Shown: positions 1-63,467 of the stretch, piece by piece | Position numbering within the stretch: position 1 is the stretch's first letter | Layout of the letters: each line of letters starts with the position of its first letter | Source: Burkholderiales bacterium | Lineage (GTDB): Bacteria; Pseudomonadota; Gammaproteobacteria; Burkholderiales; Burkholderiaceae_C | Length of the DNA stretch: 63,467 bases | Reading direction: 5' to 3' | NCBI GenBank assembly: GCA_025363275.1 | Contig: JANYEE010000263.1 | Location: 1 to 63,467 of the forward strand | Notes under the pieces: model-generated | Seen by the model: the letters and a program-made list of their open reading frames with translations, nothing else | The model's database searches: none | Told to the model about the DNA's origin: nothing | Translations under genes and position numbers: made by a program

Positions 1-558
1 GGCGCGCAGGTGCTGGACCTGGAAGGCCTGGCCAACCACCGCAGCTCGGTGCTGGGCGCGCTGCCCGGCGTCGCCCAGCCCACGCAAAAGCACTTTGACA
101 CGCTGATCTGGGACGCTTTGCGTCGCTTGGACGCAAGCCGACCGGTATTTGTGGAAAGTGAGAGTAAAAAGGTCGGCAACGTGGCGATTCCCGCCAGCCT
201 GGTCGAGCGCATGCGCGCGAGTCCCTGTATTAACCTGAATTTGCACACGGATGAGCGCATAGCGCTACTGCTAGAAGACTACGATTTCTTTGTGCAAAAC
301 ACAGCGTTTTTCTGCCATCGCTTGGATGCGCTGGTGGAGGTGCGCGGCAAAGTGGTGGTGGAAAACTGGAAAGCACTGGTCAATCAGGGCGATGTGCGAA
401 CCGTTGTGGCAGAGCTACTCAGCCTGCACTACGACCCGGGTTACCTACAGTCGATTGAACGCAATTTTGAGCAGTACGGCCAGGCATCGCAGTTGGCGTT
501 GGCAGACCGCTCAGAAGTAAGTCTGCGCGCAGCGGCGCAGTCGCTCCTGGTGTACTGA
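1..558 (+). CDS. mnmH: tRNA 2-selenouridine synthase, C-terminal part (5' truncated by window)
   Basis: The frame is open from base 1 and ends at TGA 556-558, so only the last ~185 codons are present. The product replaces sulfur with selenium in the wobble 2-thiouridine of tRNAs. The visible part begins in the DLEGLANHRSSVLG segment typical of SelU/YbbB, followed by the family's FD.LIWDAL and FVESESKKVGNVAIP segments. The rhodanese domain with its catalytic Cys and the P-loop must lie upstream of the window. It is the only plus-strand gene before bamD, and it converges with a small minus-strand gene one base downstream. Family recognition is firm; completeness cannot be judged. Confidence 0.88.
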   Translation, partial: GAQVLDLEGLANHRSSVLGALPGVAQPTQKHFDTLIWDALRRLDASRPVFVESESKKVGNVAIPASLVERMRASPCINLNLHTDERIALLLEDYDFFVQNTAFFCHRLDALVEVRGKVVVENWKALVNQGDVRTVVAELLSLHYDPGYLQSIERNFEQYGQASQLALADRSEVSLRAAAQSLLVY

Positions 559-559
559 T

Positions 560-748
560 CTAAGCGGATTCTTGGGGCGCTGAGGGCTCTGAGGGCTCTG
601 AAGGGTCTGCCGGGCTGCCATCGGACTGGATGTCATCGCCTGGGCCGTGTAGTTTGCGCTCATTCTTATCTTTGAGCTTGTCTTCTTTTTTTCGCTTCTT
701 GGCGAGCTCTTTTTGACGCTTTTCGTATCCGTAATTGGGTGTTGCCAA
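560..748 (-). CDS. Small charged conserved protein (62 aa, unknown function)
   Basis: A 62-residue protein starting at a TTG codon (complement of 746-748). It opens with ATPNYGYEKRQKELAKK and is Lys/Glu-rich to residue ~33, then ends in an acidic tail with a SEP-SEP-SAP repeat that the DNA shows as tandem 9-base units (about 580-600). I recall small proteins with the same ATPNYxYEKRQ..ELAKK opening in many Burkholderiales, so I regard it as real although the SD is weak. There is no signal peptide or membrane segment, and no function can be assigned. Its stop lies one base past the convergent selenouridine synthase stop. Confidence 0.6.
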   Translation of the reverse strand: MATPNYGYEKRQKELAKKRKKEDKLKDKNERKLHGPGDDIQSDGSPADPSEPSEPSAPQESA

Positions 749-980
749 GGTGTGCTTTCGTTAGTTGCCCACACTGTACCACCACGGCTTTAGTCAGCAG
801 GCCACTGCACCCTACCGCGGTAAACATGCGTGAGCAGCAAGGCGCGGCGGCGGCACTCAAGGGGGGTCGAGTGGCTGGGGGCGCATGCCGCAATGCTCGC
901 GCCGTGGTACGCCTTTGCCTATGCTGGAAAACACCCACCGCACCAGCGACTAACGGCGACCATGCGGGCTGCCTCAAAAC
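749..980. other. Non-coding gap, nothing recognised
   Basis: This 232-base gap separates the small charged protein from the end of the metC-like gene. Open frames run through it on both strands, but their translations are Arg/Ala/Cys-rich without family resemblance. I see no tRNA, clear terminator or repeat. Confidence 0.5.
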
Positions 981-2189
981 TCAGCCGAGTGCGGATAGCG
1001 CCTGCGCTAGGTCGGCTTGCAAATCCACTACATGCTCCAGGCCCACCGAGAAACGCACCAGCGTGCCAGGTTTTAGGTGGGCAGGCCAGCCACCGCTGCG
1101 CATGCCGGCCAGCTCGTAGGGCACGACCAGGCTGGTAGGTCCACCCCAGCTGTAGCCCAGCTTGAACAAACGCAGCGCATCACAGAACGCATCCGTTTGC
1201 GCTGGGCTGTAGTGCGCCGCCAAAATAATACTGAAGATGCCTGCTGCACCACCGGGGCCAGGCGGACAGAGTGCCTGCCAATGCGCGTGGCCCGGTGAAT
1301 CAGGTAAGGCCGGGTGCAGCACTTGCACAATTTCCTCGCGGCCCTGGCACCAGGCGGCTAAGGTACGGGTGGCAACATCATGGGCGTTGTAGCGCAAGGC
1401 CATGCTCGGCAACGAACGCAGCACGGCTTCTGCATCGTTGGCCCCGACGCCCAAGCCCAGGCGCATATGGCAGAGCTTGATGCGCAAATGCAAACCAGGG
1501 TCGCGGGTAATGACGCTTCCCATCAGCACATCGCCACCGCCACTCGGGTATTTGGTGAGAGCGTGCACCGAAATGTCGACACCCAGACCAGGTTCACTAT
1601 CAGGCAGTAAATCAAAAGGCGCAAAAGCCAGGCCTGCGCCCCAGGTGTTGTCCAACACCACAGGCACGGCGCGCTGTTTGCACAAGCGCACCAGCGCTGG
1701 CAGATCAGGGAATTCGAGCGTGACCGACCCAGCCGCTTCCACCCACACCAGGCAAGTTTTGTCGCTAAATTTACTTTCCAGATCGGCCGGATTGAGCGGA
1801 TCGTAATACCGGTGACTGACGCCCCAGGCCTTCAGCTCACCCTCGGCCAGCGTCTTATTTGGGCCATACGCGTTGTCGGGTATCAGAACTTCGTCGCCCG
1901 TTTTGAGCAGAGCCAGCGAAGCCAGCGCTACAGCCGCCAGACCGCTGGGAGCCAGCAGGCACTGCGAGCCGCCCTCAAGAGTACACAGCCGTTCTTCTAG
2001 CGAATAGGTGGTAGGTGTGCCGTGCAGGCCGTACGTGTAGGCCGACTTGTCCTTCCATTCGCGGCTGCGCATGGCAGCCACACTGGGGAAGAAAACGGTA
2101 GATGCCTTGAAGACGCCGGGCTGCGGTGCCTCAAAGCCCGCCGGTGGCACGTAAGTGTGGTGAATCAGCGCGGTGATTTTGTCGTGCAT
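981..2189 (-). CDS. metC: PLP-dependent cystathionine beta-lyase (MetC type)
   Basis: A Cys/Met-metabolism PLP enzyme that should cleave cystathionine to homocysteine, pyruvate and ammonia in methionine synthesis. The fold-type I signature is clear: a substrate/PLP segment TYGLHGTPTTYSLEERLC near residue 60, the PLP-phosphate region CLLAPSGLAAVALA, the Asp in VVLDNTWGAGLAF, and the Schiff-base lysine in HALTKYPSGGGDVLMGS. I chose ATG 2189 because a TAGG sequence sits 7 nt upstream; an in-frame GTG at 2210 would overlap the upstream gene. The length (~402 aa) suits the family. It follows the phosphoribosyltransferase gene by 8 nt, probably in one transcript. Related gamma-lyases cannot be excluded. 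Confidence 0.87.
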   Translation of the reverse strand: MHDKITALIHHTYVPPAGFEAPQPGVFKASTVFFPSVAAMRSREWKDKSAYTYGLHGTPTTYSLEERLCTLEGGSQCLLAPSGLAAVALASLALLKTGDEVLIPDNAYGPNKTLAEGELKAWGVSHRYYDPLNPADLESKFSDKTCLVWVEAAGSVTLEFPDLPALVRLCKQRAVPVVLDNTWGAGLAFAPFDLLPDSEPGLGVDISVHALTKYPSGGGDVLMGSVITRDPGLHLRIKLCHMRLGLGVGANDAEAVLRSLPSMALRYNAHDVATRTLAAWCQGREEIVQVLHPALPDSPGHAHWQALCPPGPGGAAGIFSIILAAHYSPAQTDAFCDALRLFKLGYSWGGPTSLVVPYELAGMRSGGWPAHLKPGTLVRFSVGLEHVVDLQADLAQALSALG

Positions 2190-2197
2190 CTGAATGC

Positions 2198-2722
2198 CTA
2201 CACACTCCACTTGCTGATCAATTGCGCTGGTCCCAAAGCATCGTAGCTTTCAAAGGGCTGGTGGATCCAGGGATTGGTGGGCAAAAACTCCACCGTGTAG
2301 TCGGGAGTGAACACCGATACAGCCTTGGTCCAAATCACCGCGCTACGCAGCTCGGTAATAGGCTCATAACTATTTTTCAACAGGTCGATCACCGCATTCA
2401 AGGTGTGGCCCGAGTCGGCCAGGTCATCGACCAGCAGCACGCGCCCAGCGATTTCGCCCTTGGGCGTTGTGATGTAGCGGGCAATATCGAGGTTGCCTTG
2501 CAAGGTACCGGCTTCAGCCCGGTAAGAGCTGGTGGACATGATGGCAAGAGGCTTGTCAAACACACGCGACAGGATGTCCCCAGGGCGCAGTCCGCCGCGG
2601 GCCAGGCACAAAATCGTATCGAATTCCCAACCCGACTGGTGCACCTTGATGGCCAGTTTTTCAATCAGGTTGTGGTACTCGTCGTAACTTACGTAAAGGT
2701 GTTTGCCGTCTTCTGTCAACAT
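2198..2722 (-). CDS. Purine-type phosphoribosyltransferase
   Basis: About 174 aa with one type I PRTase domain. The PRPP loop is LLVDDLADSGHTL (about residues 95-107), and CLARGGLRPGDILSR forms the pyrophosphate loop. It resembles xanthine/hypoxanthine-guanine salvage enzymes (Gpt-like) that join a purine base to PRPP. It lies just after purA, consistent with purine salvage. The start is ATG 2722, with AGGAG (complement of 2730-2734) 7 nt upstream; the preceding in-frame TTG is not needed. Part of its leader is a copy of the dispersed repeat at 2733-2791. Base specificity cannot be read from the sequence. Confidence 0.82.
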   Translation of the reverse strand: MLTEDGKHLYVSYDEYHNLIEKLAIKVHQSGWEFDTILCLARGGLRPGDILSRVFDKPLAIMSTSSYRAEAGTLQGNLDIARYITTPKGEIAGRVLLVDDLADSGHTLNAVIDLLKNSYEPITELRSAVIWTKAVSVFTPDYTVEFLPTNPWIHQPFESYDALGPAQLISKWSV

Positions 2723-2732
2723 CAAAATGCTC

Positions 2733-2791
2733 CTATTTCTATAGCTGCCCAGGCAGTATTTACCTGGGCCACAGGCTGATTTAGCTTCAAA
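2733..2791 (+). repeat. Dispersed stem-loop repeat, copy A
   Basis: A 59-base element with the layout CTAT-spacer-ATAGCTG, then the inverted pair CCCAGG/CCTGGG around AGTATTTA, then CCACAGGCTGATTTAGCTTCAAA. The same arrangement recurs at 27500-27562 and, on the other strand, at 45018-45082. It fills the gap between purA and the phosphoribosyltransferase gene, so it would be transcribed as a hairpin in the mRNA leader. I recall similar intergenic elements in Comamonadaceae genomes but cannot verify that here. Confidence 0.8.
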
Positions 2792-2799
2792 TTGCGTGT

Positions 2800-4191
<1,392 letters not shown>

Positions 4192-4241
4192 CTAATTGGT
4201 TGGAGACAGAGCTTCGTTACGCTACGGTCTGTCCCGCAAGA

Positions 4242-5393
4242 TTATTGAATTACTTTTACGACCCACTGCCCGGCGATGCGGGTCAGCTCGCGATCGCAGT
4301 GAAATTCATCGACTTCACTCTCATGACCTGGCAACACGCACACCACGGTCTCGCCCCTGCGTCGCAGATCCGCGATGGCAGCGCGCAGATCGGCATCTTC
4401 GGCCCACGGAGAGCGAATCGCAGCGCGCAGCGGTAGCTCAGTCGCCACGGAGGCGACTGCTTTGATGTCCAAACTAAAGCCTACCGCGGGGCGATTGCGG
4501 CCAAACACCGAACCCACTTCGTCATAGCGTCCGCCACGCGCCAGTGAATCGCTAGCGCCTGGTGCGTACATGGAAAAGCGTGTACCGCTGTAATAGGCAT
4601 AGCCACGCAAATCCGCCAAGTCAAATGACACAGTGGCGCCATCCAGATGGCTTGCCAGCCAGCGCAGTTGCGCCAAGGCCTCCCGAATGGCGGGCAACGC
4701 GGGTAAAGACGCTTCGGCTTGTACCAACGCATCGGTATCACCGTAAAGCGTTACCAGATCCTGCAAGGCCTGACTGGTCGCTGCTGGAGAGTTGCGGGTC
4801 AAGGATTTGAGTTCGCTGGCATCCTTGGCGGCCAACGCAACGTACAGATTAGCCATATCAGCTGCGGGCAGTTGAACGCCTTCAAGCAGGGCTTGCACGA
4901 TGCGGGCATCCGCCAAGTCAACACTGATATTGCCCACGCGCGCGGCTTTCAGAGAGTCAAGCGCCAGAGTCAGAATTTCGAGATCAGCTTCCAACCCGGT
5001 ATGACCATATAACTCTGCACCAAACTGTAGGGGCTCGCGCGTGGCATGCGGACCGCTAGGGCGCGTATGCACTACCGGCCCGCAGTAGCACAGGCGGGTT
5101 ACGCCTGCCCGATTGAGCAAGTGGGCATCAATGCGAGCCACTTGGGGCGTGCAGTCTGCGCGCAAGCCCATCATGCGGCCAGACAGTTGGTCAACGAGTT
5201 TGAAAGTTTGAAGATCGAGCGCTTGGCCAGTGCCCGACAGCAGCGACTCTAGATGTTCAATCAAAGGTGGCATGACGAGCTCGTAGCCATAGCATCGCGC
5301 CATGTCCAGCAAGTCTCTGCGAATTTCTTCGATGTGGCGCGCCTCGGAAGGCAGCACATCGGCAATGTGATCCGGAAGGACCCAGGCTGACAT
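4242..5393 (-). CDS. hisZ: ATP phosphoribosyltransferase regulatory subunit HisZ
   Basis: A catalytically inactive histidyl-tRNA-synthetase paralogue that partners the short HisG to form ATP phosphoribosyltransferase, the first histidine-biosynthesis enzyme. The opening [18 protein letters not shown] is the family N-terminus, which fixes the start at ATG 5393; the longer frame to 5465 overlaps DUF2065. HisRS-like motif 2 ([12 protein letters not shown]) and the [13 protein letters not shown] and [10 protein letters not shown] segments are visible. There are ~383 aa with no anticodon-binding domain, as expected. No strong SD is visible. It sits directly before purA. Confidence 0.92.
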
Positions 5394-5446
5394 GTAGATT
5401 GTTGGTGCTATTAAAACCGCGATTTTACCGGCCTTGGGCCGGGTTT

Positions 5447-5638
5447 TCAGGGTGCCAACAACCAAATTCCCAAGAGGCCGAGCAAGATACTGCCGATCGC
5501 GAAGCGGCGAATCTGACTGTCATTCATCTGCATCAGCTGGGTGAAGAGCCTGCGCCAGGCGCCCGGTGCGATCAAAGGGAACAAACCCTCAATAACCAGC
5601 ACCAAGGCCAACGCAAGCCAAAACGTCTCTTCAGTCAA
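5447..5638 (-). CDS. DUF2065 small membrane protein (YjeT-like)
   Basis: A 63-residue protein made essentially of two hydrophobic helices: residues ~6-24 ([18 protein letters not shown]) and ~44-61 ([17 protein letters not shown]), joined by a polar loop containing WRRLFTQL. This is the DUF2065/YjeT family, which sits between hflC and purA in many Proteobacteria. The start appears to be TTG 5638, only 5 nt after hflC, suggesting translational coupling. No function is established; the position implies an inner-membrane role linked to HflKC. Confidence 0.8.
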
Positions 5639-5643
5639 GGCTA

Positions 5644-6546
5644 TTATTTCTTAGGCGTGGCAACCGCAGAGCCGCCATTGCGAAATACCTTGAAGAATTC
5701 GCTGGACGATGGATCAAGCACCATCACGTCGCTCTTGTTAGCGAACGATGCCTTGTAGGCATCCAGGCTGCGGTAAAACTGCGCAAATTGCGGGTCTTTG
5801 CCAAAAGCTTCTGCGTACAAGCGCGCAGCTTCTGCATCGCCTTCACCCTTGATCTTTTGCGCATCGCGGTAGGCGTTTGCGATGGTCACCTCCCGCTGGC
5901 GGTCAGCGTCCGCGCGGATGGTTTCGCCTTCGGCGCCACCGGTAGAGCGCAGCTCATTGGCCACACGCTTGCGCTCCGCTTCCATACGGCGGTAAACCGA
6001 CTCGGTAATCGCTTCCACGTAATCCACGCGGGTGATGCGCACGTCCACCACATCCACACCCCAGGGCTTGGCACCCTTCACTTTGTCTAGCACCTCGGAC
6101 TTCACGGCGGCCATCAGCGCTTCGCGCTTGAGTGACACGAGTTCCTTAACGGTGTACTTGTTGATCTCTTGCTGGAACGCATTGCGCACCACGCGATTCA
6201 ACTGACTGGTACCGGCACTTTCGTTAAGTCCCACATTGCGTATGTACTCTGTGGGTTCGGATATGCGCCAGCGCACATACCAGTCGATCACCACGCGTTG
6301 CTTCTCTGCAGTTAGCATGGGTTCGGAGTCGGTGCTGTCAAGGGTCAGCAGACGCTTGTCGATGTAGGACACATTTTGAAAAGGCGGCGGAAGCTTGAAG
6401 TTCAAGCCCGGCTCCGTGATGACTTCCTTGATTTGACCCAAGGCGTAGACCACACCAAACTGCCGCTGATCGACCACAAACAAGGTCGACATCGCCAATG
6501 CAATCAGCACCAGCAAAGAGGAAATAACCAATCCAATCCGATTCAT
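5644..6546 (-). CDS. hflC: FtsH modulator subunit HflC
   Basis: Inner-membrane SPFH/prohibitin protein that with HflK forms the complex surrounding FtsH protease. An N-terminal membrane anchor (residues ~5-24, GLVISSLLVLIALAMSTLFV) is followed by the periplasmic SPFH domain beginning VDQRQFGVVYALGQIKEV. A long helical coiled-coil region with MEAERKRVANELRSTGG and the repeated Ala/Glu pattern GEGDAEAARLYAEAFGKD follows. Length 300 aa is typical. The start is supported by GGAG six bases upstream. It follows hflK by 9 nt. Confidence 0.95.
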   Translation of the reverse strand: MNRIGLVISSLLVLIALAMSTLFVVDQRQFGVVYALGQIKEVITEPGLNFKLPPPFQNVSYIDKRLLTLDSTDSEPMLTAEKQRVVIDWYVRWRISEPTEYIRNVGLNESAGTSQLNRVVRNAFQQEINKYTVKELVSLKREALMAAVKSEVLDKVKGAKPWGVDVVDVRITRVDYVEAITESVYRRMEAERKRVANELRSTGGAEGETIRADADRQREVTIANAYRDAQKIKGEGDAEAARLYAEAFGKDPQFAQFYRSLDAYKASFANKSDVMVLDPSSSEFFKVFRNGGSAVATPKK

Positions 6547-6555
6547 TCGGGACTC

Positions 6556-7869
6556 CTACCGGGTTTCACGATCGCGGGTGCGTGACGATTCACGACTGCG
6601 CGCGTCATTGGAAATGATGGTGACCGGGGGGGAAGCGGGTACCGCTGCCGCGGGCGCCGCGGCTGCATGCGCAACGGCGTCACCCCCTGTAGCCTTCAAA
6701 ATTTTGTCCAACGGTAAGTACAGCATGCTTGAGCCTTGTTTGGACTCCACCAGTACCTTGGTTACGTTGCCGTAGATCTCTTGCATCGCATCGAGGTACA
6801 TGCGATCACGGGTCACCTGCGGCGCTTTTTGGTACTCGACATACACCGAGCGAAAGCGCTGTGCATCGCCCTGCGCCTGCGCGATGACACGGGATTTGTA
6901 GGCTTCAGCCTCTTGTTTCAAGCGCGATGCCGCACCCACGGCGCGGGGAACTACATCATTGGCGTAGGCCTGCGCTTCGTTCTTGGCACGCTCGCGCTCT
7001 TGGCCAGCTTTCAGGACATCGTCAAACGATGCCTGCACTTGTTCAGGGGGGCGCACGCCGCCTTGCTGCAAATTGATGCCAACGACTTCAACACCGACCT
7101 TGTAGCGGTCCAGAATGCTTTGCATCAATGCGCGGACCCGGGGCGCAATCTGGTCTCGCTCTTCCGCCAGCGCGGCATCCATCTTCATGTTACCCATGAC
7201 CTCGCGTACCGACGTTTCCGCAGCTTGCACCACTGCAGCTTCAGGGCTTTTGCTTTCGAACAAGAATGCACGGGCATCATTCAACCGGTACTGGACCGCG
7301 AACTTGATATCCAGAATATTTTCATCTGCAGTCAACATGGCAGAATCACGCAGGCCGGTGGCTTTGATCACTGCATCACGGCCCACATCCACAGAACGGA
7401 TCTGGGTGACGAAGACCAGCTCGTGGCGTTGAATCGGATAAGGCAAACGCCAATTGAAACCGGCATTGGCGGTCGAATGAAACTTGCCAAACTGGGTTAT
7501 GACTGCCTGCTGTCCCTCTTGCACGATGAACAAACCCGTACACAGCCAAATCGCTAACGCAGCCACAGCAATCAATACCGCACCGATACCTGCGCTTTTC
7601 ATATCTGGTTGGTACCCCCCTCCGCTGCCGCCACCAGAGTTGCCTCCGGATGGCTTCCCAAACAACCCGCCTAGCTTTCGATTCAAATCGCGCCACAACT
7701 CTTCCAGGTCCGGTGGGCCGGAATTCAGAGGCAGTTTACGGCCTTCAGGTTTGGAGGGTTCAGACGGCGGCTTATTGCCGTCGCCCTGAGAAGCACCGCC
7801 GTCGGCTGAACCCGCTTCAGGGGTATTTCCGTCGGAGCGACCCCAGCGGGAATCGTTGAGATTGAACAT
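6556..7869 (-). CDS. hflK: FtsH modulator subunit HflK
   Basis: Partner of HflC in the SPFH complex regulating FtsH. The soluble N-terminus is Gly/Pro/Ser-rich, followed by LEELWRDLNRKLGGLFG, which matches the HflK N-terminal domain. A membrane segment (GIGAVLIAVAALAIWLCTGLF) and the SPFH domain starting VQEGQQAVITQFGKF come next, and the tail is Ala/Arg-rich. I place the start at ATG 7869 (MFNLNDSRWGRSDGN), the opening I expect in Comamonadaceae, giving ~437 aa. ATGs at 7935 and 7950 are in frame and possible, and no start has a strong SD. Confidence 0.93.
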   Translation of the reverse strand: MFNLNDSRWGRSDGNTPEAGSADGGASQGDGNKPPSEPSKPEGRKLPLNSGPPDLEELWRDLNRKLGGLFGKPSGGNSGGGSGGGYQPDMKSAGIGAVLIAVAALAIWLCTGLFIVQEGQQAVITQFGKFHSTANAGFNWRLPYPIQRHELVFVTQIRSVDVGRDAVIKATGLRDSAMLTADENILDIKFAVQYRLNDARAFLFESKSPEAAVVQAAETSVREVMGNMKMDAALAEERDQIAPRVRALMQSILDRYKVGVEVVGINLQQGGVRPPEQVQASFDDVLKAGQERERAKNEAQAYANDVVPRAVGAASRLKQEAEAYKSRVIAQAQGDAQRFRSVYVEYQKAPQVTRDRMYLDAMQEIYGNVTKVLVESKQGSSMLYLPLDKILKATGGDAVAHAAAAPAAAVPASPPVTIISNDARSRESSRTRDRETR

Positions 7870-7973
7870 TCGTGTTTTGAACCAAGGGAGCCAGCCGGTC
7901 GTCTGGGCTCCGTCGGTAGGTGTTATGAGTTTCATGTCATCGGTTTTCATTTGCCATCTAGCATTGTGCACAA

Positions 7974-9161
7974 TCACGACTCGTCCCCTGACGGCGCAGG
8001 GGCATGGGGCGGAACTTCCGGCGCGTCCTTACGTTGAGCCGCCACGATAGCGGATATTTCCTTGCGCAACAGATCCATTCCTTGCAAGACTTTGGCGCTA
8101 ACAAAAATCCGTGGCGTTTGCACACCGTCGATCTCAAAGAAGTCTTCGAGGACCAAGGGCTGGTGATCGACATCTAAAGCATCAATCTTGTTGAAGACGA
8201 GCAATTGGGGAATTTTGTCGGCACCGATTTCAACCAGCACGCGTTGCACCTGTTCAATCTGCTCTACAAAATGTGGGTTGGACGCATCAACCACATGCAT
8301 CAGCAAATCTGCATCAATTGCCTCTTGAAGCGTTGCTTGAAACGCATCCACCAAGCCGTGGGGCAGATCACGAATGAAGCCGACCGTGTCGGACAGCGAA
8401 ACCGAACATCCAGCATCTGCCAAATACAACTGGCGGGTGGTGGTATCCAGGGTTGCAAACAACTGATCCGCGGCGTAAGCACGGGCCTTGACCAGTGCAT
8501 TGAACAAGGTTGACTTGCCCGCATTGGTGTAGCCGATCAGCGAAATATTGAATGCATCTCTGCGCTCCCTTTGCCGTCGCTGGGTCTGTCGCTGGCGTTT
8601 GACTTTTTGTAAACGTTCTTTGGTGCGTTTGATAGTCTCACCAATCATGCGTCGATCAAGCTCAATCTGCTTCTCCCCCGGCCCACCGCGAACTCCAGCA
8701 CCACCCGTTTGCCGCTCCAAGTGAGACCAACGTCGCACAAGTCGTGTACTCAGGTATTGCAGACGCGCAAGTTCTACTTGCAATTTGCCTTCGTGGCTGC
8801 GAGCACGCTGGGCAAAAATTTCAAGAATGAGGAAGGTGCGGTCGTTGACCGGCATGTCCAGATGCCGCTCGAGATTGCGTTGCTGACCCGGACTTAAGCT
8901 CTGATCAAACAAAATCTCGGCGGCGCCCAATTGCTGGGCCAGCATTTTTATTTCGTCCGCTTTACCAGACCCAATGAACAACGCTGCATCAGGAGCTTTA
9001 CGCTTACAGGTCACCTTGCCCACAGGTGTCATACCGGCGGTCTGGGCCAATAAACCCAATTCTTCCAGCTCGCCGTCAAAATTGGCGTGACCAAAATCAA
9101 CGCCGACCAAAATAGTCGGGGCAAGCACCGAGGAAGTCTTTGCAGTCAAATTAGGTGACAT
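7974..9161 (-). CDS. hflX: Ribosome-associated GTPase HflX
   Basis: A GTPase that splits or rescues stalled ribosomes. The N-terminal HflX domain includes the glycine-rich turn RQTGGAGVRGGPGEKQIELDR (about residues 148-168), followed by a basic coiled segment (RTKERLQKVKRQRQTQRRQRER). The G domain has G1 GYTNAGKSTLFN, G3 DTVGFIRDLP and G4 NKID. Length 395 aa is normal. It follows hfq by 38 nt in the conserved hfq-hflX-hflKC order. Confidence 0.96.
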   Translation of the reverse strand: MSPNLTAKTSSVLAPTILVGVDFGHANFDGELEELGLLAQTAGMTPVGKVTCKRKAPDAALFIGSGKADEIKMLAQQLGAAEILFDQSLSPGQQRNLERHLDMPVNDRTFLILEIFAQRARSHEGKLQVELARLQYLSTRLVRRWSHLERQTGGAGVRGGPGEKQIELDRRMIGETIKRTKERLQKVKRQRQTQRRQRERRDAFNISLIGYTNAGKSTLFNALVKARAYAADQLFATLDTTTRQLYLADAGCSVSLSDTVGFIRDLPHGLVDAFQATLQEAIDADLLMHVVDASNPHFVEQIEQVQRVLVEIGADKIPQLLVFNKIDALDVDHQPLVLEDFFEIDGVQTPRIFVSAKVLQGMDLLRKEISAIVAAQRKDAPEVPPHAPAPSGDES

Positions 9162-9199
9162 TCAGCCGGCGTGTAAGCCAGCTGGAGAAAGAAATAGGG

Positions 9200-9448
9200 T
9201 CAGTCTGCAGCTGGCTCGTCAGTGCCGGGAGTAGCAAAATTCACAGCGCGCCCTGGCACGATAGTCGAGATTGCGTGCTTGTATACCATTTGGGTCACAG
9301 TGTTGCGCAACAAAACCACGTATTGATCGAAGGACTCTACTTGTCCCTGCAACTTAATACCGTTGACCAAATATATGGAAACCGGCACATGCTCACGGCG
9401 CAGTGCGTTCAAAAACGGGTCTTGGAGGAGTTGCCCTTTATTGCTCAC
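9200..9448 (-). CDS. hfq: RNA chaperone Hfq
   Basis: Hexameric Sm-like protein that pairs small RNAs with mRNAs. Sm1 ([24 protein letters not shown]) and Sm2 ([11 protein letters not shown]) are intact, and [13 protein letters not shown] is the proximal-face N-terminus. I set the start at GTG 9448 (VSNKGQ...), because GGAG lies exactly six bases upstream; the frame extends to a TTG at 9466 with no such support. This gives 82 aa with a short acidic C-tail (TDEPAAD), typical of short beta-proteobacterial Hfq. It lies between der and hflX. Confidence 0.97.
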
Positions 9449-9568
9449 GATATTCTCCGTGTTCAAAAGTTATTAAGGTATTGAAGATACCACACCACGA
9501 TGCTCGCTATGCGGGTGCGTCAGGATTTCCTTACGGCAACCAGCGTCTAATGTACGGTTAAACACCTG

Positions 9569-10909
9569 TTACGGTTTTTTACCGGCATAGGGGTTCTCCG
9601 CCGACTTCATTTGGATGCGCATTGGAGTGCCAACCAAATCGAACTCCTTGCGAAAGCGCCCTTCGAGATAACGCTTGTAGGCGTCAGTCACATGTTCCAG
9701 CGAATTACCGTGAATTACGATGATCGGCGGGTTCATGCCACCTTGGTGGGCGTACCGCAATTTCGGCCGGTACATTCCAGTTTTCTTGGGCGTCTGAAAT
9801 TGCACCGCCTCCAGGAGCAAACGTGTCAACACCGGAGTCGACATCTTGCAATTGGCAGCACGGTGGGCTTGCGCAATGGAATCCCACACCGGCCCGAGGC
9901 CTTGGCGCTTCTGCGCAGAAATGAAATGCATGGCTGCAAACTTCAGGAAACCCATGCGGGTCTCAATCGAACGCTTGACAAGTTCGCGCGCGTATTCGTC
10001 GATCGCATCCCACTTGTTTATGGCGACCACAACGGCCCTGCCGGACTCAAGAATATAGCCCGCTATGTGGGCATCCTGGTCGGTAATACCTTGCGTCGCA
10101 TCAATCAGAAGTAAAACTACGCTAGCCGATTCAATAGCCTGCAGAGTCTTAACGACAGAGAATTTTTCAATCGCTTCGAAGACTTGGCCCTTACGGCGCA
10201 ATCCAGCAGTGTCAATCAACTCAAATTTTTGTCCGTTTCGTTCAAACGGCACGGCAATCGCATCGCGGGTGGTGCCAGGCATGTCAAACGCCACAAGGCG
10301 CTCCTCGCCGAGCCAGGTGTTGATAAGCGTGGATTTACCGACATTAGGCCTTCCGGCTACTGCCAGCTTGATAGCACCGCTATCTTCTTCAGCATCGTCC
10401 TTTGCCTCTATCTGGATTAGCAACGGCTCTAGCGCCATATCCACCAAGGGCTTGATACCTTGACCGTGCGAAGCTGATATGGGAAAAACCTGCCCAAGGC
10501 CCAATTCAAAGAATTCGACCAACTGATGACCTTCGGTCATACCTTCAGCCTTGTTGGCCACCAAAACACAATGCTTACCCAGTTTGCGGAGGTATTTGGC
10601 GATTTCGTGGTCCTGTCCGGAAATACCGGCTCGCGCATCCACTACAAACAAAACAACATCAGCCTCGGCAACCGCTTGGCGTGTCTGCTTTGCCATTTCC
10701 CTGTAAATACCACTACTAGCGTCCGGCTCAAAGCCGCCCGTATCAATCACGATGTATTCATGCGAACCTTGCTTACCATTGCCGTAGTGGCGATCGCGGG
10801 TCAGGCCCGCAAAATCAGCAACGATGGCGTCCCTAGTTTTCGTCAACCGGTTAAATAAAGTTGATTTGCCCACGTTGGGCCGACCAACCAATGCGATAAC
10901 AGGTTTCAT
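9569..10909 (-). CDS. der: Ribosome-assembly GTPase Der (EngA)
   Basis: Double-GTPase required for late 50S assembly. Two G1 motifs are present: [14 protein letters not shown] (residues ~8-21) and [14 protein letters not shown] (~186-199). G3 motifs DTGGFEP and DTAGLRRKG and G4 motifs NKAE and NKWD follow each. The C-terminal KH-like domain carries [14 protein letters not shown]. The 446 aa length is standard. It starts 17 nt after bamB, the usual bamB-der arrangement. Confidence 0.97.
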
Positions 10910-10926
10910 TTCAAAGGCCCAAGCTA

Positions 10927-12066
10927 TTACTCTGGCCTAAAGCCGAAAACGCCACCACGACGGGTCACGACGACCACGGTCTGACCCACCAAAACAGGAC
11001 CTGCAACTACGGCAGAGCCATCGGTGGCGACACGATTCAAGGTTGAACCGTTATCACGTGATAGAAAGTGCACATAGCCACTACCATCGCCGACAATAAC
11101 AGCCCTCCCCACCAGCAAAGGCGTAGACAACGACCGATGCTTTAACAACTCGTTGGTCCAGAGCTTGTCACCGTCCGAGCGACGCCATGCGATCAAGGTT
11201 CCATCGCTCTCCGTGCCGAATACAACACCAGAATCTCCCCCAATCCCGGTGGAACCGATAGCCGACTTGTTCCAGACCGACGTTCCTCGCGCACCGTCAA
11301 TGCACGCCACTGCCGACTGGAAAGCACGGACACAAATTTGGTCACCGCTGCGGGATACCCCCGCAACCAGATCAACAAGTCGCTCGACTTCGTTAGTTCC
11401 GCGGCTGTTGGCGACGGCCGTTTCCCATCGAACACCGCCGGTCTGTGGACTGAGGCCCACCAAGCGTCCGCCTAATCCAACCACCAGGGTATCTCCCACG
11501 GACATAATCACACCTGACTGCTGAAGCACCAAAGCTTCGCCAGGACGTTGTTGCTGCCAAAGTTTGCGGCCGCTTGCTGCATCGAACGCAGTGACCGTGC
11601 GATCACCCGACAGAACGAACATGCGCTCACCGGCGACAAAAGGCGCAGTCAGCGACACCGCTGATAGTTTCTGACGCCACATCTCGCGGCCATTATCCAG
11701 CCCAATCAGTTCGTTGTTGCGATTAACTACCGCAGCAAAACGACCGTCACTTCCAACACCTGCAGTAAGCTGGGTCTTCGTGTTGATTCGCCATACGTCG
11801 CCACCAGTACGACCATCAATAGCGGCCACTACGCCATCAGACCCAGCCACATAAAAATTCGTGCCCTGCGCCTTGATATCCAACGGAAGGGCAACGTTGC
11901 CTATCGAGGCTGACCACGCAGGCTTAACGCCCAGAGTGGCGGGATTTGCGACTAATTCCGCCATCTTTGTTTTGTCACTGCTGGCGCATCCAAGCAGCAG
12001 CCCTATTGCCAAGACCAAGGAACTAGCACGCACCCAATTTTTAACAGCCCGACCGCCAGTCATCAT
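10927..12066 (-). CDS. bamB: Outer-membrane assembly lipoprotein BamB
   Basis: Lipoprotein of the BAM complex that inserts beta-barrel proteins. A signal peptide with lipobox LLLGC (Cys ~27) precedes an eight-bladed beta-propeller of PQQ-like repeats, visible as recurring AxDGRTGxxxW, [12 protein letters not shown] and [13 protein letters not shown] units. The length of 379 aa is typical. The start ATG overlaps the yfgM stop (ATGA) by four bases, with GGAAAG just upstream, indicating coupled translation. Confidence 0.95.
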
Positions 12067-12728
12067 TTCTTTCCTTCCGGATCGGTAGGCACTTGGCCAC
12101 CGATAGCATTAAGCTTAATTTCTACCAATCGACGGTACTCCGAGCGCTCGTCAAAAGCTACATAAGCCTTTTGGTATTCAGCTTTAGCCTCCGCGAACTT
12201 GCTCTGGATGGCATAGACATCTCCCTTACGGTCGGCAAATAGCGCCGCAAACTCGGCGGGTGGCGAGCCCCCCAACAGCTTCAACGCGGCATCAAACGAC
12301 TTCTCATCAATCAGCAAACTCGCTAAACGCAATTTGGCAATCGCCGAATAACCATCGTCAGTCGATTTTTCAGCAACCCAAGCCAATACAGACTTGGCAA
12401 CCTCAGGCTTAGTTTTGTCAACCGCGAGCTTGGCCAGCAACAAACCCGCTTGCTGTGCGTACACCGTACGCGCGAAGCGATCTTTCATATCACCGAAAGC
12501 TCGCTCTGCCATAGCAACATCGCCCTTAGCGACAACCCGCTCTACTTCGTCATACATTCCCGCAGCCTGTGCAGCTTGAGAACGATCCCACTGCTGGTAT
12601 CCATTCCAAGCGGCAAAACTGGAAAGAACAATGATCAGAACCCAGGTAATGCCGTTGCCATACTGCTTCCAAAAATGCTTGAGTTCATCGAGCTGTTCTT
12701 GTTCTTCGAGGTCTAAATGATTGGCCAT
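12063..12728 (-). CDS. YfgM-like periplasmic TPR protein
   Basis: A membrane-anchored tetratricopeptide protein related to YfgM, the SecYEG-associated ancillary factor. The short cytoplasmic N-terminus MANHLDLEEQEQLDELKHFW is followed by one helix (residues ~29-46, WVLIIVLSSFAAWNGYQ). A periplasmic TPR_21-type region runs to the end, with repeats such as SKFAEAKAEYQKAYVAFDE. It has 221 aa and sits in the conserved hisS-yfgM-bamB-der order, suggesting a role in handing outer-membrane proteins to chaperones. Confidence 0.88.
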   Translation of the reverse strand: MANHLDLEEQEQLDELKHFWKQYGNGITWVLIIVLSSFAAWNGYQQWDRSQAAQAAGMYDEVERVVAKGDVAMAERAFGDMKDRFARTVYAQQAGLLLAKLAVDKTKPEVAKSVLAWVAEKSTDDGYSAIAKLRLASLLIDEKSFDAALKLLGGSPPAEFAALFADRKGDVYAIQSKFAEAKAEYQKAYVAFDERSEYRRLVEIKLNAIGGQVPTDPEGKK

Positions 12729-12740
12729 ATTCTTTTAAAG

Positions 12741-14051
12741 TTAAGAGCGTGATTGTAGTTTGATAGCCCAATGCGGCACAGCAGATAGGGGGTAGGTCGC
12801 TTGCTCACCCACTCCGTCGCGAAGCGACTTCACAGTGATTAGCCCGGCGGCCATCTCATCTGCACCAAAAATGAGGGCGAAGTGCGCGCCACTGGCATCC
12901 GCTTTTTTAAACTGCGACTTCATGCTGGCAACGCCCGGAGTTGCACTGGCGTGCATTTGGACCTTGACGCCCTGCTCTCTGAGACTCTGCAAACACCGTA
13001 ATACCACCGGCAAGGCGCTAGCATTCGGCACTATGGCGTAGGCATCCGGGAAGTGGGCTGCATGTACTTGTCCCTGTGTTTTGAGCAACTCCAAAACTCG
13101 TTCCATGCCCAAGCCCCAGCCAACAGCAGGCGTAGGCTTACCTCCCAGCAGCTCAAACAAGCCGTCATACCGACCTCCACCAATGAGCGCCCCTTGAGAA
13201 CCCAGTTCATCCGTATAAAACTCAAAGACGGTGTGACTATAGTAATCCAAGCCTCGCACCAAGAGTGGATTGACAGTCCAAGCTACACCACAGGCTGTAA
13301 GGACCGTCTTTACAACATCAAACCTAGCCAGGGACTCGGCACCCAGAAATCCGATCAACATCGGCGCATTGCGAACAATCTCTTTCAGCACCGGATTTTT
13401 GGTATCCAAAATGCGCAAGGGGTTGGTGTGCAAACGCTTCTTTGCATCCTCATCCAACAAATCTGCAAATTGCTCGAAATATGTGATTAACGCCAAGCGG
13501 TGCGCCAATCTTTCACTGGTAACACCCAAGCTGTTGAGCTCCACGCGGACATTCTTGAGGCCCAGCACCTTGAATAGCGCATGGGCCAGCAAAATAATCT
13601 CAGCGTCAACCTCGGGGCCTTCAAAACCGATGGCCTCAACACCCAACTGATAAAACTGCCGGTAACGCCCACGTTGCGGGCGCTCATGGCGAAACATAGG
13701 CCCCATGTAGTACAGCCTCTTGCCGCCGTCATAGGTGAGGTTATGTTCAATGGCCGCGCGTACCACGCCGGGCGTGTTCTCTGGTCGTAAAGTCAACGCC
13801 TCACCATTGAGCCTGTCATCAAAGGAATACATCTCCTTCATAACAATGTCGGTTGATTGGCCTGTACCACGTACAAACAAGGAGGTTGACTCCACTACAG
13901 GCGTACGAATATTTTCAAACGCAAAGCTGCGCATGACGCTGCGCACCGTACTTTCCAGCGCCTCCCAACGGGCTGACTCACCGGGCAAGATGTCATTCAT
14001 GCCCTTAACTGCTACTAATTTTTCTGCCTTTTGCGGCGCTATCTTTTCCAT
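12741..14051 (-). CDS. hisS: Histidyl-tRNA synthetase
   Basis: Class II synthetase charging tRNA-His. It has motif 2 ([18 protein letters not shown]), the HisA signatures ([22 protein letters not shown]) and motif 3 ([15 protein letters not shown]), then an anticodon-binding C-terminal domain ([24 protein letters not shown]). The length is 436 aa. It lies between ispG and yfgM, as in many beta- and gamma-proteobacteria. HisZ encoded at 4242-5393 is its non-catalytic paralogue. Confidence 0.97.
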
Positions 14052-14062
14052 GGATACGTTCT

Positions 14063-15337
14063 TCAGCTGGTAGCGACTTCGTTGGATGAGCCGAAGCGCT
14101 GATCTATGTAGTTTTCAACAACCCGCTGAAAATCAGCCGCAATGGCTTCTCCTCGCAAAGTCATGCTCTTTTCGCCGTCAATAAACACCGGGGCAGCAGG
14201 AGCCTCTCCGGTACCAGGCAGGCTAATGCCGATATCAGCATGCTTGCTTTCACCGGGTCCGTTAACAATGCATCCCATCACGGCGACTTTAAGATTTTCT
14301 ACACCGGGGTAGCGATGCTTCCACACAGGCATTCTTTCACGCAGGAAATTGTCAATCTGCTGCGTGAGCTCTTGGAACGTGGTGCTGGTTGTGCGTCCGC
14401 AGCCGGGGCAAGCGGTAACACTAGGTACAAATTTTCGCAACCCCAGGGCCTGCAAAATCTCTGAAGCGATGACAACTTCCTGAGTCCGCGACTCACCCGG
14501 TGCAGGCGTTAGTGATACCCGGATCGTGTCTCCAATACCCTCTTGCAACAACACCGCTAGCGCAACAGAGGACGCCACCGTGCCCTTAGTTCCCATGCCG
14601 GCTTCGGTCAATCCCAAATGTAGCGGGTAATCGCAACGGCGCCCTAGTTCACGATACACCGCAATCAGGTCTTGAACACCACTGACTTTGCACGACAGTG
14701 CAATCTGGTGGGCAGGAAGTCCCATCTCTTGTGCGCGATGAGCAGAGGCCAAGGCCGACACGATCAACGCGTTGTACATCACGGGCTTAGCATCCCAGGG
14801 CACGACACGCTGACTATTCTCATCCATCATGTTCGCCAGAAGCTCCTGGTCGAGACTGCCCCAATTGACTCCAATGCGTATTGCCTTATTCCAACGCATT
14901 GCTGCTTCGATCATCATGCCAAACTGGCGGTCTCGTTTGTCGCCCTTGCCAACATTTCCTGGGTTGATTCGGTACTTGGATAGGGCTTCCGCGCACTCAG
15001 GGAATTCAGTAAGCAAGCGATGGCCATTGAAGTGAAAGTCGCCGATAAGGGGAACGTCAACGCCCATACGATCCAGCTGTTCTCGGATGTAAGGGACCGC
15101 TTTCGCAGCTTCGGGGGTATTCACCGTAATACGGACCATTTCAGAACCTGCGTTGGCAAGCTCCTTGACTTGAATGGCAGTACCAATGGCGTCCTCAGTA
15201 TCCGTGTTGGTCATGGACTGCACGCGCACTGGTGCGTCACCACCCACGGTAACTGTACGTTGGCCCCAAGTAACTTGGGATTGCAGCGAAACCCGCTTTT
15301 TAGGTTCTGACAATGCAATTGGATTGTTGGACGTCAC
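14063..15337 (-). CDS. ispG: 4-hydroxy-3-methylbut-2-enyl diphosphate synthase IspG
   Basis: Iron-sulfur enzyme of the MEP isoprenoid pathway that converts MEcPP to HMBPP. An N-terminal TIM barrel ([27 protein letters not shown]) is followed by the 4Fe-4S domain, with Cys ligands in [13 protein letters not shown] and [21 protein letters not shown]. Length 424 aa matches the beta-proteobacterial form. The start is GTG 15337, overlapping the rodZ stop, with GAGGTG about 7 nt upstream. Confidence 0.97.
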
Positions 15338-16296
15338 TGCTTCACCTCGAAACGTGCGACGTTATTTTGAGCAATGGCGCTCAAGTCATAGGGTTTGCCG
15401 CGCATTTCAACGCTGGTTAAATCTACCCGCCCCACAACAACGGACAGGGGCAGCGCACCAGTAATGCTCACCGCCTCTCCAGATTGCAAAGTTCGACTCA
15501 AAAGTTGGATGCCTTTTGCATCCGTCACTTGAACCCAAGCAGTCCCCTTGGCCTTGAAAAGCAGTAGGTTGGCTGGCGGCGTCCCTGCGCTGCTGCTGGC
15601 AGGCGTAGGGACCTCGGCGCTGCGCGCTGCAGCCACGGCCGATAGAGGCATTGAGCCTGATGAAATCGGGACGGTGGTTGCCGCAACACTAGCGGACGCC
15701 AGGGCCGTCGGTTTTGCCAATACATCTTGAGTCGATAGGGCCAAGGTACTTGTCATTGGTGGCAACAACTCTGGTGCATTTGGGACGACCTCAGGCACGA
15801 CCGCTAGTGCTACAGCCTGCAATTTGTCACTGACCATCGCATCTTTGGAAGCATCTGGAAACAAGTAGATACCCACTGCGGCTGCCATCAGTCCAGCAAC
15901 CATCAATGCAGGAGGCGTAAGCAACAGGTTTTTCAATGAAGCATTGCTGGCCTGGCCCGGCACAGCAAACGGTGTGTTGATACCGCGATCATCCGAGTTC
16001 AGCCGCGGTGGCGCGCTTGCAGGTAACAAGTGCAACACCGGTGCAGAATCAATCTTAAGAGCCCGGCACACGCTACCAGCAAGCGCACGAACAAACACCG
16101 CGTCTGGCAGAAGGTCCAGTCGGTCGGCCTCCAGAGCCTCCAACTTTTTAACGGGCACTTTCATGGAAACCGCAAGCGCAGCAATGTGCAGACCCTCGCG
16201 TTCCCGGGCAGACTTCAGGAGACTCCCGGCTGTGATCAGGCTTACCGAATTGGGAGTTGGGGGTACTTCCACTGAATCAGCAGCCCCCTCACTCAT
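15334..16296 (-). CDS. rodZ: Cytoskeletal membrane protein RodZ
   Basis: Links MreB to the cell-wall machinery and helps set rod shape. The N-terminal HTH ([22 protein letters not shown] onward to about residue 95) is the MreB-binding domain. A membrane helix ([23 protein letters not shown]) is next, then a Ser/Thr/Ala-rich periplasmic linker and the C-terminal DUF4115 beta domain ([18 protein letters not shown]). I chose ATG 16296 because AAGGAG sits six bases upstream. That start overlaps the pilF stop by 8 nt. It has ~320 aa. Confidence 0.92.
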
Positions 16297-17122
16297 TGAA
16301 GGCTCCTTTTTCATACAGAACGAGTTCTTTGGACTGCGGAAACCGCTTCTTTAATTGAGATGCTAACTGCAGCATTGCTTCGCGATTTTCCATACGGCGT
16401 TCAACTTTGATACCAAGCCACAGGGATTCCGCGTTCGCCAACTCACTGTTATTGAGTCTTCTGGCATAAAACTGAGCGCGGACGAATTCTCCACGGTTGA
16501 ATTGCAACAGTGCCAGGTTGTAGCCAGTAATAGGATTCCCTGCATCCAGCTCATAAGAGTGCGCAAGGCTAGCCTCTGCCTCAGCAGTTTTGCCGATTTT
16601 CATCTGACATAGACCCTGAGTCATCCAAGTCTTGGCACGATCACCATAGTTTGGATCTGCAATAGCCGCTGAAAACATTTGCACGGCCTCTGGCATCCTA
16701 AGTTGCTGGCACAGAAGCCAGCCATAGTTATGCTGGACATTGGACGCCTTTGGATTGATGACCAGAGCTCTACGAAAGCTCTCCTCAGCAAGCCCAACGT
16801 CATTAAGTCGCATGTAAATAAGACCGCGTAGATTGTACGCTTCGGAGAGCGTAGGGTCAGCATTGATGGACTGCTTCAACTCATCCAGAGCAGTCGTCGT
16901 TTTGCCCTGTTCAAAATAACCGACTGCCAACTCAAGGCGAATACGAGCACGTTTACGGGCGTCAGTCTCATCTGAGTCAGTAATGAAGTCAGCTTTGCCG
17001 GACGTCGCAGTCAGTGAAGGGTTCGATGCGCACCCTTCCAAGCCAGCAGCCATACTGACCAATAAACCACTCAGCGCAATCAGTTTGCAAATTTCTGCTT
17101 TAAGAATCAAGCGTTCAATCAT
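16289..17122 (-). CDS. pilF: Type IV pilus biogenesis lipoprotein PilF/PilW
   Basis: Outer-membrane TPR lipoprotein needed for PilQ secretin multimerisation. The start ATG 17122 gives a lipoprotein signal ending in LEGC (Cys ~31), with GAGGG suitably spaced; longer upstream frames overlap rlmN and lack sense. About six TPR units follow, for example LSEAYNLRGLIYMRLNDVGLAEESFRRAL and ASNVQHNYGWLLCQQLRMPEAV (shown only in part). It has ~277 aa, in the conserved rlmN-pilF-rodZ-ispG order. It implies type IV pili encoded elsewhere. Confidence 0.9.
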   Translation of the reverse strand: MIERLILKAEICKLIALSGLLVSMAAGLEGCASNPSLTATSGKADFITDSDETDARKRARIRLELAVGYFEQGKTTTALDELKQSINADPTLSEAYNLRGLIYMRLNDVGLAEESFRRALVINPKASNVQHNYGWLLCQQLRMPEAVQMFSAAIADPNYGDRAKTWMTQGLCQMKIGKTAEAEASLAHSYELDAGNPITGYNLALLQFNRGEFVRAQFYARRLNNSELANAESLWLGIKVERRMENREAMLQLASQLKKRFPQSKELVLYEKGAFNE

Positions 17123-17156
17123 TCTTTGCACCCTCGTTTTTTCGACAACCGGATTT

Positions 17157-18275
17157 TTATACAAGTTTGAGCATAACCGTACGTTGCTTCGAAATTCTCT
17201 GTTGAACGCCTGTGCGATCTTTAACATCACCAGCCAACTGCCCGCAGGCCGCGTCAATGTCATCACCCCGGGTCCTACGGACCGTAGTGACAATACCGGC
17301 CTCGCTCAAAATACGAGCGAATTCAACAACGCGAATTTGGGGTGAACGCAACAGGCCCGAGGCAGGAAACGGGTTGAAGGGAATGAGATTGAACTTACAG
17401 TTCACGCGGGTAGCAGGCGAACGTTGAACCAAACTGATCAGTGCGGCAGCGTGTGCTGGCGTGTCATTGACACCATCCAGCATGCAATACTCAAAGGTAA
17501 TGAAGTCTCTCGGCGCAAACTCCAAATAGCGATTGCAAGCCTCCATGAGTTCTGCAATAGGGTATTTGCGATTCAAGGGGACTAAGTTGTCACGCAGAAT
17601 ATCGTCGGGGGCGTGCAGTGATACCGCAAGGGCAACCGGGCAATCGTGGCCCAAACGATCCATCATCGGGACAACACCGGAGGTGGATACCGTCACCCTG
17701 CGCCGCGACAAGCCGTAGGCATGGTCGTCCAACATGACCCGCAGTGCTGGCACCAGCGCAGAGTAGTTCTGCAAAGGCTCGCCCATACCCATCATGACCA
17801 CATTAGAAATGACTCGGTCAGATTTAACTAGGTGCTTACGCAAAAAGTGCTCTGCAAACCACAATTGGGAACTGATTTCACCGGTAGTTAGATTGCGGCT
17901 AAACCCTTGGTGGCCCGTTGAGCAAAACCTGCAACCCACCGCACAACCTGCCTGAGAAGAAATACAGAGGGTACCGCGGTCATCTTCTGGGATGAAAACT
18001 GTCTCCACCGCATCTCCGCCACCAACGTCAAATAACCACTTGATGGTGCCATCGGTTGAAATATGTTGCGAGAGAATCGGCAGCCCGACGACGGTAGCAT
18101 TGATCTTGAGCTTGTCACGCAGTGACCTCGCCAAGTCGCTCATATCGTCAAATTGCCAGGCCCCTTTTTGATGAATCCAGCGAAACAGCTGAGTGGCGCG
18201 AAAGCGCTTTTCACCCAAGCGGTCACAAAATGCGGCCAAGCCTTCCAGATCGAAATCGAGTAGGTTGACCTTCAT
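17157..18275 (-). CDS. rlmN: Dual-specificity 23S rRNA/tRNA adenine-C2 methyltransferase RlmN
   Basis: Radical-SAM enzyme methylating A2503 of 23S rRNA and A37 of some tRNAs. The radical-SAM cluster [11 protein letters not shown] is present, and the catalytic C-terminal Cys is in [12 protein letters not shown]. The N-terminal accessory domain contains [18 protein letters not shown]. Length 372 aa is typical. It lies between ndk and pilF in conserved order. Confidence 0.96.
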
Positions 18276-18283
18276 TGCAAGTT

Positions 18284-18709
18284 TTAACGGGTGTACACGT
18301 TCATGCCGGGAAAAAAGAACGCGATTTCTTGCGCTGCAGTTTCAGCGGCATCAGAGCCGTGCACGGCGTTGGCGTCAATGCTGTCTGCAAAATCAGCGCG
18401 GATGGTACCTGCTGCTGCTTTCTTAGGGTCCGTTGCACCCATCAGATCACGGTTCTTCAAAATGGCGTTTTCGCCTTCCAGGGCTTGGATCATCACAGGG
18501 CCGGAGATCATGAAATCCACCAGATCCTTGAAGAAAGGACGGGCGCTGTGTACAGCGTAAAACGCTTCAGCATCGCCACGGGAAAGATGAACCATGCGCG
18601 CAGCTACAACCTTGAGGCCAGCCGCTTCGAAGCGCGCATAGATTTGACCAATAACATTCTTGGCCACGGCGTCAGGTTTGATGATGGAGAGTGTGCGTTC
18701 GATAGTCAT
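18284..18709 (-). CDS. ndk: Nucleoside diphosphate kinase
   Basis: Transfers the terminal phosphate between nucleoside tri- and diphosphates via a phospho-histidine. [21 protein letters not shown] is the standard opening, and the phospho-His is in the [17 protein letters not shown] segment (His ~117). The start is set at ATG 18709, with AGGA 7 nt upstream; an in-frame start 16 codons earlier is not supported. It has 141 aa, and rlmN follows 8 nt later. Confidence 0.97.
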
Positions 18710-18783
18710 GATTTTTCCTGAACTAAATTGATAAATTTTCCGCTCTGCTTTGAGCAAAGCCTAAGATTTTAGCATTGGCGCGC

Positions 18784-20100
18784 CTATCGACTGCGTCCAC
18801 CGCGTCGCCCGGCCCCAGGCCCACCGCGCGGGCGGTTACCCTGCTCCTGACGCTGTTTGGTAAAACTGTCCGCACCAATGTAGCCAAAAGAGGTTTTCAT
18901 CGGATCCGGCTGCCCGGCTCCATCGCGGCGATCTTGGTTGGCATCACCGCGACCGGTGCCACCACGCGGACCACCCCGGGGAGCGTCTGGCCTTGGCCCA
19001 CGCTGGGAAGGGGGTGCGCCATTGCGTTGTCCATTATTGTCACCGCGGGGGCCGCCCGTGCGACCACCACGCCTCGGCGCAGGTCCATTGGAGCGTCCGC
19101 CTGGGCTTGCAGAATTGCTGTCCTGCGTAGCGGCTTCTCCGCGGCCAGAGGCTGCTCTAGCACCGCCCGCAGCCTGCGCCAAAGCACGGATATCACTGTC
19201 ATCTAGCTCCATCCAGGCACCGCGCTTCAAACCACGCGGCAAAGCCATGGCACCGTAGCGAATGCGAATCAGCCGGCTAACAGCATGACCCACTGCCTCC
19301 AGCATGCGGCGAACCTCACGGTTTCGGCCTTCAGAGATCGTCACCCGGTACCAGCAGTTGGAGCCCTCTCCACCACCGTCTTCAATGGAGCCAAACTGAG
19401 CAATACCGTCTTCGAGTTTGACGCCATCCAGTAGCGCTTGCTTTTCTTCCTTTGTGAGTGCGCCAAGCACGCGAACAGCATACTCACGCTCCAGCCCAAA
19501 ACGGGGGTGCATCAGGTTATTTGCCAGTTCGCCAGAGCTTGTAAAAAGCAGCAACCCTTCTGTGTTCAAGTCCAGTCGCCCCACGGACTGCCACTTACCT
19601 TGATAAAGCTTGGGCAACCTGCGAAAAACAGTGGGCCGGTTCTGCGGGTCGTCATGGGTGACAACCTCGCCGACTGGCTTGTGGTAAGCGATCACCCGTG
19701 GTGGCGGTGGATCGATGCGAACCCGGATAGGCTTACCGTTCACCTTGATGCTGTCACCGTACTGAATGCGTTGGCCAATATGCGCAGGTTCGTTGTTGAC
19801 GGAAATCCGACCTTCCAGAATCAGTTGCTCCATCTCCAAACGCGAGCCCATGCCAGCTTGTGCCAGCACTTTGTGCAATTTCGGGGTTTCAGCCATGGGC
19901 GCCAAAACTCGCTTGGGAGGTGCCAGCTCCAGGACCTCTTCGTCCGCGTCGAACTGGCCCGAAATTATGTCTACAAAGCGACCATCAGGCACAGCCGGCG
20001 CGGAAGCCGACTTGGGCGGCGTCTGCGTGGAGACCGCCCCCGCCAAGGCAGTGGTTTCAGGCGTGCTGTCCATATCGGGATTAGGCGTTGATTCGTTCAT
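18784..20100 (-). CDS. rluB: 23S rRNA pseudouridine synthase RluB-type with long Gly/Arg-rich tail
   Basis: Pseudouridine synthase of the RsuA/RluB branch. An N-terminal ~75-residue extension is followed by an S4 RNA-binding domain ([20 protein letters not shown]) and the catalytic motif [17 protein letters not shown] with its Asp. From about residue 315 to 438 the protein becomes a disordered Gly/Arg/Pro/Asn-rich tail with recurring RGG, GGPRG and RGGR units. RluB homologues often have basic tails, but this one is long. The start overlaps the scpB stop (ATGA). RluE/RsuA assignments are less likely. Confidence 0.88.
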
Positions 20101-20702
20101 TCTTCTGTCTCGCTAGTAGCTGAGCTCGGTAGGGTGGGATCGGCCTCCAAAGGCATATCCAATTGCATTTCCATAATTGCGTTTTGCGTATTGGGTCCGT
20201 CCAGCAGTGGCAACTGATTCAGCGATTGCAGACCCAAATCATCCAAGAAATGCTTGGTTGTAGCAAAAAGTGCCGGGCGTCCCGGCGCTTCACGATGGCC
20301 GATGACTTCGACCCATCCGCGATCTTCCAACTGTTTAATCAACAAGGAACTTATCGTGACACCCCGAATATCTTCCATGTCGCCCCGCGTTACGGGTTGC
20401 CGGTAAGCAATGATAGCCAGTGTTTCCAGGGTGGCACGCGTGTAACGCGGTGGTTTCTCAGGGTGCAAACGGTCCAAAAACTCACGCATGTCAGGCCGAC
20501 TCTGAAAGCGCCAGCCACTGGCAACGCCCACCAATTCAACTCCCCGGGCCGACCAATCATCTTTCAGTTCTTCCAACAAGGCTTTGAGCGTGTCCGCACC
20601 TAGTGAATCGCTGAACAACGCCCGCATGTCTCGCAGCGGCAGCGGCTGATGCGAGCAAATCAATGCGGTCTCGAGGACTCGCTTTGCATCCACCAAATTC
20701 AT
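20097..20702 (-). CDS. scpB: Condensin accessory protein ScpB
   Basis: Winged-helix partner of ScpA and SMC in chromosome condensation. Two winged-helix domains are visible, with the family signature [32 protein letters not shown] and the recognition segment [27 protein letters not shown] (quoted in part). An acidic/Ser-rich tail ends at residue 201. It is placed before rluB, a very common pairing in Proteobacteria. scpA is not in the window. Confidence 0.93.
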
Positions 20703-20831
20703 AGTCAGGCTAAATCAGAAACGTCACCGCCAGGGTGAGCAACACAACAGGCAAGGTCGGGTTGACAGCGGAAACCAAAAGCCAAGTGTCAACCCAAGAC
20801 TCGGTGCCGGGGTCAGAAGCCGCATCGGGCT
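20703..20831. other. Short intergenic gap, nothing recognised
   Basis: A 129-base gap between rluD and scpB. An open minus-strand frame continues through it, but it overlaps rluD and has no family features. No terminator hairpin with a T-run is visible. Confidence 0.4.
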
Positions 20832-21845
20832 TTAGTTGGGCGCATTGTAACTGAGGCTCCAACCGTTTAACAAACCCATGAAATCCGGTGGTGGGTCCAC
20901 CTGAAAGCGCAATTGCACTCCAGTAATCGGGTGCACAAGCTCCAAGCGAAACGCATGCAGTGCCTGGCGCTGCATCTCCGGAATGTTGCAACCGCCGTAG
21001 ACGGTGTCCGCGACCAGGGGATGTCCTATCGACGCCATATGCACCCGAATTTGGTGGGTGCGCCCAGAATGGAGAATGCAATGCACTAGGCAGCCGTGCG
21101 CGCAATTTGCGAGGAACGAAATATCCGTACGGGCCGTTTTGCCGTGCCCCAGCTCCAAGTCAACAACAGCCATACGCAAACGGTTGCGCGGGTCTCGGCC
21201 AATCCCCGCCTCGACCGTCTTTTTAGCAACGTCAACCCACGATTTGTGGCCCACCGCCAAATACTGCCGCCCTACGTCGCGCGCTGCAATGGCTTGTACC
21301 AGCGCATCCATAACAGCCCGCGAGCGTGCAACCACCATCAAACCGCTGGTGTCTTTGTCCAGGCGGTGAACGATTCCGGCCCTGGGCACCAAAACAATGC
21401 CGGGGTCATGGGCCAACAGGCCGTTGAGTAGCGTACCACTCCAGTTGCCAGGCGCGGGATGCACGACCAAGCCAGCGGGCTTGTTAATCACAATGAGATG
21501 TTCATCCTGGAACACCACGTCGAGTACCATCTTTTCGGGTTTGAAAGCCTGGCTTTGAGGCGTTGGCCGCAGCTCAACGACGATGGAATCCCCAGCCCTT
21601 ACTTTGCCGGAAGGTTTATCGACGACTGCTGTTTGCAAAGTTACCTGTCGCGCGGCAATAAGCTGCTGCAAATAATTGCGGGAAAACTCCGGTAATAGCT
21701 CGCTAATGGCTTTATCCAGACGGATACCGTGCTGTTCAGCCGCAACATGGAGATTACGGTACTCAACCTCGGCCGGGATATCCTCGTCTTCACTACCCTC
21801 GGGCGCCACCGGGGCGGCCGATATAATTGCATCGATCTGTTTCAA
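20832..21845 (-). CDS. rluD: 23S rRNA pseudouridine synthase RluD
   Basis: Makes pseudouridines 1911/1915/1917 in helix 69 of 23S rRNA. S4 domain (IRLDKAISELLPEFSRNYLQQLI), catalytic motif HRLDKDTSGLMVVAR, and late segment SGRTHQIRVHMASIGHPLVAD are intact. The open frame begins at TTG 21845, but the true start is uncertain: the first ~30 residues are acidic and not conserved, and a TATAAT on the opposite strand (21822-21827) lies within them. It is divergent from bamD, the usual arrangement. Confidence 0.92.
   Translation of the reverse strand: MKQIDAIISAAPVAPEGSEDEDIPAEVEYRNLHVAAEQHGIRLDKAISELLPEFSRNYLQQLIAARQVTLQTAVVDKPSGKVRAGDSIVVELRPTPQSQAFKPEKMVLDVVFQDEHLIVINKPAGLVVHPAPGNWSGTLLNGLLAHDPGIVLVPRAGIVHRLDKDTSGLMVVARSRAVMDALVQAIAARDVGRQYLAVGHKSWVDVAKKTVEAGIGRDPRNRLRMAVVDLELGHGKTARTDISFLANCAHGCLVHCILHSGRTHQIRVHMASIGHPLVADTVYGGCNIPEMQRQALHAFRLELVHPITGVQLRFQVDPPPDFMGLLNGWSLSYNAPN
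21822..21827 (+). promoter_or_regulatory. Candidate -10 box for bamD
   Basis: A perfect TATAAT lies 33 bases before the bamD ATG. No good TTGACA-like -35 is seen 16-18 bases upstream, where the sequence is GC-rich. It falls inside the predicted N-terminal codons of the divergent rluD. Confidence 0.35.
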
Positions 21846-21859
21846 GAAAGCTTCCCAAA

Positions 21860-22666
21860 ATGCTGCGTGTCAAATTATCGGTGGTTTATGCGTGCTTGCT
21901 AGCAACCGCCGCGTTGGTGGTTTCAGGATGTTCATCAACGCCGGTGGATAAAACGGTAGGACTTACCCCCGCCAAGATTTATGCAGAAGCCAAAGACGAA
22001 ATGTCCAACGGTCAATGGGAGCGCGCGATTCCCTTACTAGAAAAGCTGGAAGCCCGTGCTGCGGGTACACCGCTGGCTCAACAAGCCCAACTAGACAAAG
22101 CCTACGCGCAGTACAAAGCCTCTGAAACAGAGCAGGCACTGGCCACGCTGGAGCGCTTCAAAAAGCTGCATCCTGTAAGCCCTGCCATGGATTACGCCTT
22201 GTATTTGCAGGGTTTGATTACGTTTAACGATGACATGGGGCTTTTCTCTAGTATCACGAAGCAGGATCTGTCGGAGCGCGATCAAAAGGCCTCCAAAGAA
22301 TCATTTGAAGCGTTCAAAGAACTGGTAACTCGCTTTCCAGAGTCCAAATACGCTGCTGACGCCCAGCAGCGAATGAATTACATCGTGAGTTCGTTAGCTA
22401 AATACGAAGTACACGTGGCCCGCTACTACCTGAAGCGCGGCGCATACCTCGCTGCGATCAACCGGGCACAGTCCACCGTCTCCGAGTTCCGCGATGTCCC
22501 TGCTGTTGAAGAGGCTCTGTTCATCATGGTCAAGGCATACGATGCGCTGGGCATGGTCCAGCTGCGCGATGACTCAAAACGCGTGCTCGAAAAAAGCTTC
22601 CCTCAATCCGAATTTTTGGCCTCAGGTGCTAAGTCCAGCAAAGATCCATGGTGGAGAGTTTGGTAA
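21860..22666 (+). CDS. bamD: Outer-membrane assembly lipoprotein BamD
   Basis: Essential lipoprotein of the BAM complex (ComL family). A signal peptide with lipobox VVSGC (Cys ~18) precedes five TPR-like repeats, for example PAKIYAEAKDEMSNGQWERA and RFPESKYAADAQQRMNYIV, which are hallmark BamD segments. It has ~268 aa. The start ATG 21860 is chosen because it gives the signal peptide; the upstream frame to 21827 adds unrelated residues. Its 3' end overlaps the convergent helicase gene by 38 bases. Confidence 0.95.
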   Translation: MLRVKLSVVYACLLATAALVVSGCSSTPVDKTVGLTPAKIYAEAKDEMSNGQWERAIPLLEKLEARAAGTPLAQQAQLDKAYAQYKASETEQALATLERFKKLHPVSPAMDYALYLQGLITFNDDMGLFSSITKQDLSERDQKASKESFEAFKELVTRFPESKYAADAQQRMNYIVSSLAKYEVHVARYYLKRGAYLAAINRAQSTVSEFRDVPAVEEALFIMVKAYDALGMVQLRDDSKRVLEKSFPQSEFLASGAKSSKDPWWRVW

Positions 22667-24641
22667 GTTGCGCCAGTTCAGCGTTGAACTGAGTTTGGTT
22701 GTCTAGTCGGCGCATTGGCGGCAATGCTGCCAACAGTTTTTTGCCATACGACTTTTGGTGCAAACGCACGTCGCACACCACCAGTAATCCCCTGTCTTGT
22801 TCACTGCGAATTAATCTCCCAGCCCCTTGTTTCAATCCCAAGGCTGCATGCGGCAGATGAAACTCCCTAAACGCATTTTTCCCCGCGGCAACGACTTTAT
22901 CAGCGCGGGCCTTGGTCATCGGTCCGTCGGGCGGCAAAAACGGAATTTTGTCGATGATGACCAACTGCAGCGCATCACCGGGAATGTCCACACCCTCCCA
23001 AAATGACGCGGCGGCGACCACTACGACACCAGGCTGATCTAATGTGCGTGCCGCATTAAAACGCGCAAGAATCTCCCGTTTTGACGCCTGCCCCTGCACC
23101 CAGACCTCTATACCGGGCGCCACAGAAAAGTGCATACGCAGGGCCTCGCCAATGGTTTGCATGGCACGCAAACTGGTCGTCAGTACGAGCGTGCGCCCAC
23201 CAAGGACTCTGGCCGCATTCGCAGCCAAGTGGGCCACTTCAATACTGTGGATCGCGTCCGATGGAAGCGGAAAACTCTCCGGCACATACAAGGCTGCCTG
23301 ACGGGTATAGTCAAAAGGACTCTCGACCTGCAACACCTCTGCCTGTTGCAGGCCACAGGTGGCTCGAAAGATGGCCAAATCGGCATCAGTGCCTAGCGTT
23401 GCGGACGTAAAAATCCAGGATTTTCCTGGCGACGCAATACCGCTTGCGGGTGCCATATGCCCCTGCAAAGTTGGACCGATATCCAATGGCGAGCACAACA
23501 CTTTTAGGTGTACGCCGCCTTCCAACCAGCGAATTTGCCCAGGCACTGAAGGTGCCAAAAAAAAGGCATAGTCCTCACTACAACGGTGGATCCTAGTGTG
23601 CAACCGGGCTATCTCCGGTGATGACTCACCTACTTGCTTCGCCAGGGCTGATATCCGTTTCAGTGCGCTCAGCAACGCATCGGTCGATGCGACCCAGTCT
23701 TTGTCATTACATCCCGCAGGTGTCAGGCCATCCCAAGCAACGGTTGTGCCGTTACCCCAGCTAGCGCTCCACGCCTTAAGCGCAGAACTGGCTTGCATTA
23801 AATCGTCTAGCCACTCTCGCCAACCGACCGCACCCAATGACAGTGCAGTAGCGTTCTTGAGTAGGTCGCGGACTAACTCGTCCAATTGGCGGGTTGAGAT
23901 CTGTCGGCCCAAAAATTGGACGCCGATGTCATTGAGTTGGTGCGCTTCATCAAACACCACGATCTCTGTGTTGGGTAGTAATTCGGCCACGCCCGATTCA
24001 CGCACATTCAGATCGGCAAAAAAAAGATGGTGATTGACCACCACAATGTCGGCGGCCATGGCTGTAGCGCGGGCGCGGTTCACAAAACAGGGGCCCGCCT
24101 GGGGACAACTACTTCCCAGGCAGTTGTCACGTGTGGAAGTGACAAGTGGCTCCACGGGCGACAGGTCTGGCAGATCCAGCATTTCTGCCAAGTCTCCGTT
24201 CTGAGTGGCCATTCCCCATCGCTCAATACGCGCCAGCTCCAGTTGACTAGATTGCGACGCCGAAGCAGGGTGCTGGCGCGCAGACTCCAGACGGTTCAAG
24301 CACAGGTAGCTTGAACGCCCTTTAAGCACCGAGATACGGGCGTGCACACCCAGGGCCTCCTGCAAACGAGGAATATCTCGCAGCGCCAATTGGTCTTGCA
24401 ATGCCTTCGTCGCTGTGGAAATGAGTGCGCGCTGCCCGCTGAGCAGTACCGGCACCAAATACGCATAAGTCTTGCCAACGCCGGTACCCGCTTCCACGAC
24501 CAATTGCCCCCCAGCACCCAGGGACTTCGCTACCGCCTGTGCCATCTGCATTTGGCCCACACGCGGCGTGAAGTTCGGGTTAGTTCTAGCTAGCGCCCCC
24601 GCGGGTGCGAAAGCCTCCTCAACAGCTGCCACGAGTTGCAT
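22629..24641 (-). CDS. DinG/YoaA-type ATP-dependent DNA helicase
   Basis: An XPD/Rad3-like superfamily 2 helicase. Walker A is in VVEAGTGVGKTYAYLVP (residues ~45-61) and the DEAH box is VVFDEAHQLND. The Fe-S cluster Cys set is visible as LCLNR plus NCLGSSCPQAGPCF, and helicase motif VI is QGAGRLIRSEQDRG. The 670 aa length favours the YoaA/DinG group acting in repair or fork rescue. Which E. coli paralogue it equals is unclear, so I give no symbol. It overlaps the bamD 3' end by 38 bases. Confidence 0.9.
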   Translation of the reverse strand: MQLVAAVEEAFAPAGALARTNPNFTPRVGQMQMAQAVAKSLGAGGQLVVEAGTGVGKTYAYLVPVLLSGQRALISTATKALQDQLALRDIPRLQEALGVHARISVLKGRSSYLCLNRLESARQHPASASQSSQLELARIERWGMATQNGDLAEMLDLPDLSPVEPLVTSTRDNCLGSSCPQAGPCFVNRARATAMAADIVVVNHHLFFADLNVRESGVAELLPNTEIVVFDEAHQLNDIGVQFLGRQISTRQLDELVRDLLKNATALSLGAVGWREWLDDLMQASSALKAWSASWGNGTTVAWDGLTPAGCNDKDWVASTDALLSALKRISALAKQVGESSPEIARLHTRIHRCSEDYAFFLAPSVPGQIRWLEGGVHLKVLCSPLDIGPTLQGHMAPASGIASPGKSWIFTSATLGTDADLAIFRATCGLQQAEVLQVESPFDYTRQAALYVPESFPLPSDAIHSIEVAHLAANAARVLGGRTLVLTTSLRAMQTIGEALRMHFSVAPGIEVWVQGQASKREILARFNAARTLDQPGVVVVAAASFWEGVDIPGDALQLVIIDKIPFLPPDGPMTKARADKVVAAGKNAFREFHLPHAALGLKQGAGRLIRSEQDRGLLVVCDVRLHQKSYGKKLLAALPPMRRLDNQTQFNAELAQLTKLSTMDLCWT

Positions 24642-24644
24642 AGA

Positions 24645-24848
24645 TCAGGCAGGCTCGTCGGGCTGCAACTTGCTCTGCAGACGCGTTATTTCGTCACGCA
24701 TAGCCAGCCTCTTTTTCTTTAGTCGGCGAATCATCAACTCGTCAACCGGCATGTCCCGAGAAGCGATGTCGATCAGCGCATCCAGGTCGCCATGTTCCAT
24801 GGTCAGCTCAATCAAGCGCCGTCGCGGGGAATGCAGGTTTGCGTCCAA
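24645..24848 (-). CDS. DUF465 (YdcH-like) small protein
   Basis: A 67-residue helical protein with the DUF465 hallmark DELMIRRLKKKRLAMRDEITRLQ in its second half and a preceding EHGDLDALIDIASRD helix. An amphipathic helical hairpin is likely. An in-frame TAG five codons upstream leaves TTG 24848 as the longest start; ATG 24800 would cut the conserved first helix. It ends 3 nt before the helicase start, probably co-transcribed. Function is unknown for the family. Confidence 0.72.
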   Translation of the reverse strand: MDANLHSPRRRLIELTMEHGDLDALIDIASRDMPVDELMIRRLKKKRLAMRDEITRLQSKLQPDEPA

Positions 24849-24963
24849 GGGGAATTGCGCCTAAGTGTAAGTACTGAATAAAACGCTGGATTGCGATTGT
24901 GGGAGGCTCGATAATACGTGGCGATTCATCTTTTTCATTGGCTGAACTTCATACTCCACGATC

Positions 24964-25728
24964 ATGGCAACTGGCTACCGACTCACTGCATCCACGGGCA
25001 TTCACAAAGGTGACCGGGAGTACCAGCAGGATCAGATTGCCTTGATCAAGCATCCCCGGCTCAATGGTTGCATATTGGCCATCGTTGCGGACGGCATGGG
25101 CGGACGCAGTGGCGGACGCAAAGCCTCTGACCAGGTCATGATGACAGCCAAGCAGCTGTTTGAGCGCTATGACCCGGAAACGGATGATGCGCCTTCGACC
25201 CTGACGCAAATCGTGCAAGAGGCGCATATCGTCATCAAGCTAACCGCCATCTCCGCTGAAGAAGAACCCCACAGCACCCTAGCGGCGTTTTTGATCAATC
25301 CCGGTGGTGACTGCCATTGGGCGCACACGGGTGATTCGCGGATTTATCATTACCACGGCAATCGCTTTGTGAAGCGGACCATGGACCACTCCTATGTACA
25401 AGCTCTGGTCAACCGGGGTGAAATCACTGAAGAGCAGGCGGCGGTGCACCCCCAATCCAATATTCTGATGGGTTGCCTAGGTACCGAAAATGATCCGCCA
25501 GTTGATTTACATTTCATCCCCAAACTGCGCTCCGGCGACATACTGATGGCCTGCAGCGACGGCGTTTGGCATTACTTTAACAGTGCGGAGCTGGGCTCTG
25601 TGCTGTCGAGCTTGTCAGCCCGTGAAGCCAGCGAGTTTTTGATCGAAAAAGCGCGCTCACGCGGCCATGGAGGTGGTGACAACCTGTCGTTAGTTATAGT
25701 CAAACTAGAGCCCCTGGGCGGCCCATAA
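24964..25728 (+). CDS. PP2C-family serine/threonine protein phosphatase
   Basis: A stand-alone PPM/PP2C phosphatase of 254 aa. Metal-binding motifs are intact: the early GDREYQQD segment, VADGMGG with Asp-Gly (about residue 41), the middle HTGDSR motif, the later ACSDGVWHY motif and the terminal GGGDNLSLVIV with Asp-Asn. No kinase, FHA domain or membrane segment is attached, and no kinase gene is adjacent. It would dephosphorylate Ser/Thr proteins in the cytoplasm; its partner kinase is unknown. A TAATAC box occurs at about 24911, but no clear SD is seen. Confidence 0.9.
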   Translation: MATGYRLTASTGIHKGDREYQQDQIALIKHPRLNGCILAIVADGMGGRSGGRKASDQVMMTAKQLFERYDPETDDAPSTLTQIVQEAHIVIKLTAISAEEEPHSTLAAFLINPGGDCHWAHTGDSRIYHYHGNRFVKRTMDHSYVQALVNRGEITEEQAAVHPQSNILMGCLGTENDPPVDLHFIPKLRSGDILMACSDGVWHYFNSAELGSVLSSLSAREASEFLIEKARSRGHGGGDNLSLVIVKLEPLGGP

Positions 25729-25784
25729 GCCCCCCAAAAACACTGCCAGCTATTTAGACGGGCTGGAGAGCGGATGGGTTTGGT

Positions 25785-26387
25785 CTACGCAGGCTTAGGC
25801 AGTATTGACTTTTTCACCTCAGCATCTTTTAAGCGTTTGGCAACTTCAGCCCGCTTAGCAATGGCATCGGCTTGCTTGCGTTGGTAGTCTTTCAGATGGG
25901 CGCTGCGCTCTGCCACGGACAGTGACGGGTCCCGGGCTGCGCTCGCCGGCTGACGTGGCATGGCTTGGGCGTTGGGTTGCTGAGCCAGCTTGGGCTGATT
26001 TGCCTGAGCCAAGGGTGCGCTGGCCAGGTTTGCCATCTTTTCGGCTTGCGCAGCCGCCTTATCGCGGTTGCGCTCTTTTTGCTCTCGTCCCCGCTCTTGT
26101 CTTTGCGCGTCGTTCAGCAAGGTCTCTTGGCGATTGAGTTTGCTCTCGATCGCCAAACGCTCGGCATGCACTTGGTCCAAGCAGCGGGTGACGGCGAATT
26201 TGCGCTCGCAATCTCTTGCCAATGTGTCCAAGCGCTGCGTCTGGTTGCGGCGGGTATCGTCGATAGAAGCCCGCTGCGCATCCGTATCTGACGCCACTGG
26301 TATCACATCTGCGTAAGCCACCGACATCGCCCACAGGCAGACAAGCAGCACCAAGCCCAGAAGTGGTTTTAAAGAAGGGCTTTTCAC
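25785..26387 (-). CDS. Exported Gln/Lys/Ala-rich hypothetical protein
   Basis: 200 aa starting at GTG 26387, which overlaps the zapE stop (GTGA). A signal peptide (residues ~1-26: LKPLLGLVLLVCLWAMSVAYA) is followed by a charged helical region with two Cys (DCERKFAVTRCLDQ, ~60-70) that could form a disulfide. A long coiled-coil-like Glu/Arg/Lys stretch and a Pro/Ala/Gln linker follow, then a basic tail. No family is recognised with confidence. Coupling to zapE suggests an envelope or division-related periplasmic role, but that is inference. Confidence 0.72.
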   Translation of the reverse strand: MKSPSLKPLLGLVLLVCLWAMSVAYADVIPVASDTDAQRASIDDTRRNQTQRLDTLARDCERKFAVTRCLDQVHAERLAIESKLNRQETLLNDAQRQERGREQKERNRDKAAAQAEKMANLASAPLAQANQPKLAQQPNAQAMPRQPASAARDPSLSVAERSAHLKDYQRKQADAIAKRAEVAKRLKDAEVKKSILPKPA

Positions 26388-27481
26388 GTCAACCCCGTGT
26401 CCACAATGCGGCGTTCCAATGCCAGGAATTCCTTGGACTGCATCTCTTGTAAACGCGATACCGTGCGAGGAAACTCATGCGACATCGGACCCTCGGTGTA
26501 CAGCTCAGCCGGCAGCACTTCGGCCGACATCACCAGCTTCACTCGGCGGTCATATAGAACGTCAATCAACCAAGTGAAGCGTCGTGCCTCTGAGGCCATC
26601 CGCACCGGCATCTGCGGCACACGGCTCAAAAAAACCGTGTGGAAGCGCGACGCTATCTCCAAATAATCATTTTGCGAACGCGGACCACCACATAGGGTTT
26701 TGAAGTCAAACCACACCAGTCCTCCGGCCTTGCGCAGCGCAAGGATCGTACGTGCCTCAATGTGCAAGATTGGATCCTCATCGTGCGACTCAGCCAGCGC
26801 ATCGAAGGCGTTTTGCATAGACGCATCGGCCTTGGCATTGGCGGGTACGTGGTACAGGTCTACGGTCTCCAGCGTCAGACCACGGTAGTCGGTTCCGTTG
26901 TCGACATTGATGACTTCGAGCTTGTCGTTAAGCAACTTGATGGCGGGCAGAATACGGTCGCGGTGTAGTCCACCAGGGTAGAGGTCGTTGGGGCGAAAGT
27001 TGGAAGTGGTCACAAAGCCCACACCGTTTTCAAACAGTGCAGCCAACAACCGGTGCAAAATCATTGCGTCAGTGATGTCGGCCACATGAAACTCATCAAA
27101 GCAGATCAGCTTGTACCGCTCCGCCATGCGCTGCGCGAGTGCATCCAGTGGATTCACGGTGCCTTGCAAATCCGACAACTCGCGGTGCACTTCGCGCATG
27201 AATTCATGAAAATGCAGACGGGTCTTACGCTTCAACGGCACGGCATTGAAGAAACAATCCATCAAAAAGCTCTTGCCCCGCCCCACCCCGCCGTACATGT
27301 ACACGCCACGCGGAATGTCCGGCCGGTTGATCAGCTTCTTGACAAAGTTGGATCGCTTCTCTTTGTATGCAGCCCACTGCGTGGCGCAGCGCTCTAAAGC
27401 GTCAACAGCCCGCAACTGTGCAGGGTCAGATTGATAGCCGCGGAGCTTTAGCTCCACATCGTAAGTTTCGCGAACGTTCAT
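26384..27481 (-). CDS. zapE: Cell-division ATPase ZapE
   Basis: AFG1-type AAA ATPase that acts on the FtsZ ring under stress. Walker A GVGRGKSFLMD and Walker B LICFDEFHVAD are intact, as is the family opening GYQSDPAQLRAVDALERC. The sensor segment FVTTSNFRPNDLYPGGLHRDRILPAI (quoted in part) is characteristic. Its 365 aa length fits. The region upstream to lpdA carries copy B of the dispersed repeat. Confidence 0.93.
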   Translation of the reverse strand: MNVRETYDVELKLRGYQSDPAQLRAVDALERCATQWAAYKEKRSNFVKKLINRPDIPRGVYMYGGVGRGKSFLMDCFFNAVPLKRKTRLHFHEFMREVHRELSDLQGTVNPLDALAQRMAERYKLICFDEFHVADITDAMILHRLLAALFENGVGFVTTSNFRPNDLYPGGLHRDRILPAIKLLNDKLEVINVDNGTDYRGLTLETVDLYHVPANAKADASMQNAFDALAESHDEDPILHIEARTILALRKAGGLVWFDFKTLCGGPRSQNDYLEIASRFHTVFLSRVPQMPVRMASEARRFTWLIDVLYDRRVKLVMSAEVLPAELYTEGPMSHEFPRTVSRLQEMQSKEFLALERRIVDTGLT

Positions 27482-27499
27482 CGTTGGGCAGCAACAATC

Positions 27500-27562
27500 G
27501 CTATGATTTTTGTAGCTGTCCAGGCTTATTTTACCTGGGCCACAGCCACATTTGACTTAAAA
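27500..27562 (+). repeat. Dispersed stem-loop repeat, copy B
   Basis: The layout is GCTAT-spacer-GTAGCTG, then TCCAGG...CCTGGG around a T/A-rich loop, then CCACAGCCACATTTGACTTAAAA. It shares the core TTTACCTGGGCCACAG with copy A. It occupies the entire lpdA-zapE gap, so it would sit in the mRNA between the two genes. Confidence 0.82.
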
Positions 27563-27566
27563 ACGC

Positions 27567-28994
27567 TCAGAAATTGAGCGTTCGCTTGTCTACAGCCAAA
27601 GCAGCTTCCTTGGTCGCTTCACTCAAGGACGGATGGGCGTGACAAATGCGTGCGATGTCCTCAGCACTGGCCTTGAACTCCATGGCCACTACGGCCTCGG
27701 CGATCAATTCTGACGCCTGCGGACCCACGATGTGCACACCCAAGATTTCGTCTGTCGTGGCATCGGCTAAGAACTTCACAAACCCGGTGGTGTCGCCCAG
27801 CGCGCGCGCGCGGCCGTTCGCCAGGAAGGGGAAACTGCCCGCCTTGTAGGCCACACCGTCCGCTTTGAGCTGCTGCTCGGTGCGACCCACCCAAGCAATC
27901 TCGGGGCTGGTGTAGATGACCCAAGGCACGGTATTGAAGTTGACATGCCCATGCTGACCGGCAATACGCTCAGCCACGGCAACGCCCTCTTCTTCCGCCT
28001 TGTGCGCCAGCATGGGGCCGCGCACCACGTCGCCCACCGCCCATCCCCCGGGAAGGTTGGTCTTACAGTCCGCATCCACCACGATGGCGCCGCGCTCGTC
28101 CAATTTAAGACCGATGGTCTCGGCCCCAAGGCCGATCGTATTTGGCACGCGTCCGATGGAGATGATCAGCTTGTCCACGTCCAGCGTCTGGGCCTCTCCC
28201 TTGGCGTTGGTGTAGGCCACAGACACGCCTTTTTTGGCATTCTTAATCTCGCCAACCTTCACGCCCAGCTCGATCTTCAGACCCTGCCTGGTAAAGGCCT
28301 TGAAGGCTTCCTTTGCGACCTGCTCGTCCACCGCGCCCAGAAAGACCGGCAGGCCTTCCAGGATGGTGACCTCAGCGCCAAGACGCTTCCACACGGAGCC
28401 CATTTCTAGGCCAATGACGCCGGAGCCGATCAGACCCAGCTTATTGGGCACAGCACCGATGTTCAAGGCACCGTCGTTTGACAACACATTGACTTCGTCA
28501 AACGGCGTGCCAGGCAAGGCGCGCGCGTTAGAGCCAGTGGCGATGATGATTTGTTTACCGGTCAGGGCTTCTTCGGTAGCGCCTGTCACCTTGATCTCGT
28601 AGCCACCCTCCGTGGCCTTGACGAACGAACCACGGCCGTGAAAGAACGCAATCTTGTTCTTCTTGAAGAGGTACAGGATGCCGTCGTTGTTCTGCTTTAC
28701 CACGGTGTTCTTGCGGGCCAGCATCTTGGATACATCCATGCTCACGCCAGTGGCCGTGATGCCGTGCTCAGCAAAATGGTGGTTAGCGTGGTTGAAGTGC
28801 TCAGACGATTGCAACAATGCCTTGGATGGAATGCAACCCACGTTGGTGCAGGTACCGCCAGGCGCTGGACCACCTTTGTCGTTCTTCCACTCGTCGACAC
28901 AGGCCACGTTGAAGCCCAACTGGGCCGCGCGGATAGCCGCAATGTACCCACCGGGGCCGCCGCCAATGACGACAACATCGAATTGCTTGCTCAT
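27567..28994 (-). CDS. lpdA: Dihydrolipoyl dehydrogenase (E3)
   Basis: Flavoprotein reoxidising dihydrolipoamide of the 2-oxoglutarate dehydrogenase complex, producing NADH. The FAD loop [10 protein letters not shown] (~11-20), redox disulfide [16 protein letters not shown] (~47-62), NAD loop [13 protein letters not shown] and active-site HAHPSLSEA near the C-terminus are all intact. Length 475 aa. It follows odhB by 9 nt with AGGAAA upstream, so it is dedicated to this operon, though it could also serve other 2-oxoacid complexes. Confidence 0.96.
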
Positions 28995-29003
28995 AGAGTT
29001 TCC

Positions 29004-30278
29004 TTAAATGTCGAAGAGCAAACGAGCCGGGTCTTCCAACGCCTCTTTCATTGCCACCAGACCCAGCACGGCCTCGCGACCGTCGATGATGCGGTGGTCG
29101 TAGGACATCGCGAAGTAGTTCATCGGGCGTACTACCACCACACCGTTTTCCACCATAGCGCGATCTTTGGTCGCGTGCACGCCCAAGATGGCGCTTTGTG
29201 GTGGGTTGATGATGGGAGTGGACATCATGGAGCCGAAGGTGCCACCATTGGATATAGAGAAAGTACCGCCGGTCATTTCTTCCATACCCAGCTTACCGTC
29301 GCGGGCCTTGACGCCGTACTCAGCAATCTTCTTCTCGATATCGGCAAAGCTCATCTGGTCGGCATTGCGCAAAATGGGCACCACCAAACCACGGGGCGAG
29401 CCCACGGCGATACCTATATCAAAGTAGCCGTGGTAGACAATATCGGTGCCATCTACCGACGCGTTCAGCACCGGGAATTTCTTCAAGGCATGCACTGCAG
29501 CCTTTACGAAGAAGCTCATGAAGCCGAGCTTCACGCCGTGTTCTTTCTCAAAACGCTCTTGCATGCGCTTGCGCATTTCCATGACCGGAGCCATGTTGAT
29601 TTCATTGAAGGTGGTAAGGATGGCGTTGGTCGACTGCGATTGCAACAAACGCTCGGCCACGCGTGCGCGCAGGCGGCTCATGGGCACGCGCTGCTCAGGG
29701 CGGTTGGCCAGCGCATCCGCAAAACCGGATGCCTTAACCGCGACTTGCGGCAAGGAAGTGGTTGGGGCCCCCGTAGATATTGCCGCAGGCGCTACAGATT
29801 TGATAGCAGAACCAGATGCCACTGCCGCAAGTACATCACCCTTCGTTACGCGACCGTCCTTACCAGAGCCTGCCACTGCGCTCACCGACAGGTTGTTGTC
29901 GGCTAGCAACTTGGCTGCGGCTGGCATTGCGACATCGCCTTTGGTACCACCTGCGGCAGCAGGCGCAACAGCCACAGGAGCTACCGCGACAGGCGCAGCG
30001 GAAGCAGCGGGCGCCGAAACTGCAGCACCAACTCTACCTTCAGTGTCGATACGGGCGATCAACTGCTCGGCTGCCACGGTGGCACCGTCTGGTTGAACAA
30101 GTTCGACCAAAACACCGGCGCTGGGTGCGGGCACTTCCATAACCACTTTGTCGGTTTCGACTTCGATCAGGATTTCATCGACGGCTATTTGGTCGCCTAC
30201 TTTTTTCTTCCATTGCAGCAAAGTGGCTTCGGCCACGGATTCTGAAAGCTGTGGAACTTTGACTTCTACGATTGCCAT
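29004..30278 (-). CDS. odhB: 2-oxoglutarate dehydrogenase E2, dihydrolipoamide succinyltransferase
   Basis: Transfers the succinyl group from lipoamide to CoA. The lipoyl domain (residues ~1-76) carries the lipoylated Lys in [12 protein letters not shown]. An Ala/Val/Pro-rich linker is followed by the E3-binding domain ([20 protein letters not shown], ~121-155) and the catalytic domain with [12 protein letters not shown] (His/Asp). Length 424 aa. The second linker, residues ~158-175, is encoded by DNA resembling the dispersed repeat (29754-29807). Confidence 0.96.
29754..29807 (-). repeat. Possible dispersed-repeat copy inside odhB linker (degenerate)
   Basis: Read on the minus strand it is GCTATCAAATCTGTAGC followed by a segment that matches the core of copy A at 20 of 29 positions, including GGGCC at the equivalent end. 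It encodes the Ala/Thr/Pro linker after the E3-binding domain and keeps the frame. Homology is plausible but not proven by eye. Confidence 0.4.
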
Positions 30279-30321
30279 ATTGTTCTTTCCGTTGATTGGT
30301 TTGGTGTTTTAGGCTCAGCAA

Positions 30322-33225
30322 TTACTTCGTTAGCACGAAGCCTTTGAGTTTGCCGAATGCACCCTCAACCAACGCCTTTTGTTGTTCTTGGTGCAGGTGG
30401 GAATAGCCCACTGCGGGGGATGCGGAGGCTGCGCGACCGGAGTAGCCCAGCTTCTGGCCTTCCAGCATGTTTTCGTGAATGTAGTGCTGCACGAAGAACC
30501 AGGCTCCCTGGTTCTGTGGCTCGTCCTGGCACCACACCACATCGGTCGCGTTGGGGTACTTTTTCAGCTCCGTTGCAAACGCTTTGTGCGGGAAAGGATA
30601 CAACTGCTCGACACGAATAATCACCACGTCATCCAGGCCCTTTTCTTCTCGCTTTTTAACCAAGTCGTAGTAAACCTTACCCGAGCATGTAATCACGCGC
30701 TTGACTTTGTCACTTTTTAGCTCTTTACTCTCGGGAATCACGGTCTGGAACGCACCCTTGGTGAACTCTGACAGCGGAGAGGTTGCATCCTTGTTACGCA
30801 ACAAACTCTTGGGCGTCATGATGATCAGAGGCTTGCGCAGATTACGCACCATCTGGCGGCGCAGCACGTGGAAGATCTGGCTAGCCGTGGTGGGCTGCAC
30901 GATCTGCATATTGGTATCTGCCGCCAACTGCATGAACCGCTCCAGCCGCGCTGAACTGTGCTCTGGGCCTTGGCCTTCGTAACCGTGCGGCAGCATCAGC
31001 GTGATGCCATTCACACGGCCCCACTTCACTTCGCCCGACGCAATAAACTGATCAATCACCACTTGGGCGCCATTGGCAAAGTCACCGAACTGTGCTTCCC
31101 AAATCACCAGGGTGTTAGGGTCGTTCGACGCATAGCCGTATTCAAAACCCAGCACCGCCTCTTCGGACAGGATGGAGTCGATAACGACAAACGGAGCCTG
31201 CTTGTCAGCTACGTTTTGTAAAGGCACATAGGTACCTGCGTCCCACTTCTCACGGGCTTGGTCATGTATGACGGCGTGGCGGTGGGTAAATGTGCCACGA
31301 CCGGAGTCTTCGCCCGACAAACGCACTGGGAAGCCGCTGGCCACCAGGGAGGCAAACGCCATGTGTTCGCCCATACCCCAGTCCACATTGACTTCACCCC
31401 TGCCCATGGCCGCGCGGTCGTCGTAAACCTTCTTGACCAATTGGTGCGGCGTCACGCTGGCCGGAATCGTGGTCAGCTTGGTCGACAGGCGCTTCCACTC
31501 TGTCAATGGAATGGCGGTGTCGCCAGCGTCAGTCCACTTCTTACCCAAGAACGGAGACCAATCCACCGCGTATTTGCTCTTGAAATTGGTGAGTACCGGG
31601 TCAACCGTATGCTTACCCGCATCCATGGCAGCACGGTAGGCTTTCACCATCTCATCACCCAAATCGGCACCCAAACCTTGCGTTGCCAACTTGTCGGCAT
31701 ACAGCTTGCGGGTACCGGGGTGCGCACTGATTTTTTTGTACATCAGCGGCTGAGTCAAACTTGGGGTGTCTTGCTCGTTGTGGCCCAGCTTACGGAAACA
31801 GGTAATATCGACCACCACATCTTGGCCGAATTCCATACGGAACTCCAAGGCCAATTGGGTGGCAAACACCACCGCTTCAGGGTCATCGCCATTCACGTGC
31901 AAAACGGGCGATTCCACCATCTTCACGATGTCCGTACAGAATGCGCTGGAGCGCATGTCGCGGGGGTCTGAGGTAGTGAAACCAATCTGGTTGTTAATGA
32001 TGATGTGCACCGTGCCGCCGGTGGTGTAACCACGGGTCTGGGCCAGTGCCAGTGTTTCCTGATTCACACCTTGGCCGCCAAACGCAGCGTCACCGTGCAC
32101 CAGTACAGGCAACACTTGCGCGCCTGTCGGATCGTCCCGACGGTCCATGCGGGCGCGCACCGAACCTTCCACCACCGGGTTTACGATTTCAAGGTGCGAT
32201 GGATTAAACGCCAACGACAAGTGAACGGGGCCACCCAATGTGGACACGTCCGACGAAAACCCTTGGTGGTACTTCACGTCACCAGAGGTCAACTCTTCCG
32301 GGGCAGTGTGATCAAACTCGGCAAATAAATCAGCAGGCATCTTGCCCAACGTATTGACCAACACATTAAGGCGACCGCGATGGGCCATGCCAATCACGAT
32401 CTCTTGCACACCCTTGGCACCAGCTTGCTGGATTAGCTCGTCCATCGCGGCAATAAAACTCTCGCCGCCTTCGAGTGAAAAGCGCTTTTGACCGACGTAT
32501 TTGGTGTGCAGAAAACGCTCAAGTCCCTCAGCAGCAGTCAGCCGATCAAGAATGTGCTTCTTCTTCTCGGAAGTAAAGTTCGGCTTGCTGCGAACCGCTT
32601 CAAGCTTCTGTTGCCACCAGCGCTTTTGGTTCTGGTCAGTGGTGTACATGAACTCTACGCCAATCGTGCCGCAGTAGGTTTCGCGCAGCGCATTCATAAG
32701 CTCACGCAAACTCATCGATTCTTTGCCGAAGAACGTATTGCTGGTGTTGAAGACGGTCTCCTGGTCAGCGTCATTGAAACCGTAAAAGGACAGATCCAGC
32801 TCGGGGATTTTGTCGCGCTCGGTGCGCTTTAATGGATCGAGGTCAGCCCAGCGGGCGCCAACGTTGCGGTATGCCGCAATTAGCTGCTGTACGGCTGTAC
32901 GCTTACGGCCCATTTCTGAATCGGCACCGGTGGCCATAACGACGCGGTTAACGCCCTGCTTGGCCCGTTCGGCAAACGCATTGATAACTGGAAGGTGGGC
33001 AACGTCTTTGGAAGAACTACCGTCAACAGCCGGAACGTGTTGCAGCGCATCAAAGTAATCCCGCCAAGAATCCAGCACGCTGCCGGGGTTGGCAAGGTAG
33101 TTCTCGTACATCTCTTCGACATAGGGAGCGTTGCCACCAAACAAGTAGGTATTGTTTTGATAAGTTTGGTAAACCGATGAAGTCGGTGCACCCGGGATTG
33201 CCCCATGGGACGTTGATTCACTCAT
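30322..33225 (-). CDS. odhA: 2-oxoglutarate dehydrogenase E1
   Basis: Thiamine-diphosphate E1 decarboxylating 2-oxoglutarate, 967 aa. The N-terminus has the YLFGGNAPYVEEMYENYLANP segment used for E2 contact. Central GMAHRGRLNVLVN, the ThDP region GDAAFGGQGVNQETLALAQ and INNQIGFTTSDPRDMRSS are intact, as are C-terminal GYEGQGPEHSSARLERF and CQDEPQNQGAW. It is first of odhA-odhB-lpdA. GGAGG lies 10 nt before the ATG. The leader carries a palindrome at 33243-33259. Confidence 0.97.
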   Translation of the reverse strand: MSESTSHGAIPGAPTSSVYQTYQNNTYLFGGNAPYVEEMYENYLANPGSVLDSWRDYFDALQHVPAVDGSSSKDVAHLPVINAFAERAKQGVNRVVMATGADSEMGRKRTAVQQLIAAYRNVGARWADLDPLKRTERDKIPELDLSFYGFNDADQETVFNTSNTFFGKESMSLRELMNALRETYCGTIGVEFMYTTDQNQKRWWQQKLEAVRSKPNFTSEKKKHILDRLTAAEGLERFLHTKYVGQKRFSLEGGESFIAAMDELIQQAGAKGVQEIVIGMAHRGRLNVLVNTLGKMPADLFAEFDHTAPEELTSGDVKYHQGFSSDVSTLGGPVHLSLAFNPSHLEIVNPVVEGSVRARMDRRDDPTGAQVLPVLVHGDAAFGGQGVNQETLALAQTRGYTTGGTVHIIINNQIGFTTSDPRDMRSSAFCTDIVKMVESPVLHVNGDDPEAVVFATQLALEFRMEFGQDVVVDITCFRKLGHNEQDTPSLTQPLMYKKISAHPGTRKLYADKLATQGLGADLGDEMVKAYRAAMDAGKHTVDPVLTNFKSKYAVDWSPFLGKKWTDAGDTAIPLTEWKRLSTKLTTIPASVTPHQLVKKVYDDRAAMGRGEVNVDWGMGEHMAFASLVASGFPVRLSGEDSGRGTFTHRHAVIHDQAREKWDAGTYVPLQNVADKQAPFVVIDSILSEEAVLGFEYGYASNDPNTLVIWEAQFGDFANGAQVVIDQFIASGEVKWGRVNGITLMLPHGYEGQGPEHSSARLERFMQLAADTNMQIVQPTTASQIFHVLRRQMVRNLRKPLIIMTPKSLLRNKDATSPLSEFTKGAFQTVIPESKELKSDKVKRVITCSGKVYYDLVKKREEKGLDDVVIIRVEQLYPFPHKAFATELKKYPNATDVVWCQDEPQNQGAWFFVQHYIHENMLEGQKLGYSGRAASASPAVGYSHLHQEQQKALVEGAFGKLKGFVLTK

Positions 33226-33242
33226 ATTCCGCTGACCTCCGT

Positions 33243-33259
33243 TTCCCTGCAGGAAACAT
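33243..33259. promoter_or_regulatory. Palindrome in the odhA leader
   Basis: The inverted repeat GTTTCC-(CTGCA)-GGAAAC lies just upstream of the odhA Shine-Dalgarno sequence. It could be an operator or an mRNA hairpin affecting translation. No matching regulator is identified. Confidence 0.4.
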
Positions 33260-33416
33260 TAGCTGGTTAAAGCTGTTTAAATTAACCTTCCGCGACACGG
33301 CTGAACCGATATGCGGATGCGACTGTGGCATGGGAAGGGCCTAGTTACTGCACACATTGTGCCACTGAAACGATGGCAGTGAAACTATGCTGTAGCTGCT
33401 GAGGTGCGACCCAAAA

Positions 33417-33453
33417 CAAAAACGGCTTGCAACATTTCTGCCGCAAGCCGCGT
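33417..33453 (-). terminator. Rho-independent terminator after tRNA-Pro
   Basis: Read on the minus strand: CGGCTTGC, 12-base loop, GCAAGCCG, then TTTTTGTTTTGG. It lies 16 bases downstream of the tRNA 3' CCA and separates it from odhA. Confidence 0.82.
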
Positions 33454-33468
33454 TTATTTGATTATTAA

Positions 33469-33545
33469 TGGTCGGTGTGAAAGGATTCGAACCTTCGACC
33501 CCTTGCACCCCATGCAAGTGCGCTACCAGGCTGCGCCACACACCG
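33469..33545 (-). tRNA. tRNA-Pro (anticodon GGG)
   Basis: Read on the minus strand the gene begins CGGTGTG and ends CACACCG-A-CCA, giving a 7-bp acceptor stem with the C1-G72 pair of bacterial tRNA-Pro. D arm GCGCAGCCTGGTAGCGC; anticodon stem CTTGC/GCAAG with loop ATGGGGT, so the anticodon is GGG; T arm with GGTTCGAATCC. It is 77 nt with CCA encoded. It reads CCC and CCU proline codons and follows the MerR-type gene. Confidence 0.96.
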
Positions 33546-33587
33546 AACAAGCCCTAAATTATAGCCTGATAAATGGAGGTAGGGGCG

Positions 33588-34037
33588 TCAGGCTGAGGTC
33601 AGCAGCTCACGAATCTCAAACAACTCCTCCCGGAGATGTGCCATCTCTACCGTACTCGCGTCCATAGAAGAGTCGGACAACTGGCTGTCTTCAAAGTCTT
33701 CCATGTCAACATCGTTGACTTCCAGAACCTCAACGCCATCAAGCATCACTTCGCCATTGCGCTTTTTATCACGCTCATTTTGCAGGATCTCCTGCATCTT
33801 GTTGCGAGCACCGCTGATGGTAAAGCCTTGGTCGTACAACAAATCGCGGATTCGTCGGATCATCAGTACTTCATGGTGCTGGTAATAGCGACGGTTACCA
33901 CGACGCTTCATAGGCCGCAACTGCGTGAATTCCTGCTCCCAATACCGTAGCACATGCGGTTTTACGCCGCACAAATCCCCCACCTCACCTATGGTGAAAT
34001 AGCGTTTAGCGGGGATGGGAGGGAGAGTTTTCTCCAT
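33588..34037 (-). CDS. MerR-family transcriptional regulator
   Basis: About 149 aa. The winged HTH is at the N-terminus (AKRYFTIGEVGDLCGVKPHV, LRYWEQEF, GNRRYY), followed by the MerR helices (HEVLMIRRIRDLLYDQGFTI), then a Lys-rich coiled coil and an acidic C-terminal region. No Cys cluster for metal sensing is seen. It belongs to the MerR-like group found next to ihfA in beta/gamma-proteobacteria, with unknown targets. The start is set at ATG 34037; the frame extends to a TTG at 34061. Confidence 0.88.
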   Translation of the reverse strand: MEKTLPPIPAKRYFTIGEVGDLCGVKPHVLRYWEQEFTQLRPMKRRGNRRYYQHHEVLMIRRIRDLLYDQGFTISGARNKMQEILQNERDKKRNGEVMLDGVEVLEVNDVDMEDFEDSQLSDSSMDASTVEMAHLREELFEIRELLTSA

Positions 34038-34139
34038 TGAAATCAATGCTGTAGGACGCAAAGCGTAGAGGTTACTCTAACTTTGCCCTGCGTGCCAAGA
34101 CCAATTGCATGCGCCGCAACAAATCTGTTGCAGACACGC

Positions 34140-34475
34140 TCAGGCGCTGGCAGGCTTCTTACCGTCGTCTTGGATTTGTTCTTTGAGCTTATGGCTGGCG
34201 TGAAAGGTCACCACACGGCGCGCTTGGATCGGAATAGCCTCCCCAGTACGCGGATTGCGGCCCGGTCGCGGAGCCTTGGTTCGGATCTGGAAGTTGCCAA
34301 AACCTGAGATCTTCACGTCCGTACCGTCCACCAGGCTGGCCGCGATCAGGTCAAAGAACGCGTCGATCATGTCCTTGGACTCGCGCTTGTTGAGCCCGAT
34401 TTGCTCGAACAGCATGTCGGCCAACTGGGCTTTGGTCAGCGCCGGCGTTTCCAGGCTTTCAACAGAAAAATCCAT
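34140..34475 (-). CDS. ihfA: Integration host factor subunit alpha
   Basis: DNA-bending protein acting with IhfB. The family fold is clear: TKAQLADMLFEQIGLNKRESKDM, then FGNFQIRTKAPRPGRNPRTGE, which is the minor-groove beta-arm with its Pro, and ARRVVTFHASHKLKE. The start is set at ATG 34475 (111 aa); the upstream frame would overlap pheT. It is downstream of pheT, the conserved pheST-ihfA order. Confidence 0.94.
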   Translation of the reverse strand: MDFSVESLETPALTKAQLADMLFEQIGLNKRESKDMIDAFFDLIAASLVDGTDVKISGFGNFQIRTKAPRPGRNPRTGEAIPIQARRVVTFHASHKLKEQIQDDGKKPASA

Positions 34476-34509
34476 GGTGGCAAGAACCTTCTCTGTAGGA
34501 TGGGTCAGG

Positions 34510-36957
34510 TCAAACGCGCTGGCGGGCAGCAACCGCCGCCGCCAGTTGGTCCACCACGGCTTTCACCGCAGTTTCGATTTGCTCCTCGGTCAAGGTCGCT
34601 TCGTCGCTGTTGAGCGTCAGGCGCAAGGCCAGGCTGCGGTCAGTTGCACCGTCCGCTGCCACCACATCCTTAGTCGGCTTGGGACGGTAGACATCGAACA
34701 GGTGCGCATCACGCAGCAGGCCGAATGTCGGTGCTGCCCAAACTGCGGCCATCAGCGCAGTGTGGGTCACGCTGTCGCCCACCACAACGGCGATGTCGCG
34801 TTGCACGGCCTGGAACTTGGCCACCGACTTGAATTCGGGCACTGGGCGGGCTAACACGGCATCTAGTGCCAGCTCAAACACCACGGGCGCTGTCGCCAGC
34901 TCGTAGGACTGGCGCCACTTGGGGTGCAACTCACCCACATGGCCAATCACCTTGCAGCCTAGCACCACCTGCGCGCAGCGGCCAGGGTGCATGGCAGGAT
35001 GGGAACCCGGCGCAAACTCGGCTTTCAGCGGCGCCAGCAAGGCTTCGACATCGCCCTTAGCGTCGAAGAAGTCCACACCCTGCTCATTGCGGCCCCACTG
35101 CAGCGCATCTGCACTGCCGCTTACCAAGCCGGCGATGCGCATGGGTTGGTCAAAGCCTTCCACCGTCGCGTCGGTACTTTTGACGGAAGCATCGCGCAGA
35201 AACACGCGGCCTAGCTCAAACACACGCACGCGCGGTGACTTGCGAGCGGCATTGAAGCGCAACACCTGCAATAGTGAACCGATCAGCGATGAGCGCATCA
35301 CGCTCATTTGACTGGCTATTGGGTTTAACAGCTTGATGGGCTTGGAGTTGCCGGCCAATTCATACTCCCAGCGCTCTTCCACAAAGCTGAAATTAATGGT
35401 TTCCTGGTAACCCAGAGCAGCCAGCGCGCGACGCACGGCAAACGGGCTACGCTGCGCTTCCGCACGGATCTTGGCCGTGATGGGTGCCAACGGTGGCGTG
35501 TGCGGTAGGTTGTTATAGCCCACCATACGCGCCACTTCTTCTATCAGGTCTTCTTCGATCAGCAGGTCGAAGCGGTAGGACGGGGGCGTGACGGTGACCG
35601 TACCTTCGCCCTCGGTCACCGTCAAGCCGAGACGTTTCAAGGAGTCTGCGCACTGCGCCTGGGTCAGCGGCATGCCGATGACCTTGACAGCACGCGCCAC
35701 GCGCAAAGTGACCGGTGCTGGTGCGGGCACATTGACTATTTGGTCATCCACGGGTCCGCAGGTGGTGGCTGGAGTTCCGCAGATATCGATGATTAGTTGC
35801 GTGATGCGCTCGATGTGCTCCACGGTCAAAGCGGGGTCCACACCGCGCTCAAAACGGTGTCCCGCATCAGTGGAGAAGTTGAAGCGGCGCGAACGTCCAG
35901 CGATCGACTTGGGCCACCAGAAGGCGGCTTCCACATAAATGTGCTGGGTGTTGTCGGACACGGCGGTGGCGTCACCGCCCATGATTCCGGCGAGAGACTC
36001 CACTTGGGAATCGTCGGCAATCACGCCAACCTTTTCGTCCACCGTGACTGTATTGCCGCTGAGCAACTTGAGCTGTTCGCCCGCTCCATTCACGATACGG
36101 CCCCAGCGCACGTCCAAACCACCATGGATCTTGTCCAGATCGAAAATGTGCGACGGGCGGCCCAGCTCGAACATCACGTAGTTAGAAATGTCGACTAGCG
36201 GGGTAACGCTGCGCTGGCCACAACGGGCCAGGCGGTCCACCATCCATTGGGGGGTCCTGGCTTTGGTGTTGACGTTGCGCACCACGCGGCCAGAGAAGCG
36301 GCCACACAGATCAGGGGCGCTGATCTTCACGACCACCTTGTCTTGATTCGTCAAAGTCACGGGAATAATAGGTGCGGTGACTAGCGGCGCGCCGGTCAGC
36401 GCAGCCACTTCACGCGCCACGCCATAAATGCTCAGGCAATGCGCCAGGTTGGGCGTGAGCTTCAGGGTGAACAGTGTGTCATCCAGATCCAGGTACTGGC
36501 GAATGTCGAGCCCCAATGGGGCATCTAATGGCAGCTCCAGCAGGCCGCCATGGTCTTCGGACAGCTTGAGCTCGTGCGCCGAGCACAGCATGCCCTCGCT
36601 TTCCACGCCACGCAGTTTGCCGACCTTGATCAGGAAAGGCTTGCCGTCCTCACCGGGCGGCATCTCGGCGCCGACCAACGCGCAAGGAACGCGGATGCCA
36701 ACGCGGGCATTCGGCGCGCCGCAAACGATATTTAACAACTCGGACTGGCCCACATCCACCTTGCAGACGCGCAGGCGGTCGGCATTGGGGTGCTGCTCGG
36801 CTTCCTTGATCTCGCCGACCACGATCTTGGTGAACGGTGGCGCGACGGGCTTGAGCTCTTCGACCTCGAGCCCTGCCATGGTGAGCGTCTCCGCCAGCTC
36901 GGCGGTGGAGATGGAGGGGTTGCAGAAGGTACGCAGCCAGGATTCAGAAAATTGCAT
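34510..36957 (-). CDS. pheT: Phenylalanyl-tRNA synthetase beta subunit
   Basis: 815 aa. The EMAP-like tRNA-binding domain (residues ~40-150; HPNADRLRVCKVDVGQ) is followed by B3/B4 (editing), B5 (LIEEVARMVGYNNLP region) and the catalytic-like core. The C-terminal FDX-ACB domain (KFQAVQRDIAVVVGDSVTH) binds the anticodon. It follows pheS by 51 nt, with a weak SD. It forms the (alpha-beta)2 enzyme with PheS. Confidence 0.97.
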   Translation of the reverse strand: MQFSESWLRTFCNPSISTAELAETLTMAGLEVEELKPVAPPFTKIVVGEIKEAEQHPNADRLRVCKVDVGQSELLNIVCGAPNARVGIRVPCALVGAEMPPGEDGKPFLIKVGKLRGVESEGMLCSAHELKLSEDHGGLLELPLDAPLGLDIRQYLDLDDTLFTLKLTPNLAHCLSIYGVAREVAALTGAPLVTAPIIPVTLTNQDKVVVKISAPDLCGRFSGRVVRNVNTKARTPQWMVDRLARCGQRSVTPLVDISNYVMFELGRPSHIFDLDKIHGGLDVRWGRIVNGAGEQLKLLSGNTVTVDEKVGVIADDSQVESLAGIMGGDATAVSDNTQHIYVEAAFWWPKSIAGRSRRFNFSTDAGHRFERGVDPALTVEHIERITQLIIDICGTPATTCGPVDDQIVNVPAPAPVTLRVARAVKVIGMPLTQAQCADSLKRLGLTVTEGEGTVTVTPPSYRFDLLIEEDLIEEVARMVGYNNLPHTPPLAPITAKIRAEAQRSPFAVRRALAALGYQETINFSFVEERWEYELAGNSKPIKLLNPIASQMSVMRSSLIGSLLQVLRFNAARKSPRVRVFELGRVFLRDASVKSTDATVEGFDQPMRIAGLVSGSADALQWGRNEQGVDFFDAKGDVEALLAPLKAEFAPGSHPAMHPGRCAQVVLGCKVIGHVGELHPKWRQSYELATAPVVFELALDAVLARPVPEFKSVAKFQAVQRDIAVVVGDSVTHTALMAAVWAAPTFGLLRDAHLFDVYRPKPTKDVVAADGATDRSLALRLTLNSDEATLTEEQIETAVKAVVDQLAAAVAARQRV

Positions 36958-37008
36958 GGTCAGTCAGGTGAGGTTTTTGGCGGTGGACGATGGCGAAGGC
37001 TTGTCGGT

Positions 37009-38079
37009 TTACTGGAACTGGGACAAGAAACGGATGTCACCATCAAAGAACAGTCGCAGGTCGTTCACGCCGTAGCGCAGCATGGTCAGTCGATCGGGCC
37101 CCATGCCAAAGGCAAAGCCGATGTATTTTTCAGGGTCCAGGCCCATGTTGCGGATCACGTTGGGGTGAACCTGTCCAGAGCCAGCCACCTCCAACCAGCG
37201 GCCAGCCAAAGGGCCGGTCTGGAACTGAATGTCAATCTCGGCGCTCGGCTCGGTGAACGGGAAAAAGCTGGGGCGAAAACGTAGCACTAGATCGTCCGAC
37301 TCGAAAAAGGTACGGCAGAAATCGGTGAAAACGAACTTCAAGTCCTTGAAGCTCACGTTCTCGCCCACCCACAGACCTTCGCATTGGTGGAACATGGGCG
37401 AGTGCGTGGCATCGCTGTCGACCCGGTAGGTACGGCCCGGTGCAATGACTCGGATTTCGGGCATATTACCGGAGAACAGACCGTCAGCGGCAGCACCTGC
37501 CGCAACGCGATGTGTTTTAACATGCTGCACTGCGTAGCGGATCTGCATGGGGCTGGTGTGGGTGCGCAACAGGTTGGGAGCAGTTTCCGATCCACCCTCC
37601 ACATAAAAGGTGTCGTGCATCGAGCGCGCGGGGTGATCTTCAGGGGTGTTAAGCGCCGTGAAGTTGAACCAATCGGATTCGATTTCTGGGCCCTCGGCCA
37701 CTTCAAAACCCATGGAGCCGAAGATGGCCTCGATGCGCTCCAGCGTCAACGACACAGGGTGCAAACCGCCCTGCCCGCGTAGACGCCCCGGGAGCGTCAC
37801 ATCCAGCGCTTCAGACTGAAGCTGCATTTGCAGCTCGGCATCGGCCAAGGCCTGACGACGTTCGGTCAGAGCTGCTTCAATCGCTTGTTTGGCCAAGTTG
37901 ATCGCGGCACCGGTTGACTTCTTCTCTTCCACACTGAGCGCAGCCATGCCCTTCATCAGCTCGGTCATGCGGCCGGACTTTCCCAAAAACAAGGCTTTGG
38001 CATTTTCCAGATCGGCAGGCGTCACGGCCTGCGCGAAGGCGGCTTTGGCGGTATCAACGATGGCATTCAGATCAGTCAT
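37009..38079 (-). CDS. pheS: Phenylalanyl-tRNA synthetase alpha subunit
   Basis: Class II catalytic subunit charging tRNA-Phe, 356 aa. An N-terminal coiled coil is followed by motif 1 region [26 protein letters not shown], motif 2 ([11 protein letters not shown]) and motif 3 ([18 protein letters not shown]). It is downstream of rplT, separated by a hairpin with a T5 tract (38106-38138) that may attenuate transcription. Confidence 0.97.
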
Positions 38080-38105
38080 GGGGTCAGATCGGTAGAAAAC
38101 TAATG

Positions 38106-38138
38106 AAAAAGGGCTAGTGCTCTCTCAAGCTCTAGCCC
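38106..38138 (-). terminator. Intra-operon terminator/attenuator between rplT and pheS
   Basis: On the minus strand GGGCTAG-A-GCT, a 6-base loop, AGC-A-CTAGCCC, then TTTTT. It is a good intrinsic terminator with 10 bp and one symmetrical mismatch, located 27 bases before pheS. E. coli has a Phe-rich leader peptide (pheM) here; I find no equivalent Phe-rich ORF. Confidence 0.68.
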
Positions 38139-38187
38139 CTGTTTCTGGTGCGCGAAGCGCTATTAAAAAATGGCGCTTTGCCGGGAA

Positions 38188-38547
38188 TCAAGCAGCCAGC
38201 TTGGCCTTGACTTGCTCCACGATGCCAGCAAAAGCCGCCATGTCATGAATCGCGATATCGCTGAGTACCTTACGGTCGATCTCGATATTGGCTTTCTTCA
38301 GACCGTTGGCAAACTGACTGTATGTCATGCCGCACTGACGTGCTGCAGCATTAATACGGGCAATCCACAACTGACGGAAGACACGTTTCTTGGTACGGCG
38401 GTCACGGTAGGCATATTGCCCAGCCTTCATTACCGCTTCTTTAGCGACGCGGAAGACATTACCGCGGCGGCCGCGAAAACCTTTAGCAAGGGCGAGAACT
38501 TTTTTGTGGCGGGCGCGAGCCGTTACACCACGTTTGACGCGAGGCAT
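38188..38547 (-). CDS. rplT: 50S ribosomal protein L20
   Basis: 119 aa, with the standard opening [30 protein letters not shown] and ending in the helical RNA-binding domain ([19 protein letters not shown]). It binds 23S rRNA early in assembly and in enterobacteria represses its own operon. AAGGAG lies 7 nt before the ATG. It follows rpmI by 25 nt. Confidence 0.98.
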
Positions 38548-38572
38548 TGAATTACTCCTTGTTCGTCGTTAA

Positions 38573-38776
38573 TTAAATACCCTGGCCTGGAAGCATCTGC
38601 GCCATATGACCCATATTGGTCGAATGGACAGCAGTTGAACCGCGCAAGTGGCGTTTATTTTTGGTGGTCTTCTTGGTCAAGATGTGACGTTTGAAGGCTT
38701 GACCGCGTTTAACGGTTCCACCTGGACGGACGCGGAAGCGTTTCTTCGCTGCGCTCTTGGTCTTCATTTTGGGCAT
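38573..38776 (-). CDS. rpmI: 50S ribosomal protein L35
   Basis: 67 aa, highly basic, opening [20 protein letters not shown] and with the family [19 protein letters not shown] segment. AAGGAG is 7 nt before the ATG. The upstream gap to infC (192 nt) contains two hairpins that could be the site of ribosomal-protein feedback. Confidence 0.98.
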
Positions 38777-38968
38777 TTAAATGCTCCTTTTTCCTTGTGC
38801 TCGTGAGGCGTCTGGAAAACCCTTCCAGCCTTGTTGGCCCCGAGCCACTTAGTGAACAGGCCTTGAGAGCCGTTCCTTTTCAAATGATGCCTTGCGACAC
38901 TTCATTTGCGCAGCGGGTGTAAGCCCACCGCTTTCAGGTGGCACATCTTGCGATAGCCACAAAAATCC
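38777..38968 (-). promoter_or_regulatory. Structured infC-rpmI leader
   Basis: This 192-nt gap holds no ORF. On the minus strand it contains CTGGAA-GGGTT-TTCCAG (about 38815-38831) and a 7-bp stem with a bulge around AGCGG.TG/CACCGCT (38915-38935 region). Ribosomal-protein autoregulation through such structure is known in other bacteria; here it is an inference from position. Confidence 0.35.
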
Positions 38969-39562
38969 TTACGCTGCAATCTCTGGTGCTACTGGTTTAG
39001 TAGCGCCGCCCCCGGGCTTCTTTTTTCCCGGCGCAATCATCATGACCATCTGGCGGCCTTCCAGCTTGGGAAACTGCTCAACGACAATCAAATCAGCCAA
39101 ATCATCACGCATGCGGTTAAGCAGAGCCATGCCAATTTCTTGGTGAGTGATCTCCCGCCCCCTAAAGCGCAGAGTAATCTTGCACTTGTCACCGTCTGCC
39201 AAAAACCGCTTGATGTTGCGCAGCTTGATGTTGTAGTCGCCATCATCGGTTCCTGGACGGAACTTGACTTCCTTTATCTCGATAACCGTCTGCTTGGATT
39301 TCGCGTCTGCAGCCTTTTTCTGCTCTTGGTATTTGAACTTGCCGTAGTCCATCAACCGGCACACAGGCGGGTTAGCGGTAGCAGCAATTTCAACCAGATC
39401 AACATCCAGCTCACCCGCCATACGCAGGGCTTCCATCAGGCTGACGACACCTAGCGGCTCATTCTCCGGGCCCGATAAACGGACCTCTGGAGCCATGATT
39501 TCCCGGTTTAGGCGGTGTTTACGTTCTTCGCGCTGACGGCGGTCACGAAATTCAGTAGCGAT
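38969..39562 (-). CDS. infC: Translation initiation factor IF-3 with ATC start codon
   Basis: IF-3 binds the 30S subunit and polices start-codon choice. An ATG at 39496 would give only 175 aa and lose conserved N-terminal residues. The frame runs upstream without a stop through [20 protein letters not shown] to an ATC at 39562, and AAGGA (complement of 39570-39574) lies exactly 7 nt before that ATC. I therefore call a 197-aa protein starting at ATC. The rest is typical: [46 protein letters not shown] and [10 protein letters not shown]. Rare infC start codons (AUU in E. coli) are established and allow autoregulation. Confidence 0.9.
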
Positions 39563-39582
39563 GACTCAATCCTTCACAATAT

Positions 39583-39645
39583 CTGCTACAAAAACTGTAG
39601 CTGTTGCGGCACAGCACACGCGGGCAAACGTTTCAATTGGCTCAC
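39583..39645 (+). repeat. Degenerate dispersed-repeat copy between thrS and infC
   Basis: GCTAC-AAAAACT-GTAGCTG followed by a 7/8/7-base pattern ending CGCGGGC matches the layout of copies A and B, though the inner arms have diverged. It sits in the thrS-infC gap just upstream of the infC Shine-Dalgarno sequence. Confidence 0.42.
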
Positions 39646-39658
39646 CGAAGTGATAGCC

Positions 39659-41572
39659 TCATTGAACGGATTTGCTTACAATGTCACCCAGGATTTTCTG
39701 CACAAAGGCATCCAGGGGCATCACTCCAAGGTCTTGACCACCCCGGGCGCGCACTGCGACGGTTCCTGCTGCCATCTCTTTGTCACCAACAACAATCAAA
39801 TAAGGCAGCTTTCGCATCGAATGCTCTCTTATTTTATACGTAATTTTCTCATTGCGCAGGTCTAAATTGACCCTAAGCCCTTGATTTTGCAGCGTTTTAG
39901 CCACGGAACGCACGTAATCTGCCTGCGCGTCAGTGATGTTCAGGACTGCCACCTGGACCGGAGCAAGCCAGGCTGGCAGAGCGCCTGCACTCTCTTCAAT
40001 CAAGATTCCAATAAACCGCTCCAAGCTACCAACGATGGCACGGTGCAGCATCACAGGACGGTGACGCGCTCCGTCTTCGCCGACGTACTCAGCATCCAGA
40101 CGCTCCGGCATTGAGAAATCCACTTGCATCGTGCCGCACTGCCATTGACGGCCAATTGCGTCTTTGAGCGTGTATTCAATCTTGGGACCATAAAACGCGC
40201 CGTCACCCGGCGAAATTTCATACTCGCAGCCAGAAGCTTTAAGACTTTCAATCAGCGCGGCCTCTGCCTTATCCCAGCTTTCGTCCGAACCAATGCGCTT
40301 TTCGGGCCGCGTTGCAATCTTGTAGATGATATTTTTGAAGCCGAAATCGGTGTAAACCTTTTGCAGCAAAGCCGTGTAATCCACGCATTCCTTCAGGACT
40401 TGGTCTTCGGTACAGAAAATATGACCATCATCCTGGGTGAATCCACGTACGCGCATGATGCCGTGCAAGCCTCCTGAGGGCTCATTGCGGTGGCAGTTTC
40501 CAAACTCCCCGTATCGCAGTGGCAAATCGCGGTAGCTCTTGATGCCTTGCTTGAAAATCAAGATGTGGCCAGGACAATTCATCGGCTTGAGCGCGTACTC
40601 TCGCTTTTCCGATTCCGTGATGAACATGTTTTCGCGGTACTTGTCCCAGTGGCCCGTTTTCTCCCACAGACTCTTGTCGATGATCTGCGGGCCTTTGACT
40701 TCCTGGTAGCCGTTGTCCTGATAAACCTTACGCATGTACTGCTCTACGCCCTGCCACAAGGTCCAACCCTTGGGATGCCAGAACACCAAACCTGGCGCAT
40801 GCTCGTCTATGTGAAACAGATCGAGCTCACGGCCCAACTTGCGGTGGTCGCGCTTTTCGGCCTCTTCCAGCATGGTCAAATGCTGCTGCAACTCATCCTT
40901 GGTCGCCCAGGCTGTGCCATAAATACGCTGCAGCATTTCATTTTTGTGGTCACCACGCCAGTAGGCACCGGCTAGCTTCATCAGCTTGAAATGCTTGAGC
41001 TTTCCAGTGCTGGGCACGTGCGGGCCGCGGCACAAATCTTCGAACTTGCCTTCGCGGTACAGAGATACGTCCTGGTCAGCCGGAATGCTCTCGATGATCT
41101 CGGCCTTGTAGTGCTCACCGAGACTCTTGAAATAAGCCACGGCTTCGTCGCGCGGTAGTACGCGGCGCGACACGGGCTCATCCAAAGACGCCAATTGCGT
41201 CATCTTCTTTTCAATGGCGGCCAGATCTTCGGGCGTAAACGGGCGCTTGTAGGAAAAGTCATAGAAGAAGCCATGCTCGATGACCGGACCAATCGTGACC
41301 TGCGCATCGGAGAATAGTTCCTTGACCGCATACGCCAGCAAGTGGGCTGTAGAGTGGCGAATGACTTCCAAACCATCCGTGTCCTTCGCGGTAATGATGG
41401 ACAGTGCGCTGTCCGCCTGCATTTGAAAGCTGGTGTCGACGACCGTACCGTCCACTTTGCCAGCCAAAGCGGCTTTGGCCAGTCCTGCACCAATGGATGC
41501 AGCGACTTCGGCCACTGTCACGGGGCCGGGAAATTCGCGTTTTGAACCGTCGGGAAGCGTAATGTTGATCAT
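39659..41572 (-). CDS. thrS: Threonyl-tRNA synthetase
   Basis: Class II synthetase, ~637 aa. TGS domain ([20 protein letters not shown]), editing domain with the [11 protein letters not shown] zinc-like motif, catalytic core with [12 protein letters not shown], motif 2 ([21 protein letters not shown]) and motif 3 ([18 protein letters not shown]), then the anticodon-binding domain. The start ATG 41572 is placed by family alignment; the frame runs on upstream through the attenuator, and no good SD is seen. It heads thrS-infC-rpmI-rplT-pheST, and its leader carries a predicted threonine attenuator. Confidence 0.96.
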
Positions 41573-41615
41573 GGTGTGGTCTGAGAAGAGGTTGGCAGAA
41601 AAGCAAAAATCGCGC

Positions 41616-41645
41616 AAAAAAAAACGCGGTTTAGTCCGCGCTTTA
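41616..41645 (-). terminator. Attenuator terminator hairpin upstream of thrS
   Basis: On the minus strand AAAG-CGCGG-ACTAAA-CCGCG-TTTTTTTTT: a 5-bp GC stem extended by a G-U and A-U pairs, followed by nine T residues, 44 bases before the thrS ATG. Its 5' arm (41633-41641) is also perfectly complementary over 9 bases to 41678-41686, so terminator and antiterminator exclude each other. Confidence 0.78.
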
Positions 41646-41690
41646 CTATGAATTTCGTAGCTGGCTGCGCACAAGGCGCGCGGACTTGCG
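41646..41690 (+). repeat. Head of dispersed repeat within thrS leader (degenerate)
   Basis: CTATGAATTTCGTAGCTG matches CTATGATTTTTGTAGCTG of copy B at 16 of 18 positions. It is followed by a GC-rich hairpin (41667-41681) in the place where intact copies carry the CCAGG/CCTGG arms. The 3' part is not recognisable. Confidence 0.42.
41678..41686 (-). promoter_or_regulatory. Antiterminator arm of the thrS attenuator
   Basis: Minus-strand AGTCCGCGC is the exact reverse complement of GCGCGGACT, the 5' side of the thrS terminator. It begins only 7 bases after the leader-peptide stop codon. A ribosome reaching that stop would mask it, whereas one stalled at the Thr codons would not. Confidence 0.65.
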
Positions 41691-41692
41691 GC

Positions 41693-41734
41693 CTATTCGC
41701 CTAACAATATCGACGCAGTGGTTCGCGGTGTCAT
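41693..41734 (-). CDS. Predicted threonine leader peptide of thrS (13 aa)
   Basis: The ORF reads ATG ACA CCG CGA ACC ACT GCG TCG ATA TTG TTA GGC GAA TAG (MTPRTTASILLGE). Three of 13 residues are Thr, two adjacent. An AAAGG sequence lies 10 bases upstream. It ends 7 bases before the antiterminator arm, the spacing expected for transcription attenuation by ribosome stalling. No homology search was possible; the call rests on arrangement. Confidence 0.6.
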   Translation of the reverse strand: MTPRTTASILLGE

Positions 41735-41799
41735 AACCAGATTGCCTTTCTCGCTCTTGTACAAAATGGATGGTGTGATTTTAACCCACAGTTATCCAG

Positions 41800-41990
41800 C
41801 TAAATGCCAGCGACCCAAGACGTCGTAGATGCCCGGCCCATATGACTGCCGATCAGCAGAACTCCCTCGCGTGCCAGCGCAGGGGCTCCATCGCACGCTC
41901 CGTGCACACAAGGTGCCACTGACCACCGCAATCGCAACGGTACTTTCTGGCGCGGGAAAGGCGGAGAAAAGCAGCGAAAGCTGTTAGCTG
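41800..41990 (-). other. ORF-like remnant downstream of the aceA terminator
   Basis: A ~62-codon stop-free minus-strand frame ending at TAG 41800-41802 has no ATG near its beginning and no SD. Its translation includes RQKVPLRLRWSVAPCVHG and REGVLLIGSHMGRASTTSW. I cannot assign a family; it may be a gene fragment or part of a repeated sequence. Confidence 0.3.
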
Positions 41991-42010
41991 TTTTTTACTC
42001 TCGTCAAAGT

Positions 42011-42044
42011 AAAAGGCCAGCCTCCTTGCGGAGGCTGGCCTTCG
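42011..42044 (-). terminator. Terminator of aceA
   Basis: A perfect 11-bp stem, GGCCAGCCTCC-TTGC-GGAGGCTGGCC (42015-42040), followed on the minus strand by TTTTACTTT. It lies 19 bases beyond the aceA stop. Confidence 0.88.
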
Positions 42045-42062
42045 GTTATCTAAGCAATCGGT

Positions 42063-43379
42063 TTAGTGGAACTGCTCTTCTTCCGTAGAACCCGTCAAAG
42101 CCTTCACAGACGACGTGCCGCCCTGGATCACGGTGGTCACGTCGTCGAAGTAACCCACACCGACTTCCTGCTGGTGGGACACAAAGGTGTAACCCTTGTC
42201 GCGGGCGGCGAATTCTGGCTCCTGCACCATCTCGGTGTAATGCTTCATGCCTTCGCCCTGAGCGTATGCATGGGCAAACTGGAAGGTGTTGAACCAGTTG
42301 ATATGGATACCGGCCAAGGTGATGAACTGGTACTTGTAACCCAAGGCCGACAGGTCTTCCTGGAAAGAGGCGATCTGCGAGTCGTTGAGGTTTTTCTTCC
42401 AGTTGAAGGATGGCGAGCAGTTGTAGGACAGCAACTTGCCTGGGCTGGCGGCGTGCACCGCTTGCGCAAATTCACGGGCAAAGCCAATGTCTGGCACACC
42501 GGTTTCGCACCACACCAAATCGGCATAAGGAGCGTAAGCCACGCCGCGGCTGATGGATTGTTCCAGGCCATTTTTGACGCGGTAGAAGCCTTCTTGCGTA
42601 CGCTCGCCGGTGATGAACGGCGTGTCGTTGGCGTCGTAATCGCTGGTGATCAGGTTGGCTGCTTCCGCATCGGTGCGGGCCAGGATGATGGTGGACACGC
42701 CCATGGTGTCTGCAGCCAGACGTGCAGAAATCAACTTCTCGATCGCTTCGCGGGTAGGCACCAACACTTTGCCGCCCATGTGGCCGCACTTCTTCACGGC
42801 AGCCAGTTGGTCTTCGAAGTGAACGCCTGCGGCACCCGACGTAATCATGTTCTTCATCAGTTCGAACGCGTTCAACACGCCGCCGAAACCAGCTTCAGCA
42901 TCCGCCACGATGGGCAAGAAGTAATCGATAAATTCCTTGTCGCCTGGATTGACACCGCGGCCCCACTGGATTTCGTCCGCGCGCTTGAAGGTGTTGTTGA
43001 TACGGCGCACCATAGTGGGCACCGAGTCGTAGGCGTACAGCGACTGGTCGGGGTACATGGTCTCGGAGGTGTTGCCGTCGGCAGCGACTTGCCAACCCGA
43101 CAGGTACACAGCCTCTAAACCGGCCTTGGCTTGCTGCATGGCTTGGCCTGCAGAGATAGCGCCGAAAGCGTTCACGTAGCCCTTTTTGGCACCACCGTTG
43201 ACTTTTTCCCAGAGCTTTTCTGCGCCGTTCTTGGCGAAGGTGCACTCAGGCTGAACGCTGCCGCGCAGGCGAACAACATCTGCAGCCGAGTAGCCACGCT
43301 TCACGCCATTCCAGCGGGGGTTGGTAGCCCAGTCTTTTTCGAGGGCGGCGATTTGCTGTTCACGGGTCAGTTGGGTCAT
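42063..43379 (-). CDS. aceA: Isocitrate lyase
   Basis: Splits isocitrate to glyoxylate and succinate, the first glyoxylate-shunt step. The catalytic motif [10 protein letters not shown] is present, with substrate segments [15 protein letters not shown] and [12 protein letters not shown]. It has 438 aa, ending TEEEQFH as in proteobacterial ICLs. AAGGAG is 7 nt before the ATG. It is monocistronic, with its own terminator and an elaborate upstream operator region at 43457-43502. It would be needed when growing on acetate or fatty acids. Confidence 0.97.
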
Positions 43380-43457
43380 GAATTCACTCCTTAGTTGATG
43401 AGGGGTCGATCAGTGGGTTAGCCGGTCAACGGCTTTGCGAGCCGATGGTGAATTCTA

Positions 43458-43471
43458 GTCTTATATAAGAC
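43458..43471. promoter_or_regulatory. aceA operator, palindrome copy 1
   Basis: The perfect 14-bp palindrome GTCTTATATAAGAC lies about 80 bases upstream of the aceA ATG. The central TATA/TATAAG could overlap a -10 box. An identical copy is exactly 30 bp away. Confidence 0.72.
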
Positions 43472-43487
43472 ACATATTTTGTCTTGT

Positions 43488-43501
43488 GTCTTATATAAGA
43501 C
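43488..43501. promoter_or_regulatory. aceA operator, palindrome copy 2
   Basis: Second perfect GTCTTATATAAGAC, 30 bp (about three helical turns) from copy 1, with an extra GTCTTG half-site at 43481-43486. The shape suggests a dimeric repressor bound cooperatively on one DNA face. I vaguely associate this palindrome with GntR-family control of central carbon genes in beta-proteobacteria, unverified. Confidence 0.72.
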
Positions 43502-43542
43502 TAAATATTTTTTATATACAAATCAACACTTTAGCAACTTAA

Positions 43543-43620
43543 TTTCACTATATGAAGTCAATTTGCTGCAATGCAGAATAGTAGCTCGGTAGTAATGCAA
43601 GGTCAATTCCACAATATGAA
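43543..43620. promoter_or_regulatory. Two related TTYCACWATATGAA sites upstream of aceA
   Basis: TTTCACTATATGAA (43543-43556) and TTCCACAATATGAA (43607-43620) are near-palindromic and start 64 bases apart. IclR-family operators have a broadly similar form, and IclR controls aceA in enterobacteria; the link here is inference. The region otherwise contains no gene. Confidence 0.4.
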
Positions 43621-43637
43621 AGACGTAAATGCATCGT

Positions 43638-43671
43638 AAAAAAAGCCAGTGACTTGGGGTCACTGGCTTTT
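43638..43671. terminator. Bidirectional terminator after the GS-like gene
   Basis: GCCAGTGAC-TTGGG-GTCACTGGC with seven A on the left and four T on the right. On the minus strand it lies 22 bases past the stop of the glutamine-synthetase-like gene and is followed by T7. Confidence 0.88.
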
Positions 43672-43692
43672 AGCGTCGGGCTCTGCAGGGCG

Positions 43693-45024
43693 CTAGAAGG
43701 CGTCTGCGTAATGCTCCAGCTCCCAAGCGCTGACCTGCAAACTATAGGCGTCCCACTCGGCGCGCTTGAGGCGAATGAATTCCGCACAGAAAGCCGGGCC
43801 CAAGGCCGACACCAAATAGGTATTGGCTTCCAGCGCATCGATGGCTTCGTTCAAATCGCGCGGCAGGCGCTCGGGCATGGGCAAACCCCGGGCGCGGCGT
43901 TCGTACAAGTCTTCGTTGCAGGGCGCTGGTGGATTCAGTGCGCGCTCAATGCCGTCCAGTCCGGCGGCCAGCGTGGCAGCAATGGCCGCATACACATTGC
44001 AAGAAGGATCAGGCAAACGCCATTCCAGCCGGCCCGCCACGGTGCGGACCACGCAGGTGCGGTTGTTGTCGCCATAGGCTTTCCACACCGGGGACCAGGT
44101 GGTGCCTGAGGCGCTGGCGCTGCTGGCCAGGCGCTTGTAGCTGTTCACAGTAGGGGCACACAGAGCGCTCACGGCATCCGCGTGGTGCAGCAAGCCGACG
44201 GCAAACTGGTGGCCGATCTCACTCAGTCCCAAAGCACCTTGCTCATCCGTAAACACAGGCACGCCGTTCGCATCAGTGATGCTCAAGTGAAAGTGCAAGC
44301 CGCTACCCGGCGCGTGGGCCAGGGGCTTGGGCATGCAGCTAAACGTCATGCCATGGCGCTCGGCCACGGCGTGGGCCGCCAGCTTGAACAGCATGTAGCG
44401 GTCTGCCGCAGCCAAGGTATGGTCAAACTTGTAATTGACTTCGTACTGGCCGCGCGCGTCTTCGTGGTCGATCTGCTGCAGCTCAAAACCCAAGGCGCTC
44501 AGCGTGCTTCGCATGTCGTCCAGGTAGGCGGCATTGCGGTGGATGGCTTTCAAGTCATACGAGGGTTTGGCTAAACGATCCTCGGCATCAGCCACGTCCC
44601 ACTGCCCCTGCGCATTGCGCTTGAGCAAAAAGTACTCGGGCTCGATGCCGACCCACAGTTTCCAGCCGCGGGCGTCCAGGCGCTCAATCTGGTGCTTGAG
44701 CAGTTGGCGCGAGCAGGTGTCCAGCGGCTCGCCGCCCGCAAAGCCGTCGCACACGGCGTGGGCTACACCCGGCATAAAGGGCAAAGCGCGCAGCGAATCC
44801 AACTGCACGCGGCCGTAGTACTCGCTGCGCGCGCCATAGCGCGGCAGGCCCGTGCCCCAAATGCTGGGGCCGGCAAAGCCTGCGCCCTGCTCCACCCACT
44901 CTCGTAAGTTGTCCACCGGTACCAGTTTGCCCTTGGCCACACCGTGCACATCACAAAACTGGGTGAGGATGGAGTGGACTCCCTGGCTTTTGAGCTCTGA
45001 GACGGCTGTTTCGATGCTTTTCAT
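43693..45024 (-). CDS. Glutamine synthetase family protein (type III/GlnT-like)
   Basis: 443 aa. The beta-grasp N-terminal domain (HSILTQFCDVHGVAKGKLVP) precedes a catalytic domain with metal-binding segments EPEYFLL, GSGLHFHLSI and EWRLPDPSCNVYAAIAATLAAGLDGI. It matches the short 'type III' glutamate-ammonia ligase subfamily more than classical GlnA; such proteins glutamylate amines. In this polyamine cluster it may glutamylate an amine rather than ammonia. The start ATG 45024 lies inside dispersed-repeat copy C, and no SD is visible. It is followed by a strong terminator. Confidence 0.85.
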   Translation of the reverse strand: MKSIETAVSELKSQGVHSILTQFCDVHGVAKGKLVPVDNLREWVEQGAGFAGPSIWGTGLPRYGARSEYYGRVQLDSLRALPFMPGVAHAVCDGFAGGEPLDTCSRQLLKHQIERLDARGWKLWVGIEPEYFLLKRNAQGQWDVADAEDRLAKPSYDLKAIHRNAAYLDDMRSTLSALGFELQQIDHEDARGQYEVNYKFDHTLAAADRYMLFKLAAHAVAERHGMTFSCMPKPLAHAPGSGLHFHLSITDANGVPVFTDEQGALGLSEIGHQFAVGLLHHADAVSALCAPTVNSYKRLASSASASGTTWSPVWKAYGDNNRTCVVRTVAGRLEWRLPDPSCNVYAAIAATLAAGLDGIERALNPPAPCNEDLYERRARGLPMPERLPRDLNEAIDALEANTYLVSALGPAFCAEFIRLKRAEWDAYSLQVSAWELEHYADAF

Positions 45025-45082
45025 AGTCAAATCGGCTTGTGGCCCTAGTGAAATATGCCTGAGTAGCTATTATTTTTATAGC
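45018..45082 (-). repeat. Dispersed stem-loop repeat, copy C, supplying a start codon
   Basis: On the minus strand GCTATAAAAATAATAGCTACTCAGGC, ATATTTCAC, TAGGGCCACAAGCCGATTTGACT, then ATGAAAA. Where copies A and B read TTAGCTTCAAA or TTGACTTAAAA, this copy reads TTGACTATGAAA, and that ATG starts the downstream gene. Confidence 0.78.
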
Positions 45083-45105
45083 GAAGCCAGGCAATGAATA
45101 GAAAC

Positions 45106-46410
45106 TCAGGCCAGCACGGCATCAAGAATTGTCAGGGCTTCTTCAAACACTTCGTTCTGAATCGTCAGCGGGAACAAGAAACGAATGACGTTGCCATACA
45201 CGCCGCAGGTCAACAGCAGCAGGCCTTTTTTGAGCGCGGCTTGCTGGATCTGCTTGGCCAGGTCGGCATCGGGCGCACCGGTTGCAGGATTTACAAAATC
45301 GCAGGCCACCATCGCGCCCAAGCCACGCACATCGCCCATCTTGGGGTTCTTGGCAGCGGCCGCCTTCAAACGGCCCAGCAGCTTTTCGCCCAGCACATTG
45401 GCGCGGTCGGCCAGCTTTTCTTCGGCCATCACATCCAGCACCGCGTGCGCTGCGGCTACGGCCAGTGGGTTGCCGGCGTAGGTGCCGCCCAAGCCGCCGG
45501 GGTTGGGCGCATCCATCACGTCTGCACGGCCCACCACCGCTGACAGCGTCGTGCCGCCCGCCATGCTCTTGGCCAGGGTCATGATGTCGGGCGTCACACC
45601 GTAGTGTTCCATGGCAAACATCTTGCCGGTGCGGGCAAATCCGGTCTGCACTTCATCCGCAATCAGCAAGATGCCATGGTCATCGCAGAGCTTGCGCAGC
45701 CACTGCACCGCTTCCTTCTGGATCGGGTTGAAACCGCCCTCGCCTTGCACGGGCTCAAAAATGATGGCGGCCACGCGGCTGGGCTCGATGTCGCACTTGA
45801 AGAGTTGCTCGATAGCGTGCTTGGTTTCATCCAGACTGGCACAGTGGCAAGGGAAAGGCGCGTGGTAAATCTCGGGGGCAAAGGGACCAAAGCCGGCTTT
45901 GTAGGGTTGCACCTTGCCGGTCAGCGCCACCGCAAACAGGCTGCGGCCATGGAAGGCGCCACCAAACGCAATCACGCCGCTGCGCTTGGTGTACGAGCGG
46001 GCGATCTTGATGGCGTTCTCCACGGCCTCTGCCCCGGTCGAAAAGAAAGCGGTCTTAGCCGGACCGCTGATGGGCACGATAGCATTGATACGTTCCGCCA
46101 ATGACACGTATTCGGCATAGGGCACCACCTGGTAGCAGGTATGGGTGAAGCGCTGCAACTGCGCCGCAATGGCGGCCTGCACCTTGGGGTGCACGTGGCC
46201 GGTGTTGAGCACGGCAATGCCACCCGCAAAGTCGATGAAGCGACGGCCTTCAACATCCCAAAACTCGGAGTTCTTGGCGTGGCTGATGTAGAAATCGCCA
46301 AACACCGCGACACCGCGGGGGGTAGCCGCCTGGCGGCGCGCATGCCATTCTGCATTGGTGCCAGCAGAGGTGCTTGCGGCCAGCGCGGTGGGTTTCAAAA
46401 TTGCGTTCAT
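45106..46410 (-). CDS. gabT: 4-aminobutyrate aminotransferase
   Basis: Class III PLP aminotransferase of 434 aa, probably moving the amino group of GABA to 2-oxoglutarate to give succinate semialdehyde. It has FIDFAGGIAVLNTGHVHPKV, GAEAVENAIKIARSYTKR, the EPVQGEGGF segment, the Asp of LIADEVQTGFARTGK and the PLP lysine in LAKSMAGGTTLSAVVG. GGAG lies 9 nt before the ATG. It is between the GS-like gene and the aldehyde dehydrogenase, consistent with the end of polyamine degradation (PuuE role). Confidence 0.92.
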   Translation of the reverse strand: MNAILKPTALAASTSAGTNAEWHARRQAATPRGVAVFGDFYISHAKNSEFWDVEGRRFIDFAGGIAVLNTGHVHPKVQAAIAAQLQRFTHTCYQVVPYAEYVSLAERINAIVPISGPAKTAFFSTGAEAVENAIKIARSYTKRSGVIAFGGAFHGRSLFAVALTGKVQPYKAGFGPFAPEIYHAPFPCHCASLDETKHAIEQLFKCDIEPSRVAAIIFEPVQGEGGFNPIQKEAVQWLRKLCDDHGILLIADEVQTGFARTGKMFAMEHYGVTPDIMTLAKSMAGGTTLSAVVGRADVMDAPNPGGLGGTYAGNPLAVAAAHAVLDVMAEEKLADRANVLGEKLLGRLKAAAAKNPKMGDVRGLGAMVACDFVNPATGAPDADLAKQIQQAALKKGLLLLTCGVYGNVIRFLFPLTIQNEVFEEALTILDAVLA

Positions 46411-46472
46411 GAGGTGTCTCCTTCAGGTCGAGAAAGGTTTAGTTATCGTTAGAAAAAAATGCTTTGCAATGT

Positions 46473-47960
46473 TCAAACCGGGGAATCGATACGAATCCAG
46501 GTGGTCTTGGTCTCGGTGTACTTGTCAAAGGCGTGCAGGGATTTGTCGCGCCCCACTCCGCTTTGCTTGAAACCACCAAAAGGCACGGTGATGTCGTCTT
46601 CGTCGTACTGGTTGACATGCACGGTGCCCGCACGCAGCGCGCGTGCCACGCCGTGCGCCTTGTTAAGGTCGCTAGTCCAAACACCAGCCTGCAGGCCGTA
46701 AACGCTCGCGTTGGCCTGGCGCACCACGTCAACTGTGTCGGTAAACGACAGCACGGAGAGCACCGGGCCAAATATTTCTTCGCGGGCAATCGTCATATTG
46801 TTGGTCACACCGTCAAAGATGGTGGGCTGCACATAACAACCACCGGTCTCTGACAAAGTTTGTTCGCCACCGGCGATCAGCTTGGCCCCTTCGGCCTTGC
46901 CGCTCTCGATGTAGCGCAACACCGTGTTCATCTGGGTTTGGTCCACCAAGGCACCCATGATGGTGTCGGGCAAGGTGGGGTTGGCGGGTGCGTACGCGGG
47001 AACCAACTTCAGGGCTTTTTCCAAAAAGCGCTCTTTGATGCTGGCTTCCACAAACAAGCGCGAGGGCGCATTGCAGCTCTCGCCCTGATTGAAGAAAATA
47101 CTGCCCACTGCCGCCTCCACAGCCCTGTCTAAATCCGGGCAATCTGCGAACACGATGTTCGGCGACTTGCCGCCCAGCTCGGTCCAGGCGCGTTTCAAAT
47201 TACTTTGTCCCGCCATCACATGGATTTGCTTACCCACGCGGGTGGAGCCTGTGAACGCGATGCAATCTACATCCATGTGCAGTGCCAACGGTGAACCCGC
47301 TTCGGGCCCAAAGCCCGTAACCACGTTGAAAACGCCAGCAGGAATGCCCGCCTCCAGGGCTAAATCAGCCATGCGCAAGGCGGTCAGCGGCGATTTTTCG
47401 CTAGGTTTCAACACTACGGAGTTGCCTGCGGCCAGTGCCGGCGCAATCTTCCAAGAAGCCATGATCATTGGGTAGTTCCATGGCACGATCACGCCCACCA
47501 CGCCCACCGGCACACGGGTGATCAACGCCAGGGCGGTATCTGCCGTGGGTGCAATTTCGTCATACACCTTGTCCACCGCTTCGCCGTACCAGCGCAGGCA
47601 ATTGGCGGCGCTGTTCACATCCACGGCCTTGGCGTACTTCACGGGCTTGCCCATGTCCCAGGTTTCCGTCAGCGCCAATTCATCGGCATGTTGGACCAAT
47701 AGATCAGCAAAACGGATCATGGTGCGTTTGCGCTGAGCGGGCGGCAGACCACACCAGCGGCGGTCATCAAAGGCGGCGCGGGCGGCCTGCACTGCGGCGT
47801 CAATATCGGCCTCGGCACAGCGGGCTACCTGAGTCAACACGCGGCCATCCACGGGAGAAATGCAATCAAACACCTGACCGCTAGAAGAGGCTACGCGCTT
47901 TCCGTTGATCAGAGCGCGGCCGTCAAAGCTGGGCAAGGTTGCGGTTTTTACAGAAGTCAT
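46473..47960 (-). CDS. Aldehyde dehydrogenase, probably gamma-glutamyl-gamma-aminobutyraldehyde dehydrogenase (PuuC-like)
   Basis: NAD(P)-dependent aldehyde dehydrogenase of ~495 aa. Landmarks: VPWNYPMIMASWKIAPALAAG, GFTGSTRVG-type loop (AFTGSTRVGKQI), the general-base Glu in TELGGKSPNIVF, the catalytic Cys in NQGESCNAPSRLFVE and EEIFGPVLSVL. The start is set at ATG 47960; the longer frame has no support. Its place before gabT and among puu/spu genes points to oxidising 4-aminobutanal or its gamma-glutamyl form. Exact substrate is inferred. Confidence 0.9.
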   Translation of the reverse strand: MTSVKTATLPSFDGRALINGKRVASSSGQVFDCISPVDGRVLTQVARCAEADIDAAVQAARAAFDDRRWCGLPPAQRKRTMIRFADLLVQHADELALTETWDMGKPVKYAKAVDVNSAANCLRWYGEAVDKVYDEIAPTADTALALITRVPVGVVGVIVPWNYPMIMASWKIAPALAAGNSVVLKPSEKSPLTALRMADLALEAGIPAGVFNVVTGFGPEAGSPLALHMDVDCIAFTGSTRVGKQIHVMAGQSNLKRAWTELGGKSPNIVFADCPDLDRAVEAAVGSIFFNQGESCNAPSRLFVEASIKERFLEKALKLVPAYAPANPTLPDTIMGALVDQTQMNTVLRYIESGKAEGAKLIAGGEQTLSETGGCYVQPTIFDGVTNNMTIAREEIFGPVLSVLSFTDTVDVVRQANASVYGLQAGVWTSDLNKAHGVARALRAGTVHVNQYDEDDITVPFGGFKQSGVGRDKSLHAFDKYTETKTTWIRIDSPV

Positions 47961-48055
47961 AGCGTTGGCTCGCAATACAAAAAGGTGAACATTCAATATG
48001 TCGAAATGGACACCTGCAAACATCGAAAAGTGGCCCCATCCGGACCTCCAAGTAG

Positions 48056-48085
48056 AAACGGGGCGACATCTCTGCCGCCCCGTTT
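48056..48085. terminator. Terminator after the DUF3138 outer-membrane gene
   Basis: AAACGGGGCG, 10-base loop, CGCCCCGTTT: a perfect 10-bp stem with short T runs on both sides. It lies 26 bases past the stop of the minus-strand gene starting at 49407. Confidence 0.75.
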
Positions 48086-48111
48086 TAGCTGCCTATTGGC
48101 AAAACACTAGA

Positions 48112-49407
48112 TCAGAATGAAACAACCAGAGAAGTGCCGATACTGGTCTTTTCGCGCTTTGGGGCGCCACCTTCATCCGTAAAGTTATAGCCGGAAGACT
48201 GATCTACCCGAACCTCAGTTTTCCACTGGGTCGTGGCGTTGAGCAGGTAGTTGGTACCCAAGGACAAGCGCGTCAGGTTGGCGCCTACGGTTGGGTCAAC
48301 AATCACACCGGCGCTGTCAAGTTCTGGGCCAAGGCCAGTACCTGCAGTCGCGCCGGTCCCCAAGGCGTCCAGGGGATTGTTCAAGTAGTTATAGACGTAG
48401 GTGCCGCCGCCGTTTTTACGGTTTTCCAGATAGTCGGCACGGGCAAGCAATTGGAGTCGAGGCGTCAGTTTGTATCCAACTAAGCCTGACAGGCCACTCC
48501 AATTGGCATCACCCCCGGCGTAGGCACCACCCTTCAGTTGTCCCACGGTGACCTGGCCGTTGAACTGCCAATCGCCCCGCGAAAATCCGCCGTCTACAGC
48601 TACAACATCAAAGGACCGCGTCGACGCGGCATGAGCGCCGGAGAACCCCAAGGTAGAGTATTCACTCAAAGTCCAATCGAAGCGATATGCCAGGCCCACC
48701 GATGGCTTCAACGCACCACCAACGGCTGTACCCGTATCAGTGCTGCCATCGATATTGCCAACGATCCACTTCACAGCAAGTTCTTTGTTCAACTGCTGCG
48801 TCATGCCCAAGCCGCTGTAGCTCGTGGGACCCGCAAAGTCGTATAAAGCATGGTGCGACACAAGCAAATTTTGGTGCGCAAAATAGGCTTCGTAGCCCTG
48901 AAAATCAGGCATCAAGCCGCCGAATATTCGCATTCCCGGGGCTACTCCTACGGAAACTGTAGCCTCTTGAACCAAGCTGGGACCACCAGGGGTCAGACGC
49001 AGGGTCCAGTTCACGCCATCGCCGTCCTCGGTCTCTTTGGTGAGTTCCAACATAGCGTTGCTGCCCGCGCCGACGCCATCCCGTGCAGCGACCGTATGCG
49101 CGCCCGAGGTGCTGTCATATGCATATGCGGCCTCGATGACACCCTTGAACTTCATTCCCTTGAGCCCCGATTTTTCTAGGACATCTTCGGCAAGCTCTTG
49201 CTTTTGCTCCATGCGTGTGATCTGTTGGGTCAATGCAGGCGGAACGGGCTGAGAGGTCAGTGCGTCCACCTTCTGCTGCAGGGCCTGCAACTGAGCTTTG
49301 AGTGCTGCAATATCCTTTTGCAAATCTGCAGCAGATTGCGCATACACGCTTGCCATGGGCATCACACTGGCCAGTGCGACGACGAGTAGTTTTTTCTGAA
49401 GGCTCAT
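48112..49407 (-). CDS. DUF3138-type outer-membrane beta-barrel protein
   Basis: 431 aa. A signal peptide ending near AQS (residues ~1-24) is followed by a coiled coil (DLQKDIAALKAQLQALQQKVDAL, quoted in part). A beta-barrel follows with alternating aromatic strands (FKGVIEAAYAYDSTSG, YSTLGFSGAHA, TRLSLGTNYLLNATTQW), ending in a C-terminal Phe as outer-membrane proteins do. I recognise it as the DUF3138 family. Placed between the polyamine importer and the degradative enzymes, it may be an outer-membrane polyamine channel; this is inference. GGAG lies 6 nt before the ATG. Confidence 0.82.
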   Translation of the reverse strand: MSLQKKLLVVALASVMPMASVYAQSAADLQKDIAALKAQLQALQQKVDALTSQPVPPALTQQITRMEQKQELAEDVLEKSGLKGMKFKGVIEAAYAYDSTSGAHTVAARDGVGAGSNAMLELTKETEDGDGVNWTLRLTPGGPSLVQEATVSVGVAPGMRIFGGLMPDFQGYEAYFAHQNLLVSHHALYDFAGPTSYSGLGMTQQLNKELAVKWIVGNIDGSTDTGTAVGGALKPSVGLAYRFDWTLSEYSTLGFSGAHAASTRSFDVVAVDGGFSRGDWQFNGQVTVGQLKGGAYAGGDANWSGLSGLVGYKLTPRLQLLARADYLENRKNGGGTYVYNYLNNPLDALGTGATAGTGLGPELDSAGVIVDPTVGANLTRLSLGTNYLLNATTQWKTEVRVDQSSGYNFTDEGGAPKREKTSIGTSLVVSF

Positions 49408-49449
49408 TTCATTCTCCTGTTGAATATCTATCGCAAGTTCAAACGCAAA

Positions 49450-50289
49450 TTAAGTCTGGCGGTATGCGGCAGCCATTTCGGCAGCCCGGCGCCGCTCGGC
49501 ACGGGAAATCCATACGCTGGCAATCAACACTCCCGCGCTGACGACCAATACGGTCAAGGTAGCTACCGTATTCACACTCGGACTCAAGCCCAAGCGTGCA
49601 CGACTGAAAATGGTAATGGGCATGGTGGTGGAACCCGGCCCCGACAAGAAGGCCGATAACACCACGTCGTCCAGTGAAAGCGTAAAAGTCAGCAACCAAG
49701 CCGATCCGATAGCTTGCGAGATCAGCGGCAAAGTGACCAAAAAGAACACCTGCAATGGACGGCAACCGAGGTCTTGTGCAGCCTCTTCCATTTGCGGGCT
49801 GAGCTCTTGCAAACGAGACTGCACCACCACAGTGGCATAAGCCATTCCGAGCAGGGTGTGGCCTAACCAAATAGTGCCCATGCCACGCTCTGGGAAGCCA
49901 AACATACGCTGCACCGACACCAGCATCAGCAAGAGTGACAAACCAATGATCACCTCAGGCATCACCAGCGGTGAATTCACCATGCCCGCAAACATGGTGC
50001 GGCCAGGAAAACGCTTAAAACGATGCAACGATAACGCAGCTAAGGTGCCCAAGACGACCGAGGAGCATGCCGTCAAAAAAGCGATCTTCAAGGACAACAA
50101 AAATCCAGTAATGATCTCGGTGTCGTTAGCTAATTCCTGATACCAACGCAGCGACCATCCGCCCCAGGTAGTAACCATGGGGCTGCCATTGAAGCTCAGA
50201 ATGATAAGCGTGAAGATCGGCATGTACAGGAACAAAAAAACCGCTGCCATCCATAACCGCGACGTCAATTGACCGGCAGAGAGTTTCAT
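49450..50289 (-). CDS. potI: Putrescine/spermidine ABC transporter permease (PotI-like)
   Basis: Inner-membrane permease of 279 aa with six predicted helices; the first is AAVFLFLYMPIFTLIILSF. The EAA loop is EEAAQDLGCRPLQVFFLVTLPLI, which docks the ATPase. The segment SLDDVVLSAFLSGPGSTTMPI is typical of PotC/PotI. The start ATG overlaps the potH stop (ATGA). It pairs with PotH in the putrescine importer. Confidence 0.93.
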   Translation of the reverse strand: MKLSAGQLTSRLWMAAVFLFLYMPIFTLIILSFNGSPMVTTWGGWSLRWYQELANDTEIITGFLLSLKIAFLTACSSVVLGTLAALSLHRFKRFPGRTMFAGMVNSPLVMPEVIIGLSLLLMLVSVQRMFGFPERGMGTIWLGHTLLGMAYATVVVQSRLQELSPQMEEAAQDLGCRPLQVFFLVTLPLISQAIGSAWLLTFTLSLDDVVLSAFLSGPGSTTMPITIFSRARLGLSPSVNTVATLTVLVVSAGVLIASVWISRAERRRAAEMAAAYRQT

Positions 50290-51212
50290 GCGCGGCCTCC
50301 ACTCGTACTTTCAGCCTGGTACTTATTAAAAAAGGCCAGCGGCACAATGATGAGTAACACCATCACTACAGCCACAGTGGCGGCCATAGGCCAATCGTTA
50401 TTGCTGAAGAACTCATCCCACAGGACCCGACCAATCATCAAAGTCTCGGGGCCGCCCAGTAGCTCGGGAATCACAAACTCACCCACGCACGGAATGAAAA
50501 CCAGCATGGAGCCCGCAATGATGCCGCTCTTGGACAGTGGAACCGTGATGCGCCAGAAGGCTTGCCACGGCGTAGCGCCCAAATCAAGCGCAGCTTCCAG
50601 CAAACGCAAATCCATCTTCACCAGATTCGCGTACAACGGCAAAATCATGAAAGGCACATAGGTGTAGACCATACCCAGAACCAGCGAGAACGGTGTGTTC
50701 ATCATCTTGATAGGCTCGCTGATCAAACCCAAAGACAGGGCTACGTTATTGAGAACACCGCTGTCGGCCAGCAGCATTTTCCAGGCATAAACGCGCAGTA
50801 AAAACGAGGTCCAAAACGGCAGCATGACCAACATCAACAGTGCCGGACGCTTATCTGCTGGGCTACGCGCCATAAAGTAGGCAAACGGATAGGCAATCAT
50901 CAAACAGATGCCCGTGGTTATAGCTGCGAACTTGATAGAACTCAGGTAAGTTTGGAGGTACAGCGTGTCTTGTGTCAGGCTGCTGTAATTACCAAAACGG
51001 AATTGCAAGCTCAGGGTTTGATCAGCCCAGGTCAGCACATCCTTGAAGAACACGGTGTCCATCTCGGACAGGCTGATTTTGAAAACCACCAGAAATGGCA
51101 ATAGAAATACAGCCAGCAAAAACACCATGGGTACGCCGATAACAGCGGTACGCCCCCAAGGACCGGTGAATTTGTTGTAGAGCGAGAAGCGCTTCATGGC
51201 AATGGCGGTCAT
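50286..51212 (-). CDS. potH: Putrescine/spermidine ABC transporter permease (PotH-like)
   Basis: 308 aa with six helices, the first at TAVIGVPMVFLLAVFLLPFLVVFKISLSE. The EAA loop is EAALDLGATPWQAFWRITVPLSKSG, and FIPCVGEFVIPELLGGPETLMIG is the PotB/PotH signature. The start ATG 51212 is used; an ATG five codons later is also possible. It begins 6 nt after potG. Confidence 0.93.
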   Translation of the reverse strand: MTAIAMKRFSLYNKFTGPWGRTAVIGVPMVFLLAVFLLPFLVVFKISLSEMDTVFFKDVLTWADQTLSLQFRFGNYSSLTQDTLYLQTYLSSIKFAAITTGICLMIAYPFAYFMARSPADKRPALLMLVMLPFWTSFLLRVYAWKMLLADSGVLNNVALSLGLISEPIKMMNTPFSLVLGMVYTYVPFMILPLYANLVKMDLRLLEAALDLGATPWQAFWRITVPLSKSGIIAGSMLVFIPCVGEFVIPELLGGPETLMIGRVLWDEFFSNNDWPMAATVAVVMVLLIIVPLAFFNKYQAESTSGGRA

Positions 51213-51218
51213 GGCGAT

Positions 51219-52373
51219 CTAGCGGGTTAGCACTACAACATCACTACCGCACCACCAGACCACCACCTGGTCACCCCAAGTGAGCTGCGTTGCGTTGTGG
51301 CGCGCCGCATTGGTTCGCGTCACTTTGACCACGGCGCCTGACGACAGCTTCACGTGGTAAGTCGTTAAGCTGCCGAGATAAGCCAGATCCTCAATCACGC
51401 CCTCTGCCTGGTTGTAGCCAACTTCGGCCATGGATTCACGGTCGCTGTCGGCGGGCATACCCTGCTGAATCTCCATCTTTTCAGGGCGGATGGCCACATG
51501 AACGGTCATCTCGGCAGTGCCGGTGATACCGTGGCTCACGTAGTGCTTGCATTCTGGAGAGGCGATGACGACGTGATCGGGCTCGTCAATCTCGACCTTG
51601 CCTTTGAACAAATTCACACTACCGATAAAGTCGGCAACAAAACGGCAGTTGGGCGTTTCGTAAATTTCAGCGGGCTGGCCGATTTGCAGAATCTTGCCCT
51701 CACTCATGACACCAATACGGGTTGCCATGGTCATCGCTTCTTCCTGATCATGGGTCACCATGACACAAGTCACACCCACCTGTTCAATGATGCCCACAAG
51801 CTCTAACTGAGTGCGCTCACGCAACTTGGCGTCCAGCGCGCCTAATGGCTCATCCAACAGCAGTAACTTGGGTCGCTTGGCCAGGCTGCGCGCCAGAGCC
51901 ACACGCTGCTGCTGACCACCAGAGAGCTGGTGCGGTTTGCGCTTGGCATAGGCCTTGAGCTGCACCAGATCCAACATCTGGGTGACACGCGCTTCAATCT
52001 CGTCATGGGGCAAGCCGTCGCGTTTCAAACCAAACGCGATGTTGTCCCACACCGACAAGTGCGGAAACAGTGCATAGCTCTGAAACATCATGTTGATAGG
52101 CCGCTCGTAGGGCGCAAGACCCACAATGTCCTGCCCTGCCAACAAAATCTGCCCCGACGTGGGCACCTCGAATCCAGCCAACATACGCAGCAGGGTTGAC
52201 TTACCGCAGCCTGAGGAACCCAACAAAGCGAAGATCTCGCCTTTGTGAATGTCCAGAGACACTTCGTCCACTGCAAATACGTCATCAAATTTTTTAACGA
52301 CGCGTTTGATTTGCAGAAACGGCGCGCCGTTCGCGGGCGCGGCAGTCGCGCTGGAATTTGAAGCAGTTACCAC
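51219..52373 (-). CDS. potG: Putrescine/spermidine ABC transporter ATP-binding protein (PotG-like)
   Basis: 384 aa. Walker A GSSGCGKSTLLRMLAG, Q-loop YALFPHLSVWDN, ABC signature LSGGQQQRVALARSLA, Walker B KLLLLDEPLGALDAK, and a C-terminal TOBE regulatory domain. The start is GTG 52373, with AAAGGG 8 nt upstream. It energises PotFHI uptake. Confidence 0.94.
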   Translation of the reverse strand: MVTASNSSATAAPANGAPFLQIKRVVKKFDDVFAVDEVSLDIHKGEIFALLGSSGCGKSTLLRMLAGFEVPTSGQILLAGQDIVGLAPYERPINMMFQSYALFPHLSVWDNIAFGLKRDGLPHDEIEARVTQMLDLVQLKAYAKRKPHQLSGGQQQRVALARSLAKRPKLLLLDEPLGALDAKLRERTQLELVGIIEQVGVTCVMVTHDQEEAMTMATRIGVMSEGKILQIGQPAEIYETPNCRFVADFIGSVNLFKGKVEIDEPDHVVIASPECKHYVSHGITGTAEMTVHVAIRPEKMEIQQGMPADSDRESMAEVGYNQAEGVIEDLAYLGSLTTYHVKLSSGAVVKVTRTNAARHNATQLTWGDQVVVWWCGSDVVVLTR

Positions 52374-52385
52374 CGGATTTACCCT

Positions 52386-53513
52386 TTAAAGCCCAGTTTT
52401 GAAACCGGTATAGGTTCGGGTGGCTAATCGACGTACATCGTTGGTCAGTGCGCTGGGAGCGACCATCTTAGCCATCTCCGCACTGGTTGGGAACACAGAC
52501 GGATTGTTCGCAATATCAGGGGCGATAAATTTGCGCGATGCCTTGTTGGGGTTCGCGTAAAACACTTGGTTGGTGATGCTCGCGTGTACCTCTGGACGCA
52601 TGATGTAGTTCATGAAGGCGTAGGCGTTCTTGGGGTGTGGCGCATCCACAGGAATAGCCATCATGTCAAAAAACAAGATGCCACCCTTTTTGGGCACAAA
52701 GGCCTGGATGTCTTGGCCAGTCTTGCCAGCAATCGCACGCTTACGGGCGATATTGATATCACCATTCCAACCCAATGCCAAGCAAATAGAACCGCCCGCC
52801 ATATCGTTGATGTAGCCGGATGAGCTGAACAAAGTAACATACGGTCGGACGGACTTAAGCAGGTCTCCGGCTTCCTTGTAATCCGCAGCATTCTTGCTAA
52901 ACGGGCTTTTACCCAAGAAGTGGAGCGCAGCAGGCAAGACTTCAGTAGCACTGTCCAAAACCGACACCCCGCAGCTCTTTAGTTTGCTGACGTATTTGGG
53001 GTTGAAGAACAACTCCCACACATCGTCGGGCATGGGTTCGCTGCCCAAAGCGGCCTTCACTTTAGCGGTGTTGATACCGATGGTGGTGTAACCCCACAGC
53101 CAGTTGACTAAATGCTGATTGCCCGGGTCAATATTGGCGATCTGAGATTGAATGTCGGGATCCATATTCTTCAGATTGGGCAATTGTGCATTGTCCAGTT
53201 TCGTCAACAGTCCACCATCGATCTGCAAACGTGCAAACGTAGACGACGGCACTACTATGTCGTAACCGGTTTTCCCGGCTACTAACTTAGCATGCAAAAT
53301 TTCGTTGTTGTCATAGGTGTCGTAGCGGACTTTGATACCCGTTTCTTTTTCAAAACTTTGAATGGTGTCGGGAGCGATGTAATCGGACCAGTTGTAGATG
53401 TTGAGAACTTTCTCTTCATCAGCCATCGCATTTGCGGCGAAGCCCGTGAGTCCCGCCACGGCGAGCCCGCTCAAAAGCAAGTTCCACCAATTTTTACCTA
53501 TTGTTTTGACCAC
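52386..53513 (-). CDS. potF: Periplasmic putrescine-binding protein (PotF-like)
   Basis: 375 aa. A signal peptide (LLLSGLAVAGLTGFAANAMA) is followed by the PotD/PotF domain opening KVLNIYNWSDYIAPDTIQSFEKETGI, with polyamine-pocket segments WGYTTIGINTAKV and GDINIARKRA. The start is GTG 53513, strongly supported by AGGAG six bases upstream. It is first gene of potFGHI and delivers putrescine or a related amine to PotHI. Confidence 0.93.
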   Translation of the reverse strand: MVKTIGKNWWNLLLSGLAVAGLTGFAANAMADEEKVLNIYNWSDYIAPDTIQSFEKETGIKVRYDTYDNNEILHAKLVAGKTGYDIVVPSSTFARLQIDGGLLTKLDNAQLPNLKNMDPDIQSQIANIDPGNQHLVNWLWGYTTIGINTAKVKAALGSEPMPDDVWELFFNPKYVSKLKSCGVSVLDSATEVLPAALHFLGKSPFSKNAADYKEAGDLLKSVRPYVTLFSSSGYINDMAGGSICLALGWNGDINIARKRAIAGKTGQDIQAFVPKKGGILFFDMMAIPVDAPHPKNAYAFMNYIMRPEVHASITNQVFYANPNKASRKFIAPDIANNPSVFPTSAEMAKMVAPSALTNDVRRLATRTYTGFKTGL

Positions 53514-53625
53514 TTGAATCTCCTAGTAAAAAGTCCGACAACCGAATTTGGGGTTCACCCACCGCAGTGGCGTACACCGCGGGGAATCCTAACGCTTGTT
53601 TGCGCTATTTCTAACCATGCAATCC

Positions 53626-55023
53626 CTATGCCAACCAAGCGTTCTTTTGCGCATCCGCATAAGTTAAATCGAGGCACAACAAAATCAGACCGATCATTTC
53701 ATCGATTTGAGCGTGTGTCATCGTCAGCGGCGGCGCGATGATCATGCGATCGCCTACAGCGCGCATGATCAGACCGTTGCCGAAACAATGACCGCGGCAC
53801 ACCATCCCTACCGACAAATCTTCAGGAAAGTGCTCGCCGCTAGCCTTGTTTTTTACCAATACCAGTCCGGCGGTAAATCCACAGGTTTCCGCAACGCCAA
53901 CGAGTGGATGCGCAGCGATCTTTTTGAATTGCTCAGCTAAGTAGGGACCGATATCGTCCCGCACCCGCTGGGGTAACTGTTCGCGCTCCATGATTTCAAT
54001 GTTGGCCAGTGCTACCGCGCACGCAACAGGATGGCCGCTGTAGGTGTAGCCGTGGTTGAACTCGCCGCCCTTTTCAATCAAAACATCCGCAACACGATTG
54101 CCCACCATCACGCCACCGAGTGGAATGTAGCCACTGGTCACCGCCTTAGCGAAGGTAATCAAGTCGGGTTTATAGCCAAACTTCTCACAACCAAACCAGT
54201 AGCCCAAACGGCCAAATGCGCAGATCACTTCGTCGCTGATCAGCAAGAGGCCGTATTTGTCGACGATACGTTGAATCTCTGGCCAGTAAGTAGCGGGCGG
54301 AATGATGACCCCACCCGCACCCTGCACGGGTTCTGCAATGAACGCAGCCACTTTGTCAGCACCCAGTTCCAGAATTTTCTCTTCAAGCCAACCCGCTGCA
54401 CGAATACCAAACGCATCCGAGCTTTCGCCGGGCTTGGCGTTATCAAAGTGGTACGGCTGCTCGATGTGGGTGATGTTGGGAATCGGCAAATCGCCCTGGG
54501 CGTGCATGCCACTCATACCGCCCAAAGATGCGCCTGCCATGGTGCTGCCGTGGTAACCGTTCTTGCGGCCAATAATTATTTTGCGTTGTGGCTGGCCCAG
54601 TAAGTCCCAGTAACGGCGCACCATGCGCACATTGGAGTCGTTGCTCTCGCTGCCACTGGAAGAATAGAACACGTGGTTGAAAGTACGGTCCCCAATTTTG
54701 GGCGCCAGCAATGCCAGCTTGGCAGCCAGCGTGGCGGCCGGCACATTGGTGGTTTGGAAGAAGGTGTTGTAGAACGGCAGTTCCATCATTTGCTTGGCTG
54801 CAGCATCAGCCAACTCCTGTCGGCCATAGCCCACATTCACACACCACAGGCCGCTCATAGCATCGAGCACGCGCTTGCCTTCCGAGTCCCACACGTAGAT
54901 GTCCTCGGCGCGCGTCATCACCCGCGCACCCTTGGCGTTAAGTTCTTTGAAATCGGTAAAGGGATGCAGAAAATGGGCGCTGTCCAGAGACTGAATCAGA
55001 GCGGTGTCAACAACGGTGTTCAT
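53626..55023 (-). CDS. spuC: Putrescine-pyruvate aminotransferase (SpuC-like)
   Basis: Class III PLP aminotransferase, 465 aa. FYNTFFQTTNVPAATLAAKLA, SSSGSESNDSNVRMVRRYW, NGYHGSTMAGASLGGM, LISDEVICAFGRLGYWFG and the PLP-lysine segment ITFAKAVTSGYIPLGGVMV match the omega-aminotransferase/SpuC group. It would convert putrescine plus pyruvate to 4-aminobutanal plus alanine, parallel to the gamma-glutamyl branch. Other omega-amine donors are possible. It lies between puuA and potF. Confidence 0.88.
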   Translation of the reverse strand: MNTVVDTALIQSLDSAHFLHPFTDFKELNAKGARVMTRAEDIYVWDSEGKRVLDAMSGLWCVNVGYGRQELADAAAKQMMELPFYNTFFQTTNVPAATLAAKLALLAPKIGDRTFNHVFYSSSGSESNDSNVRMVRRYWDLLGQPQRKIIIGRKNGYHGSTMAGASLGGMSGMHAQGDLPIPNITHIEQPYHFDNAKPGESSDAFGIRAAGWLEEKILELGADKVAAFIAEPVQGAGGVIIPPATYWPEIQRIVDKYGLLLISDEVICAFGRLGYWFGCEKFGYKPDLITFAKAVTSGYIPLGGVMVGNRVADVLIEKGGEFNHGYTYSGHPVACAVALANIEIMEREQLPQRVRDDIGPYLAEQFKKIAAHPLVGVAETCGFTAGLVLVKNKASGEHFPEDLSVGMVCRGHCFGNGLIMRAVGDRMIIAPPLTMTHAQIDEMIGLILLCLDLTYADAQKNAWLA

Positions 55024-55055
55024 AAAAATATCCAGATTGATAATGGAATAAATAC

Positions 55056-56423
55056 TCAGACGTGTAGCAGCAGATGCTCACGCTCCCACGGCGAAATAAC
55101 TTTCATGAATTCATCGAATTCAAGTTCCTTGATTTCGGAATACACCGTAATGAATTCTTTGCCTAGCACCTCATGCAGATCCGACTCGCGGGACAACCAG
55201 TCCAGCGACTCACCCAAGCTGCGCGGCAGCGCGTAAGGGGCCAAATACGCGTCACCACGCATCTCAGGCTTTGGTTTAATTTTGTTCTTCAACCCCAGAT
55301 ACCCGCAAGCCAATGTCATGGCCATTGCGATATAGGGATTGGCATCTGCACCAATCACCCGGTTCTCTACGCGGCGCGCAGCCGGCGACGAGATGGGTGA
55401 ACGAATACCACAGGTGCGGTTGTCGTAGCCCCACTCAATGTTGATGGGAGCCGCCATATTGCGAGCTAGTCGCCGGTAGCTGTTCACATACGGTGCGACC
55501 AGCACCATTGCGGCGGGGATGTACCGTTGCAATCCGCCGATGTAGTGCATGAAAGCCTCGGACGGTGTGCCGTCTTCATTGCTGAAAATGTTCTTGCCAG
55601 TAGCAATACTCAAGATGCTTTGGTGCACATGCATGGCACTACCGGGTTCACCCGCAATCGGCTTGGCCATGAAGGTGGCGTACATGTCATGGCGCAGGGC
55701 TGCTTCGCGCACCGTACGCTTAAAAAAGAATACTTCATCGGCCAAGCCCAGGGGCTGGTTGTGAAAGAAGTTAATCTCCATTTGACCGGCACCCACTTCG
55801 TGAATCAAGGTATCCACGTTGAGCTCCATCTTGTCGGCGTAGTCATAGATCTCTTCGAACAGGGGATCAAACTCGTTTACCGCATCGATGCTGTAGGCCT
55901 GGCGCGACGTCTCGGCGCGGCCACTGCGGCCAATGGGCGCCTTCAATGGAATGTCTGGGTCGGTATTGCGCGCGGTGAGGTAGAACTCCAACTCAGGGGC
56001 TACGATGGGTTGCAGGCCCTCTGCCGCAAACAAATCGCACACTTTGCGCAGCACGCTACGGGGTGCAAATGGCACTAGCTTGCCCTCATTGTCGAAACAG
56101 TCATGCACCACTTGGGCAGTAGGGTCCGTAGCCCAAGGAACGATACGAACAGTCGATGGGTCCGGGCGCAATTGCATGTCCTTATCGGTCGGGTCAATCA
56201 CGTCGTAATAAGGCCCAGTCTCCGGCACCTCGCCCGTCACGCCCATGGCCACAATGGCCTGTGGCAGGCGCATGCCGCGGTCTTCGGTGAACTTAGCGCG
56301 TGGCAGAATTTTTCCTCGGGCTACGCCCGTCAAGTCGGGGACTAGGCACTCCACTTCGGTTACGCGGCGCTCATTGAGCCATTGCTCCAGATCATTAAAG
56401 GTCATGGTCTTCGGTGTACTCAT
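55056..56423 (-). CDS. puuA: Gamma-glutamylputrescine synthetase (PuuA/SpuI-like)
   Basis: Glutamine-synthetase-fold ligase of 455 aa that joins glutamate to putrescine with ATP. N-terminal VTEVECLVPDLTGVARGKILPRAKF, metal/catalytic segments PELEFYL, GQMEINF, GSAMHVHQSIL, NYGYDNRTCG-like NIEWGYDNRTCGIR and NRVIGADANPYIAMAMTLACGYLG are present. AAGGAG lies 6 nt before the ATG. Downstream puuD and upstream spuC support the polyamine role rather than ammonia assimilation. Confidence 0.9.
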   Translation of the reverse strand: MSTPKTMTFNDLEQWLNERRVTEVECLVPDLTGVARGKILPRAKFTEDRGMRLPQAIVAMGVTGEVPETGPYYDVIDPTDKDMQLRPDPSTVRIVPWATDPTAQVVHDCFDNEGKLVPFAPRSVLRKVCDLFAAEGLQPIVAPELEFYLTARNTDPDIPLKAPIGRSGRAETSRQAYSIDAVNEFDPLFEEIYDYADKMELNVDTLIHEVGAGQMEINFFHNQPLGLADEVFFFKRTVREAALRHDMYATFMAKPIAGEPGSAMHVHQSILSIATGKNIFSNEDGTPSEAFMHYIGGLQRYIPAAMVLVAPYVNSYRRLARNMAAPINIEWGYDNRTCGIRSPISSPAARRVENRVIGADANPYIAMAMTLACGYLGLKNKIKPKPEMRGDAYLAPYALPRSLGESLDWLSRESDLHEVLGKEFITVYSEIKELEFDEFMKVISPWEREHLLLHV

Positions 56424-56442
56424 CGCTTACTCCTTGCTGCAC

Positions 56443-56465
56443 AGGGCAGCTATTTCAAATTTCTA
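56443..56465 (-). repeat. Possible truncated head of the dispersed repeat
   Basis: On the minus strand ATAGAAATTTGAAATAGCTGCCC shares ATAGCTGCCC and the flanking ATAG with copy A, but lacks the rest. It supplies the last codons and stop of the puuD-like gene. The match is short and may be chance. Confidence 0.25.
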
Positions 56466-57237
56466 TGTTGGTTCGGGTGGCATTGCGTTGGCGGCAAGCA
56501 TCGCCAAATGCCTCAAATATGGCCGCATAAAACGGATTCTCCGAGGTCCGCCACTCTGGGTGCCATTGCACGGCCACTGCAAAACTGTGCGCCGCTTTCA
56601 ACTCAAAGGCTTCGACCAAACCATCGTCGGCACGGGCCAGGGGCATAAGGCCATCAGCCAAGCGTGCGATGCCTTGGCCATGCAAAGAATTCACATCAAC
56701 CGTGTTGGCACCTGCCCACTGTGCCATTCGAGACCCTGGCAGCAAGTGCACCGGGTGGCTGGGGCCGTACTGAAGCTCAAACGGCGCGGCTTTATTTTCG
56801 CGGTGGTCTTGCAACCCCTCCACCGCGTGCACTTGCTGATGCAAAGTGCCACCCAGGGCCACATTGATTTCCTGAAAACCGCGGCAAATACCCAGCATTG
56901 GCACATCAGCGGCAATGCAGGCTTTAACCAATGTGAGCGTCAACGCGTCTCGGTGGGTATCGAGCGGCAATGCCGGATTGGCTACGACTTCCCCAAAATG
57001 GGAGGGGTGTACGTTGGACGGCGAGCCCGTCAACATCACGCCGTCCACCATGTCTAGTAGGGACGCTATGTCTTGCGGGTCCGCTAGTGGGAACATGACA
57101 GGTTGGGCCTGCGCATTGACTTTGACAGCACGCGCATATTTGTCCCCCAAAACCAGGAATGGCATTTGTAAATCGCCCTGCCCCAACAAGCGGTGATCCA
57201 CCGGCAACCAAACCAAGCAGGACATCCTGTTTTTCAT
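56455..57237 (-). CDS. puuD: Gamma-glutamyl-gamma-aminobutyrate hydrolase (PuuD-like)
   Basis: Class I glutamine-amidotransferase fold, 260 aa. The nucleophile Cys is in PMLGICRGFQEINVALGG, with MLTGSPSNVHPSHFG upstream and the His/Glu pair in AVQWHPEWR near the C-terminus. It would release GABA and glutamate from gamma-glutamyl-GABA. The start ATG 57237 has GGGAG six bases upstream. It is divergent from the MocR regulator. Confidence 0.92.
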   Translation of the reverse strand: MKNRMSCLVWLPVDHRLLGQGDLQMPFLVLGDKYARAVKVNAQAQPVMFPLADPQDIASLLDMVDGVMLTGSPSNVHPSHFGEVVANPALPLDTHRDALTLTLVKACIAADVPMLGICRGFQEINVALGGTLHQQVHAVEGLQDHRENKAAPFELQYGPSHPVHLLPGSRMAQWAGANTVDVNSLHGQGIARLADGLMPLARADDGLVEAFELKAAHSFAVAVQWHPEWRTSENPFYAAIFEAFGDACRQRNATRTNIEI

Positions 57238-57287
57238 GCATATCTCCCAAACAGCTCAGGCATTGTGAGGCAGAATTGGATTGTTAT

Positions 57288-57320
57288 GGGAGCCATTTGG
57301 AGCCACTGAGTGGTGCCACT
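57288..57320. promoter_or_regulatory. Candidate MocR operator in the puuD/regulator intergenic region
   Basis: GGAGCCATTT and GGAGCCACTG lie end to end with a 10-bp period, followed after 3 bases by GGTGCCACTT. The second and third also form an imperfect inverted repeat (GGAGCCACT-G-AGTGGTGCC, 7 of 9 pairs). Direct repeats at helical spacing are usual for MocR regulators. Confidence 0.5.
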
Positions 57321-57344
57321 TGTTTTTGTCAAAGATGGATTTGT

Positions 57345-58835
57345 ATGTTGTCTGAATTACTACTCACTGAAATGGCTCGCTTGGTAAAAAAGGACAACAT
57401 GCCTTTGCACCGCCAGCTCTACGAGGCACTACGCCGTGCCATGCTAGATGGCAAGCTCGGGGCGGGTGAACGCCTGCCCTCTAGCCGAGAGCTCACCACG
57501 GATTTAAAACTATCGCGCAACACCGTCGTGTCGGCACTGAACCAACTTGGCGTTGAGGGCTATCTGGTGAGCCGCGTCGGCAGCGGCACCTATGTCAACG
57601 ACGACCTACCTAAGCCGCAGGCCCGTAAACGTGCAACCCACGTGGGCGCCCACACGGCAGATCTATCCAAGCGTGGTATCGCGCTGTCCAGTACCTTTTG
57701 CTCCAGCCAATTGGAGATGCAGCCCTTCACGCCCGGTATCGCGGATTTCAGCGCCTTTCCGGTCGCGCTGTGGCAACGTTTACAAAATAAACACTGGCGT
57801 ATGACCTACCCTGAAATGTTGGACTACAGCCACTCGGGCGGTTACGCGCCACTGCGACGTGCGGTGGCTGATTACCTGCGTGTCTTTCGCAGCGTTCCGC
57901 TGGAAGTCGACCAGATCATCATTACGAGTGGGACCCAACAGTCGCTCGAGCTATGTTCCCAGTTATTGGCAGACCATGGTGACACGGTGTGGATGGAAGA
58001 CCCAGCCTATTGGGGCGCGGCCAATGTGTTCATAGCCACCGGCTTGCAAGCGCACCCCGTAGCGGTAGACCAGGAAGGGATGGCGCCGTGCCACCATGAT
58101 GAGGTCGCGCCACCGCGCCTGATTTACACCACGCCATCGCACCAATACCCTACAGGCGCAGTAATGTCGCTGGTGCGTCGGCAACAAATTTTGTCGATAG
58201 CACGCACGCACAAGGCCTGGATTCTGGAGGATGACTATGACAGTGAATTTCGATTCAGCGGACCACCACTCTCTAGCCTGGCCGGGCTGGACAAAGAGGA
58301 ACGCGTGCTCTATCTGGGGTCGTTTTCAAAAGTGCTTTACCCTGGCTTGAAACTGGGCTATCTGGTAGTGCCCAAACGCCTTGCGGCAGCCTTCAAACAA
58401 GCCCACTACGACCTAAACCGCCCCGGGCAAATGCCGATGCAGGCAGCGCTGGCTGAGTTCATCGAGTTGGGCTACTTTGCCAGCGCTCTACGCAAGGCAC
58501 GGGCTAGCTACGCGCAGCGGCGCCAATCTTTGCTGGAAGCACTGCAGCCATGCTTGGGCGAACAGGCGCAGATCACCGGCGCCGAACAAGGTTTGCATTT
58601 GTGCATGCACCTGCACTCTCACATTGATGACCGTGCGCTCACGCAGCGCATTGCCGACCACGGACTCACAGTGCGTCCCCTGTCCGCCTACTGCCTGCGG
58701 CGCACGGATGCGCGGGGCCTGGTCATTGGCTACGGCTACGCCACGCTAGTCGATATTCAACGCTACGGGCCGGTCTTAGCGCAGGTAATTGGCAATGAAC
58801 TCAAGCGACTGAACAAGGCCAGTAGCGCCACTTAG
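57345..58835 (+). CDS. MocR-family (GntR plus aminotransferase-like) transcriptional regulator
   Basis: About 496 aa. The N-terminal GntR winged HTH (PLHRQLYEALRRAMLDGKLG, LPSSRELTTDLKLSRNTVV, GYLVSRVGSGTYV) is fused to a type I aminotransferase-like domain with EDDYDSEFRF and the PLP-lysine segment YLGSFSKVLYPGLKLGYLVVP. It is divergent from puuD, so it likely senses a PLP adduct of an amine or GABA and controls this cluster in place of PuuR. ATG 57345 is chosen as start; upstream residues of the open frame overlap puuD. Confidence 0.9.
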   Translation: MLSELLLTEMARLVKKDNMPLHRQLYEALRRAMLDGKLGAGERLPSSRELTTDLKLSRNTVVSALNQLGVEGYLVSRVGSGTYVNDDLPKPQARKRATHVGAHTADLSKRGIALSSTFCSSQLEMQPFTPGIADFSAFPVALWQRLQNKHWRMTYPEMLDYSHSGGYAPLRRAVADYLRVFRSVPLEVDQIIITSGTQQSLELCSQLLADHGDTVWMEDPAYWGAANVFIATGLQAHPVAVDQEGMAPCHHDEVAPPRLIYTTPSHQYPTGAVMSLVRRQQILSIARTHKAWILEDDYDSEFRFSGPPLSSLAGLDKEERVLYLGSFSKVLYPGLKLGYLVVPKRLAAAFKQAHYDLNRPGQMPMQAALAEFIELGYFASALRKARASYAQRRQSLLEALQPCLGEQAQITGAEQGLHLCMHLHSHIDDRALTQRIADHGLTVRPLSAYCLRRTDARGLVIGYGYATLVDIQRYGPVLAQVIGNELKRLNKASSAT

Positions 58836-58854
58836 CGCTACGGCCTACAGCCTT

Positions 58855-60156
58855 TTAGAACGCGTCCATCAAGCGGTGGTAAGCGGTACCCAGCACCAGG
58901 CTGGGCATGCGCAGCATTGGCCCACCCGGAAAGTTCCGGTGTTTGAGCTTGGCAAACACATCAAAGCGCTCAGCCTGCCCCGCTACGCTCTGCGCGACCA
59001 AGCGACCGGCCAACCCAGTCAAGGCTACGCCGTGGCCGCTGAAGCCTTGCAGGTAGTACAGGTTGCCACCCAAGCGACCAAAGTCCGGCGCGCGGTTCAT
59101 GCTGATGTCTACGAATCCGCCCCAGAGAAATTCAATCGACACGTTTTTAAGTTGCGGAAAAACCTTGCCCATGCGCTGCGCCATCACGGCCTGCAACTTG
59201 GCAGGCGTGCGCGTGGAGTAGCTCACACGACCGCCAAACAGCAGACGGTGGTCCGCGCTAAAACGAAAATAATCCAGAATAAAGTTGTTGTCGCATACGG
59301 CAGCAGCGCTGGGGACTAATGATTGGCAAATCTCGGGATCCAGCGGTGCAGTGCCAATGATGTAGGTGCCCACCGGCATCACCCGCGCAGCTATGTCTGG
59401 TGCCACCTGCGCGCCGTATTCGGGCAGCGTGCAGTTGCCCGCCAAAACACCAAAGCGGGCACGCACCGAGCCACGTGTAGTGCGGGCAATGAGCGGATCA
59501 CCGCGCTGCAATGAGGTCACTGCGCTGTACTCAAAAATTTGTACGCCCAGGCCCTGTGCGGCTCGTGCCAAACCCAAGCCGTATTTGAGCGGATGCAGAT
59601 GGCCGGACGTAGTCTCATACGCCGATGCGCAGTACAGCGGGCTTTGGATATGCGCCTGCACGTCACTGCCGCGGGCGAGCTCTGAACTGAAGCCATATCT
59701 CTGTGCCAAGTTGGCAACTTCGGCTTCCAGCGCACGCGCCTTACGCGCCGAGTCGGCCACATACAGGTAACCCTTCACCCGGTCGCAGTCGATGTTGAAC
59801 TGCTTGATACGCTCGTCCACCAAATGAATGGCTTCAATCGACATGTCCCAAGCCAGTTTGGCTTGCGCTGGGCCCAGTTGCGATTCAAACGGATCTTGCC
59901 CGCTGGCAAAGCCCACAATGGTTTGACCGCCATTGCGGCCAGATGCGCCGCTGCAAATACGGTCCGCCTCCAGTACCACCACCTTGTGGCCGCGCTGTGC
60001 CAACTCAATGGCCGACGACAGGCCTGCGTAGCCCGCTCCTACCACCACCACATCGGCCTGTATGTCACCCGCCAGGGGTTCGGTCGCGGGCGGACGATTA
60101 ACGCTAGCCTCGTAATAGCTGCGGTGATTCAGTTGGGTATCAGAGGTTAAAAGCAT
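58855..60156 (-). CDS. puuB: Gamma-glutamylputrescine oxidase (PuuB-like FAD oxidoreductase)
   Basis: DAO-type flavoprotein of 433 aa. The FAD loop VVVVGAGYAGLSSAIELAQRG (residues ~36-56) is followed by ASGRNGGQTIVGFASGQ, the family's flavin contact, and by C-terminal YYLQGFSGHGVALTGLAGRLVAQ. It oxidises gamma-glutamylputrescine to the aldehyde, releasing ammonia and peroxide. It converges on the MocR gene. Other amine substrates are possible. Confidence 0.9.
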   Translation of the reverse strand: MLLTSDTQLNHRSYYEASVNRPPATEPLAGDIQADVVVVGAGYAGLSSAIELAQRGHKVVVLEADRICSGASGRNGGQTIVGFASGQDPFESQLGPAQAKLAWDMSIEAIHLVDERIKQFNIDCDRVKGYLYVADSARKARALEAEVANLAQRYGFSSELARGSDVQAHIQSPLYCASAYETTSGHLHPLKYGLGLARAAQGLGVQIFEYSAVTSLQRGDPLIARTTRGSVRARFGVLAGNCTLPEYGAQVAPDIAARVMPVGTYIIGTAPLDPEICQSLVPSAAAVCDNNFILDYFRFSADHRLLFGGRVSYSTRTPAKLQAVMAQRMGKVFPQLKNVSIEFLWGGFVDISMNRAPDFGRLGGNLYYLQGFSGHGVALTGLAGRLVAQSVAGQAERFDVFAKLKHRNFPGGPMLRMPSLVLGTAYHRLMDAF

Positions 60157-60180
60157 GATCAGTCCAGCAGGGTTCGTTCG

Positions 60181-61110
60181 TTACTTCGCTCTCGTAGCAC
60201 CTTTGGCCACCTGCCCACACAGGTAAGTCCACATAAAGGTGGCTGCCGCATTGCTGGTCAGTTCGGCATGGTCATACGACGGCGCAACCTCCACGCAATC
60301 CATACCCACAAAGTTAAGCCCCGCTAAATTTTCCAAAAAAGTCAGCACTTGGGAACTGGTCATGCCGCCAGGCTCGGGCGTACCAGTTCCGGGCGCAAAG
60401 GCCGGATCTAGGCAATCGATGTCCAGCGTCAGGTACACCGGCGTAGTGCCAATGCGCGCCTTAATTTCCTCTGCTATGGGCATTAGCGCCTCACCATCTT
60501 TGCCCCGCAGCGCTCGGGCGGTATAGATCAGGCCACCCTGGTCTTGCACATACTCACGGGCAGAGCGCTCGCCACTTGAGCGCAAGCCGATCTGTACGGT
60601 TTGCGCTGGGTTCACCAAGCCCTCTTGCAAGGCTTCGTAGGTCCAGGTGCCATGCCCAGAAGGCTCTCCAAAGTGGTCAACCCAGGTGTCACAGTGCGCG
60701 TCAAAGTGAATCAAAGCTAAATCACCGTACTGCGCCTTGGCGGCACGCAGTAAGGGCAAAGTGATGGAATGGTCACCACCAATGAAAACGCAGTGATGTT
60801 TGGCCATCAATGCTGCAGCCTGTGCTTCAATCGCTTCGCGCACTGCGGGCAAACCGGAGGCATTGGGCAAACGCATGTCACCTGCGTCACCCATCACTTC
60901 TACCGGTGTTACTTCAAATACGGGATGCAGGCCATCGCACAACATCAGGGATGCACGACGAATCTCTTGCGGACCAAAGCGCGCGCCGGGCCGGTTGGTG
61001 ACCGCGCCATCAAAGGGTACACCGATGACAGCAAAACGTTGATCGCTGAGTGCTGGGGCCGCCAAAAAGCGGTTGCTGTTGTTGGCATACGCAAACTGTC
61101 CTATTGCCAT
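60181..61110 (-). CDS. speB: Agmatinase/ureohydrolase family enzyme
   Basis: 309 aa. Mn-binding motifs of the arginase fold are intact: FIGGDHSITLP, IHFDAHCDTW and TLDIDCLDPAFAPGTGTPEPGG. It would hydrolyse agmatine to putrescine and urea, providing substrate for the pathway. Guanidinobutyrase or another guanidino-hydrolase activity cannot be excluded by sequence. The start ATG 61110 has AGGA 7 nt upstream; the in-frame GTG one codon earlier is less likely. It lies 24 nt before puuB and probably shares its transcript. Confidence 0.88.
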   Translation of the reverse strand: MAIGQFAYANNSNRFLAAPALSDQRFAVIGVPFDGAVTNRPGARFGPQEIRRASLMLCDGLHPVFEVTPVEVMGDAGDMRLPNASGLPAVREAIEAQAAALMAKHHCVFIGGDHSITLPLLRAAKAQYGDLALIHFDAHCDTWVDHFGEPSGHGTWTYEALQEGLVNPAQTVQIGLRSSGERSAREYVQDQGGLIYTARALRGKDGEALMPIAEEIKARIGTTPVYLTLDIDCLDPAFAPGTGTPEPGGMTSSQVLTFLENLAGLNFVGMDCVEVAPSYDHAELTSNAAATFMWTYLCGQVAKGATRAK

Positions 61111-61284
61111 CACAAATTCCTAAAGTATTTTCTGGCTCCAAAGTTACAGCAAACCAGGGGCATCGGTGGTGCCAATTCATCTCCAACTGAGCAAACCATC
61201 ACGGCCGAACCCGTGGACACCGCAACGCTGCGGCATGATGGGCACCCGCCAGTTATCCGCCTGTCCCCACGCATCTTCCTTCTC

Positions 61285-62256
61285 ATGCCAGCCACCGACC
61301 TCCATCACACCCCGCGCCAACGCTGGATTGCCTACGGATTTTTAGCCATGAGCATGTCCTTGGTTGGCAGCTACGTTGCGCTTTCCAAACCGCTGGTAGC
61401 AGCCCTTCCAGTTTTCCTGCTGGCCTGGCTACGATTCGGAATAGGCGGGCTGGGGATGTTGCACTGGCTGAGTAAGCCTGTGGATGAGGCGCCGATGACG
61501 TCCGCCACCCGCAAGCTGATTTTTCTGGAGTCCTTCTTGGGCAACTTCATGTTTTCGATCTGCATGTTGTTTGGCGTCAGCATGACCAGTGCGGTGTCCG
61601 CGGGTGTGATCATGGCATCCATACCAGCAGTGGTCGCCATTTTGAGCTGGATCTTTCTGAAAGAGCGCATTGGCTTGCGGGTCTGGCTGGCAGTAGGCTT
61701 TGGCGCTCTGGGTATCGGCCTGCTCTCGCTATCAAAAAGTGAGCTTCCAGGGCAGGTTTTATATGGGCCCCAGGCCTATTTGTCACTTGGGGACTGGAAA
61801 ATAGACAAAACATTGGTCGGTAACTTGATGGTGTTTGCCGCGGTGCTGTGTGAAGCGGCTTACGCCGTGATTGGTAAAAAACTCACCGGCGCCCTGTCAC
61901 CCAAGCGCATCACCGCGCTGATCAACCTCTGGGGATTCTTGTTGATGACCCCGATGGGGCTATACGCTGCGTGGCGGTTTGACTTCCTGGGTGTGCAGAC
62001 CCCCATCTGGTTGCTGCTGGTGTTTTACGCCATGGCCGCCAGCGTATGGACTGTGTGGTTGTGGATGACGGGCTTGCAATCGGTACCAGCAGCCAAGGCG
62101 GGCGTATTCACTGTGATGTTGCCCGTCTCTGCTGCCGTGGTCGGCGTCATCGCATTAGGTGAAACGCTGGGCGGTATGCAGCTGTTGGCGTTTGGGCTGG
62201 CGTTGGTGGGGGTTGTGCTTGCCACACTACCAGGACGCACCGCCCACAATTCCTAG
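61285..62256 (+). CDS. DMT/EamA-family transporter
   Basis: About 323 aa with ten predicted helices in two EamA repeats: the first includes GFLAMSMSLVGSYVALSKPL and VIMASIPAVVAILSWIFLKERIG, the second VFAAVLCEAAYAVIGKKL and VFTVMLPVSAAVVGVIALGE. A long loop occurs at the middle (LPGQVLYGPQAYLSLGDWK). Substrate is unknown; its location beside polyamine genes suggests export of an amine or amino acid. ATG 61285 is the likely start; there is no SD, and ATG 61350 is an alternative. Confidence 0.82.
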   Translation: MPATDLHHTPRQRWIAYGFLAMSMSLVGSYVALSKPLVAALPVFLLAWLRFGIGGLGMLHWLSKPVDEAPMTSATRKLIFLESFLGNFMFSICMLFGVSMTSAVSAGVIMASIPAVVAILSWIFLKERIGLRVWLAVGFGALGIGLLSLSKSELPGQVLYGPQAYLSLGDWKIDKTLVGNLMVFAAVLCEAAYAVIGKKLTGALSPKRITALINLWGFLLMTPMGLYAAWRFDFLGVQTPIWLLLVFYAMAASVWTVWLWMTGLQSVPAAKAGVFTVMLPVSAAVVGVIALGETLGGMQLLAFGLALVGVVLATLPGRTAHNS

Positions 62257-62259
62257 AAT

Positions 62260-62781
62260 TTAAGTTTTAGGCGCGTCAGTGATGACGATGCCATCTTCAT
62301 CGGCGTAGAGCCAATCGCCTGGACGCACTGCGACTCCCTGAATCACCACGGCCACTTGGCTCTGGCCCATGTTGCGTTTCTCTGTCGGTAGTGGCATGGA
62401 AGCAAGTGCGCGAATCCCTACCGCTTGCAGCGCTAGCTCCGCGGTATCGCGTACACAACCATCAATAACCACACCAGCCCACCCATTGCGAGCCGCTGCG
62501 GCGCCAAGATTGCCGCCAAGCAAAGCCCGGCGAAGCGAAGCCCCGCCATCTACCACCAACACCTGGCCTATACGCCCTTGCGGTGTGTCAATCCAACCCA
62601 CACGGTCCACCGCGGCCTTTACAAGCGTGTTGTCCTCGAAACATTTCACCGTTACGACAGGACCGCAGAATTTCTTGACACCACCGAAGTCTCTGAATAC
62701 GGGCGGCAGCACCCGAAAGGCGCCTGAAAAATCGTTCTTGTGTGCGTCACCGAGATCGCACGTCGCAAAGCTGTTTGTCAT
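62260..62781 (-). CDS. rraA: RraA-family protein
   Basis: 173 aa. The trimer fold is recognisable from TCDLGDAHKNDFSGAFRVLPPVF, CGPVVTVKCFEDNTLVKAAV, VVDGGASLRRALLGGNLGAAAARNGWAG (quoted in part) and GDWLYADEDGIVI. The family contains both inhibitors of RNase E and 4-hydroxy-4-methyl-2-oxoglutarate aldolases; the GGNLG and DGxxRD-like (DGCVRDT) motifs are shared by both, so the biological role is open. It converges on the DMT transporter with 3 bases between. Confidence 0.85.
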   Translation of the reverse strand: MTNSFATCDLGDAHKNDFSGAFRVLPPVFRDFGGVKKFCGPVVTVKCFEDNTLVKAAVDRVGWIDTPQGRIGQVLVVDGGASLRRALLGGNLGAAAARNGWAGVVIDGCVRDTAELALQAVGIRALASMPLPTEKRNMGQSQVAVVIQGVAVRPGDWLYADEDGIVITDAPKT

Positions 62782-62899
62782 AAGCGGGCACTCCTTTTTG
62801 CTGCAAACGGCTATTTTCCAACGGAAAAAACAACATTCCCCAATGAAAAATGCATTTTGACGCTAGGAAACGTCCATTTTTACCAGTAGCATCCGCACT

Positions 62900-62927
62900 A
62901 CTAGCGAAGAAGCAGTTTTTCGCTAGT
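62900..62927 (+). promoter_or_regulatory. Stem-loop in the leader of the H1/SWIB gene
   Basis: ACTAGCGAA, 10-base loop, TTCGCTAGT: a perfect 9-bp inverted repeat ending 31 bases before the ATG at 62959. It lacks a T tract, so it is more likely an operator or mRNA structure than a terminator. Confidence 0.5.
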
Positions 62928-62958
62928 GATTAATCAACTTCTAGAAGGACAATCAATC

Positions 62959-63405
62959 ATGGCAACTGCAAAGAAAGCACCGGCTAAAAAAGCCGCTCCC
63001 GCAAAAAAAGCGGCTCCTGCTAAGAAAGCTGTACCAGCGAAGAAAGTCGCTGTGAAGGCTCCGGCTAAGAAAGCTGCTCCCGCAAAGAAAGCTGCACCAG
63101 CCAAAAAAGTAGCACCGGCTAAAAAGGTCGCTGCCAAAAAGGCTCCAGCCAAAAAGCGTACGGTGAACGCTGCGTTCATGAAAGCCCTGACACCTAGCGC
63201 CGCTCTTGCAGCTGTGGTGGGCGCAGCTCCTCTGCCACGCACCGAAGTGGTCAGCAAATTGTGGGCTTACATCAAGAAGAACAAACTTCAGGATGCAGTC
63301 AACAAGCGCATGATCAACGCAGACGCCAAGCTGAAAGAAATTTTCGGCAAGATGCAAGTCTCGATGTTTGAGATGGCTGGCCTGATCGGCAAGCACCTTA
63401 AGTGA
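62959..63405 (+). CDS. Histone-H1-like protein fused to a SWIB domain
   Basis: 148 aa. Residues ~1-66 are a run of AKKAPAKK/APAKKA-type repeats (Lys/Ala/Pro), like bacterial H1 homologues and eukaryotic H1 tails, binding DNA non-specifically. Residues ~72-148 form a SWIB/MDM2 domain: MKALTPSAALAAVVG, PRTEVVSKLWAYIKKNKLQD, KRMINADAKLKEIFGK, MFEMAGLIGKHL. AAGGA lies 9 nt before the ATG. The protein is probably a nucleoid-associated factor. The repeat encodings vary codon use, so the tract looks maintained rather than freshly expanded. Confidence 0.9.
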   Translation: MATAKKAPAKKAAPAKKAAPAKKAVPAKKVAVKAPAKKAAPAKKAAPAKKVAPAKKVAAKKAPAKKRTVNAAFMKALTPSAALAAVVGAAPLPRTEVVSKLWAYIKKNKLQDAVNKRMINADAKLKEIFGKMQVSMFEMAGLIGKHLK

Positions 63406-63467
63406 TGTCTGGTGGCACAGATCTTTAGCTCTGTCGCCAACTGATCAAGGAACGCATCAATGCAATC

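Follow-up and report, generated by a model that had tools for sequence, protein, structure and literature searches.

Predicted leader-peptide attenuation of the threonyl-tRNA synthetase gene in Burkholderiales

The thrS gene of the Burkholderiales sequence studied here is preceded by a short leader which very probably controls it by ribosome-mediated transcription attenuation, with charged tRNA-Thr as the signal. The leader has the parts of such a device, these parts are conserved, and its two main pairings are mutually exclusive. Because the same layout recurs in many related bacteria, we consider the prediction a strong one. An initial annotation had already interpreted this leader as an attenuator, and the sequences of relatives, which keep the Thr codons, the leader start, the antiterminator arm and the terminator, speak in favour of that interpretation.

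Organization of the thrS leader

By "the window" we mean the whole stretch of DNA that was analysed (63,467 nucleotides). Direct reading of its minus strand gives, from 5′ to 3′, a 13-codon open reading frame (ORF), an antiterminator arm, an intrinsic terminator and thrS. The features are as follows:

41778..41783, minus strand: candidate -10 hexamer TAAAAT (from sequence), with a transcript start predicted near 41771
41745..41752, minus strand: leader Shine-Dalgarno stretch GAGAAAGG, conserved in an alignment of 80 leaders
41721..41738, minus strand: near-invariant block GGTTATGACACCGCGAAC, from four bases 5′ of the ATG through codon 5
41693..41734, minus strand: leader ORF MTPRTTASILLGE, with Thr codons 2, 5 and 6
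41678..41686, minus strand: antiterminator 5′ arm (region 2) AGTCCGCGC, from computed pairing
41667..41681, minus strand: local hairpin GCGCGC-CTT-GTGCGC, a competitor of the antiterminator, from folding
41633..41641, minus strand: region 3 GCGCGGACT, the antiterminator 3′ arm, overlapping the terminator 5′ arm
41616..41644, minus strand: intrinsic terminator hairpin and T9 tract, from sequence reading and a terminator scan
39659..41572, minus strand: thrS, threonine--tRNA ligase (TIGR00418, 736.7 bits)
34510..39562, minus strand: infC, rpmI, rplT, pheS and pheT (NCBIfam), downstream of thrS in a possible operon

The ORF reads ATG-ACA-CCG-CGA-ACC-ACT-...-TAG, and its Thr codons ACA, ACC and ACT are present as originally described. 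The reported 9-base complementarity of regions 2 and 3 is exact as well, but the arm begins six bases after the stop codon and not seven. The GC hairpin with its T tract ahead of thrS was also confirmed: the terminator is AAAGCGCGG-ACTAAA-CCGCGTTTT, with nine consecutive T, and the distance from the T tract to the thrS ATG (41572, minus strand) is only 43 nt. Within the Shine-Dalgarno stretch, AGAAAGG matches the 16S 3′ end. The window's own genome contains one block-like site.

In the proposed mechanism, RNA polymerase would make the leader RNA with a ribosome translating the short ORF at the same time. When Thr-tRNA is sufficient, this ribosome would arrive at the stop codon and cover region 2, which overlaps or closely follows that codon in the predicted leaders; region 3 would then pair with region 4, and transcription would end at the U tract. 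With Thr-tRNA scarce, the ribosome would stall at Thr codons 2, 5 or 6, leaving region 2 free to pair with region 3, and transcription would continue into thrS. Leader translation and stalling, premature termination, a response to threonine and an effect on the downstream genes are all predictions of this scheme. Such a layout would let the cell make more ThrRS when threonine is short.

From the window sequence alone, the layout stands out from chance only partly; it does so far more once relatives are taken into account. The region of the window folds no better than its shuffles (z -0.56), and of 1000 shuffles that roughly preserve dinucleotides, 25 contain a 9-base stretch complementary to the terminator arm.

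Conservation of the leader ORF and its Thr codons

We compared the sequences upstream of thrS in related genomes. From the window's family (f1), 150 genomes were sampled, 149 of which have thrS, and the upstreams of 130 of these were used (30 loci, including the window's own, and 100 more). A named collection supplied the best 80 of 586 loci, from which two starting inside thrS were dropped; except for two Ralstonia, these loci were counted with f1 without a family check. A second family (f8), of which 60 genomes were sampled, contributed 51 upstreams (30 loci, 20 more and one obtained separately). Nine upstreams that duplicated another over the last 140 nt were taken out, although near-identical pairs may persist, and 250 distinct upstreams were left, among them that of the window. 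A third family (f32) provided 30 loci from 41 genomes, with 28 readable upstreams. Since the sequences are related, the counts that follow are not independent.

A leader start within 5 mismatches of the 21-nt sequence GGTTATGACACCGCGAACTAC was found in 203 of the 250 upstreams (158/197 in f1, 43/51 in f8 and 2/2 in Ralstonia), with 130 exact matches; the misses include L221, for which a wrong start was taken. It is found in some members each of the named Rhodoferax, Polaromonas, Acidovorax, Delftia, Comamonas and Hydrogenophaga as well as Rubrivivax, Roseateles, Leptothrix, Sphaerotilus and Ottowia. The two Ralstonia leaders read MIQAPRTTTASERQ.

Among these 203 leaders, Thr is encoded at codon 2 in 197, at codon 5 in 202, at codon 6 in 151 and at codon 7 in 103, and at least three Thr occur in 181. 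From codon 6 on, the wobble position is free. Between there and the end of the ORF, Thr is the commonest residue (431 of 1782 codons, or 24.2% vs 7.6% in shuffles, a 3.2-fold enrichment), followed by Arg with 183; in the other two frames its share is 1.5% and 4.2%. The same codons are also enriched in Phe (3.1 fold) and Glu (2.2 fold). An excess of cognate codons is one of the features expected of an attenuator, and so is the short ORF 5′ of thrS with its predicted start, Shine-Dalgarno stretch and stop.

It is worth asking whether the terminator might simply belong to the gene upstream, with the ORF arising by chance. In the window, aceA lies upstream of the leader on the same strand as thrS. 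In examples from f8 and f32, the leader is preceded by a tRNA-Val gene, whose end lies 24 to about 95 nt 5′ of the block in L216, L346 and L107, and a terminator there could belong to that gene. However, aceA is followed by a strong hairpin and four T of its own at 42040-42011, seen by eye and absent from the terminator scan output, and -10-like hexamers peak just 5′ of the leader, 48-51 nt from its ATG in the f1 set. Moreover, a chance ORF would not keep its frame, Shine-Dalgarno stretch and Thr codons across families. We find such an origin barely credible.

A near-invariant leader start

From four bases 5′ of the ATG through codon 5, the nucleotide sequence hardly varies, even at wobble positions: codon 2 is ACA in 195 of the 203 leaders, codon 3 CCG in 201, codon 4 CGA in 194 and codon 5 ACT in 178. 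Judged by these sequences, the leader start is more conserved than the peptide or the Thr codons would require.

Complementarity of the last 11 nt of the block to the terminator 5′ arm exceeds that of shuffled blocks in 139/141 f1 and 37/43 f8 leaders. The same 11 nt exceed shuffles against region 2 in f1 (121/141) but not in f8 (24/43). The first 10 nt show no pairing beyond shuffles, either with region 2 (74/141 in f1 and 25/43 in f8) or with the terminator arm (49/141 and 1/43, respectively).

A factor, perhaps ThrRS as at E. coli thrS, might recognise the block as an RNA or DNA site, and the ORF would then be incidental. This would explain why the wobble positions of codons 2 to 5 and the four bases 5′ of the ATG are nearly fixed, and it agrees with the observation that GGTTATGACA has no better partner in the leader than its shuffled versions. 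A factor site would not, however, account for the Thr enrichment in the variable codons past the block. In f32, furthermore, the block changes while the frame, the Thr codons and region 2 stay, and two Thr-run leaders of different sequence occur. We therefore regard this explanation as improbable.

Sinorhizobium offers a precedent of another kind, as its trp leader RNA acts in trans. A trp leader peptide does so too (PMC7298713). The invariant 5′ part, which pairing within the leader does not explain, would likewise suit a terminated leader RNA or peptide that acts mainly in trans, with attenuation being secondary. Yet in a crude test, near-complements of the block numbered 93 in 41 genomes (own sites included) vs 206 for a backwards control, and we think a main role in trans very improbable.

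Under leader-peptide attenuation, which we prefer, GGTTATGACACCGCGAAC may still serve as a second, nucleotide-level signal besides the Thr codons, one that the initiating ribosome or a factor such as ThrRS reads or that the terminated leader RNA carries in trans, and thrS of this order would then be under two linked controls. We offer this tentatively, as a possibility that is rather less than probable. If it were true, relatives without the leader, in which a terminator lies about 20 nt behind the candidate start, would represent control without a leader peptide.

Terminator and antiterminator in relatives

A terminator-like hairpin is present 3′ of the block in 200 of 203 leaders vs 27 of 203 reversed-sequence controls; an intrinsic terminator between leader and thrS is what one expects of an attenuator. 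In f8, the terminator stem is 98.5% paired over 42 leaders, and its covariation score was reached by 0 of 500 shuffles.

The stretch around the leader stop codon pairs with the terminator 5′ arm and loop. By eye, GCTAGTCG (where TAG is the stop) pairs with CGGCTAGT in f8, TCGAGG with CCTCGA in many f32 members and CAAGG with CCTTG in Ralstonia. Over 221 leaders, the duplex of region 2 with the terminator arm has -14.5 kcal/mol for the leader's own arm vs -13.1 kcal/mol for permuted ones, and 0 of 1000 permutations were as good. Within families, permutations equalled the true assignment in 1/1000 cases for f1 and 0/1000 for f8; within two f32 groups, they gave no significant result (135/1000 and 940/1000). 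In 4 of 4 clades, region 2 finds its best average partner among the clade's own terminators, a comparison that is partly circular because two of the clades are f32 leaders split by terminator type (with the two Ralstonia added to one).

Compensatory changes in both stems, which the initial annotation had named as a check, were found in part. Arm and terminator co-vary between clades, and the f8 terminator stem covaries as described above, but the f8 antiterminator columns, with 91.0% paired cells vs 90.3% in shuffles and one double change, show no excess. Thus, the case for compensation is carried by the permutation test and the between-clade pattern. When the f8 antiterminator helix is slid out of register, at most 41% of the cells are paired vs 91%.

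Folding and predicted switching

In computation, the antiterminator excludes the terminator and would be masked by a ribosome at the stop codon, as is expected of an attenuator. With the stop codon in the A site, a ribosome of the usual footprint would presumably hide some five of the nine arm bases in the window.

In equilibrium folding of the full window leader, a stalled ribosome leaves the terminator ahead by about 3 to 4 kcal/mol; the terminator is preferred with the stall at either position tried and also without a ribosome. As the completed region 4 tips the balance to the terminator, the switch would have to be a kinetic one, and attenuators do usually decide kinetically. For this reason, transcripts ending before region 4 were folded instead. 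In the window, the probability of pairing between regions 2 and 3 in such transcripts is 0.79-0.88 with the ribosome stalled at Thr2 and 0.93-0.94 with the ribosome at Thr6.

The same trend is visible in relatives. At least 2 nt more of the terminator arm are paired upstream with a stalled ribosome than with one at the stop codon in 113 of 184 leaders, and the reverse is true for 5 of 184. These 184 are the 203 leaders minus those with long ORFs, with a terminator too near the stop or with no terminator.

Relatives without the leader

Conservation in close relatives, another check attached to the original proposal, stands for the Thr codons, the stop-proximal arm and the terminator. It is nevertheless patchy, because L002, a genome of the same genus, is without the leader. 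The block is absent from 47 of the 250 upstreams, L002 included, and the matches listed for 24 other genomes of the genus that were searched contain the exact block in 9.

Of 46 block-less upstreams examined, 33 have a terminator-like hairpin no more than 110 nt from thrS. In 19 of these 33, again including L002, a TAAAAT-like hexamer starts 17 to 35 nt 5′ of the hairpin, which would put the hairpin close to the 5′ end of the transcript. A search of the 47 block-less upstreams for another Thr-rich ATG ORF gave 0 hits. A thrS gene with the hairpin and no block suggests that the leader was lost repeatedly or that the hairpin has a use of its own. Together with the near-invariant leader start, these leaderless terminators are puzzles that go beyond the textbook attenuator.

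The hairpin begins 29-35 nt after the start of the hexamer, with no block, in L002, L032, L038, L050, L054, L055, L069, L070, L072, L080, L120, L134, L165 and L230.

Distribution beyond the window's family

In f32, a Thr leader with a terminator is present in 21 of 28 upstreams, and in several of these the start is altered, for example to MFLRTLTGTTKAS or MTLRTTPTTITERR. The remainder comprises five with no leader recognised and two (L332 and L355) with Thr-run leaders that differ in sequence (MTSVFSATTTTTTTPLAW and MTLFTDTHTTTTTVVAVIVAW) and are placed alike before thrS. Both have the stop codon inside the antiterminator arm. Complementarity between the stretch at the stop codon and the terminator arm extends over 10 nt in L332 (2/2000 shuffles) and 6 nt in L355 (110/2000).

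A 17-nt core with at most one mismatch occurs in 39 of 300 genomes of the order vs 3 for a backwards control. Ten of these loci were examined: thrS follows in five (in L301 by way of L345), four, each with one mismatch, are at unrelated positions, and in L320 a leader and a terminator precede a gene that the pattern used did not recognise. A 46-nt sequence model has matches in 33 of 250 genomes of the order, and thrS follows in 15 of the 19 loci examined (L276-L294). Eleven of these leaders, from other families of the order (f35, f47, f39 and f3), keep MTPRT; Thr is at codon 6 in 0/11, and 7/11 have only Thr2 and Thr5. In L290-L292, MTPLTT forms lie 5′ of a terminator; thrS was recognised downstream in L291 alone. 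When 229 genomes of the class were searched, matches came from three genomes of the window's family and from three outside it, the latter without thrS behind the match.

A tRNA-Val (gac) gene precedes the leader or terminator of thrS in 9 of 9 f8, f32 and Ralstonia loci scanned (L216, L346, L107, L330, L332, L334, L336, L341 and L355).

Comparison with known systems

The leader-peptide attenuators of E. coli pheST, thrABC and trp share with the thrS leader a short ORF with cognate codons, a stop near the antiterminator arm, an antiterminator that competes with an intrinsic terminator and a cognate downstream gene. The differences are that the target here is thrS, that many members have only two or three Thr codons, and that the leader start is nearly invariant at the nucleotide level across families. 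By the features tested, the thrS leader belongs to the ribosome-mediated attenuators.

E. coli thrS itself is controlled differently: ThrRS binds its own mRNA at tRNA-like stem-loops around the ribosome-binding site and blocks translation. The gene and the presumed signal are the same, whereas the anatomy seen in the window is transcriptional and ribosome-dependent. In the T-box leaders of aminoacyl-tRNA synthetase genes in Firmicutes, uncharged tRNA drives transcription read-through, as would be the case here, but here the sensing would be done by the ribosome.

No Rfam 15 family was matched at the site or at the leaders of seven relatives. The T-box covariance models had no match in the window or in those seven leaders, and RF00506 (Thr_leader; gathering threshold 55 bits) had none at the site, with a weak match of 18.5 bits (E 0.75) on the other strand at 41961-42048. 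By the searches made, the leader is neither Rfam Thr_leader nor a T-box.

PMC1262725 mentions pheST and the Streptomyces genes trpS and leuS in connection with leader-peptide attenuation. In the literature searched, which included a minority of the subscription papers, we came across no account of a leader peptide for thrS in this order; as a sign of absence this is weak evidence. If our reading is correct, thrS of many members of a large bacterial order would join the genes attenuated by a leader peptide.

Genes downstream of thrS

Since the genes for IF3, L35, L20 and PheRS follow thrS on the same strand, a single charged tRNA could, given co-transcription, determine how much of several translation factors is available.

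The infC frame stays open for 22 codons 5′ of its first ATG (39496), up to an ATC codon (39562-39560, minus strand) which is preceded by a GAAGGA stretch. This ATC is probably a non-standard start, reminiscent of E. coli infC, which starts at AUU. Farther along, the window contains a sucA RNA motif (RF01070, 74.9 bits) at 33230-33322 on the minus strand and a tRNA-Pro (ggg) gene at 33469-33545.
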